NCBI RefSeq assembly: GCF_007421815.1
Contig: NZ_VLNT01000006.1
Span: 57,108 to 121,107 of the forward strand
Reading direction: 5' to 3'
DNA: 64,000 nucleotides
Source of the DNA: Aeromicrobium piscarium
GTDB lineage: Bacteria > Actinomycetota > Actinomycetes > Propionibacteriales > Nocardioidaceae
A program made the translations under genes and the position numbers. Every line of letters starts with the position of its first letter. Position 1 is the stretch's first letter. This document shows, in pieces, positions 1-64,000 of the stretch. The notes under the pieces are model-generated. The model ran no database searches, had not been told where the DNA came from, and saw only the letters and a program-made list of their open reading frames with translations.

Positions 1-37
1 CCGCGGCCGCGGTCCCGCGGGGTTCTGCGTCCGCGCC

Positions 38-76
38 GGGGGGGGGGGGGGGCCCCCCCCCCCCCCCCCCCCCCCC
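38..76. repeat. G15-C24 homopolymer palindrome
   Basis: A run of 15 G (38-52) is followed directly by 24 C (53-76), then GGGG. The two runs can pair as a 15-bp all-GC hairpin with almost no loop. It lies about 55 bp before hisD. It could be a terminator of the preceding gene, a slippage-prone tract, or a sequencing or assembly artefact. The sequence alone does not decide. Confidence 0.6.
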
Positions 77-119
77 GGGGCTCGGTGGCGGGGCGAGGTC
101 TGGCGGTGCCGCCGTTCCG

Positions 120-125
120 TAGACT
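120..125 (+). promoter_or_regulatory. -10 box of hisD (probable leaderless start)
   Basis: TAGACT ends 6 bases before the GTG of hisD, so transcription would begin at or next to the start codon. There is no Shine-Dalgarno sequence and no clear -35 box. Confidence 0.5.
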
Positions 126-131
126 TCTGCC

Positions 132-1439
132 GTGAACCTTCGACGTCTGGACCTGCGCTCCGCCGACCCCTCGACCCCGGCCGAGTACCGCCACGCGGTG
201 CCGCGCGCGGAGGTCGATGTCGAGCATGCGCTGGCCGCCGTCGCACCGATCTGCGCCGACGTGCGCGAGCGCGGATCGGTCGCCGTCCTGGAAGCGGGCG
301 AACGATTCGATCGCGTCCGCCCCGAGCGGCTCCGTGTCCCGGCCGAGGCGATGGAACGGGCGCTCGCGGAGCTCGATCCGCAGATCCGCGCGGGGCTGGA
401 GGAGTCGATCACCCGGCTCCGCACGACGTGTGAGGCCGAGCTGGAGGAGTCCGTCACCACCGAGGTGGCACCGGGTGCCCGAGTCGAGCGCCGGATCGTG
501 CCGATGCAGCGCGTCGGACTGTACGTTCCGGGTGGATTGGCGCCGCTGGTCAGCACGGTGATCATGAACGCGGTGCCCGCCCAGGTCGCCGGCGTTCCGG
601 GCATCGCCCTGGCCAGCCCGCCGCAGGCCGACTTCGGCGGCCTGCCGCACCCCACGATCCTCGCCGCCTGCGCCCTGCTGGGCATCGACGAGGTCTATGC
701 CGCCGGGGGAGCGCAGGCGCTCGCCATGTTCGCCTACGGCACCGAGGACTGCCCGAGCGTCGACCTCGTCACCGGACCGGGCAATATCTTCGTCGCCGCG
801 GCGAAGCGCTATCTGCAGGGAACGGTGGCGATCGACTCCGAGGCCGGTCCCACCGAGATCGCGATCATCGCCGACGACTCCGCCGATGCCGCCTACGTCG
901 CGGCGGATCTGATCAGCCAGGCCGAGCACGATCCGCTCGCCGCGAGCGTGCTGATCACCGACAGCGAGGCCCTCGCGGAGGCCGTCGACGCTGAGCTGAC
1001 CCGACAGGTGCCGGAGGCCAAGCACCAGGAGCGGATCTCCACCGCTCTGGGGGGCCGCCAGTCGGCGACGGTGCTGGTACGCGATGTCGACCAGGCGATC
1101 GACGTCGCCAATGCCTATGCCGCTGAACACCTGGAGATCCAGACCCGCGACACTTCTGCCGTCGCGGCCCGTATCGTCAACGCCGGCGCCGTCTTCGTCG
1201 GCGACTTCACGCCGGTCTCGCTCGGCGACTACGCCGCCGGCTCGAACCACGTGCTGCCGACGGCGGGCTGCGCCTGCCACTCCTCGGGGCTCTCCGTGCG
1301 GGCCTTCTGCAAGAACATGCACGTCGTCACCTACTCCGCCGAGGCGCTCCACGAGGTGGGGGACAAGGTCGTCACCCTCGCCGAGGCCGAAGACCTGCCC
1401 TCGCACGGCGCCGCGGTCTCGATCCGGACGGAGCGCTGA
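132..1439 (+). CDS. hisD: histidinol dehydrogenase
   Basis: Oxidises L-histidinol to L-histidine in two NAD-dependent steps, the last reactions of histidine synthesis, in the cytoplasm. The 435-residue length is normal for the family. Visible motifs are [12 protein letters not shown] (192-203), the NAD-side segment [16 protein letters not shown] (211-226), DSEAGPTE (235-242) and the zinc-ligand region QAEHD (Q263, H266); a later AEHLEIQ and GDYAAGSNH carry further active-site residues. The start is GTG, 6 bases after a TAGACT box, which suggests a leaderless mRNA. hisC follows after one base, so this is the first gene of hisDCBH. hisG and hisE are not in the window. Confidence 0.97.
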
Positions 1440-1440
1440 C

Positions 1441-2520
1441 ATGCCCCTGCCCTCCTGGGTGCCGATCCGCGACGATCTGCGCCCCTACGAGCCTTACGGA
1501 GCTCCGCAGCTCGCCGATGTCATCATGCTCAACGTCAACGAGAACCCGTACGCGCCGAGCGCGGCGATCGCGGACGACATCGCAGCCGCGGTGCGTGAGG
1601 CCGTTCTCGGTCTGAATCGCTACCCCGACCGCGAAGCGACGGCGCTGCGCGAGGCGCTCGCGGACTACCTCGGTCACGGTCTCAGCGCCGAGCGGGTCTG
1701 GGCAGCGAACGGCTCCAATGAGGTCATGTTGCAGATCCTGCAGGCCTTCGGCGGACCCGGCCGCACCGCGGTGTCGTTCGCGCCGACGTACTCGATGTAT
1801 CCGGAGTATGCGCGCGACACGCACACGCGCTGGGTCACCGCCCCGCGCGAGCAGGACTTCACCGTCGACCCCGATCGGGCGGTGGCCTTCGTCGAGGCCG
1901 AGCGTCCCGATGTCGTGCTGCTCACCTCGCCGAACAACCCGACCGGGACGGCGCTGCCGTTGTCGACCGTCGAGGCGGTGTTGGCCGTCGCTCCCGGTGT
2001 CGTCGTCGTCGACGAGGCGTACGCGGAGTTCCGCCGCGCGGGCACGCCGACGGCACTGGAGCTGCTGGCGGCCCATCCGCGTCTGATCGTCAGCCGCACG
2101 ATGAGCAAGGCCTTCGCGCTCGCGGGCGGCCGGCTCGGCTACGCGGCCGCCGACACGGCGATCATCGACGCGTTGCGCATCGTCCGGCTGCCCTACCACC
2201 TGTCCGCCGTGACCCAGGCGACGGCGCTCGCGGCCCTGCGCCACCGCGACGAGCTGCTGGCCCAGGTCGACGCCCTGCGCGCCGCTCGCGACGAGCTGTC
2301 CGCGTGGCTGAGTGGCAGGGGACACGAGGTCGCCGAGTCCGATGCCAACTTCGTGCTGTTCGGGCGTTTCGCCGACCGGCACGCCGTATGGCAGGGTCTC
2401 GTGGACCGCGGCGTGCTGATCCGGGAGACTGGTCCCGAGGGTTGGCTGCGCGTCTCGGTCGGCACGCCCGAGGAGATGAACGCTTTCTACACCGCACTTT
2501 CGGAGGTCGATCCCCGGTGA
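1441..2520 (+). CDS. hisC: histidinol-phosphate aminotransferase
   Basis: PLP-dependent class I/II aminotransferase that converts imidazole-acetol phosphate and glutamate to histidinol phosphate. The 359-residue protein begins [20 protein letters not shown], shows the [11 protein letters not shown] substrate region near residue 30, SPNNPTGT, the VVDEAYAEF aspartate/tyrosine segment and the PLP lysine K223 in [17 protein letters not shown]. The frame is open far upstream, but ATG 1441, right after the hisD stop, gives the normal family N-terminus. Its stop overlaps the hisB start, so translation is probably coupled. Confidence 0.96.
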
Positions 2521-3119
2521 GCAATCGCACCGCCACTATCGAGCGTCAGACATCGGAGAGTCGCGTCTCCGTGCAACTCGACCTCGACGGCACCGGCCGC
2601 GCCGACATCAGCACGGGCGTGGGCTTCTACGACCACATGCTGACCGCGCTGTCGCGGCACTCGCTGATCGACCTCACGGTCCGCACCGAGGGCGACTTGC
2701 ACATCGATGCGCACCACACGGTCGAGGACACGGCGATCGTCATCGGCGACGCGCTCCGCGAGGCGTTGGGCGACAAGTCCGGTATCCGTCGCTACGGCAA
2801 TGCCACGATCCCACTCGACGAGGCGCTCGCCGCCTGCGTCGTGGATGTGTCGGGCCGCCCGTACTTCGTGCACAGCGGGGAACCCGAGCGTCAGATCACC
2901 GCGGTGATCGGCGACCGGTACATCGGCTCGCTGACCGCACACGTCTTCGAGTCGATCGCGCACCACGCCGGCATCACCCTGCACATGACGCTGCTGGGTG
3001 GGCGCGATCCGCACCACATCGCCGAGGCCCAGTTCAAGGCCCTCGCGCGTGCCCTGCGCGAGGCGATCGCCCTCGACCCGCGCGAGACCGGCGTCCCCAG
3101 CACGAAGGGCGCCCTGTGA
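2517..3119 (+). CDS. hisB: imidazoleglycerol-phosphate dehydratase
   Basis: Mn-dependent dehydration of imidazole glycerol phosphate to imidazole-acetol phosphate. The 200 residues form a monofunctional IGPD with no fused histidinol phosphatase, as usual in Actinomycetota. Metal-binding signatures are present: GVGFYDHML, the [11 protein letters not shown] segment with paired histidines, FESIAHHAG and the C-terminal [23 protein letters not shown] 2517 overlaps the hisC stop (GTGA) and gives the N-terminus [14 protein letters not shown]; the longer open frame upstream is only hisC read in another frame. Confidence 0.96.
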
Positions 3120-3189
3120 ATCTCGATACGCCGCGCCCGCGGAGCGGACGGGGCTACTCGATCACCCAGAGGAACGCCGGAGGCGTGCT

Positions 3190-3831
3190 GTGACATCGGG
3201 AGGGCCGACCGTCGCGGTGCTCGACTACGGGTCGGGCAATCTGCGGTCGGCGGTCCGCGCAGTCGAGCGGGCGGGAGCCCAGGTCGAGCTGACCTCGGAC
3301 CCGACCGTCGCCGAACAGGCCGACGGGTTGCTCGTTCCAGGTGTGGGGGCGTTCGCCGCGTGCATGGAGGGTTTCCGAGCGGTCGGCGGCGAGCGCATCA
3401 TCGAACGCCGGCTGATCGCGGGACGTCCGGTGCTGGGCATCTGCGTGGGCATGCAGATCCTCTTCGCCGAGGGGATCGAGCACGGGGTACGCACCCGCGG
3501 CTGTGGGGAGTGGCCGGGAACGGTCGAGCGCCTTCAGGCCGAGATCGTGCCGCACATGGGCTGGAACACGGTGGAGCCCCCCGAGGGCTCGCGGATGTTC
3601 GCCGGCATCGAGAGCGAGCGGTTCTACTTCGTGCACTCCTACGGCGTGCGGCGGTGGGAGGCGACCGCGGACGGGCCCCTCGCGCCGCCGAGCGCCACCT
3701 GGACGTCCTATCCGCCGGATCGATTCGTGGCCGCGGTCGAGCACGGCCCGCTGTGGGCGACCCAGTTCCACCCGGAGAAGTCCGGCGACGCGGGCCGCAA
3801 GCTGCTCGAGAACTGGATCGCGACCTTCTGA
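3190..3831 (+). CDS. hisH: imidazole glycerol phosphate synthase, glutaminase subunit
   Basis: Class I glutamine amidotransferase that supplies ammonia to HisF; together they make imidazole glycerol phosphate and AICAR. The 213-residue protein shows the triad C85 (GICVGMQ), H194 and E196 (QFHPEKSG), plus the N-terminal [11 protein letters not shown]. The start is GTG 3190, preceded by GGAGG at about 3179-3183; 70 bp separate it from hisB. Its partner hisF lies 2.3 kb downstream, past an inserted divergent membrane gene, priA and a lipoprotein gene. Confidence 0.95.
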
Positions 3832-3841
3832 CCGCGCGCCG

Positions 3842-4486
3842 TCACGCCCGATAGCGCCCGGGGCGGTGGTTGAAGGCCAGCACGATGTTCAGGACCACCG
3901 CGCCCACCGCCGAGAGCGCGACATTGCCGACGGGCACCACCGCCAGGGCGGCGATCACCACAGCGGTGTCGAGCCCCATCTGCACATAGCCCGCGCGCAG
4001 CCCGAGGCGCTCCTGGGCGATCAGCGCCAGCACGTTGAATCCGCCGAGGCTCGCCCCGTGCCGGAACAGGATCAGCAGTCCGACCCCGGCGAGCAGGTTG
4101 CCGGCGATGGCCGCATAGGCCAGTCCGATCTCGGGCAGCGGCAGCAGGCGCGCGTGCATCTCCGCGAATCCCGATACGAGGGCGACCGCCGCGATGGACT
4201 TGGCGGTGAAGATCCATCCCTTCTTCCACGCGGCGAGGGCGAAGAAGGGCACGTTGACGAGCGCGTACACGATCGCGAAGGGCAGCGGTGTCGCATAGGT
4301 GACCAGCAGCGCCAGACCCGCGGTGCCACCCGTCACCGCCTCGGCGGTGTGCAGCAGGTGCAGCCCGAAGGCGGCCAGAAAGGTCCCGGTCAGCACGCCG
4401 AGGAGGTCCTCGACGGGCGTATGCGGCAGCGTCACGGCGCTGGGCTCGATCTCGTCGTGGGCGTTCTCGTGGCGCGGTGCCTTCAC
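3842..4486 (-). CDS. YitT/DUF161-type membrane protein
   Basis: A 214-residue protein with five to six hydrophobic segments, beginning [18 protein letters not shown] and ending in a conserved [18 protein letters not shown] tail. The [10 protein letters not shown] and [15 protein letters not shown] segments match the YitT family of inner-membrane proteins of unknown transport role. The frame is open to 4606, but GTG 4486 has a strong AGGAGG and starts at the family N-terminus. It points against hisH and priA and splits the his genes; its end lies 10 bp from the hisH end. The function is not known. Confidence 0.75.
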
Positions 4487-4560
4487 CGTTCCTCCTCGGG
4501 GCGACCGGCCTACTCTATGTCGCCGTCTCGTATCGCGGACAGTTACCCCTCCGGGCCCGA

Positions 4561-4617
4561 CTTTTGACCACTTGTGGCCCTTCCTAGGCCGTTTGAAGGG
4601 CCACAAGTGGCCAAAAG
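4561..4617. repeat. 23-bp inverted repeat between yitT-like gene and priA
   Basis: Left arm 4561-4583 and right arm 4595-4617 pair over 23 bp with one mismatch around an 11-base loop. The core is CCACTTGTGGCCCTTC and its complement GAAGGGCCACAAGTGG. It sits in the divergent gap, 23 bp before the probable start of the priA transcript region. It could be an operator for both genes or a palindrome of the dispersed intergenic type. No U-tract follows, so a classical terminator is unlikely. Confidence 0.8.
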
Positions 4618-4639
4618 TTGGCGGAGGCGGGTCAGGCGA

Positions 4640-4645
4640 TACGAT
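4640..4645 (+). promoter_or_regulatory. -10 box of priA
   Basis: TACGAT ends 7 bases before the GTG of priA. No ribosome-binding site is visible, which fits a leaderless or near-leaderless mRNA. Confidence 0.45.
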
Positions 4646-4652
4646 CGAGCGC

Positions 4653-5378
4653 GTGACTCTCGAACTTCTCCCCGCGGTCGATGTCGCCGACGGTCAGGCC
4701 GTCCGGCTGGTGCAAGGCGAGCTCGGCAGCGAGACCGCCTATGGCGCCCCCCTCGATGCGGCGCTGCAATGGCAGAACGACGGCGCCGAGTGGATCCACC
4801 TGGTCGATCTCGATGCCGCCTTCGGCAAGGGAGACAACCGCGAGCTGCTCGCGGAGGTCGTGGGGCGCCTCGACATCAAGGTCGAGCTCTCCGGGGGCAT
4901 CCGCGACGACGCCTCCCTCGAAGCGGCCCTCGCCACGGGCTGCCGCCGAGTCAACCTCGGCACGGCCGCCTTGGAGAACCCCGACTGGTGCCGGAGCGCG
5001 ATCGCCGAATACGGCGACCGGATCGCCGTCGGCCTCGACGTGCGGGGCACGCAGCTCGCCGCCCGCGGGTGGACGCGCGAGGGCGGGGACCTCTTCGAGG
5101 TCCTCGATCGGCTGGAGCAGGACGGCTGTGCCCGCTACGTCGTCACCGATGTCACCAAGGACGGCACGCTCCGCGGCCCCAACCTCGAGCTGCTGCAGCT
5201 GGTGTGCGAACGCACCGACAAGCCCGTCGTCGCCTCCGGCGGCGTCTCCAGCGTCGAGGATCTGCGCCAGATCGCCTCGCTTACGAATATCGGCGTCGAG
5301 GGAGCGATCGTCGGCAAGGCGCTCTACGCCGGCTCCTTCACGCTGCCCGAGGCGCTCGCCGCCGTCGCCGAGGCCTGA
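4653..5378 (+). CDS. priA: bifunctional ProFAR isomerase / PRA isomerase PriA
   Basis: A (beta/alpha)8-barrel of 241 residues of the HisA/PriA group. It isomerises ProFAR in histidine synthesis and, in actinobacteria, also phosphoribosylanthranilate in tryptophan synthesis. Motifs include [19 protein letters not shown] with D10, [26 protein letters not shown] and [14 protein letters not shown] with D170; D10 and D170 probably equal Asp11 and Asp175 of the M. tuberculosis enzyme. The dual role is inferred: trpC, trpB and trpA lie nearby but no trpF is in the window. GTG 4653 is chosen from the barrel N-terminus and the TACGAT box before it. Confidence 0.93.
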
Positions 5379-5400
5379 CCGACCGAAGCCCCTCCCCTCA

Positions 5401-5484
5401 GCGGTAGACCCTCAACGTCATCCTCGACCGATGACGTTGAAGGTCTACCGCTCACCCGGGGGAAGGGTTGATGGTCTACCGCCC
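5401..5484. repeat. Inverted-repeat cluster after priA
   Basis: GCGGTAGACC...AACGTCAT (5401-5421) pairs with its complement at 5431-5451 (21 bp, one mismatch, 9-base loop). A third partial arm, TTGATGGTCTACCGC, lies at 5468-5482, so the left arm can form two alternative hairpins. The cluster sits between convergent genes and may end transcription both ways. A related variant (GCGGTAGCTGGTCAACG) recurs at 53.8 kb. Confidence 0.8.
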
Positions 5485-5494
5485 TTGCCCGAGG

Positions 5495-6112
5495 TCAGCA
5501 GCCGTCGCGCTGCAGGCTCGGGCGGCTGTCGCTGCCGGTGACCTCCATGAACGTGACCTCGGTGGTCTCCTCGATGGTGTCCAGCGGCGCGTCGAAGAGG
5601 ATGCCGAGCCAATTGTCGCCATCGCTCAGGAAGAGCCCGGTCTGCCCGTAGCCGGCCTCACGCATCTCCGCGGTCTCGTACACGCCCCGGAAGTCCAGGA
5701 GGGTGTTGCCGATCCCGAGATCCTCGGCATTCGTCGGGCCGGCCGCGCTGACACCCATCGAGGCGATGCGGCCGTCGGCGACGTAGACATCGAAGGTGTC
5801 GTTCAAGGGCGGCTTCCAGTCGAGGCCCTGATCGGGCGCGTCCTCGCATCGCTCGGGTCCCTCGTCGACGAAGAGTCCCGTCGCGAGCGCCTCATCGATC
5901 GTCATCCCGACCCGCGCGTCACCGATCGATCCCGGAGCGATGAGCAGTTCGCTGGCCTCGGGCACGTCCTCGCTGGGCTCGGGCGAGGGCTCCTCGCTCG
6001 GCTCCGAGGTGGTGGGGGCGGGGGTGGTCGGCGTGGGATCGTCGTCCCCGCCGCCGTCGCCGCACGCCGCCAGGACCAGTGCCGCGGCCGCGAGGGCCAT
6101 GACCTTCCTCAT
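5495..6112 (-). CDS. lipoprotein of unknown function
   Basis: A 205-residue secreted lipoprotein. The signal peptide MRKVMALAAAALVLAAC has its lipobox at L14-A-A-C17, followed by a linker rich in Gly, Asp, Pro, Thr, Ser and Glu (about 18-50). The globular part (about 55-200) has two cysteines, in PERCEDAPD and at the C-terminal RDGC, that could form a disulfide. ATG 6112 is chosen over one 18 bases upstream because AGGAGG lies just before it and the signal peptide then starts cleanly. It is divergent from hisF with only 33 bp between starts. No known family was recognised. Confidence 0.8.
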   Translation of the reverse strand: MRKVMALAAAALVLAACGDGGGDDDPTPTTPAPTTSEPSEEPSPEPSEDVPEASELLIAPGSIGDARVGMTIDEALATGLFVDEGPERCEDAPDQGLDWKPPLNDTFDVYVADGRIASMGVSAAGPTNAEDLGIGNTLLDFRGVYETAEMREAGYGQTGLFLSDGDNWLGILFDAPLDTIEETTEVTFMEVTGSDSRPSLQRDGC

Positions 6113-6133
6113 CGTTCCTCCTGCTCGCACCGA

Positions 6134-6139
6134 TAGTCT
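6134..6139 (+). promoter_or_regulatory. -10 box of hisF
   Basis: TAGTCT ends 6 bases before the GTG of hisF, a spacing that predicts a leaderless transcript. Confidence 0.5.
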
Positions 6140-6145
6140 CGGACT

Positions 6146-6907
6146 GTGAGCCTAGCCGTCCGCGTGATCCCCTGCCTGGACGTCGACGCCGGCCGCGTCG
6201 TCAAGGGCGTCAACTTCGTCGATCTGCGCGATGCGGGCGACCCGGTCGAGATGGCCCGGGTCTACGACGCCGAGGGCGCCGACGAGCTGACCTTCCTCGA
6301 CATCACGGCATCGAGCTCGGACCGTTCCACCACCTACGACATCGTCGGTCAGACCGCCGAGCAGGTCTTCATCCCGCTCACCGTGGGCGGCGGGGTCCGC
6401 ACCGCCGAGGACGTCGATCGCCTCCTGCGCGCGGGCGCCGACAAGGTCGGCATCAACACCGCCGCGATCGCCCGCCCCGAGGTCATCGCGGAGATCGCCC
6501 ACCGCTTCGGGAATCAGGTGCTCGTGCTGAGCGTTGACGCCAGGCGTAGCCCTGACCAGCCCAGCGGCTACGAGGTGACCACACACGGTGGCCGCCGCTC
6601 AGCCGGTATCGACGCGGTGGAGTGGGTGCGCCGCGCGACCGACCTGGGGGCAGGGGAGATCTTGTTGAACTCGATGGATGCCGATGGCACCAAGCAGGGC
6701 TTCGACCTGGCGATGATCAAGGCGGCTCGCGAGGCCACGCACGTTCCGCTCATCGCCTCCGGCGGTGCCGGACGTGCTGAGCACTTCGCGCCCGCGGTCG
6801 ACGCCGGTGCCGACGCGGTCCTCGCGGCCAGCGTCTTCCACTTCGGGGAGCTCACCGTCGGTCAGGTCAAGGAGGCGCTGCGCTCAGCGGGTCACGATGT
6901 CCGCTGA
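6146..6907 (+). CDS. hisF: imidazole glycerol phosphate synthase, cyclase subunit
   Basis: The barrel subunit that joins ammonia from HisH to PRFAR to give imidazole glycerol phosphate and AICAR. The 253 residues show [17 protein letters not shown] with catalytic D11, [17 protein letters not shown] with the second catalytic aspartate near 130, [20 protein letters not shown] and [12 protein letters not shown]. The start is GTG 6146. It is separated from hisH by 2.3 kb, so the two subunits come from different transcripts here. Its 3' end overlaps the following ABC gene by 11 bp. Confidence 0.96.
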
Positions 6908-8720
6908 TGCCTCGCTGGACTCCCTCGGCAGCGGTGACACCCGTCAGCTGACCCGCCGGGGCTTCGGCGTCATGGGCGTCGGCATCCGGCGCGAGCCGTG
7001 GATGTTCACGCTCGCCGTGATCCTCTCGCTGCTCTTCGGCGTCATGACGGTCGCGGACGCCTGGGTGCTGGGATGGGCCACCGACCACGTCATCACCCCG
7101 TCCTTCGCCGACGGCGAGGTGGCACGGGGAGCGCTCAACACCGGCATCGTCCTGTTCATCGCCGCGGCGCTGCTGCGGATGATCGGCGTCATCGGGCGCC
7201 GGCTCGCGGGCGGGGTCGTGTTCTACCGTCTCGTGCGCGACGACCGGCTGCGGGTCACGCGTCAGTACCTCCAGCTCCCACTGCGCTGGCATCACCGACA
7301 TCCGGCGGGGCAGCTGCTCAGCAATGCCAATGCCGATGTCGAGGCGACGTGGAGCGTGTTCATGCCGCTGCCGATGGCGCTCGGCGTCATCGCGATGCTC
7401 CTCGCCGCGATCGGCACGATGGCGGCCGCCGATCCGGTGCTCACGCTCATCGGCCTGGTCGTCTTTCCGCTGCTGTTCGCCGTGAACGCGGTCTACCAGC
7501 GCTGGCAGGGGCCGCGACTCGCCCTCGCGCAGAGCCTGCGCGGGGATGTCTCGTCCGTCGCCCATGAGTCCTTCGACGGCGCCCTCGTGGTGAAGTCGCT
7601 GGGCCGCGAGGGCGACGAGACGGCTCGTTTCGCACGGATCAGCGAGCGGCTCCGCGACGCCAATGTCGCGGTCGGCCGGGTGCGCGCTGTGTTCGACCCG
7701 GTGATCGAGGCCTTGCCCAATCTCGGGGTCCTGCTGGTCATCGGCGTCGGAGCCCAGCGGATCGCCAGCGGTGCGGCGGCGCCCGGTGACGTGGTCCAGG
7801 TGGCTTTCCTGTTCACCGTCGTCGCGATGCCGGTGCGGTCCTTCGGCTGGGTGCTCGGGGAACTGCCGCGCGCCGTCATCGGCTGGCAGCGGGTGCGTCG
7901 CGTGTTGGACGATGACGACCACATGGCCTACGGCGAGCACGCCCTGCCCGGCAGCGGCGCGGTGCGCCTCGACGTGACCGGACTCGACTACGCCCATCCC
8001 GACGAGCCGGACACCGTGGTGCTACGCGATGTCGACTTCAGCGTGCCCGCGGGGCGGGTGGTGGCCGTGGTCGGAGCGACCGGCAGCGGCAAGAGCACGC
8101 TCGCCTCATTGGTCACCCGGCTCGTCGACGCCGATGCCGGCGCGGTGCGCTACGACGGAGTCGGGGTCCAGGAGTTCTCGCAGGCGGCGCTCACCGGCAC
8201 GGCGGCCCTGGTGGCCCAGTCGACCTTCCTCTTCGATGACAGCGTGCGGGCCAATATCGTCCTCGATCGCGAGGTGCCCGAGGACCGGATCTGGTCGGTG
8301 CTCCGCGATGTCCAGGCCGATCGCTTCGTCTCCGAGCTCCCGCAGGGTCTCGACACGCAGTTGGGCGAGCGCGGCACGAGCTTGTCCGGCGGTCAGCGAC
8401 AGCGCATCGCCCTGGCTCGCGCACTCGTACGCGAGCCGCGCCTGCTGGTCATGGACGACGCGACGAGCGCCCTGGATCCCGATGTCGAGCAGCGCATCCT
8501 GCGTGCCCTCGCCGAGCGCAGCGAGTCCGGATCCGGGCCGTCCGTGCTCGTCGTCGCCTACCGTAAGGCGACGATCGGCCTCGCCGACGAGGTCATCTTC
8601 CTCGCGGACGGCAAGATCGCCGACCGCGGAACCCATGCCGAGCTCCGCGAGCGCTCGCGCGCCTATCGCAACATCGTCGACGCCTACGACCAGGCACGTG
8701 AGGAGGTCGACCATGAGTGA
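6897..8720 (+). CDS. ABC exporter half, degenerate ATP site
   Basis: Type I exporter half-transporter of 607 residues: six predicted transmembrane helices (about 35-330) and an ATPase domain. It has Walker [10 protein letters not shown] (about 393-401), the Q-loop [10 protein letters not shown] and signature LSGGQ (496-500). Walker B is VMDDATSA, with Asp521 where the catalytic Glu should be, and the H-loop is VAYRKATI, with Tyr555 in place of His. It is therefore the degenerate partner of a heterodimer with the next gene. The substrate (lipid or drug) is unknown. ATG 6897 lies inside the hisF end. Confidence 0.9.
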
Positions 8721-10485
8721 GTCGCGCGAGGGCGGGCTGAAGGTCATCCGCCGTGGCCTGTCCATGTCGCCCTCGATCACCGACGGTCTGGGACTGACGA
8801 TGGTGCTGGCTCTGATCAGCACCGCCGGGGGAGCGATCATCCCGCTCGTGGTCCGCCGGGCGATCGACGACGGCCTCGCCGGAGGCGGCGGCGTCGACAC
8901 CGACGCGATCATCAGGTCCGTGAGCATCGCCGCCGTGGTGATCGTCGCGATCATGGTCACCGGCTGGTGGTCGAAGGTGCGGATTTTCACCTCGACCGAG
9001 CGCGGCCTCGCCGAGCTGCGGATCTCGGCCTTCCGGCACGTGCACGATCTCTCCACGCTCACGCAGAACACTCAGCGCCGTGGCGCGCTGGTGTCCCGAG
9101 TGACCTCCGATGTCGACCAGATCTCCCAGTTCCTGCAGTTCGCCGGCATGATGATGATCACCAGCGTCGGTCAGATGCTGGTCGCCCTCGTCGTCATGGC
9201 GGCGCTGTCCTGGCAGCTGACCCTCGTCGTGATGGTCGCCTTCGTGCCGCTGGTGCTCGCTCTGCGCTTCTTCGCCTCGGCGATGTCGCGCGCCTACGAT
9301 CGCGTGCGTGCCAGCATCGCGGACATGCTCGCGGTTATCGCCGAGCCCGTCGTCGGCGCGGCCGTGGTGCGGTCCTACGGGGTCGAGGACCGCACCCAGG
9401 AGCGCATCGATGACGCGGTGCGGACCAACTACCGCAACAACGTCCGCGCTCAGACGATCACGGCGGGCACCTTCGGCTCGGCCATCATCGTCGGCGGCAT
9501 CGCCAATGCCGCGGTGCTCGGCGTCGGGCTGTGGCTGGGCATGCTCGACCAGCTGACGATGGGCACGGTGGTGGCGTTCATCTTCCTGGTCGGCCTGTTC
9601 ACCGGTCCCGCCCAGCAGGCCACGCAGGTCATCGCCGATGCGCAGAACGCGATCGCCTCGTGGCGTCGGGTGATCGAGCTGCTGGAGACCCCGGCCGATG
9701 TCGTCGATCCCGGATCGTCCGGCATCCGGCTCCCCGATGGCGAACTCGATGCCCGCTTCGAGCAGGTCGAGTTCGCCTACCCGGGTGGGCCTCCAGTGCT
9801 CCGTGACATCGAGGTCGCCATCCCCGCGCGGCAACGTGTCGCGGTGGTGGGGGAGACCGGATCGGGCAAGACCACGTTCGCCAAGCTGCTGACCAGGCTG
9901 ATGGACCCCACTCACGGACAGGTGCTGCTCAGCGGGGTCGACATCAGCAAGGTCGGGTTCGCCGACCTGCGCCGTCACGTGCTGATGGTGCCGCAGGAGG
10001 GGTTCCTGTTCGATGCCACGCTCGGTGAGAACCTGCGTTACGGCCGGTTCGAGGCCGGCGACGAGGAGTTGGAGCAGGCGATCGCGGCCCTCGGCCTGGC
10101 CGATTGGTACGCGGGCCTGCCGCGTGGCCTCGACACCCCGGTGGGACAGCGCGGCGAGTCGTTGTCGGCGGGCGAGCGGCAGCTGGTCGCGCTCGTGCGC
10201 TCGGCTCTCGCCGACCCCGACCTGCTGGTGCTCGACGAGGCGACCAGCGCGGTCGACCCGCAGACCGAGCTCCGCGCCACGCGCGCGCTGGACCGGTTGC
10301 TCGCCGGACGCACGAGTGTGACGATCGCCCACCGGCTCTCGACGGCCGAGAACGCCGACCGGGTGCTGGTCTTCGACGGGGGACGACTCGTCGAGGACGG
10401 AACGCATCGCGAGCTGGTGTCCGCCGGGGGCGTGTACGCGCGTCTGCACGCGAGCTGGGTCGCTCAGGCCTCCCTCGACAGGTGA
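8713..10485 (+). CDS. ABC exporter half, catalytic ATP site
   Basis: A 590-residue type I exporter half-transporter with six predicted transmembrane helices followed by a complete ATPase: Walker A GETGSGKTT, Q-loop VPQEGFLFDA, Walker B VLDEATSAVDP with catalytic E509, and H540 in TIAHRLST. Its signature is LSAGE (484-488) rather than LSGGQ. This is the arrangement expected for the partner of a degenerate subunit: its own Walker motifs with the canonical LSGGQ of the first protein make the working site. The start overlaps the preceding stop by 8 bp, so the two are made together. Confidence 0.92.
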   Translation: MSESREGGLKVIRRGLSMSPSITDGLGLTMVLALISTAGGAIIPLVVRRAIDDGLAGGGGVDTDAIIRSVSIAAVVIVAIMVTGWWSKVRIFTSTERGLAELRISAFRHVHDLSTLTQNTQRRGALVSRVTSDVDQISQFLQFAGMMMITSVGQMLVALVVMAALSWQLTLVVMVAFVPLVLALRFFASAMSRAYDRVRASIADMLAVIAEPVVGAAVVRSYGVEDRTQERIDDAVRTNYRNNVRAQTITAGTFGSAIIVGGIANAAVLGVGLWLGMLDQLTMGTVVAFIFLVGLFTGPAQQATQVIADAQNAIASWRRVIELLETPADVVDPGSSGIRLPDGELDARFEQVEFAYPGGPPVLRDIEVAIPARQRVAVVGETGSGKTTFAKLLTRLMDPTHGQVLLSGVDISKVGFADLRRHVLMVPQEGFLFDATLGENLRYGRFEAGDEELEQAIAALGLADWYAGLPRGLDTPVGQRGESLSAGERQLVALVRSALADPDLLVLDEATSAVDPQTELRATRALDRLLAGRTSVTIAHRLSTAENADRVLVFDGGRLVEDGTHRELVSAGGVYARLHASWVAQASLDR

Positions 10486-10512
10486 CCGCTCGGCATCCGT
10501 CCCCGTCCGCGG

Positions 10513-10630
10513 CAGGGCGGTGAGTGGTCAACCTCCGTCGCCGGGGATCCCTGGTGGTCCGCGAGCCGTGAGGTGACGCAGGATGTGCTTCCACGGTTGC
10601 TAGCGCGACCGCGGAAGCACCTCCTTCGTC
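10513..10630. repeat. Two intergenic palindrome units before hisI
   Basis: GGGCGGTGAGTGGTCAACC (10515-10533) is, with two flanking bases, an exact 21-base match to the reverse complement of 57497-57517. A second unit pairs 10575-10597 (GGATGTGCTTCCACGG core) with 10607-10630 (CCGCGGAAGCACCTCC core), and its variant recurs at 63263-63311. The rest of the 10486-10729 gap shows only the hisI ribosome-binding site. Confidence 0.75.
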
Positions 10631-10729
10631 GGCACCGGCACCGGCACCGCCCGGCCGTCCGGCCGTCCGCGCAACGGACCAGGGGCCGTCGTCGACCGAG
10701 GGCGGAGTGGGTCAGGAGGAGGGTGGACA

Positions 10730-11083
10730 ATGGATGCCGTGTCCTCGACCTCCCTCGACCCCCAGGTCTCCGCCCGGCTGAAGCGCGACGACAACGGCCT
10801 GGTGCCGGCCGTCGTCCAGGACGCCACCAGCCGTGCGGTGCTCATGCTCGGCTGGATGGACGACGAAGCCCTGCATCGAACGCTCACCACCGGGCGCTCC
10901 ACCTTCTGGAGCCGCAGCCGCAAGGAGTACTGGGTCAAAGGTGAGACCTCCGGCCACACACAGACGGTGCGCGAGGTCCGGCTGGACTGCGACGGCGACA
11001 CCCTGCTGATCGTCGTCGACCAGGTCGGACCCGCCTGTCACACCGGTGCCACGACCTGCTTCGACGCCGACCGGCTGCGATGA
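10730..11083 (+). CDS. hisI: phosphoribosyl-AMP cyclohydrolase
   Basis: Zn-dependent hydrolase that opens the adenine ring of PR-AMP, the third step of histidine synthesis. The 117 residues contain [36 protein letters not shown], the metal-binding DCDGDTLL and the zinc cysteines of [12 protein letters not shown]. There is no fused HisE domain. AGGAGGAG lies at 10714-10721. The stop overlaps the ATG of the tryptophan-associated membrane protein, so the gene leads an operon of small membrane proteins. Confidence 0.95.
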
Positions 11084-11652
11084 ACCCCCGCCGTCTCTAC
11101 GCACCCGTGGTCCTTGGCCTCGTCCTGGCCGGGGCCGGCGTCTTCGCCAGCCTCACGCGCACGTGGGGTGAGACGGTCGTGCGTGCCGAAGGGCTCCCCG
11201 AGGACCAGATCGCCGTGACCGGGTCGGAGGCGATGCCCGTCGTCTCGGCGCTCGGCATCGTCCTCCTGGCCTCCGGACTCGCGGTGCTCGCTGGTTCCCG
11301 CCGGGTGCGGCAGGTGCTCGGGGTGCTCGTTGCGCTCGTCGCGGCGGGATGTCTCGTCTGGGTGGTGGCCGGCTCGGGCGATGCCGTGAGCAGTGCGGTC
11401 TTGTCGGCGGTACGCGAATCGGCGTCGTTCACCGGCGACAACGCACCCGGTGATGTCGCGGTCTCGCCGTGGCGGTGGGCCACCGCGGCGGCACTGGCGC
11501 TCGCCTTTGCTTGCGGTGTGGTGACCGCGCGTTTCGCCGGGTCCTGGCCGACCATGTCATCGCGTTACGAGTCTCCCGCCGCTCGGGCTACCACGGAGGA
11601 CGAGACGGACATGTGGAAGGCATTCGACGATGGCAGGGACCCGACCGAGTAG
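11080..11652 (+). CDS. Trp-operon-associated membrane protein
   Basis: A 190-residue membrane protein with four hydrophobic segments (about 7-25, 47-65, 73-95, 130-150) and a polar C-terminus. It matches the actinobacterial family named for its place beside trp genes (TIGR02234). Its ATG overlaps the hisI stop (ATGA). In many relatives trpE lies between hisI and this gene; here it is absent. The role is unknown; a link to tryptophan synthesis or transport is only inferred from gene order. Confidence 0.8.
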
Positions 11653-11693
11653 GCTGTGCCCGACGTCAGACCCCCATCTCGAGGAGCCAGCAC

Positions 11694-11894
11694 ATGTCGC
11701 ACGGATCGTCGCCCGCCGCCTGGACCGCCGTCATCACGAGCCTCGTCGGTTTCACCGTGGGCGCGGTGGCCCTGATCCCCGAGCCGAACTGGACGATCTT
11801 CACGATCGGCTGCGTGCTCGCCGTCGGTGCCGCCCCGCTGGGCAAGATCATGTCGATGGCCGGTCTCGGCATCGACCGCCAGAAGCAGCACTGA
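11694..11894 (+). CDS. small two-helix membrane protein (HGC-type, DUF6704-like)
   Basis: A 66-residue protein beginning MSHGSSPAAWTAVITSL, with two hydrophobic helices (about 11-28 and 33-50) and a basic tail. The HGxSPAAW opening is typical of a short protein found beside trp and hisI genes in actinobacteria. GAGGAG precedes the ATG. Its stop overlaps the next start (TGATG), so it is translated with the RDD protein. No function is known. Confidence 0.75.
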   Translation: MSHGSSPAAWTAVITSLVGFTVGAVALIPEPNWTIFTIGCVLAVGAAPLGKIMSMAGLGIDRQKQH

Positions 11895-12385
11895 TGTCCG
11901 GGGGCCCGTCCGCGGCGCCCCCGCTCGCGCTCGCCCCGCTGGCCACCCGGGTCGGAGCGTGGATCCTCGATCTCGCGGTGGCCGTGCTGGCCGGTGCGAT
12001 CGCCTGGTTGCCCGGTCTGTGGATCGTGGGAACGCGCGGCACCTGGGCCGAGCAGACGGACGGTACCGTCGCCCTGGAGTCCGCGCCCGCGATCGGGCTG
12101 CTGTTGCTGGGCGTCGGCGTGATCGTCCAGCTGCTCGTGTCGCTGTGGAACCAGGGCCTGCGACAAGGTCGCACCGGACGTTCGATCGCGAAGTCCAAGC
12201 TGGGGCTGGCCACGGTCGATCCGCGTAGCGGAGAGCCCATCGGGGCCGCACGCGGGGTCCTGCGGTGGCTGGCGGCGGGGATCCTCGGTTCCCTGTGCCT
12301 CCTCACCTATCTCTGGGCGATCATCGATCCTCGTCGCCGCACGTGGCACGACCTGATCGCCGGGTCCCTCGTCGTCCGCGGCTGA
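11894..12385 (+). CDS. RDD family membrane protein
   Basis: A 163-residue protein with the RDD layout. LATRVGAWILDLAVAVLAG carries the Arg/Asp of the first helix, then come a middle helix (about 65-82), a cytosolic GRTGRSIAKSKLGLATVD loop, a third helix and the ending DPRRRTWHDLIAGSLVVRG. RDD proteins are small membrane proteins, some linked to ion or pH homeostasis; the role here is unknown. The start overlaps the stop of the preceding small membrane gene. Confidence 0.85.
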   Translation: MSGGPSAAPPLALAPLATRVGAWILDLAVAVLAGAIAWLPGLWIVGTRGTWAEQTDGTVALESAPAIGLLLLGVGVIVQLLVSLWNQGLRQGRTGRSIAKSKLGLATVDPRSGEPIGAARGVLRWLAAGILGSLCLLTYLWAIIDPRRRTWHDLIAGSLVVRG

Positions 12386-12564
12386 CGCCCTTATCCCGAC
12401 CCCAGCACCCGCTGAGTGTGGGGGTCCCGCCCTTTCCCCCGCTCGCTGACGCTCGCGGGAGGTACCCCCCTCCGCTCCGCGGAGTGCTTGGGGGAGCGTT
12501 CGGACGGCGGGATCCACGAGCTCACCGTCCAAATGTCACACTCAGCGGGTACTGGGCCGGGTAC
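12386..12564. other. Intergenic gap with GC-rich hairpins
   Basis: No gene is seen. There is a palindrome CCCGCTCGCTGACGCTCGCGGG-like element near 12437-12460 and a CGCTCC...GGAGCG pair near 12473-12499. A TCGCTGACGC core also occurs before the membrane gene at 50268. They may end transcription of the hisI group. Confidence 0.4.
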
Positions 12565-12570
12565 TAGAGT
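12565..12570 (+). promoter_or_regulatory. -10 box of DUF2752 gene
   Basis: TAGAGT ends 7 bases before ATG 12578, which predicts a leaderless mRNA. Confidence 0.45.
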
Positions 12571-12577
12571 GAACGGC

Positions 12578-13003
12578 ATGGCCACCGTGACGACGACGCA
12601 GCGCAGCCGGTGGCAGTTGGTGCGCGGTCCACTCCTCACCGGCGCCGTCGGGGCGGCCGCCATCGCCGTGCTCCACCTGCGCGATCCCCATCAGCAGGGC
12701 TCCTACGGCACCTGCCCCTTCCTCTTCTTGACCGGGATCCCGTGTCCGGGGTGCGGTGGCCTGCGAGCGATCAACCTCGCCACGGATGGTGAGTGGACCG
12801 CCGCGGTGTCGAGCAATGTCTTCGCGCTGGGGCTGGTGGCCGCGGCGATCCTCGCGTGGGGTGTATGGCTCGTGCGACGGGCCCGCGGGCGCGATGTCGC
12901 GCTGCTGCCCTCGACGGCCACCTGGGCCTGGGTCGTGTTGGGGATCGCCGTGGCGTTCTGGATCTTCCGGCTCACCCCGGCGGGAGCCTGGTTCGCGCCC
13001 TGA
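12578..13003 (+). CDS. DUF2752 membrane protein
   Basis: A 141-residue protein with three hydrophobic segments (about 18-35, 76-98, 112-135). The segment GTCPFLFLTGIPCPGCGGLRAI, with its three closely spaced cysteines, is the DUF2752 signature. The family is a small membrane protein of unknown function, often beside DUF4190 or CD225-type proteins, and such a gene lies convergent next door. An in-frame GTG lies 9 bases upstream; ATG is preferred because of its spacing from TAGAGT. Confidence 0.85.
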   Translation: MATVTTTQRSRWQLVRGPLLTGAVGAAAIAVLHLRDPHQQGSYGTCPFLFLTGIPCPGCGGLRAINLATDGEWTAAVSSNVFALGLVAAAILAWGVWLVRRARGRDVALLPSTATWAWVVLGIAVAFWIFRLTPAGAWFAP

Positions 13004-13010
13004 ACATGGC

Positions 13011-13047
13011 GAGGCCGGGAGGACCGCCGTTCGGTCCTCCCGGCCTC
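13011..13047. terminator. Bidirectional hairpin between convergent genes
   Basis: A perfect 16-bp stem, 13011-13026 with 13032-13047, around a 5-base loop (core GGCCGGGAGGACCG). It sits between convergent DUF2752 and DUF4190 genes. There is no U-tract, which is common for actinobacterial hairpin terminators. Confidence 0.8.
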
Positions 13048-13059
13048 GTGCGGTTGTCG

Positions 13060-13479
13060 TCAGTAGGTAGTGCTGGAGTTGAAGTCGAACGTGAGCACGC
13101 CGGTCGCGTAGAGCACCAGCGAGATCGCCGAGAGCACGATGCTGATGAGGCCGAGCCACCAGCCGGCGGTCGCCATGCCGCTACCGCCCTGGCCGGTCTG
13201 AGCGATCTCCTTGCGCGCCATCTGGGCGAGGATGAACGCGGGGATGCCCGCGAAGAGGCCGCAGCAGACGATCGAGACGATGCCCAGGATCATCGACCAC
13301 AATGCCTTGGTGTTGTTGCCCTGGGGCGCTGCGTAGCCACCGGGAGCGTTGTAGCCTCCTCCCGGCGGTGGCGGTGGGTACCCGCCGGACGTGCCTTCGG
13401 TGGAACCGTAGGACGGCAGATCGGACGAGGGCTCGTTGGGGTTCTGGTCGCCGCCCGGCGGCGGGTACTGAGTGCTCAT
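13060..13479 (-). CDS. DUF4190 membrane protein with Pro/Gly-rich head
   Basis: A 139-residue protein. The first 55 residues are rich in Pro, Gly and Tyr (YPPPGG, GYPPPPPGGGYNAPGGY) and probably disordered. Two hydrophobic helices follow (about 60-85 and 104-128), framing ILAQMARKEIAQTGQGGSGMATAGWWLG, which is typical of DUF4190. A TAGGCT box lies 6 bases before the ATG. It shares a convergent hairpin with the DUF2752 gene. The family is common in actinobacteria and has no known biochemical role. Confidence 0.85.
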   Translation of the reverse strand: MSTQYPPPGGDQNPNEPSSDLPSYGSTEGTSGGYPPPPPGGGYNAPGGYAAPQGNNTKALWSMILGIVSIVCCGLFAGIPAFILAQMARKEIAQTGQGGSGMATAGWWLGLISIVLSAISLVLYATGVLTFDFNSSTTY

Positions 13480-13485
13480 AGGACG

Positions 13486-13491
13486 AGCCTA
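13486..13491 (-). promoter_or_regulatory. -10 box of DUF4190 gene
   Basis: TAGGCT on the minus strand ends 6 bases before ATG 13479, predicting a leaderless mRNA. Confidence 0.5.
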
Positions 13492-13622
13492 GGGCGAAAG
13501 CGCCCCGCTGTCTGGTGTCGGGTGATCGCGCGTGGCGACGGGGCGCGCTGACCGGGCCGATCGCGCGGGTTTACCCTGGTGAGGACCGCCCCGGTGTCAC
13601 CACGCGAAAGGAGGGGATGGAC

Positions 13623-14438
13623 GTGACCGTACTGGACGACATCCTCGCCGGAGTCGCCATCGACCTGGAGGCCCGCCAGGCACAGGTCTCCATCGAGGAA
13701 CTCAAGGAGCGTGCCGGACGCCAGAACCCGGCCCTCGACCCGATGCCCGCCTACCGCGCCGACGGAGTCTCGGTCATCGCCGAGGTCAAGCGAGCGAGCC
13801 CGAGCAAGGGCGATCTCGCCCCGATCGCCGATCCCGCCGCGCTCGCCGCGGACTATGCGCGCGGCGGTGCCCACACGATCAGCGTGCTCACCGAGGAGCG
13901 CCGGTTCAACGGCTCGATCGCCGACCTGAAGGCGGTCCGCGCGGCGGTGGACGTCCCCGTCCTGCGCAAGGACTTCATCACCACGTCCTATCAGCTGTGG
14001 GAGGCGCGCGCCGCCGGTGCCGATATGGCCCTGTTGATCGTGGCCGCACTCGAGCAGCCGGCACTGGAGAGCTTGATCGAGCGGGCGCGCTCGATCGGTC
14101 TCACCCCACTGGTGGAGGTGCACGACGAGGACGAGGTCAAACGAGCCGTCGCGGCCGATGCCGATCTGATCGGCGTCAACGCCCGCGATCTCAAGACCCT
14201 GGAGGTCGACCGCGGCACGTTCGAGCGGGTCGCTCCCAAGATCCCGGACTCCATCGTCAAGGTCGCCGAGTCCGGCGTCCGAGGCCCGCACGATGTCATC
14301 GAGTACGCGCGCTTCGGTGCCGATGTCGTGCTGGTGGGCGAGACGCTCGTGCGCGGAGAGAATCCGCGCCAGTCGGTCGCGGATCTCGTGGCCGCCGGCC
14401 AGCATCCGGCGCTGCAGCACCGATGGCACGTGTCCTGA
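13623..14438 (+). CDS. trpC: indole-3-glycerol phosphate synthase
   Basis: Closes the indole ring, turning CdRP into indole-3-glycerol phosphate. The 271-residue barrel is monofunctional, without TrpF. It shows [15 protein letters not shown] with the catalytic Lys and the phosphate-binding Ser, [45 protein letters not shown] and [14 protein letters not shown] 13617 and GTG 13623 are both in frame. AAAGGAGG at 13607-13614 leaves no room for the ATG but is well spaced for the GTG, so the GTG is preferred. It heads trpC-trpB-trpA-lgt. Confidence 0.94.
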
Positions 14439-14478
14439 GCTCTCCCGTCCCGCTCCACGTCGCACCGAAGGCACGCCC

Positions 14479-15714
14479 ATGACCGTCTCGCCCCCTGCCC
14501 AACCCGACGCCCGAGGCCATTTCGGCCGTTTCGGCGGCCGCTTCATGCCCGAGGCGCTCATCGCCCCGCTCGACGAGATCACCGAGGCGTGGGAGGACGC
14601 GAAGGCCGACCCCACGTTCACGGCCGAGCTGGCGCGGATGCTGCGCGAGTACGCCAACGTTCCCAGCCCGCTGTACGAGGCACATCGATTCTCCGAGGCG
14701 GTCGGGGCGCGCATCCTGCTCAAGCGCGAGGACCTCAATCACACCGGCGCGCACAAGATCCGCAATGTCATCGGCCAGGCGCTGCTGGCCAAACGACTCG
14801 GCAAACCGCGGGCGATCGCCGAGACCGGCGCCGGCCAGCACGGGGTGGCCTCGGCGACCGCCTGCGCCTACCTCGACCTCGACTGCACCGTCTACATGGG
14901 CGAGGTCGACACCGAGCGCCAGGCGCTCAACGTCGCCCGCATGAGGATGCTGGGTGCCGAGGTGGTGCCGGTCACCACCGGCAGCCGCACCCTGAAGGAT
15001 GCGATCAACGAGGCGCTGCGCGACTGGGTCAGCACGGTCGACACGACCCACTACCTCTTCGGCACTGCTGCCGGCCCGCATCCCTTCCCCGCGATGGTGC
15101 GTGATCTGACCCGCGGCATCGGCGACGAGGCCCGGGCACAGTCGCTGGAGCTGCTGGGTCGGTTGCCGGACGTCGCCGTCGCCTGCGTGGGCGGCGGATC
15201 CAATGCGATCGGCCTGTTCACCGGCTTCGTGGCCGATGAGCAGGTCCGCCTCGTCGGCATCGAGGCCGGGGGCGACGGCATCGAGACCGGACGTCACGCC
15301 GCCACCATCACCGGCGGCGATATCGGCGTGCTGCACGGGGCGCGCTCGTACCTGCTCCAGGACGAGGACGGCCAGACCCTCGACTCGCACTCCATCTCGG
15401 CCGGGCTGGACTACCCGGGCGTGGGCCCAGAACACGCGCATCTCGCCGCCACCGGGCGTGCCGAGTACCGACCGGCGACGGACGCGCAGGCGATGTCCGC
15501 ATTCGAGCTGCTGTGCCGCACGGAGGGGATCATCCCGGCGATCGAGTCCGCCCATGCGCTCGCGGGGGCGATCGAGCTGGCCGAGGAGATGGGTTCTGAT
15601 GCCACGATCCTGGTCAACCTCTCCGGCCGCGGCGACAAGGATGTCCACACCGCGGCGCAGTATTTCGGCCTCATCGAGGAGCCGGTCGTGCTCGACGAAG
15701 GGACCGAGGAGTGA
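14479..15714 (+). CDS. trpB: tryptophan synthase, beta chain
   Basis: PLP enzyme that joins indole and serine to give tryptophan. The 411-residue protein starts [20 protein letters not shown] and shows [11 protein letters not shown], the PLP lysine K93 in [34 protein letters not shown] and [12 protein letters not shown]. The length is normal for the TrpB1 type that pairs with TrpA. The frame is open upstream within trpC; ATG 14479 gives the family start. Its stop overlaps the trpA GTG. Confidence 0.97.
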
Positions 15715-16505
15715 GCTCGATCGACGCGCTGTTCGAGCGCACCCGCTCGGAGAACCGCGCGGCGCTCGTCGGCTACCTGCCCGCGGGGTTCCCCTCCAAA
15801 GACCTGTCGATCCGGGCGATCGAGACGATGGTCGACGCGGGTGTCGACCTGGTCGAGGTCGGGCTGCCCTATAGCGATCCGGTCATGGACGGCCCCACGA
15901 TCCAGGCGGCAGCCGATGTCGCGCTCGCCGGGGGCACGCGCATCCGCGACGTGTTCGATGTCGTGAAGGCGAGTGCCGCCACCGGCGCGCCGACCGTGGT
16001 GATGACCTACTGGAACCCGGTCGAACGCTACGGCGTGGAACGCTTCGCCGCCGACCTCGCGGCGGCCGGGGGAGCGGGACTCATCACCCCCGACATGACT
16101 CCTGACGAGGCCGAGGAATGGATCACCGCCTCCACGGCGCATGAGCTGTCCCGGGTGTTCCTGGTCGCTCCGTCCTCGACCGACGAGCGGCTGGCCATGA
16201 CGGCCGAGGCCGCGAGCGGGTTCGTGTACGCCACCGCGGTGATGGGCGTCACCGGGCAGCGCGAGCAGACCAGCAACCTGGCCCCGGAGTTGGTCGCCCG
16301 CCTGCGCGAGGTCACCGACAAGCCGGTCGGCGTCGGCCTGGGCGTCAGCAACGGCGCGCAGGCCCACGAGGTCGCGGCCTTCTCCGATGCGGTCATCGTG
16401 GGCTCGGCACTGGTGCGCTGTCTGCTCGACCACGACGAACCCGATGATGCCCTCGCCGCGCTGCGCGCGCTGGTGGCCGATCTGCGCGCGGGGGTGGAGC
16501 GATGA
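15711..16505 (+). CDS. trpA: tryptophan synthase, alpha chain
   Basis: Splits indole-3-glycerol phosphate into indole and glyceraldehyde 3-phosphate and passes indole to TrpB. The 264-residue barrel has both catalytic acids at the standard positions, E49 and D60, in [15 protein letters not shown]. It also has [34 protein letters not shown] and [16 protein letters not shown] 15711 overlaps the trpB stop and the end overlaps the lgt ATG, so the operon is translationally linked throughout. Confidence 0.97.
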
Positions 16506-17371
16506 TCATCGCCTCGATCCCGAGCCCCGCGGAGAACGTCTGGCACCTGGGCCCTCTGCCGATCCGGGCGTACGCCCTGGCGATCATCCTCGGCGCGGTC
16601 CTCGCGATCTGGATCGGTGAGCGGCGCTATCGGGCCAAGGGCGGCAAGCCCGGGACCATCGGCGATATCGCCATCTGGGCGGTGCCCTTCGGCATCATCG
16701 GCGGCCGGCTCTATCACGTGCTGACCGACCCACAGCTGTACTTCGGCGAGGGGCGCGATCCGCTCGACGCCTTCAAGATCTGGAACGGCGGGCTCGGCAT
16801 CTGGGGTGCCATCGCCCTCGGCGCCCTGGGCGCCTGGATCGCCTGCCGTCGCTACAAGGTGGCGTTCTGGCCGGTGGCCGATGCGCTGGCGCCGGGCCTG
16901 CTGGTCGCCCAGGGAGTCGGGCGTCTCGGCAACTACGCCAATCAGGAGCTCTTCGGTCGCCCGACCGATCTGCCCTGGGGTCTGGAGATCGCGCCACAGT
17001 TCCGTCCCGAGGGGTATCTGGAGTTCGCGACCTTCCATCCGACCTTCCTCTACGAGCTGATCTGGAATCTGCTGGCCGCCGCTTTGATCGTGTGGCTCGA
17101 TCGTCGTTATCGACTGACCCACGGACGTGCCTTCGCGCTCTACGTGATGCTGTACACGATGGGTCGCCTCGTCACCGAGGCTCTGCGGATCGACACCGTC
17201 AACCACATCGGCCCCTTCCGGTTGAACATCTGGACGACGATCCTGGTCTTCGCCGGCGGCCTGGTCCTGTTCCTGTGGGCCCGTCGGCGTGCCCAGGACT
17301 CGCCCGAGGCGCTCAGCACCGCTCCGTCCACTGCCGACGAGGTGGCCGACGACTCCTCGTCCGACCGGTGA
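16502..17371 (+). CDS. lgt: prolipoprotein diacylglyceryl transferase
   Basis: Integral membrane enzyme that moves diacylglycerol from phosphatidylglycerol to the lipobox cysteine, the first step of lipoprotein maturation. The 289 residues include about seven hydrophobic segments, the signature GRLGNYANQELFGRPTDLPW (about 140-159), HPTFLYELIWN and GRLVTEALRID. Placement directly after trpA is common in actinobacteria. ATG overlaps the trpA stop. Two lipoprotein substrates are encoded in the window (5495-6112 and 59337-60356). Confidence 0.95.
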   Translation: MIIASIPSPAENVWHLGPLPIRAYALAIILGAVLAIWIGERRYRAKGGKPGTIGDIAIWAVPFGIIGGRLYHVLTDPQLYFGEGRDPLDAFKIWNGGLGIWGAIALGALGAWIACRRYKVAFWPVADALAPGLLVAQGVGRLGNYANQELFGRPTDLPWGLEIAPQFRPEGYLEFATFHPTFLYELIWNLLAAALIVWLDRRYRLTHGRAFALYVMLYTMGRLVTEALRIDTVNHIGPFRLNIWTTILVFAGGLVLFLWARRRAQDSPEALSTAPSTADEVADDSSSDR

Positions 17372-17862
17372 ATCCGGAAGCCCCGGAGGTCTTCGACGCG
17401 CCCCTCGAGGTGCAGCTGGCGGCCTTCGTCGATCAGCATCGGCAGATGCTCGCGGGATTGCTGGACGGAGTCGATGAGGGCGAGGCGCGCACCGCGCTGG
17501 TGCCCTCCAAGACGACCCTGCTCGGCCTCGTCAAGCATGCGATCTTCGTCGAGCGGGTCTGGTTCGAGGAGGCGATCACGGGCCGCTCCCGATCCGAGCT
17601 GGGGCTTCAGGCAGAACCCGATGAATCCTTCGACCTGTGCCCCGAGGACACGATCGTCTCGGTGGCGGAGGCGTACCGCGCGACCGTCGCGAGGTCACGC
17701 TCGGCCGTCGAGGGCCTGACGATGGACGATGTGCTCACCGGCAACCGGCGTGGGCCCTTGCCGTTGCGCTGGGTCTACCTGCATGTGTTGCGCGAGCTGG
17801 CCCAGCACTGCGGCCACGGCGACATCCTCAAGGAGCAGCTCATCGCTCGCCGTGTCCACTGA
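17368..17862 (+). CDS. DinB/DUF664-family protein
   Basis: A 164-residue four-helix-bundle protein. The candidate metal-binding residues are H in GLVKHAIFVERVWF (about 52), and the paired histidines in RWVYLHVLRELAQHCGHGD (about 137-153). The DinB superfamily contains thiol-dependent transferases and hydrolases, including mycothiol-dependent enzymes in actinobacteria, so a mycothiol role is possible but unproven. GTG 17368 overlaps the lgt stop (GTGA). A convergent gene begins 39 bp beyond its end. Confidence 0.75.
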   Translation: MNPEAPEVFDAPLEVQLAAFVDQHRQMLAGLLDGVDEGEARTALVPSKTTLLGLVKHAIFVERVWFEEAITGRSRSELGLQAEPDESFDLCPEDTIVSVAEAYRATVARSRSAVEGLTMDDVLTGNRRGPLPLRWVYLHVLRELAQHCGHGDILKEQLIARRVH

Positions 17863-17901
17863 GGTCAGCGATCCCCAGGCCGACTCCTCCGTTCGTCGTC
17901 G

Positions 17902-18537
17902 TCAGGCGGGGGTGCTCTCGCTCTCCCAGGCGGCGACCCAGTAGCCGATGCCGAGGGGAGCGTCGTCGTAGGTCACCGCTCCTCGCCAGTCGAGGTCGGC
18001 GGCCGCGCTCGCGGCGTGCGCGAGGGTCGGCGCGCCCGAGCAGCCCAGATCGAGCGCGGACTCCGTGTCGAGGACGCGCAGAGCATCGGGATCGGCCGAA
18101 GCGAGGGCGCCGACGATCTCCGCTTGGCCCTTCGGACCTCGCGGATCGAAGCCCAGCGGGGACAGCTCGTTCACGCAGGCGTATCCGTCGGCCACGACCA
18201 CGAGGGCCGGCGGTACGTCGGCCAGGGATGACACATAGCGGCGCGGACCGGACCATCCGGCATCGTCGAGCAACCAGGCGCCCAGGGCGTGCGCGAGGCC
18301 GAGTTCCTCGCGCGGGCCGCCGGCGCGGATGTCGAGTCCGAATCCGCGCAGGCTGCCGCCGGTCCGTTCGTCACCGTCGACATCCGATGCCGACCCATCG
18401 AGGACGACCACCTCGGCGGCTCCGTCGACGAGCCAGCCGACCGCAGCCCGGGCGGCATCGCGGGCGGAGGCCAGCAGGGGATCGTGGGAAACGGCCAGCA
18501 GCGGCGCACTTGGCACGAAGGCCCATCGGGTCGTCAC
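17902..18537 (-). CDS. LigB-like (class III extradiol dioxygenase fold) protein
   Basis: A 211-residue alanine-rich cytoplasmic protein beginning MTTRWAFVPSAPLLAVSHDPLL. The N-terminal FVPSAPLL with VVVLDGSAS and the C-terminal LGIGYWVAAW resemble the actinobacterial family that sits next to miaA and dapF (Rv2728c-like). That family is distantly LigB-like, but the histidine ligands needed for a dioxygenase are not clearly kept here, so catalytic activity is doubtful. The gene order supports the match. The substrate and role are unknown. Confidence 0.65.
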   Translation of the reverse strand: MTTRWAFVPSAPLLAVSHDPLLASARDAARAAVGWLVDGAAEVVVLDGSASDVDGDERTGGSLRGFGLDIRAGGPREELGLAHALGAWLLDDAGWSGPRRYVSSLADVPPALVVVADGYACVNELSPLGFDPRGPKGQAEIVGALASADPDALRVLDTESALDLGCSGAPTLAHAASAAADLDWRGAVTYDDAPLGIGYWVAAWESESTPA

Positions 18538-18544
18538 GATCCCG

Positions 18545-18550
18545 AGCCTA
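18545..18550 (-). promoter_or_regulatory. -10 box of LigB-like gene
   Basis: TAGGCT on the minus strand ends 7 bases before ATG 18537, predicting a leaderless mRNA. Confidence 0.45.
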
Positions 18551-18570
18551 ACCAGCCGGCCACTCCGTCA

Positions 18571-18653
18571 GCGGTGAGTAGGCGTCCATTCACGCGGGGC
18601 CATGGACGCTGAGTCACCAGGCGGACGTCAGGACGGACGCTGACTCACCGCCC
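18571..18653. repeat. Inverted-repeat cluster, AGGCGTCC type
   Basis: GCGGTGAGTAGGCGTCC (18571-18587) faces two inverted relatives, ATGGACGCTGAGTCACC (18602-18618) and GGACGCTGACTCACCGCCC (18635-18653). The arm GGTGAGTAGGCGTCC is repeated exactly at 25460 and, inverted, at 25568. The cluster fills the gap between two minus-strand genes. Confidence 0.75.
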
Positions 18654-18662
18654 AGGAGGGGG

Positions 18663-18944
18663 TCAGGACCCCGAGCCGTCCTTCGGGTCGTTCTCGCCAC
18701 CGTCATCGGTGGCCATGTCGTCGGCGGCCTGCTTCAGGCGGTCGGCCGCCTCGTCGATCTTGCCGGTGAACTTGCCGCCGGTCGCCTGGTCGGCGAGATC
18801 GCGCACCTTGTCCACGGCCGAATGGATATCGTCCTCGCGGCCCTGCATCGCCTCACCAGCACGCTCCTTGGCGTCCTGGGCCTTCTGGCTGAGATCCTCA
18901 CCGGCCATCTTGCCTCGGCCGAGCATTTTGCTGAGAAAGCTCAC
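18663..18944 (-). CDS. MT0933-like antitoxin-family protein
   Basis: A 93-residue, highly charged, Ala/Asp/Lys-rich helical protein. Residues 20-75, with SQKAQDAKERAGEAM and DKVRDLADQATGGKFTGKIDEA, match the MT0933/Rv0909-like antitoxin family (PF14013), which also resembles CsbD-like stress proteins. No toxin gene lies beside it, so a toxin-antitoxin role is not supported by context. GTG 18944 has an AGAGGAGA ribosome-binding site. It is divergent from miaA. Confidence 0.65.
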   Translation of the reverse strand: MSFLSKMLGRGKMAGEDLSQKAQDAKERAGEAMQGREDDIHSAVDKVRDLADQATGGKFTGKIDEAADRLKQAADDMATDDGGENDPKDGSGS

Positions 18945-18993
18945 GGTCTGTCTCCTCTGTGACCACGGACGTCTGCGATCTCACGGTACCTGC

Positions 18994-18999
18994 GAGACT
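18994..18999 (+). promoter_or_regulatory. -10 box of miaA
   Basis: GAGACT, one base from TAGACT, ends 6 bases before GTG 19006. Confidence 0.35.
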
Positions 19000-19005
19000 G
19001 GCCGC

Positions 19006-19926
19006 GTGCCCGTTCAGCGTCAGGATCGAGTCGTCGTCGTGGTCGGACCGACCGCATCGGGCAAGTCGGCGCTCGCGGTGGCCGTGAGCCGGCGTCTCGG
19101 CGGCGAGGTCGTCAATGCCGACGCGGTCCAGCTCTTTCGCGGCATGGACATCGGCAGCGCCAAGGTCACCGAGGCCGAGCGCGCCGGCGTGCCGCACCAC
19201 CTCCTCGATGTGCTGGACGTGCGAGAAGAGGCCAATGTCGCCGTGTTCCAGCGGTCCGCGCGACGTGCCATCGACGAGATCCGCGGTCGCGGAGCGCTGC
19301 CGGTCCTCGTCGGCGGCTCGTCACTGTATGTGCGCGCCGTGATCGACCCGCTCGACTTCCCGGGGACCGACGCGGACGTGCGGGCGCGCTGGGATCAGCG
19401 GTTGAGCGAGCTCGGCGCGGAGGCCCTCCACGCGGAGCTGCGACGCCGCGATCCCGCAGCCGCCGAGCAGATCCTGCCCACCAACGGCCGCCGCATCGTG
19501 CGGGCCCTCGAGGTCGGGGAGCTCACCGGCGCGCCCTTCAGGGCGACGATGCCGGACTTCACGTCGGTCTACGACGACCTCGTGATGATCGGACTCGACG
19601 TGCCGCGTCACGTGCTCGACGACCGGATCAGGCGCCGGGTCGACCAGATGTGGGACGACGGGCTCGTCGAGGAGGTCGAGAGGCTGCGAGCTGAGGGCAT
19701 CGAGGAGGGGCTCACCGCCAGCAGGGCGCTGGGCTATCAGCAGCTGCTCGCCCACGGACGGGGGGAGATCGGCGAGGACGAGGCACATGAGCAGACGATC
19801 ACCGGCACGCGCCGGTTCGCGCGTCGCCAGGACCGCATGTTCAGGAAGGACCCGCGGGTGCGGTGGCTGCCCTATGACGCCGCCGATCTGGTCGAGCGCG
19901 CCGTGGCCCTGGCGGAGGCACCGTAG
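19006..19926 (+). CDS. miaA: tRNA dimethylallyltransferase
   Basis: Adds an isopentenyl group to A37 of tRNAs reading UNN codons. The 306-residue protein has P-loop VVGPTASGKSALA (about 12-24), VVNADAVQLFRGMDIGSAK with the substrate-binding Asp, the DVPRHVLDDRI segment, ASRALGYQQLL and RRFARRQDRMFRKDPRVRWL. The GTG start is set by the beta strand before the P-loop; the longer open frame upstream covers the divergent MT0933-like gene. dapF follows after 12 bp. Confidence 0.95.
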   Translation: MPVQRQDRVVVVVGPTASGKSALAVAVSRRLGGEVVNADAVQLFRGMDIGSAKVTEAERAGVPHHLLDVLDVREEANVAVFQRSARRAIDEIRGRGALPVLVGGSSLYVRAVIDPLDFPGTDADVRARWDQRLSELGAEALHAELRRRDPAAAEQILPTNGRRIVRALEVGELTGAPFRATMPDFTSVYDDLVMIGLDVPRHVLDDRIRRRVDQMWDDGLVEEVERLRAEGIEEGLTASRALGYQQLLAHGRGEIGEDEAHEQTITGTRRFARRQDRMFRKDPRVRWLPYDAADLVERAVALAEAP

Positions 19927-19929
19927 ACT
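19924..19929 (+). promoter_or_regulatory. -10 box of dapF
   Basis: TAGACT overlaps the miaA stop and ends 9 bases before ATG 19939, so dapF may have its own near-leaderless start. Confidence 0.4.
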
Positions 19930-19938
19930 GGACGTCTC

Positions 19939-20763
19939 ATGACTTTCTCCTGGCAGAAGGGGCACGGTACGGAGAACGACTTCGTGCTGCTGCCCGACCA
20001 CGACGGCACCGTCCACGGCGACCTCGATCCGAGCTTCGTGGCGGCCCTGTGTCATCGGCGCCGCGGGATCGGCGCCGATGGCGTGCTGCGCGTGATCCGA
20101 TCGTCCGCGGCGGGAGTGACGTCCGAGGCCGAGTGGTTCATGGACTATCGCAATGCCGATGGATCGATCAGCGAGATGTGCGGCAACGGCGTGCGGGTCT
20201 TCGCCCGCCATCTGCTGGACGAGAAGCTGGTCGACACCGATCGCTTCGCGGTCGCCACGCGTGACGGCGACAAGCTGGTCTCCGTCGGCGCGGACGGGCA
20301 GATCGCCGTCGACATGGGCGCCTTCAGCATCGGCGGGTACAGCGAGGTCCGCACGAGCGAGGGCCTCGCCGTGACCGCGCGCGAGGTCCACACCGGGAAT
20401 CCTCATGCCGTCGCCTTCGTCGACGATGTCGAGCAGGCGGGGACCCTGCTCACCGAGCCGCGCTTCGACCGGGAGGTCTATCCCGAGGGCGTCAACATCG
20501 AATTCGTCGCCCGTCGTGGCCCCGGACACGTGCGCATGCGGGTGCACGAGCGGGGCTCAGGGGAGACGCGCTCATGCGGCACCGGGGCCTGCGCCGTCGG
20601 GATCGCCACAGCGCTCGCCGACGGTGACACAGCGCGGCCGACCGAGTATCGGATCGACGTCCCAGGGGGCACGGTGCACGTGACACTGGACGAGAACGAC
20701 CACGTGGTCCTCACCGGACCCGCCGAGATCGTGGCCCGCGGCGAGATGGAGTGGATGGCATGA
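19939..20763 (+). CDS. dapF: diaminopimelate epimerase
   Basis: Converts LL- to meso-diaminopimelate for lysine and peptidoglycan synthesis. The 274 residues carry both catalytic cysteines: C81 in SEMCGNGVRVFAR and C213 in RSCGTGACAVG. The N-terminal KGHGTENDFVLLPD and the middle HTGNPHAV are also typical. Its stop overlaps the start of a 27-codon micro-ORF (ATGA) that in turn overlaps hflX, so dapF, the micro-ORF and hflX form one coupled chain. Confidence 0.96.
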   Translation: MTFSWQKGHGTENDFVLLPDHDGTVHGDLDPSFVAALCHRRRGIGADGVLRVIRSSAAGVTSEAEWFMDYRNADGSISEMCGNGVRVFARHLLDEKLVDTDRFAVATRDGDKLVSVGADGQIAVDMGAFSIGGYSEVRTSEGLAVTAREVHTGNPHAVAFVDDVEQAGTLLTEPRFDREVYPEGVNIEFVARRGPGHVRMRVHERGSGETRSCGTGACAVGIATALADGDTARPTEYRIDVPGGTVHVTLDENDHVVLTGPAEIVARGEMEWMA

Positions 20764-20843
20764 GCGAGCGAAGCGAGCGAAAAGATGGGCTGCTCATGCC
20801 GGCATCGGCCTATGGTGGTCTTTTTCAGGCGGTGGTGGCATGA
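20760..20843 (+). CDS. 27-codon micro-ORF coupled to dapF and hflX
   Basis: ATG 20760 overlaps the dapF stop and TGA 20841-20843 overlaps the hflX ATG, both as ATGA. The peptide begins MSERSERKDGLLMPASAYGG. Its DNA matches the module repeated before lexA: ATGAGCGAGCG with AGCGAGCG, a CTCATGCCGGCA core, CGGCCTA, then AGGCGGTGG before the next ATG. It may serve as a translational relay or simply be part of a mobile 5' module. There is no evidence that the peptide itself acts. Confidence 0.55.
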   Translation: MSERSERKDGLLMPASAYGGLFQAVVA

Positions 20844-22252
20844 GCGAGCGGAACAACGGGCTGACTGAGCGGAACGAGGAGATCGTGGACTCCGGCTCGC
20901 TGGACCTGGAGGAGCGGTCCTCGCTGCGCCGCGTCGCGGGGCTCTCGACCGAGCTCACCGACATCTCCGAGGTCGAGTATCGGCAGCTGCGGCTCGAACG
21001 GGTCGTCCTCGTCGGCGTCTGGACCGATGGCACCGCGGCCGATGCCGAGAACTCGCTGGCGGAGTTGAAGCTGCTGGCCGAGACGGCGGGCTCGGAGGTC
21101 CTCGACGCGCTGGTGCAGCGACGTCAGCGTCCGGACCCCGCCACGTTCATCGGCAGCGGCAAGGTCGACGAGCTGCGCGAGGCGGTGGAGGCGACCGGCG
21201 CCGACACGGTCATCTGCGATGGCGAGCTCGCGCCCAGCCAGCTGCGCAATCTGGAGGATCGGGTCAAGGTCAAGGTGGTCGACCGGGTCGCCCTGATCCT
21301 CGACATCTTCGCGCAGCATGCGAAGAGCGCGGAGGGCAAGGCGCAGGTCGAGCTGGCGCAGTTGCAGTACCAGAGCCAGCGATTGCGCGGGTGGGGCGGC
21401 AATCTGTCCCGCCAGGCCGGTGGCCGTGCCGCCGGCGGTGAGGGCATCGGCGGTCGCGGACCGGGCGAGACCAAGATCGAGACCGATCGTCGGCGGATCC
21501 AGTCGCGCGCGGCCAAGCTGCGCCGCGAACTGGCCGAGCTGCGGACCACGCGCGACACCAAGCGCGCCAATCGCCAACGCCATCAGATCCCCTCGGTGGC
21601 GATCGCGGGGTACACGAATGCCGGCAAGTCGAGTCTGCTGAACCGGCTCACCCATGCCGGCGTGCTGGTCGAGGACGCCCTGTTCGCGACCCTCGATCCC
21701 ACGACCCGGCGCACTCAGACCTCCGACGGCCGTGTGTACACGTTGTCGGACACCGTCGGCTTCGTCCGGCATCTGCCGCACCAACTCGTCGAAGCCTTCC
21801 GATCCACCCTCGAGGAGGTCGCCGATGCCGACCTGATCGTGCATGTCGTCGACGGCTCGCATCCCGACCCGCTCGGGCAGATCACCGCGGTGCGCGAGGT
21901 CTTCGCCGAGATCGGCGCCGAGGGAGTCCGCGAGGTCATCGTCGTCAACAAGACCGATGCCGCCGATCCCGCGGTGGTACGCGAGGTGCTCGCCCGTGAG
22001 CCGCACGCCGTGGTGGTCAGCGCCCGCACGGGCGAGGGGATCGACGAGCTGCTCGGACTCATCGAGAGCGAGCTGCCGCGGCCCGAGGTCGCGGTGGATC
22101 TCGTGCTGCCGTACGAGCGCGGCGACCTGCTCAATCGGATCCATGAGTCCGGTGAGATCGACGAGGTGGAGCACCGTTCCGACGGCACCCGGGTCGCCGC
22201 GCGCGTCGGGGCCGGTCTCGCGGCCGAGCTCGCTCCGTATCTCGTCGAGTAG
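20840..22252 (+). CDS. hflX: ribosome-associated GTPase HflX
   Basis: GTPase that binds stalled 70S ribosomes and splits them under stress. The 470-residue protein has an N-terminal HflX domain (about 60-200, with FIGSGKVDELREAV), a coiled region with GGRGPGETKIETDRRRI, then the G domain: G1 GYTNAGKSSLLNRL, G2/G3 ATLDPTTRR and DTVGFVRHLPHQLVEAFRSTLEE, and G4 VVNKTDAAD. It starts MSERNNGLTERNEE inside the MSER repeat module. The miaA-dapF-hflX order is conserved in actinobacteria. Confidence 0.95.
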   Translation: MSERNNGLTERNEEIVDSGSLDLEERSSLRRVAGLSTELTDISEVEYRQLRLERVVLVGVWTDGTAADAENSLAELKLLAETAGSEVLDALVQRRQRPDPATFIGSGKVDELREAVEATGADTVICDGELAPSQLRNLEDRVKVKVVDRVALILDIFAQHAKSAEGKAQVELAQLQYQSQRLRGWGGNLSRQAGGRAAGGEGIGGRGPGETKIETDRRRIQSRAAKLRRELAELRTTRDTKRANRQRHQIPSVAIAGYTNAGKSSLLNRLTHAGVLVEDALFATLDPTTRRTQTSDGRVYTLSDTVGFVRHLPHQLVEAFRSTLEEVADADLIVHVVDGSHPDPLGQITAVREVFAEIGAEGVREVIVVNKTDAADPAVVREVLAREPHAVVVSARTGEGIDELLGLIESELPRPEVAVDLVLPYERGDLLNRIHESGEIDEVEHRSDGTRVAARVGAGLAAELAPYLVE

Positions 22253-22258
22253 ATGATC

Positions 22259-22470
22259 GATGTGCGTGGACGGTTGCTGGGGCGACCACGCATGCACATC
22301 CTGTGTCGCGTCCGGTCCGACTGACGGCCCTCACCGTGGGCGGTGACGTACGCACCCCTCGCGCGCGTGGCAGGTGAGATAGGCACCCCTCATGCGGTCC
22401 GAGACGTGCGTAACCCACCTCTCCAGGAGCGCGTGACGCCCCACCGCCCGCCCCAGCGCGATCCGGAAGG
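22259..22470. repeat. Inverted-repeat cluster, GCACCCCTC type
   Basis: GGGCGGTGACGTACGCACCC (22338-22357) and GCAGGTGAGATAGGCACCCC are near-direct copies about 32 bp apart. Inverted partners include GTGCGTAACCCACC (22406-22419) and GACGCCCCACCGCCCGCCC (about 22435-22453). A separate palindrome ATGTGCGTGG ... CCACGCATGCACAT spans about 22259-22300. No gene is seen in 22253-22510. Confidence 0.65.
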
Positions 22471-22510
22471 GTGCCTGTGGACCGCGCCCGAGCCGCGCGC
22501 GATGACCCGG

Positions 22511-22516
22511 TAGCCT
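22511..22516 (+). promoter_or_regulatory. -10 box of DinG-like helicase
   Basis: TAGCCT ends 6 bases before ATG 22523, predicting a leaderless mRNA. Confidence 0.5.
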
Positions 22517-22522
22517 GCGGCC

Positions 22523-24460
22523 ATGGCCTCTGACGTGCGCGATGTCCTGTCGGCCGCGGTGGACGCGGTGGGAGGCACCGAACGACCCGGCCAGATCGCG
22601 ATGGCCGAGGCCGTCCAACAGGCCTTCGACACCGAGCAGCACCTGCTCGTCCAGGCCGGCACGGGCACCGGGAAATCGCTGGGATACCTCGTGCCCAGCC
22701 TGCTCCACGATCAGCGCGTGGTGATCGCCACGGCCACGCTCAACCTGCAGCATCAGTTGGTCGAGCGGGATATTCCCGCGCTCAAGGAGGCGGCCCGCGA
22801 GGTGCTGGACGATGTCCCGCACCACGCCGTGGTCAAGGGACGCGGCAATTACGCGTGCCTGCATCGCGTCCGCGAGGGCGCCCCGGACGACCAGGGCACG
22901 CTCGTCGAGGTGCCGGAGGGAACCCTGGGTGCCGAGGTCGTCGCCCTGCGTGAGTGGGCCGAGCAGCAGGCGGACGGCGGCCACGTGGGCGACCGAGACG
23001 CGGCGCCCTCGCACAACGAGCGGGCCTGGCGTCAGGTCAGCGTCACCGCGAGGGAGTGCCTGGGCGCCCAGCGCTGCCCCTACGCCCTCGAATGCTTCGC
23101 CGAGCGGGCGCGCGAGGACGCCCAGCAGGCACACATCGTGGTCACCAACCACGCGATGCTCGCCATCGACGCGATCGACGGCGTGCCGATGCTGCCGGAA
23201 TTCGGCACGGTCGTGATCGACGAGGCACACGAGCTCGCCGCCCGGGTCACGCAGGCGGCCACCCAGGAACTGGACCCCGCCGGTATCGAGCGTGCGGCGC
23301 GCCGGGCCCGTCCGCACCTGACCGAGCCGGAGGCCGCCGACGATCTGAGCGATGCCGCCGATGCGCTGGCCGACACCCTCACCCATGTCTCACCCGGCCG
23401 CATCGAGGAGCCGCCCCAACCGCTGCGCGCCGCGCTCGACCTCGTCCGCGACACCGCCCGCGCCTGCTTCTCGGCTTTCGGCAAGGAGCGAGGCGGCGAG
23501 GAGCCCGATCCCGCGCGCCAGCAGGCGCGCAGTGCCGTCGACGAGCTGCGACAGGTAGCCGAGCGCATGGCACGCGGCAGCGACACAGATGTCCTGTGGC
23601 TCGGGGAGCTGCGCACCGGCCAGCAACTGCGGATCGCGCCGATCGACGTGTCCGGCGCGCTGCGCGACAAGCTCTTCGGGGAGAAGACCGTCGTCCTGAC
23701 CAGTGCGACCCTCGCGCTCGGCGGATCCTTCGATCCGGTCGCGCGGTCCCTCGGGCTCTGGGAGGACGCGCAGTGGCGCGGACTGGACGTGGGCTCGCCC
23801 TTCGACTACGCCAAGCAGGGGATGCTCTACGTCGCTCGCCACCTGCCTGCCCCCGGCCGGGACGGTCTGGAGGAGGATCAGCTCGGCGAGATCACCGCTC
23901 TGGTCAAGGCGGCCGGTGGGCGCACGCTGGGATTGTTCTCCTCGCGTCGCGGTGCGGAGCGCGCCGCGGAGTACGTACGTATGGCACTGCCGGATATCGA
24001 GGTGCTGTGCCAGGGAGACGCGCAGCTTCCCGAGCTCGCGCGCCGTTTCGCCGAGGAGCCGAGCACGTGCCTGTTCGGCACGCTGAGCCTCTGGCAGGGA
24101 GTCGACCTTCCCGGTGACACCTGCACGCTCGTCATCATCGACCGCATCCCCTTCCCTCGCCCCGATGACCCTCTGATGAGTGCCCGCCAGCGTCTGGTCG
24201 AGAAGCGCGGCGGCAACGGCTTCATGCAGGTCGCCGCCCACCACGCGGCACTGCTGCTGGCGCAGGGAGCGGGCCGTCTCATCCGGCGCGCGGACGATCG
24301 CGGCGTGGTCGCGATGCTCGACCCCCGCATCGTCACGGCGCGCTACGGAGGCTTCCTCGCGGCGTCGATGCCGCCGCTGTGGCGCACCACCGACCGCGCC
24401 ACCGTGATGGCGGCGCTGGGACGACTCGACGCAGCTGCCGTGGAGCGTGCCGCATCCTGA
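22523..24460 (+). CDS. DinG-like ATP-dependent DNA helicase (XPD family)
   Basis: A 645-residue superfamily 2 helicase. Walker A is VQAGTGTGKSLGYLVPS (about 43-60) and the DEAH box is VVIDEAHELAARV (about 232). Four cysteines between them (YACLHR, ARECLGAQRCPYALECF) form the Fe-S cluster site of DinG/XPD enzymes. Motif V/VI lies in FGTLSLWQGVDLPGD and QGAGRLIRRADDRG. DinG-type helicases unwind 5' to 3' and clear R-loops or DNA lesions. No LexA box is seen here, so SOS control is not supported. Confidence 0.9.
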   Translation: MASDVRDVLSAAVDAVGGTERPGQIAMAEAVQQAFDTEQHLLVQAGTGTGKSLGYLVPSLLHDQRVVIATATLNLQHQLVERDIPALKEAAREVLDDVPHHAVVKGRGNYACLHRVREGAPDDQGTLVEVPEGTLGAEVVALREWAEQQADGGHVGDRDAAPSHNERAWRQVSVTARECLGAQRCPYALECFAERAREDAQQAHIVVTNHAMLAIDAIDGVPMLPEFGTVVIDEAHELAARVTQAATQELDPAGIERAARRARPHLTEPEAADDLSDAADALADTLTHVSPGRIEEPPQPLRAALDLVRDTARACFSAFGKERGGEEPDPARQQARSAVDELRQVAERMARGSDTDVLWLGELRTGQQLRIAPIDVSGALRDKLFGEKTVVLTSATLALGGSFDPVARSLGLWEDAQWRGLDVGSPFDYAKQGMLYVARHLPAPGRDGLEEDQLGEITALVKAAGGRTLGLFSSRRGAERAAEYVRMALPDIEVLCQGDAQLPELARRFAEEPSTCLFGTLSLWQGVDLPGDTCTLVIIDRIPFPRPDDPLMSARQRLVEKRGGNGFMQVAAHHAALLLAQGAGRLIRRADDRGVVAMLDPRIVTARYGGFLAASMPPLWRTTDRATVMAALGRLDAAAVERAAS

Positions 24461-24473
24461 GCGACGGTCTCAG

Positions 24474-24479
24474 TACGCT
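24474..24479 (+). promoter_or_regulatory. -10 box of galE
   Basis: TACGCT ends 6 bases before ATG 24486, predicting a leaderless mRNA. Confidence 0.5.
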
Positions 24480-24485
24480 GAGGTC

Positions 24486-25442
24486 ATGGCGATCTTGGTG
24501 ACCGGCGGAGCCGGCTACATCGGCGCGCACATCGTGCGTGCCTTCGACGAGGCAGGACTCGATTCGGTGGTGGTCGACGACCTGTCGAGCGGGCACCGCG
24601 AGTTCGTGCCCGATGATGTGCCCTTCATCGATCTCAACATCACCCGCACCAAGAAGCTCACCGAGGCGCTGCGCCGGTACGACATCGAGGCGGTCGTCCA
24701 TCTCGCCGGTTTCAAGTACGCTGGTGTCTCGGTCGAGCGGCCTCTGCACACCTACCAGCAGAACGTGCAGGGCACGGTCAGCCTGCTGCGGGCGATGGCC
24801 GAGCACGGCATCGGCACGATCGTGTTCTCCTCCAGTGCGGCGGTCTACGGCACACCCGATATCGCTCTCGTGACCGAGGACACGCCGACGGCGCCCGAAT
24901 CACCCTATGGCGAGAGCAAGCTCGTGGGGGAGTGGATCATCGCCGATCAGGCCCGGGCGACGGGTCTGCGGCACACCTCGCTGCGGTACTTCAACGTGGT
25001 GGGCTCGGGCACACCGGACCTGTACGACTCCAGCCCGCACAATCTGTTCCCGCTCGTCATCCGCGCGCTCAGCGAGGGTCACCGGCCGAAGATCTTCGGT
25101 GCGGACTACCCGACGCCGGACGGCACCTGCGTCAGGGACTACGTTCACGTCGCCGATCTCGCACAGGCGCACGTGGTGGCCGCCCAGAAGCTGCTGGCCG
25201 GCGAGTCGCTCGAGCCGGTCTACAACCTGGGCAGCGGCGACGGTGTCTCGGTACGACAGATCATGACCGCGGTGGCTCGCGCGACGGGTATCGACTTCGA
25301 GCCGCAGGTCGTCGATCGCCGTCCCGGGGACCCGGCGCGGATCGTGGCCTCGGGGGAGCGGGCCGCCCGCGACCTGCAGTGGGCCATGCGGCACACCCTG
25401 GACGAGATGGTGACGAGCGCCTGGCAGGCCGGCCGGGAGTGA
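24486..25442 (+). CDS. galE: UDP-glucose 4-epimerase
   Basis: Extended short-chain dehydrogenase that interconverts UDP-glucose and UDP-galactose using tightly bound NAD. The 318-residue protein shows ILVTGGAGYIGAHIV (2-16), DDLSSGHREFV, HLAGFKYAGVSVERP, FSSSAAVYGTP, the catalytic pair in SPYGESKLVGEW, LRYFNVVGSG and TPDGTCVRDYVHVADLAQAHV. The length is slightly short but complete. It stands alone and convergent with lexA, with a repeat cluster between them. Confidence 0.92.
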   Translation: MAILVTGGAGYIGAHIVRAFDEAGLDSVVVDDLSSGHREFVPDDVPFIDLNITRTKKLTEALRRYDIEAVVHLAGFKYAGVSVERPLHTYQQNVQGTVSLLRAMAEHGIGTIVFSSSAAVYGTPDIALVTEDTPTAPESPYGESKLVGEWIIADQARATGLRHTSLRYFNVVGSGTPDLYDSSPHNLFPLVIRALSEGHRPKIFGADYPTPDGTCVRDYVHVADLAQAHVVAAQKLLAGESLEPVYNLGSGDGVSVRQIMTAVARATGIDFEPQVVDRRPGDPARIVASGERAARDLQWAMRHTLDEMVTSAWQAGRE

Positions 25443-25457
25443 GACCGCCCATCAATG

Positions 25458-25586
25458 GGCGGGTGAGTAGGCGTCCCCTCCTCGACCCCGCAAAACCCCA
25501 CAGGCGGTCAGTAGGCGTCCGTCTGTCACCTGAGATGGACGCTGATGCACCGCCGTCTCGTGTGAACGGACGCCTACTCACCGCCC
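25458..25586. repeat. Inverted-repeat cluster between galE and lexA
   Basis: Two direct arms, GGGTGAGTAGGCGTCC (25461-25476) and GGCGGTCAGTAGGCGTCC (25503-25520), face two inverted arms, GGACGCTGATGCACCGCC (25538-25555) and GGACGCCTACTCACCGCCC (25568-25586). The outer pair is nearly perfect. This is the same variant as at 18571-18653. The place between convergent genes suits a two-way terminator. Confidence 0.8.
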
Positions 25587-25611
25587 ACGATGGGGAGGGG
25601 GTGCGGGGCGG

Positions 25612-26322
25612 TCAGACGCGGCGCAGGACCGCCGTGACCTTGCCGAGGATCGTGGCGTGGGTGCCGTCGATCGGCTCGTAGGCGTCGTTATGAGGCAGCA
25701 GCCAGACCTGGCCGTCCTTGCGCTGGAAGGTCTTGACCGTCGCCTCGCCGTCGATCTGCGCCGCCACGATCTCGCCGTTCTCCGCGACCGGCTGCTGGCG
25801 GATGACCACATAGTCGCCATCGCAGATGGCCGCATCGACCATCGAGTCGCCGCTGACCTCCAAGAGGAACAGGGTGCCGTCGCCCACCAGCGAGCTCGGC
25901 AGCGGCATGACCTCCTCGACCCGCTCCTCGGCGAGGATGGGACCGCCGGCGGCGATCCGTCCCACCACCGGCACGTAGGTGGCCGCCGGACGCTCGTTGC
26001 CGAGATCGGTGACATCAGCGAGATCCTCGGCGGTGCTGCCGAGCGAGCGGTGCACCTCCGGCAGATGGATCTCCAGCGCACGCGGGCGGTTGGGGTCGCG
26101 CTTGATATAACCCATCCGCTCGAGCATGCGCAACTGGTGGGAGACCGAGGACGTGCTCGCGAGGCCGACGGCAGCCCCGACCTCGCGCATGCTGGGCGGG
26201 TAGCCGCGATCGCGCAGGCTGTCGCGCAGGAACTCCAGCACCTTGCGCTGACGCGGGGTCAGCCCGCTCGCATCGGGAGGTCCGTCGGGCAGTTCGGTGA
26301 CGTCATCGCTGCGCTCGCTCAT
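25612..26322 (-). CDS. lexA: SOS repressor LexA
   Basis: Represses DNA-damage genes and cleaves itself when RecA filaments form. The 236 residues have the winged-helix domain (20-85, [32 protein letters not shown]), the cleavage site A125-G126 in RIAAGGPIL, catalytic S160 (SGDSM) and K197 (EATVKTF). ATG 26322 gives [15 protein letters not shown] start 45 bases upstream is in frame but lies inside a duplicated leader. Two micro-ORFs precede it, each linked by an ATGA overlap; the promoter and LexA box lie about 170-210 bp upstream. Confidence 0.95.
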
Positions 26323-26405
26323 GCCGCCACCGCCTCGAGGAGAAACAGGGTAGGCCGGTGCCGGCATGAGGTGACTGTCTTCGGTCGCTCGCTGCGCTCG
26401 CTCAT
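26319..26405 (-). CDS. 28-codon micro-ORF 2, coupled to lexA
   Basis: ATG 26405 runs 28 codons to TGA 26321-26319, which overlaps the lexA ATG (ATGA). The peptide begins [20 protein letters not shown]. It is identical to micro-ORF 1 because of the 83-bp duplication. GAGGCGG before its stop is the likely ribosome-binding site for lexA. A role as a relay for ribosomes reaching lexA is inferred. Confidence 0.55.
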
Positions 26406-26488
26406 GCCGCCACCGCCTCGAGGAGAAACAGGGTAGGCCGGTGCCGGCATGAGGTGACTGTCTTCGGTCGCTCGCTGCGCTCGCTCAT
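26402..26488 (-). CDS. 28-codon micro-ORF 1, first ORF of lexA mRNA
   Basis: ATG 26488 lies 6 bases after the TACCGT box, so it is predicted to be the 5' end of a leaderless lexA transcript. It ends in TGA 26404-26402, overlapping micro-ORF 2. Same peptide as micro-ORF 2. Before the duplication this ATG, or its equivalent, was probably the lexA start itself. Confidence 0.55.
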
Positions 26489-26494
26489 GCCCTC

Positions 26495-26535
26495 ACGGTA
26501 GCGGGATCGACCGTCCATATCAAACATCTGTTCGA
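26495..26535 (-). promoter_or_regulatory. lexA promoter with LexA box
   Basis: The LexA box at 26520-26535 reads, on the minus strand, TCGAACAGATGTTTGA, one change from TCGAAC-N4-GTTCGA. It covers the -35 TTGATA (26523-26518); 17 bases later comes the -10 TACCGT (26500-26495). This predicts autorepression of lexA, with transcription starting at about 26488. Confidence 0.8.
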
Positions 26536-26540
26536 ATAGG

Positions 26541-27497
26541 TCAGTGCGTGTCGTGACGGCGGCCCTGGGTGTCGTCGATCACCTTGATGAAGGTGGTGAT
26601 CTCGTCCTCGATCTGCAGCTGGGCACGTTCGGCATCGGTGCGGGACTGCGCGGTGTCCAGGTCCTCGGTGAGCGTGCGCTGGTTGACGACATTCTCCTCG
26701 ACGGCCTGGAGCGCGGCACCGAACAGCACGGCGTAGAGGCCCACCCATAGCCACAACAGCAGGACCACCACGCCGGCGAGCGCACCGTAGGTCTCGCCGT
26801 AGCTGCCGAAGTTGTTGACGTACACCGAGAAGCCGACCGAGGCGATGATCCACAACCCGGCGGCGGCGAGTACCCCGCGTGTCACGAAGCGCTGTGGACT
26901 CGGGCGGTTGGGGGCGAGGCGATACATCATCGCGATGAGGGCGATCACGAGACCGATCAGGATGAGCCAGCGCGCCACCTCGGCCGCGATGCGCACGCCC
27001 GGCACGATGTCGATGATCGAGAACAGGGCGGGCGCCACGGCCACCAGTGCCACCGCGACGATCGCGAAGGCGATCGCCGCGGCCGTCATGCCGTAGGCGA
27101 GCGCCTTGCGCTTGACGAAGCTGCGGTCATCGCCCAGTCCGTACATGGTGTTGACGGCGGTGAGCAGATTGCTGACACCGCCGGATGCGCTGTAGAGCGC
27201 GATGGCCAGCGCGATCACGGTGGTGACACCGAGCGCCCCGGAGGACGTCTCGGCGACCTGCTGGATCTGGTCGGTGACGATCGACGCGGCATCCGCTGGC
27301 AGCACGTCCTGGATGCGGTCGACCTGACCGGCGATCGTCTGGGGGGAGGCGAACAGGGCGTACAGCGAGATGCCCGCGATCACCGCCGGGAACAGCGAGG
27401 TGAAGGTGTAGAAGGCGACTCCCGCGGCGAGGAGCGGCGCCTGATGGGAGGACGCCTGCTGCCAGGCGAGCTTCGCGGTGGCGATCGTCGAACGCAT
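26541..27497 (-). CDS. YihY/BrkB-family membrane protein
   Basis: A 318-residue protein with six hydrophobic helices. The N-terminal AAGVAFYTFTSLFPAVIAGISLYALF and the later SVGFSVYVNNFGSYGETYGALAGVVVLLLWLWVGLYAVLFGAALQAVEE are hallmark YihY/BrkB segments. The family was once called ribonuclease BN by error; its function is unknown, though some members affect envelope stress or serum resistance. The C-terminal 50 residues are charged and cytosolic. A TAGTTT box lies 6 bases before the ATG. Confidence 0.88.
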   Translation of the reverse strand: MRSTIATAKLAWQQASSHQAPLLAAGVAFYTFTSLFPAVIAGISLYALFASPQTIAGQVDRIQDVLPADAASIVTDQIQQVAETSSGALGVTTVIALAIALYSASGGVSNLLTAVNTMYGLGDDRSFVKRKALAYGMTAAAIAFAIVAVALVAVAPALFSIIDIVPGVRIAAEVARWLILIGLVIALIAMMYRLAPNRPSPQRFVTRGVLAAAGLWIIASVGFSVYVNNFGSYGETYGALAGVVVLLLWLWVGLYAVLFGAALQAVEENVVNQRTLTEDLDTAQSRTDAERAQLQIEDEITTFIKVIDDTQGRRHDTH

Positions 27498-27503
27498 GTC
27501 CCG

Positions 27504-27509
27504 AAACTA
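27504..27509 (-). promoter_or_regulatory. -10 box of yihY-like gene
   Basis: TAGTTT on the minus strand ends 6 bases before ATG 27497, predicting a leaderless mRNA. It is divergent from the cupin promoter. Confidence 0.5.
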
Positions 27510-27563
27510 TCGGTGAAGGCCGTGCTCCGCCTGGTGGGGACGGGTGATGAGCCTCTCGTGGCG

Positions 27564-27569
27564 TAGCGT
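27564..27569 (+). promoter_or_regulatory. -10 box of cupin gene
   Basis: TAGCGT ends 6 bases before ATG 27576, predicting a leaderless mRNA. Confidence 0.5.
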
Positions 27570-27575
27570 CACCGT

Positions 27576-27932
27576 ATGGATGCCGTTCGCTTGCCCGATC
27601 TCGTCGACGACCACCTCGCCGAGGCGAGGCGCCACGATCACGGCCGCAGTGCCCAGGCGTTGCATCCGGGCCGCCAACATCAACTGCGGCAGACCCTCAT
27701 CGCGATGGTCGAGGGCACCGCGCTTGGCGAGCATCAGGCTCCGGGGGAGGCGACCTTGCAGGTGTTGCGGGGCCGGGTGCGCCTCTCCAGCGCTGACTCG
27801 GCCACCGAGGCATCGGCGGGAGACCTGGTGATCATCCCGGCCGAGCGCCACGATCTTCACGCGCTCGAGGACGCCGCCGTCCTGCTCACCACGATCGTGC
27901 CGTTGACCACGATCGTGCCCGAGGACTCCTGA
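27576..27932 (+). CDS. small cupin-domain protein
   Basis: A 118-residue single-domain cupin. The core runs from about 50 to 112: EHQAPGEATLQVLRGRVRLSS is motif 1 and GDLVIIPAERHDLHALEDAAVLL is motif 2. The metal site is only partly kept, with His in GEHQAPGE and in RHDLHAL. Such small actinobacterial cupins have no fixed function. The tail TTIVPLTTIVPEDS repeats TTIVP, probably from a 12-base duplication. mobA-like follows after 22 bp. Confidence 0.75.
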   Translation: MDAVRLPDLVDDHLAEARRHDHGRSAQALHPGRQHQLRQTLIAMVEGTALGEHQAPGEATLQVLRGRVRLSSADSATEASAGDLVIIPAERHDLHALEDAAVLLTTIVPLTTIVPEDS

Positions 27933-27954
27933 GCATGTGTGCCGTCGAAGAGAC

Positions 27955-28524
27955 GTGAGCGAGCCGTGGACGGATCCGGCCGGGGCTCTCGATGCGGTGA
28001 TCCTGGCCGGCGGCCGCGGCTCGCGGCTCGGCGGCCGTGACAAGGCCTCGATCGAGGTCGACGGAGAGTCGCTGCTGCGCCGGGCCGTGGACGGCGCCCG
28101 CTCGGCCGGATGCCGGGAGGTGGTCGTGGTCGGTCCGCCCCGGGCGGGGTGGGAGGAGATCGTCCAGGTGCGGGAGGAGCCCGCGTACGGCGGGCCCGTG
28201 GCGGCGCTGGCCGCAGCGCTCGGGCGGCTCCGGTCCGAGGGCGTGCTCCTGATGGCCGTGGACCTGCGGAACGCCGCCGGCGTGGCGCGGCTGCTCGCCT
28301 CGCTGCCGCGCCCGCGCACCGGTGTCGTGCTCGTCGACGGCTCGGGGGCCGATCAGTGGCTCGCCTCCCGCTGGCGCACGGAGGTGCTGCGCGGCTCGTT
28401 GACCGGGGATCACCGCGATCAGGCCCTGCGACGCGTCCTGGGGGCGTTCGAACCGGACCGGGTGGTGGTCGGCGATGATCTGGTGCGCGATATCGACACC
28501 CCCGCCGATCTCGAGGGCCCCTGA
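27955..28524 (+). CDS. MobA-like nucleotidyltransferase
   Basis: A 189-residue protein with the NTP-transferase opening AVILAGGRGSRLGGRDKASIEVDGESLLRRAVD and a D-containing segment VLLMAVDLRNAAG in place of the usual metal-binding DMP. MobA adds GMP to the molybdenum cofactor; no other cofactor gene is nearby, so mobA itself is only one option among related sugar or MEP-type transferases. GTG 27955 is chosen; GTG 27937 in the same frame would add six residues. Neither has a good ribosome-binding site. Confidence 0.7.
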   Translation: MSEPWTDPAGALDAVILAGGRGSRLGGRDKASIEVDGESLLRRAVDGARSAGCREVVVVGPPRAGWEEIVQVREEPAYGGPVAALAAALGRLRSEGVLLMAVDLRNAAGVARLLASLPRPRTGVVLVDGSGADQWLASRWRTEVLRGSLTGDHRDQALRRVLGAFEPDRVVVGDDLVRDIDTPADLEGP

Positions 28525-28530
28525 CCGCTC

Positions 28531-28613
28531 GACGAGTGGTGCGACCGCGACCGCGAGTGGTGCATCTTCGCCCCTAATTCACTGAAAACCGGGCGGATAT
28601 GCACCACTCGGCG
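28531..28613. repeat. Inverted repeat, GAGTGGTGCA type
   Basis: GACGAGTGGTGC (28531-28542) and CGAGTGGTGCATC (28553-28565) are direct copies; ATGCACCACTCGGCG (about 28598-28612) is the inverted partner, pairing GAGTGGTGCAT over about 11 bp around a 33-base loop. It lies between the mobA-like gene and the SOS promoter. Confidence 0.6.
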
Positions 28614-28644
28614 CTCCGCCGGGGCGGGCGGCACGAGGATTTTC

Positions 28645-28660
28645 TCGATCAGATGTTCGA
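28645..28660 (+). promoter_or_regulatory. LexA box 1 of LysM gene
   Basis: TCGATCAGATGTTCGA, one change from TCGAAC-N4-GTTCGA, lies just upstream of the -35 box. Confidence 0.7.
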
Positions 28661-28667
28661 TCGGTAC

Positions 28668-28695
28668 TTGTTTTGTCAGTGGGCTCGCGTATAGT
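28668..28695 (+). promoter_or_regulatory. Promoter of LysM gene
   Basis: TTGTTT (28668-28673), a 16-base spacer and TATAGT (28690-28695) form one of the best promoters in the window. It is framed by two LexA boxes. Confidence 0.7.
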
Positions 28696-28710
28696 CGCTC
28701 ATGTGTTCGA

Positions 28711-28726
28711 TCGAACGGATGTTCGT
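28711..28726 (+). promoter_or_regulatory. LexA box 2 of LysM gene
   Basis: TCGAACGGATGTTCGT differs from TCGAAC-N4-GTTCGA only at the last base. It lies about 16 bases after the -10 box, where bound LexA would block transcription. Confidence 0.8.
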
Positions 28727-28800
28727 CTCGAATGACATCGCCGAACGAGGTTCGGTCGGACACGCCAGACCTTGACCTCGGCTTCCCCACGGAGGACATC

Positions 28801-29196
28801 ATGAGCGCTATCGCCTACCAGGACCTGACCCTGACCACCCCGCGTCCGCAGCGTCATCTGCGGGCGGTGCCGTCTCCGGTCGTACCCGACCGACCGGCAC
28901 CGGTGCGGCTCACCCGTCGTGGTCGCGTGGTCGTGTTCGCCGCGGTGAGCCTGATCCTGGCGCTCGGAGCGGTCGTCATGGGTGCGTCTGTGGCCGCCAC
29001 AAGCGATTCGGCTCCGATCGCGACCACCACGGTGCAGGTGCAGCCCGGGCAGACCCTGTGGCACATCGCGGCCGAGGCCAACCCGGGAGGCGACGTGCGG
29101 GCCACGGTCGATGAGATCGTGCGTCTCAACGCGCTCCCCAATGCCAGCGGCCTGCAGATGGGCACCTCGCTCGCCGTTCCGGTCTACGCGGACTGA
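28801..29196 (+). CDS. LysM membrane protein, ChiZ/DivS-like SOS division inhibitor candidate
   Basis: A 131-residue protein with a cytosolic head (1-40), one helix (about 42-66) and an external LysM domain (about 77-129, VQVQPGQTLWHIAAEANPGG ... IVRLNALPN ... MGTSLAVPV). M. tuberculosis Rv2719c (ChiZ) and C. glutamicum DivS occupy the same lexA-nrdR neighbourhood and stop division during SOS. Here lexA is not the direct neighbour, but two LexA boxes flank the promoter. ATG 28801 has GGAGG at good spacing; an in-frame start 69 bases upstream is less likely. Confidence 0.82.
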   Translation: MSAIAYQDLTLTTPRPQRHLRAVPSPVVPDRPAPVRLTRRGRVVVFAAVSLILALGAVVMGASVAATSDSAPIATTTVQVQPGQTLWHIAAEANPGGDVRATVDEIVRLNALPNASGLQMGTSLAVPVYAD

Positions 29197-29208
29197 CGCG
29201 TCGGTGCC

Positions 29209-29250
29209 GAGCCCGCCGTCACGCCCCGGGGAAGGGCGGGCGGCGGGTTC
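29209..29250. terminator. Imperfect hairpin between convergent LysM and sigma genes
   Basis: GAGCCCGCCG...CGCCC pairs with GGGCG...CGGCGGGTTC around CGGGGAA. The stem is long but imperfect and lies in the 55-bp convergent gap. Confidence 0.5.
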
Positions 29251-29251
29251 G

Positions 29252-30442
29252 TCATAGTGAGCGGCGAGTCGCGTGGGTGGCCATATAGGCCTGCTCGGCC
29301 CCGGGCTCGGCGCGAGCGGAGCCCAACTGCCACTGACGCTGGGCCTCCTCGAAACGTCCGAGCCGTTCGAGCAGCTCGGCTCGCACCGCGTGCCACAGAT
29401 GGGAGTCGGCCGGCAGGGTGTCGACGACCTCGAGCGCGATCGCGGGCCCCTCGACCTCTGCGAGCGCCACGGCCCGGTTGAGGTCGACCGACGGGCCCGG
29501 GGCGATGATGCGCAAGGTGTCGTAGTGCGCCAGGACGGCACGCCAGTCGGCCGGCATTCCGTCAGCCGTCGCGGCATGGAGGGCCTGGATCTCGGCCTCG
29601 ACCGTGTACCGCGACAGCCTGGGGGAGCGCCGGCCCTGGCGAAGGAGGAACCCGGCCTCGGCGATCGTGTCGGACTCCCACAGTCCGCGGTCCTGATGCG
29701 GCAACGCGATGAGATCGCCGTGCAGTCCGATGCGCGCCCGGCGGCGGGAGCGGATGAAGAGCATCAGAGCCAGCAGGCCGCGGATGTCGTCGTGATCAGG
29801 TAGCTGCGACAGCAGGGAACGGGTCAGCCCGATGGCCTCCTCGGAGAGATCGTCACCGGTCAGCGTCGCACTGCGCGAGCCGACATAGCCCTCGTTGAAG
29901 ATGAGATAGAGCACGGCGAGCACGGCATCCAGTCGGTCGTCGAGGTCCGCGACCGCCGGTGCGGCGAAGGAGATGTCGCCTCGGGTGATCGGACGCTTCG
30001 CCAGGTCGAGTCGGCGCCGCATCGTGGCGTCATCGACGCCGAAGGCGTGGGCGATCTCCGTGAGGGACAGGCCGGCACAGAAGCGCAGGACGAGGGCGAC
30101 ACGGGCCGGCAGGTGCAGCGCGGGGTGGCAGCAGGTGAACACCAGGGCCAGTCGATGATCTTCGGCGGTGTCCTCCGCCAGTGCTGCCAGCGCTCGAGGC
30201 CGGGGCGTATCGGCGCCGCGCAGTCGATCGAGCGCCGCCCGACGGGCGGTGGCAAGGACCCAGCGGTCCGGTTGCTCCGGGATGCCGTCGCGCTCCCACG
30301 TCTCGGAGGCCGCCGCGAAGGCCGCATCGGTGGTGGCCTCGACGATGTCCAGGTCGCCGCTGTCGTGCAGCACCGCGGCCGCTGCCACGGCGTGGGCGCC
30401 GCGGAACGTCCGGACGATCCGTCGTTCGGCGAGGGTGGTCAT
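29252..30442 (-). CDS. ECF42-type RNA polymerase sigma factor
   Basis: A 396-residue extracytoplasmic-function sigma factor with a long C-terminal extension. Region 2 lies at about 8-75, region 4 at about 105-160 (LPARVALVLRFCAGLSLTEIAHAFGVDDATMRRRL). The extension has YLIFNEGYVGS (DUF6596) and TPR-like helices to about 390, typical of group ECF42. ECF42 factors usually sit with a DGPF/YCII gene and have no anti-sigma; no DGPF gene is seen. Its ATG overlaps the stop of a 16-codon leader ORF. Confidence 0.88.
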   Translation of the reverse strand: MTTLAERRIVRTFRGAHAVAAAAVLHDSGDLDIVEATTDAAFAAASETWERDGIPEQPDRWVLATARRAALDRLRGADTPRPRALAALAEDTAEDHRLALVFTCCHPALHLPARVALVLRFCAGLSLTEIAHAFGVDDATMRRRLDLAKRPITRGDISFAAPAVADLDDRLDAVLAVLYLIFNEGYVGSRSATLTGDDLSEEAIGLTRSLLSQLPDHDDIRGLLALMLFIRSRRRARIGLHGDLIALPHQDRGLWESDTIAEAGFLLRQGRRSPRLSRYTVEAEIQALHAATADGMPADWRAVLAHYDTLRIIAPGPSVDLNRAVALAEVEGPAIALEVVDTLPADSHLWHAVRAELLERLGRFEEAQRQWQLGSARAEPGAEQAYMATHATRRSL

Positions 30443-30489
30443 GCGATGGCGTCGACCTGGAGGGCGGGCTCGGGTGACGCGGTGCTCAT
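30439..30489 (-). CDS. 16-codon leader ORF coupled to the sigma factor
   Basis: MSTASPEPALQVDAIA, with an AGAGGA ribosome-binding site. Its TGA (30441-30439) overlaps the sigma-factor ATG. The sigma gene has no good site of its own, so it probably depends on translation of this leader. It may be the remnant of a DGPF partner gene, but this is a guess. Confidence 0.45.
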   Translation of the reverse strand: MSTASPEPALQVDAIA

Positions 30490-30536
30490 GCGAGTCCTCT
30501 CGGTGCTTCGGGGGCGTGCCCGGGGTGGCGAGGTGG

Positions 30537-30542
30537 TCGACA
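30537..30542 (-). promoter_or_regulatory. Possible ECF42 -35 motif
   Basis: TGTCGA on the minus strand, the -35 hexamer reported for ECF42 targets, lies 48 bp before the leader ORF. No clear -10 motif at normal spacing was found, so this is weak. Confidence 0.25.
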
Positions 30543-30629
30543 CGATCTTGGCCGACACGCCGGGGAGCCGCACGCCGAGGTGTGCTGACCTGCGCAAACG
30601 CAGACTGTCAGACCCGCCTGTCAGGCTGT

Positions 30630-30658
30630 TTGCATGAGCCCGTCGCGCGACGTAGGCT
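30630..30658 (+). promoter_or_regulatory. nrdR promoter
   Basis: TTGCAT (30630-30635), 17 bases, then TAGGCT (30653-30658). The predicted start near 30665 falls inside the first NrdR box. Confidence 0.7.
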
Positions 30659-30663
30659 AAACA

Positions 30664-30673
30664 CTAGATGTAG
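30664..30673 (+). promoter_or_regulatory. NrdR box 1
   Basis: CTAGATGTAG within ACACTAGATGTAGTAC; 8 of 10 positions fit the CWATATATWG core. Confidence 0.65.
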
Positions 30674-30694
30674 TACTTACACTCGTGTAGTTCT

Positions 30695-30704
30695 CCACAT
30701 ATAG
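30695..30704 (+). promoter_or_regulatory. NrdR box 2
   Basis: CCACATATAG, 8 of 10 positions of the CWATATATWG core, exactly 31 bp after box 1. Paired NrdR boxes usually lie about three helical turns apart. Confidence 0.6.
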
Positions 30705-30792
30705 ACCCACAAGTCGATCGGCGTTTCCCACAGATCCGCCTGTTTTCCACACTCGTGTCCACCACGTCGTCCACAGTGAGAGGAGCCCTGCG

Positions 30793-31299
30793 ATGCGTTG
30801 CCCGTTCTGCAAGAACGACGACACCCGGGTCCTGGACAGCCGTGTCTCCGATGATGGTGGCGCCATCCGCCGGCGCCGTGCCTGCTCGGCCTGCGACAAG
30901 CGCTTCACGACGATGGAGCAGATGCAGCTGACGGTGCGCAAGAAGTCCGGCGCCACCGAGCCCTTCGCCCGCGACAAAGCCGTCGCGGGGGTGGCCAAGG
31001 CCTGCAAGGGACGCCCGGTCTCCGCCGACGATCTGGCCTGTCTGGGCCAGCAGGTCGAGGATGCTCTCCGCGCCAGCGGCTCGGCCGAGATCCCGGCGCA
31101 CGAGATCGGGCTCGCGGTCCTGGAGCCGTTACGGGCCCTCGACGAGGTGGCCTATCTGCGGTTCGCGAGCGTCTACAAGGCCTTCGACTCCGCCGACGAC
31201 TTCGTCGCCGAGATCGCCACTCTGCTCGCGGCCGCCACCGACGGCGAGCTCGCCGAGGAGGCGGCCCGGTCGGCACCCGGCGTCGACCCCACGAACTGA
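30793..31299 (+). CDS. nrdR: ribonucleotide reductase repressor NrdR
   Basis: Senses ATP/dATP and represses ribonucleotide reductase genes. The 168 residues have a zinc ribbon with C3, C6, C31 and C34 and the basic patch [15 protein letters not shown], then an ATP-cone (about 50-140: [59 protein letters not shown]). AGGAG precedes the ATG. The 350-bp gap before it holds the sigma-factor leader, a sigma-70 promoter and two NrdR boxes, so it probably represses itself and nrdJ. Confidence 0.95.
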
Positions 31300-31354
31300 C
31301 ACAACACCCACCACACCAGTTGAAGCATCACCAGTTGAAACAGGAGCGCAAGGC

Positions 31355-34267
31355 ATGACGGAGACGGTCAGCAACAGCCGAGGATCCGCACGAGGCGGGT
31401 CCCGCAAGCAGGCCAGCAAGGGCCTGACGGTGCAGCGGGTCTACACCACCGAGGGCGTGCACCCCTATGACGAGGTCACCTGGGAGCGCCGCGATGTGGT
31501 GCAGACCAACTGGAAGACCGGCGAGAACGTCTTCGAGCAGCGGGGCGTGGAGTTCCCCGACTTCTGGAGTGTCAACGCCTCCACGATCGTCACCACCAAG
31601 TACTTCCGGGGCGCCGTGGGCACCGAGCAGCGTGAGTCCAGCCTCAAGCAGCTGCTCGACCGCGTCGTGCTCACCTATGCCAAGGCCGGCAAGGAGAACG
31701 GCTACTTCGCCTCCGATGCCGACGCCGAGGTCTTCGAGCACGAGCTCACGTACATGCTCCTGCACCAGATCTTCAGCTTCAACTCCCCGGTGTGGTTCAA
31801 CGTGGGCACGTCCAGCCCGCAACAGGTCAGCGCCTGCTTCATCCTGGCCGTCGACGACTCGATGGACTCGATCCTCAACTGGTACCGCGAGGAGGGCCTG
31901 ATCTTCAAGGGTGGATCCGGCGCCGGCCTCAACCTCTCGCGCATCCGCTCCAGCAAGGAGCTGCTGCGGTCCTCGGGCGGCACCGCCTCGGGTCCGGTCT
32001 CCTTCATGCGTGGCGCCGATGCCTCGGCCGGCACGATCAAGTCCGGTGGTGCAACGCGCCGCGCGGCCAAGATGGTCGTGCTGGACGTCGACCACCCCGA
32101 CATCGTCGAGTTCGTCGAGACCAAGGAGCGCGAGGAGGAGAAGATCCGCGTGCTCCGCGACGCGGGCTTCGACATGGACCTCGGTGGCAGCGACATCACG
32201 AGCGTCCAGTACCAGAACGCCAACAACTCGGTGCGCGTGAGCGACGAGTACATGGAGGCCGTCGAGAACAGCACCGCCTTCGGACTGACCAGCCGCACCA
32301 GCGGCGACGTCATCGAGAGCATCGACGCGCGCGAGCTGTGGGAGAAGATCGCCAAGGCCGCGTGGGCCTGCGCCGACCCCGGCATCCAGTACGACTCCAC
32401 GATCAACGACTGGCACACCACGCCGGAGTCCGGGCGCATCACCGCTTCCAACCCGTGCAGCGAGTACATGCACCTGGACAACTCCAGCTGCAACCTCGCG
32501 AGCCTGAACCTGCTGAAGTTCCTGAACGACGACGGTTCCTTCGCCACCGCGGAGTTCGTCAAGAGCGTCGAGTTGATCATCACCGCGATGGACATCTCAA
32601 TCACCTTCGCGGACTTCCCGACCGAGGCCATCGGCGACACGACGCGCAAGTTCCGCCAGCTCGGCATCGGCTACGCCAACCTCGGCGCGCTGCTGATGGC
32701 CTCGGGCCTGGCCTACGACTCCGACGGTGGGCGCGCGCTCGCCGCGTCGATCACCTCGCTGATGACCGGCACCTCCTACCGCCGCAGCGCCGAGCTCGCG
32801 GGCATCGTCGGCCCCTACGAGGGCTACGCGGCCAACACCGAGCCGCACCAGCGCGTCATGCGCAAGCACCTCGCGGCCAATGACGACATCCGCACCAAGC
32901 ACGCGATGGACATCGCCGTGCAGAAGGAAGCCACCAAGCAGTGGGCCGACAACCTCAAGATCGGTGAGAAGAGCGGCTGGCGTAACGCCCAGGCCTCGGT
33001 GCTCGCGCCCACCGGCACGATCGGCTTCATGATGGACTGCGACACGACGGGCATCGAGCCGGACTTCTCGCTGGTCAAGTTCAAGAAGCTCGTCGGTGGC
33101 GGCTCGTTGCAGGTCGTCAACCAGACCATCCCGGTCGCGCTCAAGCGTCTCGGCTACACCGGCGAGACGATCGAGGCGATCGTCGAGTACATCGCCGAGC
33201 ACGGTCACGTCGTCGACGCTCCGGGCCTGCGCCCCGAGCACTACGAGGTGTTCGACTGCGCCGTCGGTGAGCGGGCCATCAAGCCGATGGGCCACGTGCG
33301 GATGATGGCAGCGGCTCAGCCGTTCCTGTCCGGCGCGATCAGCAAGACCGTCAACCTGCCCGAGACCGCGACCGTCGAGGACATCGCGGACATCTACTTC
33401 CAGGGCTGGAAGCTCGGTCTGAAGGCGCTGGCGGTCTACCGCGACAACTGCAAGGTCGGTCAGCCGCTGTCCAGCCAGAAGGCGCAGGACAAGGCGACGT
33501 CGGCGTCCGCGCAGACCGAGGTCGAGGTCAAGACCGTCGTGGTCGAGAAGCCGATCCGTCGTCGCCTGCCCAAGAAGCGTCAGTCGATCACGACGAGCTT
33601 CAGCGTCGGCGGCGCCGAGGGGTACATGACCTCCGGTGCCCACGAGAACGGTGACCTCGGGGAGCTGTTCCTCAAGCTCGGCAAGCAGGGTTCGACCCTC
33701 GCGGGTGTCATGGACGCGTTCAGCATCGCCGTGTCGATCGGCCTGCAGTACGGGGTTCCGCTGGAGACCTTCGTCAGCAAGTTCACGAACCTCAAGTTCG
33801 AGCCCGCCGGTCTGACCGACGACTCCGATGTCCGGATGGCGCAGTCGATCATGGACTACGTCTTCCGTCGTCTGGCGCTGGACTACCTGGACTTCGACAC
33901 GCGTTCGGCGCTCGGCATCTACTCGGCCGATGAGCGTCAGCGCTACCTCGACACCGGCTCGTACGAGCCCGCTGAGGGAGACGGCAGCACGGCCGCGGAA
34001 CTGGTCAACGAGGCCAGGCCCGCAGCCGAGGCCCAGGTGGCACAGGAGGTCACGGCCGAGTCCGATGTCGACAGCGCCTCCGCGCAGGTGCAGGTCGAGT
34101 CGGCCAAGCCGGCTCCGAGCTCGGCACATACCTCCGCCGAGCTCCTCGAGGAGATCACCGGCGGGGCGATCGACAGCCCGCTCTGCATGACCTGCGGCAC
34201 CAAGATGCGGCCGGCCGGCTCCTGCCACGTGTGCGAGGGCTGCGGCAGCACCAGCGGCTGCAGCTGA
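31355..34267 (+). CDS. nrdJ: vitamin B12-dependent ribonucleotide reductase
   Basis: Class II reductase making dNTP precursors with adenosylcobalamin, so it works with or without oxygen. The 970 residues show FNSPVWFNVGTSSPQQVSACF, GGSGAGLNLSRIR, the active-site ASNPCSEYMHLDNSSCNL, VLAPTGTIGFMMDCDTTGIEP and a C-terminal zinc-type tail, CMTCGTKMRPAGSCHVCEGC, that carries the re-reducing cysteines. ATG 31355 has AGGAG 8 bases upstream; the long open frame before it overlaps nrdR. CACCAGTTGAA is repeated at 31314 and 31329. No cobalamin riboswitch was seen. Confidence 0.95.
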   Translation: MTETVSNSRGSARGGSRKQASKGLTVQRVYTTEGVHPYDEVTWERRDVVQTNWKTGENVFEQRGVEFPDFWSVNASTIVTTKYFRGAVGTEQRESSLKQLLDRVVLTYAKAGKENGYFASDADAEVFEHELTYMLLHQIFSFNSPVWFNVGTSSPQQVSACFILAVDDSMDSILNWYREEGLIFKGGSGAGLNLSRIRSSKELLRSSGGTASGPVSFMRGADASAGTIKSGGATRRAAKMVVLDVDHPDIVEFVETKEREEEKIRVLRDAGFDMDLGGSDITSVQYQNANNSVRVSDEYMEAVENSTAFGLTSRTSGDVIESIDARELWEKIAKAAWACADPGIQYDSTINDWHTTPESGRITASNPCSEYMHLDNSSCNLASLNLLKFLNDDGSFATAEFVKSVELIITAMDISITFADFPTEAIGDTTRKFRQLGIGYANLGALLMASGLAYDSDGGRALAASITSLMTGTSYRRSAELAGIVGPYEGYAANTEPHQRVMRKHLAANDDIRTKHAMDIAVQKEATKQWADNLKIGEKSGWRNAQASVLAPTGTIGFMMDCDTTGIEPDFSLVKFKKLVGGGSLQVVNQTIPVALKRLGYTGETIEAIVEYIAEHGHVVDAPGLRPEHYEVFDCAVGERAIKPMGHVRMMAAAQPFLSGAISKTVNLPETATVEDIADIYFQGWKLGLKALAVYRDNCKVGQPLSSQKAQDKATSASAQTEVEVKTVVVEKPIRRRLPKKRQSITTSFSVGGAEGYMTSGAHENGDLGELFLKLGKQGSTLAGVMDAFSIAVSIGLQYGVPLETFVSKFTNLKFEPAGLTDDSDVRMAQSIMDYVFRRLALDYLDFDTRSALGIYSADERQRYLDTGSYEPAEGDGSTAAELVNEARPAAEAQVAQEVTAESDVDSASAQVQVESAKPAPSSAHTSAELLEEITGGAIDSPLCMTCGTKMRPAGSCHVCEGCGSTSGCS

Positions 34268-34281
34268 TCGCTCGCAGCAGA

Positions 34282-34355
34282 ACCGCGAACGGGAACGGGA
34301 ACGGGAACGGCCGGAGGGTACTCGCCCTCCGGCCGTTCCCGTTCCCGTTCGCGGT
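34282..34355. terminator. 31-bp hairpin built on a hexamer repeat after nrdJ
   Basis: The right arm 34325-34355 pairs fully with the left arm, except for one extra CGGGAA-type hexamer in the left arm (tandem ACGGGA repeats, 34288-34309). The loop is TACTCG. It ends in the stop codon of the convergent flavoprotein gene. The arms differ by one repeat unit, which suggests slippage. Confidence 0.85.
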
Positions 34356-34939
34356 CAGTCGGCGCCGAGGGCGTGGGCGACGTGTGCGAGATGCGTCGCC
34401 ATCGTCCGCCCGGTCTGCGCCGACCATTCGTGCCCTTCGTTGGTCTCGTGGTACTCCGGCCCGGGGCCGGGCCCACGGTTCCAGTAGGTCCAGGACTGGC
34501 CGGGGATCGTGAAGCCGATATCCACGAGGGCGCCGCTGATCCCGCTGATGACATGGTGGGCGCCGTCCTCATTGCCGGTGACCACCACGCCGGCGACCTT
34601 GCCGTAGGCGATCGGCTCACCGTCCGCTCCGGTCTCGGCGATCATCGCGTCGAGGCGCTCCAGCAGCTGCTGGGCATAGGACGAAGGCCTCCCGACCCAC
34701 GTGGGGGTGGCCACGACCAGGATCTGGGCGTCCACGATGGCGTCGTGCACACGCGGCCACTCGTCCTCGCTCGACATTCGTGTCTCCACGCCGTGATCCA
34801 GGCGCAGGTCGGCCAGGCGGAACTCGGTGATCTCGACGCCCTGCTCACGCAGAGCGGAGGCGACGATCTCGGCCAGCTGGGCCGTGTTCGACGCTTCCGG
34901 CGAGGCTTTGAGCGTGCAGTTGACGAATACGGCTCTCAT
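34355..34939 (-). CDS. flavodoxin-like NAD(P)H-dependent FMN reductase
   Basis: A 194-residue flavodoxin-fold protein. The FMN phosphate loop is VFVNCTLKASPEASNT (4-19), the isoalloxazine side ATPTWVGRPSSYAQQLLERLD (about 77-97) and VVVTGNEDGAHHVISGI. It fits the NADPH-dependent FMN reductase or WrbA-related group, which reduces quinones, azo compounds or free flavin. ATG 34939 gives the beta-strand start; no ribosome-binding site is present and TACGTC lies 6 bases upstream, so it may be leaderless. Confidence 0.82.
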   Translation of the reverse strand: MRAVFVNCTLKASPEASNTAQLAEIVASALREQGVEITEFRLADLRLDHGVETRMSSEDEWPRVHDAIVDAQILVVATPTWVGRPSSYAQQLLERLDAMIAETGADGEPIAYGKVAGVVVTGNEDGAHHVISGISGALVDIGFTIPGQSWTYWNRGPGPGPEYHETNEGHEWSAQTGRTMATHLAHVAHALGAD

Positions 34940-35011
34940 GGAGTCGACGTACCCCGTGCGGGCGGCGTTCACACCCGCGTCGGGAGCAGCTGACCCGGGT
35001 ACGCACTCGAC

Positions 35012-36103
35012 ATGGAATCGAGGTGGCGCCACCGCTGGCAGATGTGGCTGCCCCGGCTGGCGATGGCGTTCAAGTCCGCGGCAGCGGCCTCACTGGCCTG
35101 GCTGATCGTGCTGCCCTTCGGGGCGGGGGGACCCGACTACGGCTATTACGCCCCGCTCGGCGCGGTGATCGCGGTGTCGGCTACCGTGGCGCGTTCCTCG
35201 CGGCGGTCGATCCAGACGGTGGCGGCGATCCTGGTCGGCAGCGCGCTCACCGCGGCGGCCGCGTGGATTCTGCCTGAGCCCGGGGTGGTCGTGCTGACGA
35301 TCGTGATCGTCGTCGGCGTCCTCCTCTCCGCGGTGCCGTGGCTGGGCGCCGCCGGGCAGTGGGTGCCGCTCGCGTCCCTCTTCGTCCTCGTCGTCGATCA
35401 GGATGCGCGAGTCGACTACATCGCCTCCTACGCCGGTCTCACAGCGCTCGGAGCGCTGGTCGGCATCGCGATGAACGTCCTCTTCCCACCCTTGCCGCTG
35501 CGATCCCTGGGGCGCGCACTCGAGGACCTGCGGATCACCACGGCCGATCAACTCGAACGACTCTCCGATCGCCTGCGGACCGACCCCGGGGACGAGGAAA
35601 GCGCACCGCCGGAGGTCGCCTTGGACCCGCGTCGCCAGCACGCCCGGCAGCTGGTGACGGAGCTGAACGACGCCCGCCGGGGAAACTGGCGGGCGCGCCA
35701 CTGGACCGGGGATACGGACCGGCAGAGGGAATACGCCGCCGAGCTGCAACGACTGTCGCTGCTCGTCGAGGACCTCCCGCTCGTGGTCGATGCGCGCCAG
35801 TACGAGGATCACTCGCGCCGCGCGCTCGGCCCCGCGCTGCGCCCCCTCGTCGCCGATGCGCTCGGTGACTGCGCCGAGCTGCTGAGATGTGCTGAGTCCC
35901 TGCAGGCCGATCCCACGATCCTGGCCGCCGCGGAACGTTCGGTCGCGCGCCTGGAGGAACGGACACTCGTCGCGGGGGACGACGCAGGCGATCTCTTCAT
36001 CGCCGGGATGGTCGTGACGGTCTTGCGCGACATCGTACGGGCAGCCCGGGCGCATCTCGACGGCGCGAGTGTCCGTTCCTCCGATCAGCGAGGAGGGGGC
36101 TGA
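35012..36103 (+). CDS. FUSC-family aromatic acid exporter-like protein
   Basis: A 363-residue protein with an N-terminal block of about six hydrophobic helices (19-160), including YGYYAPLGAVIAVSATVARSSRRSIQTVAAILVGSAL, and a soluble helical C-terminal half (170-350). This matches FUSC/ArAE-type exporters (AaeB, YgaE-like), which as half-size forms work as multimers. Substrates are unknown. TACGCA lies 6 bases before the ATG. The last 19 bp overlap the end of the convergent helical-protein gene. Confidence 0.78.
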   Translation: MESRWRHRWQMWLPRLAMAFKSAAAASLAWLIVLPFGAGGPDYGYYAPLGAVIAVSATVARSSRRSIQTVAAILVGSALTAAAAWILPEPGVVVLTIVIVVGVLLSAVPWLGAAGQWVPLASLFVLVVDQDARVDYIASYAGLTALGALVGIAMNVLFPPLPLRSLGRALEDLRITTADQLERLSDRLRTDPGDEESAPPEVALDPRRQHARQLVTELNDARRGNWRARHWTGDTDRQREYAAELQRLSLLVEDLPLVVDARQYEDHSRRALGPALRPLVADALGDCAELLRCAESLQADPTILAAAERSVARLEERTLVAGDDAGDLFIAGMVVTVLRDIVRAARAHLDGASVRSSDQRGGG

Positions 36104-36570
36104 CGCCAGCTCAACGCCCGGTGCGCCGCCCGGGCGTGTGCCTCGGTGAGACGGTCGTGCTGGCGCTCAGCGAGCTCGAGAAGCTCCTCGAGACGTGCCG
36201 TGTCGAGCCGCTCGTCACCCGCGGCGATCAGGGCCTGCCAGCCGGCGATCTTCCCGGCGACGGCATCGCGCATCGCCTCCAGATCGACGAGATCCGTCAG
36301 GGGCGTGCGGCGGGTGAGACTCCCGTTCGGCTTCAGCCTCCCGAGCCGCTCGCCCACCTGGGCGAGGGTCATTCCGACGGTCGGGATGGTGGTGTCGGTG
36401 CGGCGGGCGAATTCGCGCAGGTCGCGCTGTTCGGACTCCAGCTCGTCGCGCAGCTCGGTCATCATCGCCCGGGCCGCTGGATCGAGCTGCTGACGGCCGC
36501 GGGCGGCCAACTCGATCCCGGCGGCGGCGCCCACCAGATGTGTACGGAGATAGTGGCTCAGTGGATTCAC
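36085..36570 (-). CDS. helical protein of unknown function
   Basis: A 161-residue, probably all-alpha cytosolic protein starting VNPLSHYLRTHLVGAAAGIELAARGRQ. It alternates charged heptads (ELRDELESEQRDLREFARR, LEELLELAERQHDRLTEAHARAA) and has no cysteine. It looks like a four-helix bundle with ferritin-like or DUF892-like character, but the metal ligands are not evident. GTG 36570 has an AGAGGAGA site. It is divergent from the alcohol dehydrogenase leader. I do not recognise a defined family. Confidence 0.7.
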   Translation of the reverse strand: MNPLSHYLRTHLVGAAAGIELAARGRQQLDPAARAMMTELRDELESEQRDLREFARRTDTTIPTVGMTLAQVGERLGRLKPNGSLTRRTPLTDLVDLEAMRDAVAGKIAGWQALIAAGDERLDTARLEELLELAERQHDRLTEAHARAAHRALSWRQPPPR

Positions 36571-36673
36571 GGGTGTCTCCTCTCGACTCCTGTGGTGTAC
36601 CCCATGAGATGCCCGGTGAATGGGTCGGTGCCGAACTGGGTACGTCCCCCTCAACCTACGAGAGGAGTCGACG

Positions 36674-36718
36674 ATGGACACGATCGACAGCACGAGCCCC
36701 GAGGGTGGTCGCCGATGA
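36674..36718 (+). CDS. 14-codon leader ORF coupled to alcohol dehydrogenase
   Basis: MDTIDSTSPEGGRR, preceded by AGAGGAG. Its TGA (36716-36718) overlaps the dehydrogenase ATG. The main gene lacks a site of its own, so translation is probably handed over from this leader. Confidence 0.5.
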   Translation: MDTIDSTSPEGGRR

Positions 36719-37902
36719 GGGCCGTCACCTGGCAGGGACGCCGCGATGTCCGCGTGGACGAGGTCCCCGATCCGACACTGCGTGGGGCGGGGGAGATCAT
36801 CGTGCAGGTCACGACTACGGGCCTGTGCGGCTCGGACCTGCACCTGTACGAGGTTCTCGGCCCCTTCATGACACCGGGTGATGTCCTCGGCCACGAGACG
36901 ATGGGCGTCGTCGTGGAGAAGAGCCCCGATGTGACCGGTGTCGAGCTCGGCGACCGGGTGGTGGTGCCCTTCCAGATCGCCTGCGGGCACTGTTTCATGT
37001 GCGAGCGGGGTCTGCAGACGCAGTGCGAGGTCACCCAGGTCCGCGAACAGGGCATGGGGGCGGCGCTCTTCGGGTACAGCCAGCTGTACGGCAGCGTGCC
37101 CGGCGGGCAAGCTGAGTACCTGCGCGTGCCACATGCCGACTACGGGCCGATCGTCGTCTCGGGCGATCTTGAGGACGAACGCTATGTGTACCTCTCCGAT
37201 GTGATGCCCACCGCTTGGCAGGCGGTGCAGTACGCCGAGGTCGGCGCCGATCAGACGCTGGCCATCGTGGGCCTGGGACCGATCGGCGACATGGCGGCCC
37301 GGCTGGCGACCCAGGCGGGCATCCGGGTGATCGGCTTCGACCGTGTGCCCGAGCGGCTGGCTCGACTGCGGGACCGGGGGATCGAGGTGGCCGATATCGA
37401 CCGCGCCGATCCTGTCGAGATCGTCCAGGCGGCCACGGGAGGCCGCGGCGCCGACGGTGTCATCGATGCCGTCGGCATGGAGGCGCACGGCTCCACGATC
37501 GCGGAGACCGCGCAGAAGCTCGTGGGATACCTGCCCGGCCCGGTGGCGCGCGCCGCCATGACCAGGGTCAGCGTGGACCGGATGGGCGCCCTCGATCTGT
37601 CTCTCTCGCTCGTGCGCCGCGGCGGCACGGTCTCGCTCTCAGGGGTCTACGCCGGCACGATGGATCCGATGTCGCTGCAGAGCATGTTCGATCGGCAACT
37701 GACGGTGCGGATGGGGCAGGCCAATGTCCGGCGCTGGGTGGACGACCTCCTGCCGCTGGCCGAGGACTCCGCCGATCCACTCGGGCTCGGTTCCTTCGCG
37801 ACCCACCACCTCGACCTCGCGCAGGCGCCCCACGCGTACGACATCTTCCAGCGCAAGGCCGAGGGCGCGGTGAAGGTGTTGTTCCACCCCTTCGGTCAGT
37901 GA
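36715..37902 (+). CDS. zinc-dependent alcohol dehydrogenase (formaldehyde-dehydrogenase-like)
   Basis: A 395-residue medium-chain dehydrogenase. The catalytic zinc region is GLCGSDLHLYEVLGPF (C at about 38) with GHETMGVVVE. The structural-zinc loop CGHCFMCERGLQTQCE has four cysteines, and the NAD fold starts at AIVGLGPIGDMAARLA (about 183). The long insert before the C-terminus resembles glutathione-independent formaldehyde dehydrogenase relatives. The substrate is not known. Its start overlaps a 14-codon leader. A DGxxFQRK-like ending (FQRKAEGAVKVLFHP) is typical of the family. Confidence 0.88.
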   Translation: MRAVTWQGRRDVRVDEVPDPTLRGAGEIIVQVTTTGLCGSDLHLYEVLGPFMTPGDVLGHETMGVVVEKSPDVTGVELGDRVVVPFQIACGHCFMCERGLQTQCEVTQVREQGMGAALFGYSQLYGSVPGGQAEYLRVPHADYGPIVVSGDLEDERYVYLSDVMPTAWQAVQYAEVGADQTLAIVGLGPIGDMAARLATQAGIRVIGFDRVPERLARLRDRGIEVADIDRADPVEIVQAATGGRGADGVIDAVGMEAHGSTIAETAQKLVGYLPGPVARAAMTRVSVDRMGALDLSLSLVRRGGTVSLSGVYAGTMDPMSLQSMFDRQLTVRMGQANVRRWVDDLLPLAEDSADPLGLGSFATHHLDLAQAPHAYDIFQRKAEGAVKVLFHPFGQ

Positions 37903-37952
37903 GCGAGCCCGGTGGGCCGGCACGGGTCGGCCCACCGGTGACCGATCGCGTC

Positions 37953-38954
37953 TCAGAGCGTGCCGTCCGGATGGAGTGGTGGCATTCCCGAGCCGTGTCC
38001 GGCACGTGCTCCCTCGAGCATCTCGGTGACGGCCTGGGCAGCACTGTGCCGTGGCTGCCAGTCGAGTTCCCGGCGCGCTCGCTCGCTGGACATCAGGGGG
38101 AGCGACATCAGGGCGTCGAAGAGGTCCCCGGGCGCACGCACGAGGCGGGCGCGCCAGGCGGCGTCGAGCAGGGCTCGGACCGGGCGAGGCGGGACCTCGA
38201 CCGTGCGAGCGCCGAGGAGTCGCCCCAGGGTCCACCGGTCCACGACATCGTCCGCGGCGATATTGAAGGCGCCCCGGACGGGCCGCTCGACCGCTTCGGC
38301 ATAGGCCTTGGCCAGGTCGCCGGCATGCACGGCCTGCAGACGCAGACCGCGAGGGACCGGCAGCGCCGGGATCCAGCGCGAGTCGAGGAGCCAAGGACGG
38401 ACGAGCGGTCCGGCGAAGATGCGCCGCTGCTCGCTTCCGGCCGACCGCTGGAAGACGAAAGCAGGACGCAGTCGCACCACGCCCGTGTCGGGTCGCGCCT
38501 CCTCGAAGGCGTCCAGGACTCGCTCGGTATAGGCCTTCTCGCGAGCATAGGCGGCCGCGGAGGCGCCATCGGTCCGCCATCGCTCGTCGACGAGGTCATC
38601 ACCTCGGTAGGGGGAGTAGGCGGCGACCGACGAGGCGACGACGACGCGTCCGATGCCCGCCCGCGCGACCGCCTCCAGCACCCGCCGGGTGCCGACCGCA
38701 TTCGCGCTCCAGGTGATCTCGGGCCTATGGGTGGGCTGGAACATCCACGCCAGGTGGACGACGGCATCGGCTCCATCGAGGAGCGGAGCGAGATCGTCAC
38801 GTGAGACATCCGCATCTCGCCATGTGACGGAGCCTCCCGCGGGAACGTCCGGGCGACGACGCGCGATACCGACGACATCGTGCCCGCGCGCGGCTAGCTC
38901 GCGGACGACCGCCGATCCGACATTCCCGGTGGCGCCGATGACGGCCGTCCTCAT
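37953..38954 (-). CDS. NAD-dependent epimerase/dehydratase family protein
   Basis: A 333-residue extended or atypical SDR. The nucleotide loop is VIGATGNVGSAVVREL (5-20), followed by ADAVVHLAWMFQPTHR and VVVASSVAAYSPYRG; AAAYAREKAYTERVL holds the catalytic Tyr-x3-Lys. The C-terminal half, which sets the substrate, is unremarkable. Such proteins act on nucleotide sugars, or as NmrA-like sensors. It ends 50 bp from the convergent dehydrogenase gene. Confidence 0.82.
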   Translation of the reverse strand: MRTAVIGATGNVGSAVVRELAARGHDVVGIARRRPDVPAGGSVTWRDADVSRDDLAPLLDGADAVVHLAWMFQPTHRPEITWSANAVGTRRVLEAVARAGIGRVVVASSVAAYSPYRGDDLVDERWRTDGASAAAYAREKAYTERVLDAFEEARPDTGVVRLRPAFVFQRSAGSEQRRIFAGPLVRPWLLDSRWIPALPVPRGLRLQAVHAGDLAKAYAEAVERPVRGAFNIAADDVVDRWTLGRLLGARTVEVPPRPVRALLDAAWRARLVRAPGDLFDALMSLPLMSSERARRELDWQPRHSAAQAVTEMLEGARAGHGSGMPPLHPDGTL

Positions 38955-39079
38955 CGTGGCTTCCGTCCGAGGACCGCATCGTCGAAGCAGCGAGCTGCGG
39001 AGGTGGGCTGTGACAGATTCATGTCACGGTGGTGCCCCGTGCGGGCTCGGTGAATCGTCGAGCGGGACCGATCGCCCCC

Positions 39080-39298
39080 TCAACGGCGACGCGCCGGTCC
39101 GCGGGCCAGCACCTTATGGGTGCCATCGCACCACGGCGGCCGTGCGGTGCCACCACAGCGGCAGACGGCATTGAACGGCCGCTCGGTCTCTACCTCGTCA
39201 CCCTCTTCGGTGCGGATCACATGGTGTCCCCGCAGGATCATCGGTCCGTTCGGACACAGCAGGATGTCCGGATCGTCGCCGTCAGGCCGCTGGGTCAT
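39080..39298 (-). CDS. CDGSH iron-sulfur domain protein
   Basis: A 72-residue protein with a complete CDGSH motif: C46, C48, T51, P55, C57-D-G-T-H61. This binds a redox-active [2Fe-2S] cluster through three Cys and one His. An N-terminal strand region (LLCPNGPMILRGHHVIRTEEG) is typical of the bacterial MitoNEET-like form. AGGAGG lies 7 bases before the ATG. The gene overlaps the end of the diiron-oxidase gene by 17 bp, so the two are probably made together. Confidence 0.92.
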   Translation of the reverse strand: MTQRPDGDDPDILLCPNGPMILRGHHVIRTEEGDEVETERPFNAVCRCGGTARPPWCDGTHKVLARGPARRR

Positions 39299-40235
39299 CG
39301 CGTTCCTCCTGCTCGCCGATCATGTGGCGCGCATACCGGGCCTCCAGGTCCAGACAGGTCGCCGCGCCGAAGATCACCTGATCGCGCTGGTCCGGCTCTT
39401 CGTTCACGAGGACATCGGCGATGAGCCGGAGAGCGAGCTGCTCGTGGACGGCATCGGCCTCGACGTGCTCGTCGTAGTAGGCCGCCGCCTCCTCGGAAAG
39501 GCCCAGGCGGCGCAAGCCGCGCGCCATCGCCCGGGACGGCAGCGAGCTGGTGGCTTCGAAGGCGGCGAGATGTCCGATGGCGGCCGCCCGCAGCCGCCGG
39601 TGGAGCCCGAAGAGGGACATGGCGTTGTTCAGCTCCAGGATCTGCCAGGGCGTCTCGTCCACATACGCGCCGTACTCGCTGCGGAGGCCCACGGCCTCCA
39701 GCGCGCGGGCGAAGAGCTCATGGTGCAGGCGCCGGGGATCGCCATCCCCGTACTCGTCATACTGCAGAGCCGCCAATGGCGCCTTGGGTCGGGCCTCCAG
39801 CCGGGGGATCACCCAGGCCACCGGATCGGACTCCTTCAGGTGATAGATCGAGCGATGGCGCAGGAGCGTGTGTACCTGCTCGATGGTGGCCTGTCGCTGA
39901 ACGAAACGGGCGAGTGAGGGCGACTCGTCCTGTTCGATGAGCCGCTCGATCGATGTGGAGACCGGATCGTCGCTCGCCGGCCATGAGACGCGGGCCCGTA
40001 GCCGGGCCTCGAAGTCGCGCTCCACGCGGGCCCGTGCCGCCAGCAGCACCGGATCCCATTCGGCGTCCTCGCGCGCATCGTCGAAACCGCGGTAGTGCAG
40101 CTCGTACAGCGTCCACAGCGCGAGCTGCTCATCATCGCGATGCTCGGCCTCGGGCGCATTCGTATCGGGATCATCGCCGCGGAGTGCGTCGACGACCCAC
40201 CGGCTCAGCGCCCCGCGCGGTGTGGGGAGGAGCAT
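39282..40235 (-). CDS. haem-oxygenase-like diiron oxidase (HDO family)
   Basis: A 317-residue helical protein of the iron-containing redox enzyme group. Candidate Fe ligands lie in YELHYRGF (E45, H47), DEYGDGDPRRLHHELF (E161, H171/H172), E227 and YYDEHVEADAVHEQLA (E256, H257, D261, H264, E265). This E/H spacing over three core helices matches HDO enzymes such as UndA, BesC and SznF, which use O2 on fatty acids, amino acids or hydroxyguanidines. The substrate cannot be read from sequence. It overlaps the CDGSH gene downstream and is divergent from a CYP152 P450. Confidence 0.82.
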   Translation of the reverse strand: MLLPTPRGALSRWVVDALRGDDPDTNAPEAEHRDDEQLALWTLYELHYRGFDDAREDAEWDPVLLAARARVERDFEARLRARVSWPASDDPVSTSIERLIEQDESPSLARFVQRQATIEQVHTLLRHRSIYHLKESDPVAWVIPRLEARPKAPLAALQYDEYGDGDPRRLHHELFARALEAVGLRSEYGAYVDETPWQILELNNAMSLFGLHRRLRAAAIGHLAAFEATSSLPSRAMARGLRRLGLSEEAAAYYDEHVEADAVHEQLALRLIADVLVNEEPDQRDQVIFGAATCLDLEARYARHMIGEQEERDDPAA

Positions 40236-40399
40236 GGCGCGCCGCCGTCGGGGAACAGTCGGAGGCCCCGGCCCTGGGACCGGGGCTGCGGGAGGACGAT
40301 CGTACGTCGCATGCGGAGCGTGTACCCCGATCGGCCGCCGGTGAAACGATGGGTGCCTCGCGGTGTATCAATCGGCTCACGACGGGGTACGCGGGGGCT

Positions 40400-41662
40400 A
40401 TGAGCGACCGCACCTCGATCGTGACCACCCTGCCCGAATCTCTTGCGCATGTAGCGAGACTACGACGTGACGGCTACCTTTTCTGGGCGAAACTGCGCCA
40501 ACGCCAGGAGACCTCGGTCATCTCCACACGGTTGCTGCACGAGGACGTGACCGTCGTCCATGGCGCGGAGGCGGCAGAGTTCTTCTATGAGACCGATGCG
40601 ACACGGCGCTCGTCCGCCTTGCCCATCGCACTGGTGGGTCCGTTATTCGGCGAGGGTCCCGTGCACATGCTGGACGGCTCCGCACACGCCCGCCGCAAAC
40701 AGATGTTCAACGACATCCTCGACGCGAGCGCTGTCGCCGCGGTAGCGGACACGGTCGCCCGTCGCTGGACCGAGGAGTCCGTGCACTGGCGAGGCGAGCT
40801 CGACCTGGTCGAGCAGACGGCACCCCTGCTGCTGGAGTCAGCCTGTTCGTGGGTGGGCATTCCGCTGCCCTATGACGACCGTGGACGGCGGGCCCTCGAC
40901 ATGCTCGACATGGTCGACGGCTTCGGCGCCTTCACCGTCCGGCAAGCCAGGGCACGGCGTGCCCGGCGCCGGACCGATGCCTGGATCACCGCCCTCGTCG
41001 AGGAGGCACGTCGTTCTCACGCCCAGGGGCAGACTCCGCTCGAGATCATCGCCCGACACACGGACGAGGACGGCATGCTCCTGCCCGCGCACACCGCCGC
41101 GGTGGAGGTCATCAACCTGCTGCGGCCGATCGTGGCCATCAGTTGGCTCGTCGACGGCCTGATCCGAGCGTTCGACACCGTGCCCGCGTTGCGAGCTGAG
41201 ATCCTCTCCGGCGAGGTCACGGCATTCGAGATGGCCCAGGAGGTGCGGCGCACCTACCCGTTCGTGCCGTTCCTCGCGACGCGTGCGGTCGAGGAACTGC
41301 GCTGGGAGGATGTCACGATCCCCGCCGGGACCCTGCTCGTGCTGGACGTGTGGGGCACGAATCATGACCCGCGCACCTGGCGCGATCCGGGGGTATTCGA
41401 CCCGACCCGCTTCAGGGTCACGCCGGTGACGCCCTACAACCTGGTTCCCCAGGGAGGGGGAAGTCGCTACGAGGGGCACCGGTGTCCCGGCGAGGATGTG
41501 ACGCTCGCCGTCCTCGCGGCCCTGGCGGGCCCCGTCGCGGCGCTGTCGGCGACCGTGCTCGGCCCGGCACTCGGCCTGCGGCGCATGCCGCCGCAACCGG
41601 CGTGTCGCGCCCAGGTCGATCCGGACACCGCGCCGGCCCGGGGCATCACGCCCGATCGCTGA
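40400..41662 (+). CDS. CYP152-type cytochrome P450 peroxygenase
   Basis: A 420-residue P450 that should use H2O2 to attack fatty acids. The I-helix has NLLRPIVAI, with R242-P243 in place of the usual acid-threonine pair, the mark of CYP152 (P450-BSbeta, SPalpha, OleT). The haem loop is PQGGGSRYEGHRCPGE, Cys362. At the position that is Gln85 in P450-BSbeta and His85 in OleT, the protein has H89 (FGEGPVHMLDG), favouring an OleT-like decarboxylase. It contains EVRR for the ExxR motif. ATG 40400 follows a GGGGG tract. Confidence 0.92.
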   Translation: MSDRTSIVTTLPESLAHVARLRRDGYLFWAKLRQRQETSVISTRLLHEDVTVVHGAEAAEFFYETDATRRSSALPIALVGPLFGEGPVHMLDGSAHARRKQMFNDILDASAVAAVADTVARRWTEESVHWRGELDLVEQTAPLLLESACSWVGIPLPYDDRGRRALDMLDMVDGFGAFTVRQARARRARRRTDAWITALVEEARRSHAQGQTPLEIIARHTDEDGMLLPAHTAAVEVINLLRPIVAISWLVDGLIRAFDTVPALRAEILSGEVTAFEMAQEVRRTYPFVPFLATRAVEELRWEDVTIPAGTLLVLDVWGTNHDPRTWRDPGVFDPTRFRVTPVTPYNLVPQGGGSRYEGHRCPGEDVTLAVLAALAGPVAALSATVLGPALGLRRMPPQPACRAQVDPDTAPARGITPDR

Positions 41663-41879
41663 GATCGGCGTCGGCCGAGCGCCGTGCGCAGCTGGCACAG
41701 CAGTAGACGACACCGGCTGCCTCGACTCCATGACCCAGGACCCGGCAGCCGCAGTGTCCGCACACGGGAGCCATCGCCGAGACGGCGCACTCGAAGCTGT
41801 CGAAGGTGCCGGTCTCCTCGCCGCGCCTGACCGTGAAGGTCCTGTCGTAGTCATTGCCGCAGGTGTCGCAGATGCCCAT
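41646..41879 (-). CDS. small cysteine-rich zinc protein (prokaryotic metallothionein-like)
   Basis: A 77-residue protein with nine cysteines: MGICDTCGNDYDRTF (C4, C7), FECAV, CGHCGC, then YCCASC. The pattern matches the actinobacterial PF02069-like short proteins, which probably bind zinc. ATG 41879 has GGGAGG; the frame is open 75 bases further upstream. Its 3' end runs 17 bp into the end of the P450 gene on the other strand. The role is unknown. Confidence 0.8.
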   Translation of the reverse strand: MGICDTCGNDYDRTFTVRRGEETGTFDSFECAVSAMAPVCGHCGCRVLGHGVEAAGVVYCCASCARRSADADLSDRA

Positions 41880-41956
41880 GGGGACCTCCCGTATCGATAT
41901 CGTGTCGCCGGGGACGTACCCGCTCGGTCCTTCAGCCACACGTGCAGAGGGCATCG

Positions 41957-42880
41957 TCAGCCGTCCTCGCGATGCGCGGCGGGATAGAGGTCCCGTGAGA
42001 CCTCGAGAGAGATCTCCCGCAGCTGGCGGATCGAGGGGAGGGTCTCGCCGACGCGCGTCCCGAAGGCCAGATAGCTCTCGGCCCGGTCATCGCGCAGGGC
42101 GAGGAACCTGACGCCGAGATAGGGGATCTGAGAGAACTGGTGCGAGACCAGGGCCACCCCACCCCCGCCCGCGACCAGGCTCATCAGCATCGGCGTGCTC
42201 GTGGCTGTGTGAGTGATACGGGGGGAGAAGCCGGCGGCCGCGCACGCCTGGAGGGTCGAGCTACTGATGCCCGCGCCCATCCCCGGGGCGTAGGTCACGA
42301 AGGGCTGGTCACGCAGCTCGCTGAGTAAAATCTCTGTTTCGGCGTGCTCGAAGAACTGCGGGACCACGGCCATCAGCGGGTCGGGGTGGAGCATGGTGAG
42401 AGCCACCTGTAGGGAGTCGATCGGCGGACGTAGATAGGCGACGTCGATGGTGCGTTGTTCGAGCTGTCTGACGGCCTCGTGCGAGTGCATCTCGTGGAGC
42501 TCCAGGTCGACCCGCGGATAGGCCTCACGGAACCGGCCGAGCACATGGGGCAGAACATCGAAGGCCGCCGGCTCGGCGTAGCCCACCCGGATCGAACCGA
42601 CCCGTCCCAGGTGGGCGTCCCGGGCCAGATTCCGGGCGCGATCGGCCGAGGCGATGAGCGCCGACGCCTCGATGAGGAAGACCTCGCCGGCGGCCGTGAG
42701 GCTGATGCCGCGGCCGGTCCTCTCGAAGAGCTCGGCACCGAGACTCCGCTCCAGCGATCCGACCTGTCGCGACAGCGGAGGCTGGCTGATGTTGAGACGC
42801 TCGGCGGCGCGCCGGTAGCTGCCCTCCTCGGCCACGGCGACGAAGGAACGGAGCTGATGGAAGGTGAAATCTGATGCCAT
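41957..42880 (-). CDS. LysR-family transcriptional regulator
   Basis: A 307-residue regulator. The winged helix-turn-helix (about 5-64) reads FHQLRSFVAVAEEGSYRRAAERLNISQPPLSRQVGSLERSLGAELFERT; the effector domain (about 92-300) starts IRVGYAEPAAFDVLPHVLGRF. It is divergent from the importer and catabolic genes at 42989-48744 and probably controls them, with a hydroxy or keto acid as a possible inducer. It is close to the BenM/CatM/CbnR-like length, but the ligand is not predictable. Confidence 0.9.
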   Translation of the reverse strand: MASDFTFHQLRSFVAVAEEGSYRRAAERLNISQPPLSRQVGSLERSLGAELFERTGRGISLTAAGEVFLIEASALIASADRARNLARDAHLGRVGSIRVGYAEPAAFDVLPHVLGRFREAYPRVDLELHEMHSHEAVRQLEQRTIDVAYLRPPIDSLQVALTMLHPDPLMAVVPQFFEHAETEILLSELRDQPFVTYAPGMGAGISSSTLQACAAAGFSPRITHTATSTPMLMSLVAGGGGVALVSHQFSQIPYLGVRFLALRDDRAESYLAFGTRVGETLPSIRQLREISLEVSRDLYPAAHREDG

Positions 42881-42908
42881 GATGGGTATCAGTCTTCCCT
42901 AAAGATGC

Positions 42909-42921
42909 ATTGGACAGCAAT
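42909..42921. promoter_or_regulatory. Candidate LysR operator
   Basis: ATTG-GACAG-CAAT, a short dyad of LysR-box type, lies 29 bp before the regulator start in the divergent gap. Confidence 0.4.
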
Positions 42922-42988
42922 TCTGCGTCGCACCTAAGGTCGAACCCACGTTCACGGCAGCGTGTCACAGATCTCACGGAGGAGACCC

Positions 42989-43807
42989 ATGCACACGATC
43001 ACCCTCGACGGAGTCGAGGTCGAGTTCCCCAAACCGGGCGACCCTACGACCACCGTGCACGCCCTCGCGGACCTGAACCTCCAAGTCCGCGACCAGGAGT
43101 TCATGTGCCTGCTCGGACCGAGCGGCTGCGGCAAGTCCACGGCGCTCAATCTCATCGCCGGGTTCACCCAGCCCACGTCCGGCAGCGTCACGGTCGACGG
43201 CGCTACGGTGCGGCGCCCCGGTCCCGAGCGTGGCGTGGTGTTCCAGGACGCCACGATCTTTCCGTGGATGACGGTGCGGGAGAACGTCGCCTTCGGGCCC
43301 AAGGTGAGCAAAGGTGCCGGTGGAGCGGAGCTCAAGGCGCTCGTCGACGAGTACATCGAGCGGGTCGGTCTGGGCGCCTTCGGCGATCATCTGCCGCACG
43401 AGCTGTCCGGCGGCATGCGCCAGCGCGTGGGCCTGGCCCGGGTGCTCATCAACGATCCGCCGATCCTCCTGATGGACGAGCCCTTCGGCGCTCTGGACGC
43501 GCAGACTCGCATCACGATGCAGGAGCTGCTGCTCGAGCTGTGGGAGAAGGACCGCAAGACGGTGCTCTTCGTGACCCATGACATCGACGAGGCCCTGATC
43601 CTGAGCGATCGCGTCGTCGTGATGAGTGCCCGGCCGGGTCGGATCCGCCACACCATCGACGTGGACCTGCCCCGCCCGCGCAGTCACGAGCTGATCACCG
43701 ACCCCGCCTATGTGTCGCTGCGCCACGAGCTGTTCGAGGAGCTGCGCGACGAATCGCACCGAGCCGACCAGCTCGAGGGCCTCGTCGGCGGAAAGGCGGG
43801 TCACTGA
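42989..43807 (+). CDS. ABC importer ATPase, SsuB/TauB-like
   Basis: A 272-residue ATPase of the nitrate/sulfonate/taurine/hydroxymethylpyrimidine class: Walker A GPSGCGKST (about 43-51), Q-loop VFQDATIFPWMTV, signature LSGGMRQRVGLARVL, Walker B ILLMDEPFGALDAQT and H-loop FVTHDIDEALIL. GGAGGAG precedes ATG 42989; an in-frame start 27 bases earlier is less likely. The stop overlaps the start of the binding-protein gene. Confidence 0.9.
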   Translation: MHTITLDGVEVEFPKPGDPTTTVHALADLNLQVRDQEFMCLLGPSGCGKSTALNLIAGFTQPTSGSVTVDGATVRRPGPERGVVFQDATIFPWMTVRENVAFGPKVSKGAGGAELKALVDEYIERVGLGAFGDHLPHELSGGMRQRVGLARVLINDPPILLMDEPFGALDAQTRITMQELLLELWEKDRKTVLFVTHDIDEALILSDRVVVMSARPGRIRHTIDVDLPRPRSHELITDPAYVSLRHELFEELRDESHRADQLEGLVGGKAGH

Positions 43808-44826
43808 TGATGCGCGACTGGAAGACCCGGGCGGTCATCGCCATCGTCCTCATGGTGGCCGTAGTGGCCAGCGGGCGTCTCTACGGGGCGCAGAACTCGG
43901 CCACCGATGAGAACCGCATCCGCATCGGCTGGGTGGCCGCGGCCTCCTGGGTGCCCTGGGCGACCCTCGAACAGGAGCTCCCCGACGGCACCACGGTCGA
44001 GCTCGTGCCCTTCAAGAGCTCCAATGACGAGCTGACCGCGTTGTCCAATGGATCGATCGACATGGCCCCTGTGGGGTACAACAACGTCGCCGCGCTCCTC
44101 ACCTCCGGTACCCCGCCAGTGACCTTCGTGTCCGGGATCAGCGGCAACGGATCGGTCTTCCTCGCGCGACCCGACAGCGGCATCCAGTCCTGGGAGGACC
44201 TGCGCGGCAAACGGATCGGCTCGGTACGTGGCTCGACGCAATACGTGAACCTCGCGACCGGCATGAAGGCGCACGGCCTGGACATCGAGACCGATGCCAC
44301 CTACGTCAACATGCAGGCATTCCCGGACCTGAATCTGGCCCTCGAACGCGGGGACGTCGACGCGATCGTGACCTTCCCGCCCCTGTCGGGGGAGGCCGAG
44401 GAAGCCGGCTCGGGTGTGACGGTCGAGGAGATCCAGAGCGAGATCTACGACGGCTCCTTCTCGGTGGCCAGCGGCATCCTCGCCAACAACACCTTCCTGG
44501 AGCAGCGCCGTGAGGACGCCGAGACCGTGCTGGGCGCGTACTACCGGCAGATGGAGACCCTCCGCGCGGACCCGCAGCGATGGGAAGAGGAGTTCGCCGC
44601 GGTGACCGGCAGCAGTGGCGCCGGCATCGCCGACGCCCTGGAGCGCGAGTACATCCGTGCCGAGACGGTCATGCCGATGAGCGAGATCGTCAGCGTCCCC
44701 GCGGTGCTCTCCCAGATGGGCATCATCGACCAGGACACGGGCGACCAGCTCGCCGAACTCCTGGACTACTCGCTGCTCGAGTCGATCACCGACGAGTCGG
44801 CCGAGCAGCTCGGAAAGAACGAGTGA
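43807..44826 (+). CDS. NMT1/SsuA-like solute-binding protein
   Basis: A 339-residue extracytoplasmic binding protein with an N-terminal hydrophobic helix (about 8-27) but no lipobox cysteine, so it is either cleaved or stays membrane-anchored. The fold starts RIRIGWVAAASWVPWATLEQ and contains DELTALSNGSIDMAPVGYNN and EDLRGKRIGSVRGSTQYVNL, typical of sulfonate, nitrate or thiamine-precursor receptors. The ligand is unknown; the neighbouring enzymes suggest an organic acid. Confidence 0.85.
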   Translation: MMRDWKTRAVIAIVLMVAVVASGRLYGAQNSATDENRIRIGWVAAASWVPWATLEQELPDGTTVELVPFKSSNDELTALSNGSIDMAPVGYNNVAALLTSGTPPVTFVSGISGNGSVFLARPDSGIQSWEDLRGKRIGSVRGSTQYVNLATGMKAHGLDIETDATYVNMQAFPDLNLALERGDVDAIVTFPPLSGEAEEAGSGVTVEEIQSEIYDGSFSVASGILANNTFLEQRREDAETVLGAYYRQMETLRADPQRWEEEFAAVTGSSGAGIADALEREYIRAETVMPMSEIVSVPAVLSQMGIIDQDTGDQLAELLDYSLLESITDESAEQLGKNE

Positions 44827-44833
44827 GGCGACC

Positions 44834-45700
44834 ATGACGAACAGCATGACCTCGGCGCGTACCCGCTCCGCACGTCCGTCGATTCTGACCGGCCGGTGGC
44901 GCACCTCGGCGAGCGGTCTCGGCCTGGCCCTCGTGCTCCCGGTGATCATCGCGATCGCCTGGGAGATCGCAGGGCGGCAGAACTGGATCGCGAACGGGCT
45001 CTTCCCACCGCTCAGCTCCTGTGTCGCGGCGCTCGCGAACTGGGTCGCCGGCTGGCAGCTGCCGATCGACGGCTTCGTGGCCTCGAATGTCTACTCGGCC
45101 ACCTGGCTGACCCATGTGGGCGCCTCGGTCGGACGCGTCCTGACCGGCTTCGTGCTCGGCGCGGTGCTGGCGATCACCTTCGGTGTCCTGGCCGGGGTCA
45201 GCTCCGTGGCGCGCCGGATGGTCGATCCCACCATCAACGCGATCCGTCCCATCTCGGTGACCGGCTGGGTGCCGCTGGCGCTCATCGTGTTCGGCATCGG
45301 CGACAAGCCGGCCGTTTTCCTGACGGCCCTTGCGACCTTCTTCCCGGTTTACGTCAACACCTTCGCGGGCGTGAGCCGGGTGGACGCCGGCTTGCTGCGG
45401 GCGAGCGCGATGCTCGGCGCCAGCCGGGCCCGCACCGTGCGCGACATCGTCCTCCCGGCGGCCTCGCCCAGCCTCGTGACCGGCCTGCGAGTGGCCTCGG
45501 GCATCGCCTGGACGACCGTGGTCGTCGCGGAGATCCTCGGAGCGAAGTCGGGCGTCGGTTATGTGCTGATCGACTCCTACAACCAATTCCGCTTCGACTA
45601 CGTCATCGCCGCGATGGCCACGCTCGGCCTTCTCGGCTACGTCACCGACCGCCTCCTGCAATGGGTCTTCGCCGATGCCCTGCGCTGGTCCGATCGCTGA
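44834..45700 (+). CDS. ABC importer permease, SsuC-like
   Basis: A 288-residue permease with six predicted helices and the EAA loop LRASAMLGASRARTVRDIVLPAASPSLVTGLR (about 190-220). It belongs to the BPD_transp_1 class that pairs with SsuA/SsuB-type partners. The start lies 7 bp after the binding-protein stop and the DapA-type gene follows after 37 bp, so all four form one operon. Confidence 0.9.
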   Translation: MTNSMTSARTRSARPSILTGRWRTSASGLGLALVLPVIIAIAWEIAGRQNWIANGLFPPLSSCVAALANWVAGWQLPIDGFVASNVYSATWLTHVGASVGRVLTGFVLGAVLAITFGVLAGVSSVARRMVDPTINAIRPISVTGWVPLALIVFGIGDKPAVFLTALATFFPVYVNTFAGVSRVDAGLLRASAMLGASRARTVRDIVLPAASPSLVTGLRVASGIAWTTVVVAEILGAKSGVGYVLIDSYNQFRFDYVIAAMATLGLLGYVTDRLLQWVFADALRWSDR

Positions 45701-45737
45701 CCGACCGCCCCACCTCACACAGGGAGACTGAATAGAC

Positions 45738-46688
45738 ATGGATCGACACGATGTCGACTGGAAGGGCTACTGGACGGCGGTCGTGACGCCGTTCACCGCG
45801 ACGGGCGAGCTGGACGAGGGCGCCTTCGCGCGGATCGTCGAGATCGCCGTCGACGAGGGCGTGCACGGCATCCTGGTCAACGGGAGCACGGGCGAGTGGT
45901 TCAGCCAGACCACCGACGAGCGCCGTCGCCTCGCGGAGATCGCGGTCAAGGAGTCGGCCGGGCGTGTGCCGGTGGTCGTCGGGGTCACCTGCACCCGGGC
46001 CTCGGACACCGTCGAGCTCGCGCGGCACGCGGGCGACGCCGGTGCGTCCTCGATCATGGCCTCACCCCCGCCGATGGCGCGTCCGACGGCCGCCGAGCTG
46101 CACGCCTACTACTCGACGGTCTTCGCCGCGACGGATCTGCCGGGATGGTTGTACAACTTCCCGCAGGACAACGGCCATCTCATCGGCATCGACGAGATCG
46201 AGCGGCTGGCCGATCTGCCCAACGTGGTCGCCATCAAGCAGAGCGCCCCGGGCACGCAGACGCTGCTCGACACCATCGATCGCGTCGGCGATCGTCTCGT
46301 CGTCTTCGGCCACATGCTCGGACGACTCGGACTCGCGCTCATCTCCTCGGGGTACGGAGGCGACGGGCACTTCGGCAGCGGGTTGCTGCTCGGCCGCGAC
46401 ATGCCCGGCTTCTTCGAGCACGCGTGGGCGGGAGAGACGGTGCAGGCCGCGGCCATCGCCGACCGCTACGACGCCCTGATGGAGGTCATGCTCGGTGATC
46501 GCGTCGACGGCTACAACTGGGCCTTCGGCGGCATGCAACCCACCCTCAAGGCCGCCATGAACCTGCTCGGCCAGCCGGCGGGGTACCCGCGAGAGCCCAA
46601 GCTGCCGGTGGACGACCCGACGGCACTGTCGGCGATCGCCGACGCCCTGCGCGATGCCGGCCTGACGGTGACCGCTTCGTCGGCATGA
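45738..46688 (+). CDS. DapA-family lyase/aldolase (DHDPS-like)
   Basis: A 316-residue (beta/alpha)8 class I aldolase. The Schiff-base lysine is in NVVAIKQSA (about 165), with the partner Tyr in GWLYNFPQ (about 137); GSTGEWFSQT replaces the GTTGE loop. It belongs to the DHDPS/NAL superfamily, whose members cleave or dehydrate 2-keto acids to pyruvate or related products. It is not the biosynthetic dapA, given its operon with a transporter and oxidases. AGGGAG precedes the ATG. Confidence 0.87.
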   Translation: MDRHDVDWKGYWTAVVTPFTATGELDEGAFARIVEIAVDEGVHGILVNGSTGEWFSQTTDERRRLAEIAVKESAGRVPVVVGVTCTRASDTVELARHAGDAGASSIMASPPPMARPTAAELHAYYSTVFAATDLPGWLYNFPQDNGHLIGIDEIERLADLPNVVAIKQSAPGTQTLLDTIDRVGDRLVVFGHMLGRLGLALISSGYGGDGHFGSGLLLGRDMPGFFEHAWAGETVQAAAIADRYDALMEVMLGDRVDGYNWAFGGMQPTLKAAMNLLGQPAGYPREPKLPVDDPTALSAIADALRDAGLTVTASSA

Positions 46689-47779
46689 CCGCCGTCCCGC
46701 CGCGGGCGGTGCCGCGCCCCGAGGAGCTGCCCGGCCGTGTCACGCTCGCCCGGATGCGCGAACTGGCGCACGGGCGGCTCGACCCGTTGACCATCGAGTA
46801 TCTGGAGACCGGCGCGGCCGATCAGCGCACGGTACTCGCGAACGAACGCGATTTCGGGCGCCATCGGATCGCTTCGCATGTGCTGCGCGACGTCTCGGCG
46901 GTCTCCACGGTCACCGAGATGCTCGGGCACGCCTTCGCGAGTCCGATCCTCGTAGCGCCCACGGGATCGCACGCGCTCTTCCACCCCGAAGGGGAGAAGG
47001 CGACGGCGCGGGGAGCCGCCGATGCCGGGTGCGGATACGTCATGAGCGGGTATTCCACCACCGATCCCGACGACCTGGAGGTCGACACGAGCTCGATGTG
47101 GCTCCAGGTCAACGTCCCGCCGGTGCGTGCGGTGCTCGATCGGATCGTCGAACGCGCCGGATGGCACGCGGCGCTCGTCGTGACGGTGGATACGCCGGTG
47201 GTCGGGGCTCGCGAGTCCCAGACCTGGGACGGCCTCACCCTGCCTCCGGGGCTCGGCTTCCCCTTGCTCGACGGCCTGGAGCTGCGTCCCGAGGCGGGCC
47301 GCGGCATCTATCGCACGGGACTCGACGCGTCCTTCGGCCTCGACGACCTCGCCAGGATCGTCGAGGAGTCCTCGGTGCCGGTCGTGGTCAAGGGGATCGT
47401 GCGGGGCGACGACGCCCGGGCGGCGGTCGACGCGGGGGCGTCGGCCGTCATCGTCTCCAACCACGGAGGGCGGAACCTGGACTCGGGTCTGTCCACGGTC
47501 CGTGCCCTGCCGGGAGTCGTGGAAGGAGTGGCCGGGAGGGTGCCGATCCTCCTCGACGGCGGGATCCGCCGCGGCACCGATGTGCTCATCGCGCTCGCGC
47601 TCGGTGCATCAGCCGTCCTCGTCGGACGTCCGATCCTGTGGGGCCTGACCGTCGCGGGGTCCTCCGGGGTCCGCGCGGTCCTCGACATCCTGGGCCGCGA
47701 GCTGGCGATGGCGATGGCGCTGTGCGGGGTGAACACTGTGATCGATATCGATACCGACCTCCTCTCGACGGACGGCTGA
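46685..47779 (+). CDS. FMN-dependent alpha-hydroxy-acid oxidase/dehydrogenase
   Basis: A 364-residue FMN barrel of the lactate/glycolate oxidase family. It shows APTGSHALFHPEGE, QVNVPP, VVVKGIVRGDDA with the FMN lysine, the catalytic histidine in IVSNHGGRNLDSG and LLDGGIRRGTDVLIALALGASAVLVGRP. It oxidises 2-hydroxy acids to 2-keto acids. Its ATG overlaps the stop of the DapA-type gene (ATGA). The product could feed that lyase, or the reverse. Confidence 0.88.
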   Translation: MTAVPPRAVPRPEELPGRVTLARMRELAHGRLDPLTIEYLETGAADQRTVLANERDFGRHRIASHVLRDVSAVSTVTEMLGHAFASPILVAPTGSHALFHPEGEKATARGAADAGCGYVMSGYSTTDPDDLEVDTSSMWLQVNVPPVRAVLDRIVERAGWHAALVVTVDTPVVGARESQTWDGLTLPPGLGFPLLDGLELRPEAGRGIYRTGLDASFGLDDLARIVEESSVPVVVKGIVRGDDARAAVDAGASAVIVSNHGGRNLDSGLSTVRALPGVVEGVAGRVPILLDGGIRRGTDVLIALALGASAVLVGRPILWGLTVAGSSGVRAVLDILGRELAMAMALCGVNTVIDIDTDLLSTDG

Positions 47780-47793
47780 AGGGAATCTCGACG

Positions 47794-48744
47794 ATGTGGC
47801 AGTTGCAACAACCCGGGCCGGCGGCCTTCGACCGGATGTCGGTGCCGGCGCCGACAGCCGAGGACCTCGGCGAGGACGAGGTGCTGCTGCGCTTCGCCTG
47901 CGGAGCGATCTGCGGGAGCGATATCCCGAAGTTCCTGGGACACCTCGACCCGGACAACCCGTACACGGGCATGCCCGGCGTGCCGCTGCACGAGCTCGTC
48001 GCGCGGGTCGAGGCGAGCACCAGCGCTCGTTTCGCGCCGGGGGATCGCGTCGTGGGGATCGTGGCCCGGTCGCGCGGCCTCGCCGAATATGTCGTGAATC
48101 CCGCACGCTTCGTGCACCGTCTCGACGACCGGTTGAGCGATGTCGAGGCCACGGTCGTGCAGCCGGTCTCCACGGTGCTCAGCGCATTCGGGAATGTCGG
48201 CGACGTGGCGGGACGGTCGGTGGCCGTGCTCGGACTCGGCCCGCTCGGGATCCTCTTCGCTCAGATCGCGAAGGCCAGGGGAGCTCGTCACGTCACCGGC
48301 GTGGACCGTGTCGACCGGTCCGATGTGGGTGCGGCCTTCGGGATCGACGAGGTCGTCACCGGCGAGGTGCGGGCGTGGGCTTCCTCGCTGAGCGAGGATG
48401 AGCGGCCCGAGCTGGTGATCGATGCCATCGGTCACCGCCAGGAGATCGTCGCCGATGCCGTGACGGCTGCCGGGTTCGGCGGGGAGATCCTGGTCTTCGG
48501 TCTGCCGGAGGATCACTATGTGTTCCCGATGCGCACCTTCTTCCGCAAGAGCCTGACGCTGTGGGCCGGGGCGACCCAGGACTGGGAGCGCTACCTCGCG
48601 GAGGCGGAGCGCCACGTGCTCGCGCACGAGGTGCTCCGGACCGGCTACATCACGGAGGTCTATCCGGTCGCCGACGCCGCCGAGGCGTACCGTCGCTATG
48701 CCACGCCGGCGCCGGGACGTCTGAAGATCGCCCTCGTGCCCTGA
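47794..48744 (+). CDS. MDR zinc-binding dehydrogenase
   Basis: A 316-residue medium-chain dehydrogenase. Catalytic-zinc candidates are C in CGAICGSDIPKF and H/E in PLHELVARVE; the four-cysteine structural zinc loop is absent. The nucleotide fold starts VAVLGLGPLGILFAQIA (about 148). It could oxidise an alcohol or hydroxy acid in the same pathway as the preceding gene. ATG 47794 lies 14 bp after the oxidase stop; the open frame upstream overlaps that gene. Confidence 0.83.
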   Translation: MWQLQQPGPAAFDRMSVPAPTAEDLGEDEVLLRFACGAICGSDIPKFLGHLDPDNPYTGMPGVPLHELVARVEASTSARFAPGDRVVGIVARSRGLAEYVVNPARFVHRLDDRLSDVEATVVQPVSTVLSAFGNVGDVAGRSVAVLGLGPLGILFAQIAKARGARHVTGVDRVDRSDVGAAFGIDEVVTGEVRAWASSLSEDERPELVIDAIGHRQEIVADAVTAAGFGGEILVFGLPEDHYVFPMRTFFRKSLTLWAGATQDWERYLAEAERHVLAHEVLRTGYITEVYPVADAAEAYRRYATPAPGRLKIALVP

Positions 48745-48778
48745 CCTGTCCGTGTGATCCCGGACGACGGAGACCGCC

Positions 48779-48784
48779 TAAGGT
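48779..48784 (+). promoter_or_regulatory. -10 box of oxidoreductase gene
   Basis: TAAGGT ends 6 bases before ATG 48791, predicting a leaderless mRNA. Confidence 0.45.
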
Positions 48785-48790
48785 GAGCGT

Positions 48791-50206
48791 ATGACCAAGG
48801 CTGTCGTCGTCGGGAGCGGTCCCAACGGGCTCGCGGCCGCCGTGACCCTCGCGGACGCGGGCGTCGACGTGACCGTGCTGGAGGCGTCCGACGTGCCCGG
48901 CGGCGGCACGCGCACCGTGGAGGCGACGCTCCCCGGGCTCCTGCACGACGAGTGCTCCGGCTTTCACCCGCTGGCGCTCGACACCGCCTTCACCCGCCGC
49001 TTCGACCTCACTGCTCACGGGCTCGAGTGGGCCTGGCCCGAGGTGCAGTACGCCCATCCGCTGGACGCGGGCCGGGGCGCGGCAGTGTGGCGCTCGGTCG
49101 GGGAGACCGCCACCGCTCTGGGATCCGACGCCCGCTCCTACACGCGGATGTTCGGCCCGCTGACGCGACTCTTCGACGACATCTCCACGGAGTTCCTCCA
49201 GCCCGTCGTGCATGCGCCTCGGCATCCGCTGGCGCTCGGGCGGTTCGGCCTCTACGCGACGGCACCGGCCACGTGGGTGGCGCGACGGTTCGGCACCGAG
49301 GAGGCCAGAGCACTATGGGGCGGCGTCGCTGCGCACGCCTTCCGACCGTTGGGATCGCCGATGTCATCCGCGATCGGCACGGCCCTCGGCACCGCCGCCC
49401 ACCGCTTCGGCTGGCCCGTGGCGGTCGGCGGGTCGGCGTCCATCGCCGCGGCGATGATCGCGCTGTTGGAGGCCCACGGCGGCAGGGTGGACACGGGAGT
49501 CGAGGTCGCCTCCATGGCCGAGCTCGGCGAGTACGACCTGCGGATGCTCGACACCTCCCCGGCCGGGGCGGCCGCCCTCCTGAACGGAACCCAGCGACCC
49601 GGTGTGGCTCGCGCCTACCGGCGATTCCGGCACGGGCCGGCGGCCTATCAGGTGGCGTTCGCGGTCGAGGGAGGCATTCCCTGGGCCTACGACCCGGCGT
49701 CGCGCGCCGGGACGGTGCACCTCTCCGGTTCGTTGGAGGAGACCGTCGAGGCCGAGCGGGCGGTCTGGAGGGGACACGTGCCCGATCGCCCCTTCGTCCT
49801 GCTGGGGCAGCAATACCTGGCCGACCCCTCCCGGTCGGTCGGCGACGTGCATCCGGTCGACTGCTACGCCCACGTGCCGCTCGGCTACGACGGAGACGCC
49901 ACTGAGCGGATCGTCGCTCAGATCGAGCGGTTCGCTCCAGGATTCCGCGACCGGATCGTGGCCAGCGCGGTGCGCCCGTCACAGCGGATCGCCGCCGACA
50001 ACCGGAACTTCACCGGCGGCGACATCCTGACGGGCGCCAACACGCCGCGCCAGCTCGTGTTCCGCCCGCGGATGACGCTCCATCCGTACGACGCTGGAGC
50101 GCCAGGAACGTACCTGTGCTCGGCGGCCACCCCTCCAGGTGCCGGAGCGCATGGCATGGCGGGCCACCTCGCGGCGAGAAGGGCACTGACGGTGCTCGGA
50201 CGCTGA
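48791..50206 (+). CDS. phytoene-desaturase-like FAD oxidoreductase (COG1233), copy 1
   Basis: A 471-residue flavin oxidoreductase. The dinucleotide motif is VVVGSGPNGLAAAVTLADAGVDVTVLEA (4-31) and the C-terminal FAD loop is GTYLCSAATPPGAGAHGMAGHLAA. It falls in the COG1233 group with CrtI, CrtO and amine oxidases. No carotenoid genes are near, so the substrate is open. A second member lies at 55761. The gene is single, with its own TAAGGT box. Confidence 0.82.
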   Translation: MTKAVVVGSGPNGLAAAVTLADAGVDVTVLEASDVPGGGTRTVEATLPGLLHDECSGFHPLALDTAFTRRFDLTAHGLEWAWPEVQYAHPLDAGRGAAVWRSVGETATALGSDARSYTRMFGPLTRLFDDISTEFLQPVVHAPRHPLALGRFGLYATAPATWVARRFGTEEARALWGGVAAHAFRPLGSPMSSAIGTALGTAAHRFGWPVAVGGSASIAAAMIALLEAHGGRVDTGVEVASMAELGEYDLRMLDTSPAGAAALLNGTQRPGVARAYRRFRHGPAAYQVAFAVEGGIPWAYDPASRAGTVHLSGSLEETVEAERAVWRGHVPDRPFVLLGQQYLADPSRSVGDVHPVDCYAHVPLGYDGDATERIVAQIERFAPGFRDRIVASAVRPSQRIAADNRNFTGGDILTGANTPRQLVFRPRMTLHPYDAGAPGTYLCSAATPPGAGAHGMAGHLAARRALTVLGR

Positions 50207-50267
50207 GCCTCCCGCATCGCGCCGCCGCTCGGCTTGCGGCTCGTCTCGCTGACGCGAGCATGGAAGG

Positions 50268-50741
50268 ATGTCGGGTTCGACCGCTCCAGGAACCCCCAGA
50301 GGCGCGCTCCTGGACCGAAACTGGAACGAGCTGCTGCAGGAGCTGCGCGTCGCGCAGACCGGTGTGCAGATCCTCACCGCGTTCCTGCTGACGGTGCCGT
50401 TCTCGGCAGCCTTCGAGACGCTGACCCACGAGCGTCGGATCGTCTACGTCGGGGTGCTGGTCTCGGCGATGACCTCGATGCTGCTGCTGATGACGCCGGT
50501 CGCACTGCACCGCCGGCTCTTCCACCGCGGCGAACGGCCATGGCTCGTGGCCGCGGCGAACCGGCTCTCGCTCGTCGGGTTGGGACTGCTCGCCGTCGCC
50601 AACGTGGGTGCCGCGTGGCTCGTCGTCGACGTGGTGCTGGGGACGGCCGAAGCCTTCGTGGTCGCCGGATTGATGGGCCTGCTCGCCCTCGTCCTGTGGT
50701 GGGCGATGCCGATGCTCACCAGACGCTCGCATCGAGAGTGA
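50268..50741 (+). CDS. DUF6328 membrane protein
   Basis: A 157-residue protein with four hydrophobic helices (about 32-52, 61-78, 96-116, 122-145) and the segment WNELLQELRVAQTGVQILTAFLLTVPF typical of DUF6328. The role is unknown. GGAAGG abuts the ATG, which is too close to be a good site. A CTCGCTGACGCGAG palindrome and GCCGCTCGGCTTGCGGC lie just upstream, and a similar GCTCGGCTTGCG precedes the next gene. Confidence 0.75.
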   Translation: MSGSTAPGTPRGALLDRNWNELLQELRVAQTGVQILTAFLLTVPFSAAFETLTHERRIVYVGVLVSAMTSMLLLMTPVALHRRLFHRGERPWLVAAANRLSLVGLGLLAVANVGAAWLVVDVVLGTAEAFVVAGLMGLLALVLWWAMPMLTRRSHRE

Positions 50742-50772
50742 GGCCGCTCGGCTTGCGCGCCGGGCCGAGCGG

Positions 50773-51969
50773 GTGAGCATGGAGGACATGGACGAGATCG
50801 TCATCATCGGTGCGGGATTGTCGGCAGCCAAGGCCGCGGAGTCGTTGCGCGAGGAGGGCTTCGTCGGGGAACTGACGATGGTCGGCGAGGAGCGTCATCG
50901 TCCCTACGAGCGGCCGCCGTTGTCCAAGGAGTTCCTCACCGGTCAGAGCGCGATCGACAACGCCTTCGTGTTCGGCGCCGACTGGTTCGTCGAGCACGAC
51001 GTACGACTGCGCAGCGGCGCGCCCGCACGCCGCCTCGACCTCGAGGCCTCGCGCATCGGGCTCGACACCGGTGAGACGCTCGGCTTCGACGCCCTCGTGC
51101 TGGCCACAGGAGCCACGCCGCGAGTGCTCGACATCCCAGGGAGCGAGCGAGCCCACTATCTGCGGACCATCGAGGACGCCGAACGGGTCAAGCGCTCGTT
51201 CGAGGACGCCCGAAGCCTGGTGACGATCGGCGGTGGGTGGATCGGCTTGGAGGTCGCCGCCGCCGCACGGGGTGCCGGTCTCGATGTCACCGTGGTCGAG
51301 GCGGGGGAGCTGCCATTGCAGCACGCGCTGGGAGAGCGGCTGGCGCGGCATGTGAGCGAGCTGCACCTCTCACACGGGGTGGGCCTGCGGACCCGGACCG
51401 AGGTCGAGGAGGTGCTGTACGACGGCGGCCGGACCCGCGGCGTGCGGACGGCAGATGAGACGATCCCGGCTGACATCGTCGTGGTCGCCGCCGGTGCCGT
51501 GCCGAATACCGGCCTGGCGGAGGGCGCGGGCCTGCGCGTCGACGACGGTGTGCTGGCGGATGAGCGGCTGCGGACCAGCGATGCTCGGGTCTTCGCGATC
51601 GGTGATCTCGCCAATGCCCACAACACGCTGCTGGGGACGCGGCTGCGGGTGGAGCACTGGGACAATGCGCAGCGCCAGGGCGAACTGGTCGGCAAGACCG
51701 TCCTCGGCGGGTCGGCGGTCTACGACTGGGCGCCGTACTTCTTCACCGATCAGTTCGAGTTCTCGATGGAGTACGTCGGCCACGGCTCACCCGAGGACCA
51801 GGTCGAGATCCGCGGCGACCTCGACGCCCAGGAGTTCATCGCCTACTGGCTCGACGCCGACGACCGGCTGACCGCCGCGATGAATGTCGGCATCTGGGAC
51901 GTCAACGACACGCTGCGGTCGATGATCGGCACGAGGATCGACCGATCGACCCTCACCGACCTGCGCTGA
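50773..51969 (+). CDS. ferredoxin-reductase-type FAD oxidoreductase
   Basis: A pyridine-nucleotide disulfide-family flavoprotein of 398 residues, of the kind that passes electrons from NAD(P)H to ferredoxins for Rieske oxygenases or P450s. It shows IVIIGAGLSAAKAAESLR, ALVLATGATPRVL, the NAD loop TIGGGWIGLEVAAAARGAG, VFAIGDLAN and the reductase C-terminal domain FSMEYVGHG. GTG 50773, ATG 50779 and ATG 50788 are all possible starts. It could serve the oxygenase genes at 39-41 kb, but no ferredoxin is seen. Confidence 0.87.
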   Translation: MSMEDMDEIVIIGAGLSAAKAAESLREEGFVGELTMVGEERHRPYERPPLSKEFLTGQSAIDNAFVFGADWFVEHDVRLRSGAPARRLDLEASRIGLDTGETLGFDALVLATGATPRVLDIPGSERAHYLRTIEDAERVKRSFEDARSLVTIGGGWIGLEVAAAARGAGLDVTVVEAGELPLQHALGERLARHVSELHLSHGVGLRTRTEVEEVLYDGGRTRGVRTADETIPADIVVVAAGAVPNTGLAEGAGLRVDDGVLADERLRTSDARVFAIGDLANAHNTLLGTRLRVEHWDNAQRQGELVGKTVLGGSAVYDWAPYFFTDQFEFSMEYVGHGSPEDQVEIRGDLDAQEFIAYWLDADDRLTAAMNVGIWDVNDTLRSMIGTRIDRSTLTDLR

Positions 51970-52067
51970 ACATCGGCCGGCTCCGTGATCTATCGGACAT
52001 GCCCTCGGCCTGCGCCGGGGCGGGGTCGGTGATGGACTGAGAGCAGAACCTCTCGAAGGGAGTCTCC

Positions 52068-53798
52068 ATGCCGACCGTGGCCGAACAACTCATCGACACC
52101 CTGTACGCCGCGGGGGTCCGACACATCTACGGACTCGTCGGGGACAGCCTCAACCCGATCACGGATGCCATCCGCGATCACGAGGACATGGAGTGGGTGC
52201 ACTGCCACAACGAGGAGGCGGCGGCCTTCGCAGCCGCAGCCGAAGCACAGCTCACTGGACGCCTGGCCGTCTGCGCCGGGTCCTGCGGGCCGGGCAACAC
52301 CCACCTCATCCAGGGGCTGTTCGACGCACATCGCACCGGTGCGCCGGTGCTGGCGCTCGCCTCGCACATCCCGTCCGCCCAGATCGGGACCAGCTACTTC
52401 CAGGAGACCCACCCCGAGCGCCTCTTCGTCGAGTGCAGCCACTGGTGCGAGATGATCAACGGCCCCGAGCAGATGCCCCGCGGTCTGCGGATCGCTATGC
52501 AGGCGGCGGTGGGGCAGCGCGGGGTCGCGGTGCTGGTGCTGCCGGGCGATGTGAGTTCACAGGACGCCGCGCATCCGACGGCGATCAGCGACGACCCCGT
52601 CCCGCCGTCGACCGTACTGCCTGATCCCGCTCGGGTCGATCGCCTCGCCGATCTGATCGACGAGGCCGAGAAGATCGCCATCTTCGCCGGTGCCGGTGTC
52701 GCCGGTAGCCGTGACACTGTCGTGTCCTTCGCCGAACTCGTCAAGGCACCGATCGGTCACTCCCTCGCCGGCAAGGAGTGGATCCAGTACGACAATCCCT
52801 TCGATGTCGGCATGAGCGGGCTGCTCGGTTACGGGGCCTGCCATGAGGCGCTGCACGAGGCGGACCTCGTTCTGCTGTTGGGCACGGATTTCCCCTATGA
52901 CGACTTCCTGCCGCAGAAGAACACCGTGCAGATCGACATCGCCCCCGAACGCCTCGGCCGCCGCAGCGTGCTGGAGCTCGGGATCGTCGGCGACGTGGGG
53001 GAGACGTTGCGTGCGGTGATGGGCAAGATCACGCCCAAGAGTGATGAGAGCTTCCTCGACGACATGCTGCGACGACACGAGAAGGCGCTGACCCGCGTGG
53101 TCGACGCCTACACGAAGAAGGCCGAGAAGCTCGTGCCGATCCACCCCGAGTACGTCGCCTCCGTGCTCGACGAGGTCGCGGCCGATGACGCGATCTTCAC
53201 CGTCGACACCGGCATGTGCAATGTGTGGGCGGCGCGGTACATCACGCCCAACGGCCGTCGACGGGTCATCGGCTCGTTCCGTCACGGCACCATGGCCAAT
53301 GCGCTGCCGCACGCCATCGGGGCCCAGACCGCCTACCCGGACCGGCAGGTCGTGTCGATGTCGGGTGACGGCGGTCTGTCGATGCTGTTGGGCGAGCTGC
53401 TGACCGCGCGCGAACACGATCTGCCGGTGAAGGTCGTGCTCTTCAACAACGGTTCCCTCGGCATGGTGCGCCTGGAGATGCTCGTGGCTGGTTATCCGTA
53501 TTTCGGCACCGATCACCCCTCGCCGGATTTCGCCACGATCGCTAAGGGTGCCGGGATCGCGTCCTGGACGGTCGAGAAGCCCGACGAGGTCCGTGGCGCG
53601 CTCACCGACGCCTTCGCCCACGATGGTCCGAGTCTCGTCGATATCCGCACCGACCCCAACGCTCTGTCGCTGCCACCGTCGATCACCGGCGGTCAGGTCA
53701 AGGGCTTCGCCCTCGCCGCGACGCGGACCGTGCTGGACGGGGGAGTGGGCCGGATGATCGACCTCGCCCGCAGCAACCTGCGCAACATCCCGAGATAA
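52068..53798 (+). CDS. poxB: thiamine-dependent pyruvate dehydrogenase/oxidase
   Basis: A 576-residue TPP enzyme. It has an N-terminal Pyr domain with GLVGDSLNP and CHNEEAAAFAAAAEAQ (the catalytic Glu near 50), a middle FAD-type domain and a PP domain with GDGGLSMLLGELLTAREHDLPVKVVLFNNGSLG. The length and motifs match quinone-dependent pyruvate dehydrogenase PoxB, which turns pyruvate into acetate and CO2 at the membrane, rather than acetolactate synthase. AAGGGAG precedes the ATG. It stands alone. Confidence 0.88.
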   Translation: MPTVAEQLIDTLYAAGVRHIYGLVGDSLNPITDAIRDHEDMEWVHCHNEEAAAFAAAAEAQLTGRLAVCAGSCGPGNTHLIQGLFDAHRTGAPVLALASHIPSAQIGTSYFQETHPERLFVECSHWCEMINGPEQMPRGLRIAMQAAVGQRGVAVLVLPGDVSSQDAAHPTAISDDPVPPSTVLPDPARVDRLADLIDEAEKIAIFAGAGVAGSRDTVVSFAELVKAPIGHSLAGKEWIQYDNPFDVGMSGLLGYGACHEALHEADLVLLLGTDFPYDDFLPQKNTVQIDIAPERLGRRSVLELGIVGDVGETLRAVMGKITPKSDESFLDDMLRRHEKALTRVVDAYTKKAEKLVPIHPEYVASVLDEVAADDAIFTVDTGMCNVWAARYITPNGRRRVIGSFRHGTMANALPHAIGAQTAYPDRQVVSMSGDGGLSMLLGELLTAREHDLPVKVVLFNNGSLGMVRLEMLVAGYPYFGTDHPSPDFATIAKGAGIASWTVEKPDEVRGALTDAFAHDGPSLVDIRTDPNALSLPPSITGGQVKGFALAATRTVLDGGVGRMIDLARSNLRNIPR

Positions 53799-53808
53799 CC
53801 CCCACCCG

Positions 53809-53952
53809 TGGCGGTAGCTGGTCAACCCTTCCCTCGGGTAGGGAGGTAGGTCATCAACCTTTCCCTCTGGGTGGCGGTAGCTGGTCAACGTTATTCGTGC
53901 CTGGTGGGGTTGAGGACGTACCGCCACCGCCGCACGGGACGCTACCGCCACC
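53809..53952. repeat. Inverted-repeat cluster with 31-bp spaced direct copies
   Basis: GTGGCGGTAGCTGGTCAAC occurs at 53809 and 53871, with a diverged copy (GGGAGGTAGGTCATCAAC) between them, at about 31-bp steps. Inverted partners are GGTTGAGGACGTACCGCCACC (53908-53928) and GCTACCGCCACC (53941-53952). It fills the gap between poxB and pgm; no gene is seen there. The third copy, GCGGTAGCTGGTCAACGT, shares most bases with the arm at 5401. Confidence 0.75.
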
Positions 53953-54014
53953 GGGCGAGGGGATCGGGTCCACGGGCTGCTGCCGGGGTGGCCACGAAAT
54001 GACACGATAGAGGC

Positions 54015-55649
<1,635 letters not shown>

Positions 55650-55748
55650 TCATCGCCTCAGGCCGCCTTTCGCCGGGTTCTGGCCCCTCGTAGCGGCGTG
55701 TCGAGGGCCCGAACCCGGCAAGAACCGGGCTCGGAGGGCCGAATCTGG

Positions 55749-55754
55749 TGGACT
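55749..55754 (+). promoter_or_regulatory. -10-like box of second COG1233 gene
   Basis: TGGACT, one base from TAGACT, ends 6 bases before ATG 55761. Confidence 0.35.
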
Positions 55755-55760
55755 GGGGTC

Positions 55761-57320
55761 ATGGACGACGCGATCGTGGTGGGTGCCGGGCCCAATGGGC
55801 TGGTGGCAGCGAACCGGCTGGCCGATGCCGGCTGGTCGGTGCTGGTGATCGAGCAGCAGCCCGAGATCGGGGGCGCGGTGCGCCACGACAGCGCGGTGCA
55901 TCCGGGCTTCGTCCACGACACCTTCAGCTCCTTCTATCCGCTCGCGGCGGCCTCGCCGGTCATGCGCGCCCTCGAGCTCGAGCGCTGGGGTCTGCGCTGG
56001 AGACATGCGCCGGCGGTTCTCGGGCACTGTTTCGACGACGGACGCTGGGCGACGCAGGTACGCGATCGGGAGGCGACCGCGCAGCGCTTCGACGACGAGC
56101 ACCGTGGCGACGGCGACGCCTGGCTCCGGCTGTGCGATCTCTGGGACCGGGTGGGTGATGACCTGATCGGCACGCTGTTCACCTCCTTCCCGCCGGTACG
56201 GAACGGACTCGGTCTCCTGCGCCGGCTGCCGCGAGCCGGGGGCGTGGAGTCGGTGCGACTGCTGGCGATGCCGGTGACGCAGCTCGCCCGGACCTGTTTC
56301 GGCGGACGCGGCCCGGCTGCCGTCCTGGCGGGCAACGCCGCGCACGCCGATATCCCGCTGGACGCCCCGGGCTCGGGTCTCATGGGTGTCCTGATGACGA
56401 TGCTGGGTCAGACGGTGGGCTACCCCGTGCCGTCCGGCGGCGCCGGAGAGCTGACGCGGGCGCTGGCGCGCAGGTTCGAGGCGTCGGGCGGCCGTATCGT
56501 TCGTGGGACGGCCGTGGCCGCCGTCGAGCTGCAGGGGCGGCGGGTCGCGGGCGTGCGATTGGCCGATGGGAGCAGGATCGCCGCCCGCCGGGTGCTGGCC
56601 GATGTCAGCGCTCCCGCCCTCTACGACCGGCTGCTCCCGCCCTCCTCGCTGCCGCCGCGCGTGCGCCGGGCCATGGCCACCTTCCAGTGGGACCCGGGCA
56701 CGGTCAAGGTGGACTGGGCCCTCGACCGGGGCGTGCCGTGGAGCACGATGCCGGCAGAGGCGCCGGGCACGGTGCACGTCGCCGACTCCGCCGGGGAGAT
56801 GACCGCCTCGGTCGCCCAGGTCGCCGCGGGGGTGCTGCCGGCGTCCCCGTTCCTGCTTGCCGGTCAGATGTCGACCACCGACCCCGACCGCTCACCCCGG
56901 GGCACCGAGTCCATGTGGGCCTACACGCACGTGCCGCAGCGGGTGCACGAGGACGCGGCCGGCGAGCTGACCGGACGGTGGGACCACGACGAGCTCGAAC
57001 GGTTCGCTGACCGGATGCAAGCGCGGATCGAGGCCCGGGCACCCGGCTTCGGCACACGGGTCCTGGCGCGGCGCGTCCTCGGCCCGCGCGAACTCGAGGC
57101 ACGCGATGCCAATCTCGTCGGGGGAGCGATCGGCGGCGGCACCCAGCAGCTGCATCAACAGCTCGTCTTCCGGCCGATCCCCGGTCTGGCCAGGCCCGAG
57201 ACCTTCGTGCGTGGGCTCTACCTGGCGTCGAGCTCGGCGCATCCGGGCGGGGGCGTCCACGGCGCACCGGGGGACAACGCGGCGAGGGCGGCGCTCTTTC
57301 ACGCCCGTCTCGGGCGGTGA
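55761..57320 (+). CDS. phytoene-desaturase-like FAD oxidoreductase (COG1233), copy 2
   Basis: A 519-residue flavin oxidoreductase. The dinucleotide motif is IVVGAGPNGLVAANRLADAGWSVLVIEQQ (5-33) and the C-terminal loop is YLASSSAHPGGGVHGAPGDNAARAA. It is more CrtI/CrtO-like than copy 1 and carries the AELR-type central domain. No carotenoid cluster is nearby. ATG 55761 is chosen over an in-frame start 63 bases earlier. Its stop codon lies inside the first repeat arm of the following intergenic cluster. Confidence 0.83.
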   Translation: MDDAIVVGAGPNGLVAANRLADAGWSVLVIEQQPEIGGAVRHDSAVHPGFVHDTFSSFYPLAAASPVMRALELERWGLRWRHAPAVLGHCFDDGRWATQVRDREATAQRFDDEHRGDGDAWLRLCDLWDRVGDDLIGTLFTSFPPVRNGLGLLRRLPRAGGVESVRLLAMPVTQLARTCFGGRGPAAVLAGNAAHADIPLDAPGSGLMGVLMTMLGQTVGYPVPSGGAGELTRALARRFEASGGRIVRGTAVAAVELQGRRVAGVRLADGSRIAARRVLADVSAPALYDRLLPPSSLPPRVRRAMATFQWDPGTVKVDWALDRGVPWSTMPAEAPGTVHVADSAGEMTASVAQVAAGVLPASPFLLAGQMSTTDPDRSPRGTESMWAYTHVPQRVHEDAAGELTGRWDHDELERFADRMQARIEARAPGFGTRVLARRVLGPRELEARDANLVGGAIGGGTQQLHQQLVFRPIPGLARPETFVRGLYLASSSAHPGGGVHGAPGDNAARAALFHARLGR

Positions 57321-57517
57321 GCTGTCAACCATCCGGTGGCGCTGCACTCGGTAGCGGCGGGGTCGGTGGTTGAGCGTGCACCGTTTTCTCGTCACGCGCG
57401 GCATCGGTCGCCGCTGAACCACCAGCCGCTGTCGTGTGGTTGGTGGTCCACCGTCATCCGGTGCTGTGCTGGGGCGGTGATCTGTCGACCAGCGGTGGTT
57501 GACCACTCACCGCCCTG
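57312..57517. repeat. Inverted-repeat cluster, GTCAACC type
   Basis: GGGCGGTGAGCTGTCAACC (57312-57330) overlaps the preceding stop codon. GGGCGGTGATCTGTCGACC (57472-57490) and GGTTGACCACTCACCGCCC (57497-57515) make a 19-bp hairpin with 4 mismatches and a 6-base loop; the latter, with two flanking bases, is the exact complement of 10513-10533. No gene is seen in 57321-57627. Confidence 0.8.
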
Positions 57518-57627
57518 AGCGTCGCCCAGTTGTCCCGCGCGCCATGTCGCGTATCTCTCACCAGGGGTTGACCGATCGACCCTCCGGCGCGCTACCGTCG
57601 AGGGAGAAGCTTCGTCGAGGAGTCTGT

Positions 57628-57918
57628 ATGACGAATCCGGTATCCGCCCGGCCCACCATCCCTGACTGGTATCCCGATCCGCGGTCCGAGGCGCCCTTGC
57701 GTTACTGGGACGGTGAGTCCTGGACGACGCATGTGGCACCGCTCGATCTCGGCCGTCAGCTGGCCGAGGCGAAGACCCACCGCCCTTGGTACAAGAAGAA
57801 GCGCATCCTCGGCCCCGTCGGTGTCGTGGCGGTCGTCGCCGTCTTTGCCGTGCTCGGCCAGATCCCGGCAGACTCGTCGACCTCCTCGGCGCCTCTGTCG
57901 GTCGTGCACTCCGGCTAG
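57628..57918 (+). CDS. DUF2510 membrane protein
   Basis: A 96-residue protein. DUF2510 is at about 8-40 (IPDWYPDPRSEAPLRYWDGESWTTHV), a basic stretch HRPWYKKKR at 48-57 and one helix (about 58-75, GPVGVVAVVAVFAVLG) near the C-terminus. DUF2510 is a short cytosolic module common in actinobacterial membrane proteins; it is thought to bind or sense but has no fixed role. GAGGAG lies before ATG 57628. Confidence 0.85.
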   Translation: MTNPVSARPTIPDWYPDPRSEAPLRYWDGESWTTHVAPLDLGRQLAEAKTHRPWYKKKRILGPVGVVAVVAVFAVLGQIPADSSTSSAPLSVVHSG

Positions 57919-57934
57919 CGCATGTGCTGAGCCC

Positions 57935-58864
57935 CTAGGGCAGTACCGACATCGCGAGCCGGCCGAGGCTCTCGGCGTCGTAGCCGCCGTATCCGTGCAG
58001 CAGTCGCGACCATTCGCGGGGGACGGCGGAGGCGCCCCATCGGGCGCCCACGAGACCGCCCGTGATGGCGGCGACGGTATCGGTGTCGTGGCCGCTGCGC
58101 ACGGCCGCCATCAGCGCGATCGTCAGCTGGACCGCGCCGTCCCCGGGAGCCGAGCTGATCGCCGCCCACGCCGTCTGGAGCGCCGTCACGGTGTAGCCGT
58201 TGGGGGCGAATCGACGCGGGTCAGCGCCTGTCGCCGCATCGAGGCGATCGCGCCAGATGTCCCGGTGGTCCTCGTCGATCAGATCGAGACCGGAGAGCAC
58301 GTCGAGCCCACCACCGGTCAGGGCCCGGCGTACCGCCTCGGTCCACAGCACGCACGACTCGACGCAGTCCGGATGCGGGTGGGTCAATTCGGCGAACCGG
58401 CGTGCCAGCCGGGCCACGGCCCGGCGGTCGGAGGGGCGGGCGAGGGCGATGACCGCGGTCCGCATGAGCGCTCCGTTGCCGGCCGCCTCGGGCTCGGCCC
58501 GCCACGTCGCCTGCGCCGCCTCGTAGACGGCGGCGGCGGTGGGGGCCGATGCGCTGTCGAGGACGCGACGGGTCTGACGGCCCGCATCGGGCGCGGTCTT
58601 GACCCAGTCGACGAAGGAGCCGGCGGCGGCATCGAGAGCGCGGTCCTCGGCTCCGGGATGATCGCGCAGCGCCTCCGCGACGCACACGGACATCGCCGTG
58701 TCGTCGGAGTACTCACCCGGCTCCCGCTCGGCCGGTCCGCCGCCGACCATCTGCGGGACGACATTCTCCGGCAGGGGCGGACCGAACTCGTAGGGGACGC
58801 CGAGCGCGTCGCCGCACGCCTGGGCGATGAGGAGCCCCTGGGCACGATCGGCCAGCGAGGTCAC
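57935..58864 (-). CDS. ADP-ribosylglycohydrolase family protein
   Basis: A 309-residue all-alpha dinuclear-Mg hydrolase. Metal motifs are YSDDTAMSVCVAEAL (about 52-66) and GHDTDTVAAITGGLVGARWG (about 258-277), with GNGALMRTAVIAL between. ARH enzymes remove ADP-ribose from proteins (Arg, Ser) or split related bonds; DraG is the nitrogen-fixation form. No ADP-ribosyltransferase is nearby. GTG 58864 overlaps the stop of the ABM gene (GTGA), so the pair is coupled. Confidence 0.9.
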   Translation of the reverse strand: MTSLADRAQGLLIAQACGDALGVPYEFGPPLPENVVPQMVGGGPAEREPGEYSDDTAMSVCVAEALRDHPGAEDRALDAAAGSFVDWVKTAPDAGRQTRRVLDSASAPTAAAVYEAAQATWRAEPEAAGNGALMRTAVIALARPSDRRAVARLARRFAELTHPHPDCVESCVLWTEAVRRALTGGGLDVLSGLDLIDEDHRDIWRDRLDAATGADPRRFAPNGYTVTALQTAWAAISSAPGDGAVQLTIALMAAVRSGHDTDTVAAITGGLVGARWGASAVPREWSRLLHGYGGYDAESLGRLAMSVLP

Positions 58865-59184
58865 TCGACCGTCATCTCACCCATGAGGTTCCAGTCGGTG
58901 GCCTCGATCTGCTCGCTGATGATCTGCGGGGTGCGCACGAGGGCCGGGGGGAGATCGCGCATGGCCTGGGCGAAGTGCTCGGACTGCACGTGCTCACTTC
59001 CGGCGTCGCCGTCGGCGAAGGCTTCGAGCAGGACGAAGACGTTCGGGTCCTCGACGCTGCGAGACCAGTCGAACCACAGGTTCCCGGGCTCGGCGCGGGT
59101 GGCCTCGGTGAAGGGGGTGACATGCTCGATCCAGCGCTCGGACCACTCGGGCTTCACGGTGAACTTGACGGCGATGAAGATCAT
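58861..59184 (-). CDS. ABM-fold (antibiotic biosynthesis monooxygenase) protein
   Basis: A 107-residue ferredoxin-like protein of the ABM superfamily. MIFIAVKFTVKPEWSERWIEHVTPFTEATRAEPGNLWFDWSRS and VFVLLEAFADGDAGSEHVQSEHFAQAM are typical. Members include quinol monooxygenases (YgiN) and haem-degrading IsdG; residues needed for haem cannot be confirmed. ATG 59184 is directly preceded by GGAGGG, an unusually tight spacing. It is coupled with the ADP-ribosylglycohydrolase gene. Confidence 0.8.
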   Translation of the reverse strand: MIFIAVKFTVKPEWSERWIEHVTPFTEATRAEPGNLWFDWSRSVEDPNVFVLLEAFADGDAGSEHVQSEHFAQAMRDLPPALVRTPQIISEQIEATDWNLMGEMTVE

Positions 59185-59290
59185 CCCTCCAGTGTGCCGT
59201 CCGGCGCGGCTGCCCGCCGTTCTCGGGACCGGGTGGCGGGTGTGATGTGTCCGATCGCCGGAGGTCTTGCCCTGCATGGGGGGTCACGGT

Positions 59291-59309
59291 CTAGGCTAGG
59301 CAAGCCTTA
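59291..59309 (+). promoter_or_regulatory. DtxR/IdeR-type iron box
   Basis: CTAGGCTAGGCAAGCCTTA matches the TTAGGTTAGGCTAACCTAA consensus at most positions and lies 28 bp before the siderophore-binding lipoprotein gene. It contains a TAGGCT -10 candidate, so iron-bound repressor would block it directly. Confidence 0.7.
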
Positions 59310-59336
59310 CCTGCTCATCCTGAAAGTCGAGTCTTC

Positions 59337-60356
59337 ATGCGTTCTTCGCGTCTTCTGGCGATCACCGGCCTCTCGGCCGCCCTCGTCCTCGCCGCCTGCG
59401 GCGAGTCCTCACAGGACGACACCTCCGGAGGCGGGGGATCCGGTGACTTCCCCGTCACCATCGAGCACGCCTTCGGCGAGACGACCATCGAGTCCGAGCC
59501 CGAGCGGGTCGCCACTGTCGCCTGGTCGAACCACGAGGTGCCCTTGGCGCTCGGCATCGTCCCGGTGGGCATGTCCGAGGCCGTCTGGGGCGATGACGAC
59601 GGCGACGGCGTGCTGCCCTGGGTCGAGGACCGGCTCGAGGAGCTGGACGCCGATACGCCAGAGCTGTTCGACGAGACCGAGGGCATCGACTTCGAGGCCG
59701 TCGCCGACACGCAGCCGGACGTCATCCTCGCCGCCTATTCGGGCATGTCCGAGGAGGACTACGAGACGCTCAGCAAGATCGCTCCCGTCGTCGCGTACCC
59801 CGACACGCCCTGGGCCACCGGCTGGCGCGAGACGATCGAGATGAACAGCAAGGCGCTGGGCCGCGAGGACGAGGGCAAGGAACTCGTCGCCGAGCTCGAG
59901 CAGCAGATCGCCGACGGCGTCGCCGAGCGCCCCCAGCTCGACGGCAAGACGGCCGTGTTCAGCTATCTCGAGCCCACCGACCTCAGCGAGATCGGCTACT
60001 ACACGACGCACGACCCGCGCGCGCAGTTCTTCGCCGACCTCGGTCTCGACACCCCGTCGATCGTCGAAGAGGGTTCCGGTTCCAGTGAGGAGTTCTACCT
60101 CACGCAGAGCGCCGAGGAGGCCGATGCCTTCGACGACGCCGATATCTTCATCACCTACGGCGACGAGGCACTACGTCAGACGCTGCGCGATGATCCGCTG
60201 ATCTCCCAGATCCCGGCGATCGCGAACGACGCCATCGTCATGTTCGAGGACAACACGCCGCTGGCGGCGGCGGGGAACCCCTCGGCGCTCTCTATCCCGT
60301 GGGGCCTCGACCAGTACCTCGATCTGCTGGCCGAAGCCGCCGACAAGGCGCAGTGA
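59337..60356 (+). CDS. iron-siderophore ABC importer, binding lipoprotein
   Basis: A 339-residue lipoprotein with a signal peptide and lipobox LAAC (C21), then a Gly/Ser/Asp linker. The FepB/FhuD-type fold starts FPVTIEHAFGETTIESEPERVATVAWSNHEVPLALG and contains QPDVILAAYSGMSEEDYETLSKIAPVVAYP. It catches ferric siderophore outside the membrane. The permease GTG overlaps its stop. The xenosiderophore type is not determined. Confidence 0.9.
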   Translation: MRSSRLLAITGLSAALVLAACGESSQDDTSGGGGSGDFPVTIEHAFGETTIESEPERVATVAWSNHEVPLALGIVPVGMSEAVWGDDDGDGVLPWVEDRLEELDADTPELFDETEGIDFEAVADTQPDVILAAYSGMSEEDYETLSKIAPVVAYPDTPWATGWRETIEMNSKALGREDEGKELVAELEQQIADGVAERPQLDGKTAVFSYLEPTDLSEIGYYTTHDPRAQFFADLGLDTPSIVEEGSGSSEEFYLTQSAEEADAFDDADIFITYGDEALRQTLRDDPLISQIPAIANDAIVMFEDNTPLAAAGNPSALSIPWGLDQYLDLLAEAADKAQ

Positions 60357-61399
60357 GCGCCACCCTCCTGACGCGCCCGGGACCGGACGACGCGATGATG
60401 CGTCGCCCGGTCCCGGTGCGTCTGCTCGTCCTGCTCGCCGGCGTGGCCGTGCTCGTCCTGGCCGCTGCGCTGTCGGTCGCCTTCGGCACCAGGATCGTCG
60501 CCTGGCAGGACATCGTCAGCGCCTTCACCACGAGCGCGGACGGCATCGCGGAAGCGGCGGTACGCCAACGCGTGCCCCGCACGGTGCTCGCGATGCTCGT
60601 GGGAGCCTCGCTCGGCGTGGCGGGAGCCGTGTTGCAGGGCCTGACACGCAATCCGCTCGCCGATCCGATGATCCTCGGCATCACGCCGGGTGCCTCGCTG
60701 GCCGTCGTCTCGGGCATCGCCTTCTTCGGCCTCAGCACAGCCACGGGCTATATCTGGGTCGCCATCGTGGGAGCCGCGTTAGCCTCGGCCTTCGTCTACA
60801 CCATCGGTTCGCTCGGCCGCGGGGGACCGACGCCGCTGAAGCTCGCCCTGTCCGGCGCCGCGACCACCGCTGCGTTCACCTCGCTCATCAGCGCGATCCT
60901 GCTGCCCCGCATCGATGTCATGAACGTCTTCCGGTTCTGGCAGGTCGGCGGTGTCGGCGGCGCGTCCTACAGCAGGATCGGGCAGGTGCTGCCGTTCCTC
61001 GTCGTGGGTGCGCTGCTCTGCCTGGTGTGCGTCCGCGGCCTGAACACACTGGCGCTCGGCGACGATCTCGCACGTGGGCTCGGCGAGCGGGTCATGGTCA
61101 CCCGGATCGTCGCCTTCCTCGGTGCTGTGACGCTGTGTGGCGCCGCGACGGCGGTGGCCGGGCCGATCGCCTTCGTCGGGCTCGTGGTGCCGCACGTCTG
61201 CCGGCTGCTCGTCGGCGTGGACCATCGCTGGCTGCTCGCCTCGGCTGGCCTGCTGGGCGCCATTCTGCTGACGGTCGCCGACGTGGTCGGCCGGATCGTC
61301 GCCCGCCCGTCGGAGATCGACGTCGGCATCGTGACGGCGATCATCGGCGCCCCGTTCTTCATCTATGTCGTCCGCCGGCAGAAGGTGCGCGCGCTGTGA
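60353..61399 (+). CDS. iron-siderophore ABC importer, permease 1
   Basis: A 348-residue FecCD-type permease with about nine to ten helices, QRVPRTVLAMLVGASLGVAGAVLQGLTRNPLADPMILGITPGAS and PIAFVGLVVPHVCRLLVGVDHRWL, both FecCD hallmarks. GTG 60353 overlaps the binding-protein stop (GTGA); the longer open frame upstream lies inside that gene. It forms the membrane channel with permease 2. Confidence 0.92.
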   Translation: MSATLLTRPGPDDAMMRRPVPVRLLVLLAGVAVLVLAAALSVAFGTRIVAWQDIVSAFTTSADGIAEAAVRQRVPRTVLAMLVGASLGVAGAVLQGLTRNPLADPMILGITPGASLAVVSGIAFFGLSTATGYIWVAIVGAALASAFVYTIGSLGRGGPTPLKLALSGAATTAAFTSLISAILLPRIDVMNVFRFWQVGGVGGASYSRIGQVLPFLVVGALLCLVCVRGLNTLALGDDLARGLGERVMVTRIVAFLGAVTLCGAATAVAGPIAFVGLVVPHVCRLLVGVDHRWLLASAGLLGAILLTVADVVGRIVARPSEIDVGIVTAIIGAPFFIYVVRRQKVRAL

Positions 61400-62421
61400 G
61401 CGTCGGGGCCATCGCCGCGGGCAGGTCACGGCGCCTGGCGAAACGCCGGACCGTCATCGGGGCTCTCGTCGTGGCGGTCATCGGCATGTACGCGGTCACG
61501 TTGATGGTGGGCCAGACCTTCTACTCTCCCGGCGATGTCGCGCGGGTCATCGCCGGGCAGACCGTGCCCGGCGCCTCGTTCACCGTGGGCGAGCTACGGC
61601 TCCCGCGGGCGACCCTCGCGATCCTGACCGGCATCGCCTTCGCCCTCGGCGGTGCCACCTTCCAGACGATGTTGCGCAACCCGTTGGCCAGCCCCGACAT
61701 CATCGGCATCTCGCACGGGGCGAGCGCGGCGGCGGTCTTCGCGATCACGGTGCTGACGGTCTCCGGCGCGGCCGTCTCCTTCGTGGCGATCGTGGCCTCG
61801 CTCGCGACGGCGATGGCGATCTACGTGCTGTCCTTCCGAGACGGTGTCGTCGGGACCCGGCTCATCCTCATCGGCATCGGTATCGCCGCGATGTTGCAGA
61901 GCGTCGTGTCCTATCTCCTCATCCGGGCGTCGACCTGGGACCTGCAGGTGGCGATGCGGTGGATCACCGGGAGCATCAACGGCGCCAGCTGGTCGTTAGC
62001 GCTGCCGCTGGTGTGCGCGGTGGTGGTGCTGGGCGGGATCCTGCTCGCGCACTCGCGTCAGCTCGAGCTGCTCCAACTGGGCGACGAGTCCGCCTCGGCC
62101 CTCGGCGTGCGGGTCGAGCGCACCCGCCTCGTGGTCATCGTGGCCGCGGTCGGCCTGATCGCCTTCGCCACCGCCGCCGCCGGCCCCATCGCCTTCGTGG
62201 CGTTCCTGTCAGGACCGATCGCCGCGCGGCTGGTCGGGCCGACGGGTTCGGTGCTGGTGCCCGCGGCGCTGGTCGGGGCCCTCCTGGTGCTGACCGCCGA
62301 TCTCCTCGGTCAGTTCGCCTTCGGCACGCGCTACCCCGTCGGGGTCATCACCGGCGTCCTGGGCGCCCCCTATCTCGTCTATCTGCTGATCCGCACCAAT
62401 CGCGCGGGAGGTTCGCTATGA
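61396..62421 (+). CDS. iron-siderophore ABC importer, permease 2
   Basis: A 341-residue FecCD-type permease. LRLPRATLAILTGIAFALGGATFQTMLRNPLASPDIIGISHGAS and AAGPIAFVAFLSGPIAARLVGP match the family. GTG 61396 overlaps permease 1 and the stop overlaps the ATPase ATG, so all four genes are coupled. FecCD importers use two such permeases as a heterodimer. Confidence 0.92.
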   Translation: MSVGAIAAGRSRRLAKRRTVIGALVVAVIGMYAVTLMVGQTFYSPGDVARVIAGQTVPGASFTVGELRLPRATLAILTGIAFALGGATFQTMLRNPLASPDIIGISHGASAAAVFAITVLTVSGAAVSFVAIVASLATAMAIYVLSFRDGVVGTRLILIGIGIAAMLQSVVSYLLIRASTWDLQVAMRWITGSINGASWSLALPLVCAVVVLGGILLAHSRQLELLQLGDESASALGVRVERTRLVVIVAAVGLIAFATAAAGPIAFVAFLSGPIAARLVGPTGSVLVPAALVGALLVLTADLLGQFAFGTRYPVGVITGVLGAPYLVYLLIRTNRAGGSL

Positions 62422-63260
62422 CCGACGCACATACCCTGCATACCGAGCAGCTGAGCCTGGGGTACGGGGATCGGGTGGTGGTCGACTCGCTCGATCTGAC
62501 GATCCCCACGGGACGGATCACGACGATCGTCGGAGCGAACGCCTGCGGCAAATCGACCCTGCTGCGGGCGATGGCGAGGCTGCTCGCTCCCCGGAACGGG
62601 CGTGTCGTGCTGGACGGCAAGGACCTGCATCGGCTGCCGACCAAGGAGGTCGCGCGGACACTCGGGCTGTTGCCGCAGTCGCCCATCGCGCCTGAGGGCA
62701 TCGCGGTGGCCGATCTCGTGGGCCGTGGGCGGCATCCCCATCAGAAGGTGTTCGCACGGTGGAGCCGCGAGGACGAGGCGGCGGTGCTGTCGGCGCTCGA
62801 GGCGACCGGGACCACCGAGCTCGCCGATCGCTCGGTCGACGAGCTGTCCGGAGGGCAGCGCCAGCGGGTGTGGATCGCGATGGCGCTCGCGCAGCAGACG
62901 GATCTGCTGCTCCTCGACGAGCCCACGACCTTCCTCGACGTGACCCATCAGATCGAGGTGCTGGATCTGCTGACCGATCTCAATCGGCAGCGCGGCACCA
63001 CCATCGTCATGGTCCTGCACGATCTCAATCTGGCCGCTCGGTACGCCGATCACCTCATCGCGGTCGCCGGGGGTGCGCTGCACGCCGCGGGTTCGCCTGC
63101 CGATGTGTTGACGGCCGCGACGGTGCGGGAGGTCTTCGGGCTGGAGAGCGAGGTGGTGGCCGATCCGACCTCGGGCAAGCCGATGATGCTGCCGATCGGG
63201 CGGTACCACGCCAGGCAGGTCCAGCCCGCGACCGCGACCGCGACTGAGGCGAGCGGCTGA
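62418..63260 (+). CDS. iron-siderophore ABC importer, ATPase
   Basis: A 280-residue FepC/FecE-type ATPase. Walker A is GANACGKST, with Cys replacing the common Gly; Q-loop LLPQSPIAPE, signature [15 protein letters not shown], Walker B LLLLDEPTTFLDV and H-loop MVLHDLNLAARYAD are all present. ATG 62418 overlaps the permease 2 stop. It powers ferric-siderophore uptake and is presumably iron-repressed with the rest of the operon. Confidence 0.93.
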   Translation: MTDAHTLHTEQLSLGYGDRVVVDSLDLTIPTGRITTIVGANACGKSTLLRAMARLLAPRNGRVVLDGKDLHRLPTKEVARTLGLLPQSPIAPEGIAVADLVGRGRHPHQKVFARWSREDEAAVLSALEATGTTELADRSVDELSGGQRQRVWIAMALAQQTDLLLLDEPTTFLDVTHQIEVLDLLTDLNRQRGTTIVMVLHDLNLAARYADHLIAVAGGALHAAGSPADVLTAATVREVFGLESEVVADPTSGKPMMLPIGRYHARQVQPATATATEASG

Positions 63261-63262
63261 CG

Positions 63263-63311
63263 AAGGGTGTGACTCCGTGGTTGTCCCGGCAGCCGCGGAA
63301 GCACATCCTCC
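63263..63311. repeat. Inverted repeat between convergent iron genes
   Basis: GGGTGTGACTCCGTGG pairs imperfectly with CCGCGGAAGCACATCC around TTGTCCCGGCAG. It is a variant of the unit at 10575-10630 (shared GCGGAAGCAC and ATGTGCTTCC cores) and may end both transcripts. Confidence 0.65.
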
Positions 63312-63326
63312 GTGTGTGCCGAGCGT

Positions 63327-64000
63327 CTAGCTGATGGAGAGCATCGCGGTCAGATGCTCCCAACGGGCCGCGGCGACCGGCTCACGACGACCGGGCTGCG
63401 CGATCGCGAGCACGCAACGGCCGGTGCGGTCGTACAGCTCAAGCGTGGCCGAGCCGTGGCGTGGGCGCACCACCCACCCCTCATGCACGGTGGAGGTGTC
63501 GATACGGACTGTGCCGCCCTCGAGGTGGACGAAGAGGGTATCTGCCGCGCCGCGCAAGCCGGTGACGGCTCCGCCGACGGCCATCACGCAGCCGTCGGTG
63601 GGCACGGCGAGTGTCACGTGGAGGCGATCACGATGGAGGTGATCGAGGGCGTGCAGCGCGAGTGGCGCCGACAGCGCCGAGACCTCGTTCCGTCCCCCGA
63701 GCTGTTCCAGCGCACGTCGGCGCTGGACACCGGCGTCGTGCACGAGGGTGTCGAGATGCGCCTGGGTGTTGAGATCGAGCAAGGCCCCCGCGGCGCAGGG
63801 AGCGTCGCCGTGGGCTGACCAGGGGCTGGTGCCGAGAGTGGTTCCGCAGCGGGAGCGCCGGACGGCGGCAGGTCCACCGAGGGCGACTCGGTGCACCACG
63901 TCGCCGTGGTGGTTGACCACTCGAAGGGTGCGCTCCTGCTCGTCGAGGGCGAAGGCGTCGAGCACGCTGGGGCAGAGGCGCAGGACGACCTCGCCGGCGT
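63327..64000 (-). CDS. HmuS/HemS-like hemin-degradation protein (5' end beyond window)
   Basis: At least 224 residues, open at the window edge, so the start is missing. The end of the first repeat, VVLRLCPSVLDAFALDEQERTLRVVNHHGDVVHRVAL, and the C-terminal segment RIDTSTVHEGWVVRPRHGSATLELYDRTGRCVLAI match HmuS/HemS/ChuS, cytosolic haem-handling proteins that free iron from haem. The second lobe is somewhat shortened around CVMAVGGAVTGLRG. It is convergent with the siderophore importer, so haem and siderophore uptake genes meet here. Confidence 0.72.
   Translation of the reverse strand, partial: AGEVVLRLCPSVLDAFALDEQERTLRVVNHHGDVVHRVALGGPAAVRRSRCGTTLGTSPWSAHGDAPCAAGALLDLNTQAHLDTLVHDAGVQRRRALEQLGGRNEVSALSAPLALHALDHLHRDRLHVTLAVPTDGCVMAVGGAVTGLRGAADTLFVHLEGGTVRIDTSTVHEGWVVRPRHGSATLELYDRTGRCVLAIAQPGRREPVAAARWEHLTAMLSIS

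Follow-up and report, generated by a model that had tools for sequence, protein, structure and literature searches.

Two tandem copies of a MIRU-like repeat at the start of a probably leaderless-type lexA gene in Aeromicrobium piscarium

The window analyzed here is a stretch of 64,000 nucleotides from Aeromicrobium piscarium (contig NZ_VLNT01000006.1, positions 57,108 to 121,107). It carries lexA on the minus strand, and the LexA identity of the product is given by NCBIfam TIGR00498 (239.9 bits, cut-off 110.95). Upstream of lexA lies an ORF for a YihY-family membrane protein, which ends at 26541. Two repeat units resembling MIRU, reportedly the mycobacterial interspersed repetitive units of Supply et al. 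in 1997, were found before lexA. The features are the following, with their basis in parentheses.

26521..26534, minus strand: LexA (SOS) box CGAACAGATGTTTG (sequence, motif fit)
26518..26523, minus strand: -35-like TTGATA, overlapping the LexA box (sequence)
26495..26500, minus strand: -10 TACCGT in leaderless geometry (sequence and genus lexA leaders)
26406..26488, minus strand: MIRU-like unit 1, 83 bp, with a 28-codon micro-ORF (sequence, family matches)
26323..26405, minus strand: MIRU-like unit 2, 83 bp, same as unit 1 (sequence, family matches)
26402..26405, minus strand: ATGA handover 1, micro-ORF 1 stop and micro-ORF 2 start (sequence)
26319..26322, minus strand: ATGA handover 2, micro-ORF 2 stop and lexA start (sequence)
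26401..26453, minus strand: predicted RNA hairpin of unit 1, with the loop hexamer in the loop and the next ATGA in the 3' arm (inverted repeat, covariation)
26318..26370, minus strand: predicted RNA hairpin of unit 2, with the lexA start codon within the 3' arm (inverted repeat, covariation)
26430..26435, minus strand: loop hexamer TACCCT (TANNNT) of unit 1, candidate internal -10 (alignment, position count)
26347..26352, minus strand: loop hexamer TACCCT (TANNNT) of unit 2, candidate internal -10 (alignment, position count)
25612..26322, minus strand: lexA, 236 aa (TIGR00498 above cut-off)
20760..20839, plus strand: further unit of the family, 80 bp, ending at the hflX start codon 20840 (DNA match C43:77867-77946; HflX above cut-off)

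The box CGAACAGATGTTTG fits the Streptomyces LexA-box consensus, tCGAAC-N4-GNNCGa, as given in PMC9380542, with a single T-for-C deviation. The spacer between TTGATA and TACCGT is 17 nt, and 6 nt (GAGGGC) separate TACCGT from the unit-1 ATG at 26488. Units 1 and 2 are identical at 83/83 bases, the exact duplication being as it stands in an assembly of 46 contigs. At an offset of 83, the identity across the lexA leader extends over 103 bases, because the repeat is also matched by 3 bases 5' of unit 1 and by the initial 17 bases of lexA. Each micro-ORF consists of 28 sense codons and a TGA that overlaps the following start codon in an ATGA, at 26405 for unit 1 and at 26322, the lexA start, for unit 2. 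Both the promoter layout claimed in an earlier note on this DNA (LexA box, TTGATA, TACCGT, 6 nt, ATG 26488) and its 28-codon ORFs with ATGA overlaps and exact 83-bp duplication were thereby confirmed in the sequence. An N-terminal extension of LexA by 15 residues, from ATG 26367, was considered and rejected: the frame is open here but is closed by TAG in units with TAG-type hexamers, for example at C23:24857. Between the 3' end of lexA and a convergent ORF, which we take to be epimerase-like, an inverted repeat was found at 25503-25585, with 20-nt arms GGCGGTGAGTAGGCGTCCGT / ACGGACGCCTACTGACCGCC and 1 mismatch; it is perhaps a shared terminator of lexA and the convergent ORF.

A LexA box was found in 48 of the 49 genus lexA leaders, A. 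piscarium included. In 46 of these 48 leaders, a TANNNT hexamer is located 5-8 nt before an in-frame start codon (47 if L144 is counted from a second script), and the gap from the box to the start in the 46 leaders is 32 nt (15 leaders), 33 nt (29), or 34 nt (2). The remaining boxed leader is that of A. piscarium, with its unit-1 ATG at gap 32. Such a hexamer was found before 2 of 1230 in-frame start codons inside lexA. In a wider set of 101 distinct leaders (from 110 loci, 5 without a box and 4 duplicates being removed), 54 are leaderless-type, and many Nocardioides lexA leaders are without this geometry. In Mycobacterium tuberculosis, the LexA start coincides with the transcription start by experiment, and the gene is under SOS control (PMC2897130). 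The earlier claim that the first micro-ORF is leaderless is supported by comparison with the 46 of 48 genus leaders and with this M. tuberculosis start, and the A. piscarium transcript may thus begin at the unit-1 ATG.

As a DNA query, the 83-mer had 75 matches in the A. piscarium genome at E<=10, many of them tandem, so the duplication before lexA is not a chance event. Of these matches, 66 were grouped into 40 clusters; nine short ones were omitted, eight of which lie on the strand opposite to an array. Full units, for which the script demands a terminal RTGA, number 53 in 35 clusters (34 of 83 bp, 16 of 80 bp, and 3 of 84 bp). The 5 of 40 clusters without a full unit by script were dropped, C23:172646 through a narrow script pattern. 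A covariance model was built on an alignment, A1, of 43 sequences chosen from 48 distinct units. It found at least 82 matches in the A. piscarium genome, some outside the 40 clusters; the own loci found by the model alone (for example C4:32877, C34:64546, and C9:16204) lie outside the 35-array counts. The nearest relative, herein referred to as G023, has at least 67 matches. Matches were also found in at least 42 of 49 Aeromicrobium genomes (A. piscarium included), in at least 73 of 245 genomes drawn from the family (the genus included), and in at least 14 of 394 genomes drawn from the class, two of them outside the family. All these model counts are lower bounds, with at most 90 (genus), 18 (family), or 11 (class) candidates scored per genome under stricter filters. 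Rfam families gave one match in the part of the window from 20000 to 27500, far under the gathering score and not at these units. Carriage by plasmids or phages was considered and rejected, an 85-nt consensus having no match at E<=1e-3 in plasmid and phage collections; the query is short and its sensitivity weak.

The unit is rare at lexA itself. By the covariance model, it was found at 1 of 30 genus loci, that of A. piscarium, and at 0 of 19 further genus loci, one of which (L285) ends at the contig edge; the scan thus covers 49 genus genomes. It was found at none of the 70 named lexA loci scanned of 80. These counts bear on the view that the two micro-ORFs form a dedicated lexA leader, selected to tune the LexA dose or the recovery after damage. 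The units do lie between the LexA box and lexA, and two handovers should reduce the yield. However, the unit is a genome-wide repeat, and the lexA loci of the 48 other genus genomes (29 and 19, the latter with the one cut at the contig end) and the 70 named loci yielded none. We therefore regard a leader evolved for lexA as improbable; the lexA case appears instead as one insertion of a dispersed MIRU-like element, present at this gene in 1 of 49 genus genomes.

The insertion sites share a position. In 34 of the 35 A. piscarium arrays with full units, the last unit directly adjoins the RTGA start of an ORF of 127 or more codons on the same strand, and the 35th, C12:126593, ends in a 29-nt, 10-codon remnant with a stop overlapping the ilvN start. 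In this array (C12:126593-126843, L030), three 84-bp units are fused in one frame before ilvN, and the remnant restores the ATGA overlap. The genes downstream of arrays that score above curated NCBIfam cut-offs include those for LexA, HflX, HemA, IlvN, ArgF, CoaBC, CoaD, PurM, TlyA, MltG, and precorrin-8X methylmutase. Histidine kinases, ABC and TRAP transporters, and others were found below the cut-offs, and 9 of the 35 downstream genes had no family match at E<=1e-10. An ORF that spans at least 80 codons, or is still open where the stretch ends, comes after 83 of 90 distinct units in relatives; four of the other 7 have another unit next to them, and the remaining three precede short ORFs. 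By this same measure, the other two frames are open in 54 of 180 cases, and open frames are common in GC-rich DNA such as this, which counts against the weight of this downstream-ORF finding. The gene after the array at C23:24940 (L003, near 1584) begins with MSERSESQLV and its G023 orthologue with MSQLV, so the element head seems to have become a protein N-terminus there. N-termini resembling the head were also seen in other families and, in G023, at the site corresponding to C1:283733.

A TANNNT hexamer is located 6 or 7 nt 5' of the first ATG in four arrays, those of lexA, C42:89917, coaD (C44:86282), and C42:7591, and 9 nt 5' of it in array C1:43862. The coaD hexamer sits within an upstream open frame, and the stretch upstream of C42:7591 looks like the tail of a degraded unit; this leaves lexA and C42:89917 as the two arrays that could well have been inserted at a leaderless start.

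Occupied and empty sites were compared between A. piscarium and G023. The downstream stretches of the 35 arrays gave 33 matches in G023, 30 of which led to loci; the comparison covers 30 arrays, and for the other 5 no fetched locus fitted. The element is missing at 11 of the 30 G023 sites: lexA, hemA, ilvN, argF, coaBC, purM, C14:8072, C16:37879, C23:155623, C45:34411, and C1:330390, where the gene start resembles the head. Sixteen sites are occupied, several at a different copy number; thus, the hflX start has two units in G023 and one in A. piscarium. At the site of C1:57864, G023 has just 30 unrelated bases, and 2 of the 30 sites carry a different insert at the same start. This other insert, at L224 and L221 (orthologous to C42:78761 and C45:25488), is palindromic, the L221 type being GAGATGTGCT...AGCACATCTC; a stretch resembling it was also found upstream of the A. 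piscarium array C43:141234. It is perhaps a second repeat family.

The G023 lexA leader consists of the box, TATCGT, 6 nt, and ATG, with no unit. An equal leader was found in Aeromicrobium sp. PE09-221, the best named LexA match (97%). In both A. piscarium and G023, lexA begins with the 17-nt head of the element. The difference at lexA may reflect a gain in A. piscarium or a precise loss in G023, both being possible; the two are not separable, because the shared head would let recombination delete a copy. No mobilising enzyme of the element was found.

The length of the units is constrained. An RTGA overlap requires a length of 2 mod 3, and unit lengths are accordingly in phase: among the 133 distinct units that have an RTGA at each end, 126 are of such a length (42 of 43 from A. 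piscarium, 84 of 90 others). The unit ORF is open to an RTGA (-4) overlap in 50 of 53 full units of A. piscarium, in 66 of 72 distinct units of relatives, the other 6 being out of phase, and in 18 of 18 units in G023; the 7 of 79 distinct relative matches without RTGA at both ends as matched were set aside. The two coupled handovers claimed before lexA in the earlier note find support in this comparison across the family.

The encoded peptide varies. The MSERSER start was found in 67 of 133 distinct units, and the head also occurs with an extra base (MSERSER vs MSERQRA). Counted from the start codon, the frame of the central motif differs among units, yet the total length comes back into phase; the centre and tail of the peptide read SCRRRPIVLFFEAVAA at C3:6703 and LMPVSAYRVLLQAVAA at C1:273881. 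The indels are therefore compensated, a pattern to be expected under selection on the overlap and not on the peptide. Because the units share ancestry, they represent fewer independent events: five in-phase combinations were found, one resting on a single unit and another on four. A functional micro-ORF peptide amplified by the duplication would agree with the conserved start and stop and the frequent MSERSER head, but with the centre and tail read in different frames between units we consider it highly improbable. We think that translation coupling, not the peptide, is what the units conserve.

The handover is enclosed by a structure. The unit DNA contains an inverted repeat which, judged by covariation, behaves as an RNA helix whose 3' arm contains the next ATGA. 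In A. piscarium units, 88.2% of the cells are paired vs 83.8% after shuffling, and the covariation score is 0.210 vs 0.135 (0 of 500 shuffles reaching either value); slid versions score 0.027-0.078, and the number of pairs with two-sided change, 5, was matched by 29 of 500 shuffles. In relatives (79 distinct sense matches), the values are 92.3% vs 79.1% and 0.385 vs 0.147 (again 0 of 500 each), two-sided pairs were equalled in 1 of 500 shuffles, and slid versions score 0.048-0.141; this alignment was fitted to the model and hence biased towards it, and the shuffles leave relatedness in place. Adding ten opposite-strand palindrome matches to the set of relatives gave an agreeing result (0.360 vs 0.137). 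G-U pairs are common in the hairpin, and two single-sequence folds were not unusual against shuffles (z -0.84 and -1.38). Across the family, a predicted covarying hairpin encloses each handover ATGA.

In 40 of 43 A. piscarium units and 78 of 90 other distinct units (118/133), the hairpin loop contains a TANNNT hexamer, 22-26 nt 5' of the following RTG. The hexamer was found at 0 of 3098 other positions in the A. piscarium units and at 2 of 6419 in the others. Its T, A, and last T are more conserved than the three middle bases, and it is kept in differing reading frames. The commonest form, TATCGT, is also the lexA -10 in G023. The simplest reading is that the loop hexamer is a -10; it may also be an RNA processing or other site. 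If it is a real -10, the element would have two modes: short transcripts would start about 17-18 nt before the next ATG, without the 5' hairpin arm, lexA would gain one or two promoters that escape repression by LexA, with the handover relay serving only read-through transcripts. The position-specific hexamer, its pattern of conservation across frames, and the match to the G023 -10 all speak for this, as does the report that the MIRU-bearing senX3-regX3 region drives senX3-independent regX3 expression (PMC4213456). Against it, the alignment contains no conserved -35-like block upstream of the hexamer, and the hexamer could serve processing or another role. The expected +1 falls in a pyrimidine tract, and a transcription +1 is usually a purine. 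Weighing these points, we find such dual use plausible, at somewhat below an even chance. Loop-hexamer promoters would yield transcripts that bypass the relay, and in A. piscarium they may possibly start lexA transcripts inside the units, outside LexA repression.

What the aligned DNA shows directly is where the element sits, its tandem arrangement, its membership in a dispersed family, the rule of phase, the covariation of the hairpin, and the conservation of the loop hexamer. The explanation that we favor, and consider likely, is that two tandem copies of a MIRU-like mobile repeat sit exactly on the ATGA start of lexA, a gene of leaderless type and under SOS control in the relatives of A. 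piscarium, and that the repeat brings a ribosome relay with it. The transcript from the native LexA-controlled promoter would now begin at the unit-1 ATG. A ribosome would translate micro-ORF 1 without a leader, melt hairpin 1 on reaching the TGA of the ATGA, re-initiate on micro-ORF 2, melt hairpin 2, and re-initiate on lexA. The relay carried by the element would keep the target gene translated, which would explain why dozens of copies at gene starts are tolerated. On this reading, lexA is probably still translated despite the insertion, and the micro-peptides are probably by-products.

The consequences for the SOS response depend on the promoter. If only the native promoter acts, LexA output would fall by the product of two re-initiation efficiencies, with autoregulation partly compensating; if the loop hexamers act, part of lexA expression would escape LexA. 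Either scenario could shift the SOS threshold. The lexA case, if true, is a mobile repeat within an autoregulated stress circuit. The occupied and empty pairs between close relatives would then make the insertion rule and its effect on expression testable, and the phase, the covarying hairpin, and the loop hexamer provide concrete predictions for how an insert at a start codon is tolerated.

Related units occur more widely. The head pattern RTGAGCGAGCGNAGCGAGCGAAC was found in 16 of 394 class genomes, belonging to 9 of 137 genera. Among 23 matches of this pattern in 20 loci, examined of 30, 18 have an ORF ending in the RTGA of another ORF or unit (two of these, L300 and L301, are near-identical), 4 continue as the start of a longer ORF, and 1 leaves the contig end. 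Units with the same head in other actinomycete families, 77 and 80 bp among them, are likewise RTGA-terminated, which makes a common class-wide stock of units possible. A broader proposal would join these observations into an Actinomycetes superfamily of mobile translation-relay elements with the head RTGAGCGAGCGNAGCGAGCGAAC, which would land on start codons, hand ribosomes over at RTGA, close the next start by a hairpin unless translated, and carry their own loop -10; at lexA, a LexA-independent supply would reset the SOS threshold in one strain. We regard this proposal as speculative and, taken as a whole, rather unlikely.

REP/BIME elements with their RAYT transposase are short dispersed palindromes, and in this respect the Aeromicrobium units are alike. 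A palindrome of this type, moved by a Y1 (RAYT/IS200-like) transposase and unlinked to translation, would account for a repeat that is short, dispersed, and tandem. However, Y1_Tnp (PF01797) was found in 0 of 49 genus genomes at E<=1e-5, a control search being positive in 5 of 14 genomes, and the start-codon siting and fixed 2 mod 3 phase of the units would be left unexplained. We give this origin almost no credence.

Two mycobacterial systems resemble the lexA start in part. The leaderless lexA of M. tuberculosis is comparable in its start codon at the transcription start and in its SOS control, both predicted from sequence for the A. piscarium leader; inserted units are unmentioned in the consulted portion of that source, whereas A. 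piscarium has two (PMC2897130). Leaderless small ORFs with a TGA overlapping the RTG of the next gene have been described in mycobacteria (Shell et al., 2015; PMC4633059). They share with A. piscarium the small ORF, there predicted to be leaderless, and the RTGA overlap; in A. piscarium, in contrast, the ORF is repeat-borne and doubled. MIRU are absent from the main text of that paper and from that of the eLife 2022 ribosome-profiling paper PMC9094748.

The closest likeness is to MIRU. These are known from mycobacteria, chiefly as typing markers. They are tandem units of 46-101 bp, present at 41 loci in M. tuberculosis H37Rv (PMC3914561), and are described as apparently mobile, inserting at start codons, with the unit ORF coupled to the host gene at -4 spacing (PMC12548453). 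The MIRU of senX3-regX3 are 77 and 53 bp, lengths that are also 2 mod 3, and are said to be confined to M. leprae and the M. tuberculosis complex (PMC4213456). A search of titles and abstracts, with subscription papers mostly outside it, gave among the matches listed no MIRU-like elements in Aeromicrobium and no hairpin or loop -10 in MIRU. The Aeromicrobium units differ in belonging to another genus and order, in being mostly 83 and 80 bp, and in having a leaderless-type gene as target at A. piscarium lexA; their covarying hairpin and loop TANNNT are unmentioned for MIRU in the portions of these sources consulted. Shared with MIRU are the short unit (83, 80, or 84 bp, within 46-101 bp) at many loci and often in tandem (40 clusters), the position at a start codon in the orientation of the downstream gene (35/35 arrays, one via a remnant), and the RTGA (-4) overlap with neighbours (50/53 own, 66/72 relatives, 18/18 in G023). 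Mobility, as in MIRU, is reflected in the empty sites (11/30) and variable copy number, the direction of change aside. By architecture the Aeromicrobium family is MIRU, a likeness that rests on features, not sequence homology; if true, it extends MIRU-type elements from mycobacteria to another order, in dozens of copies.
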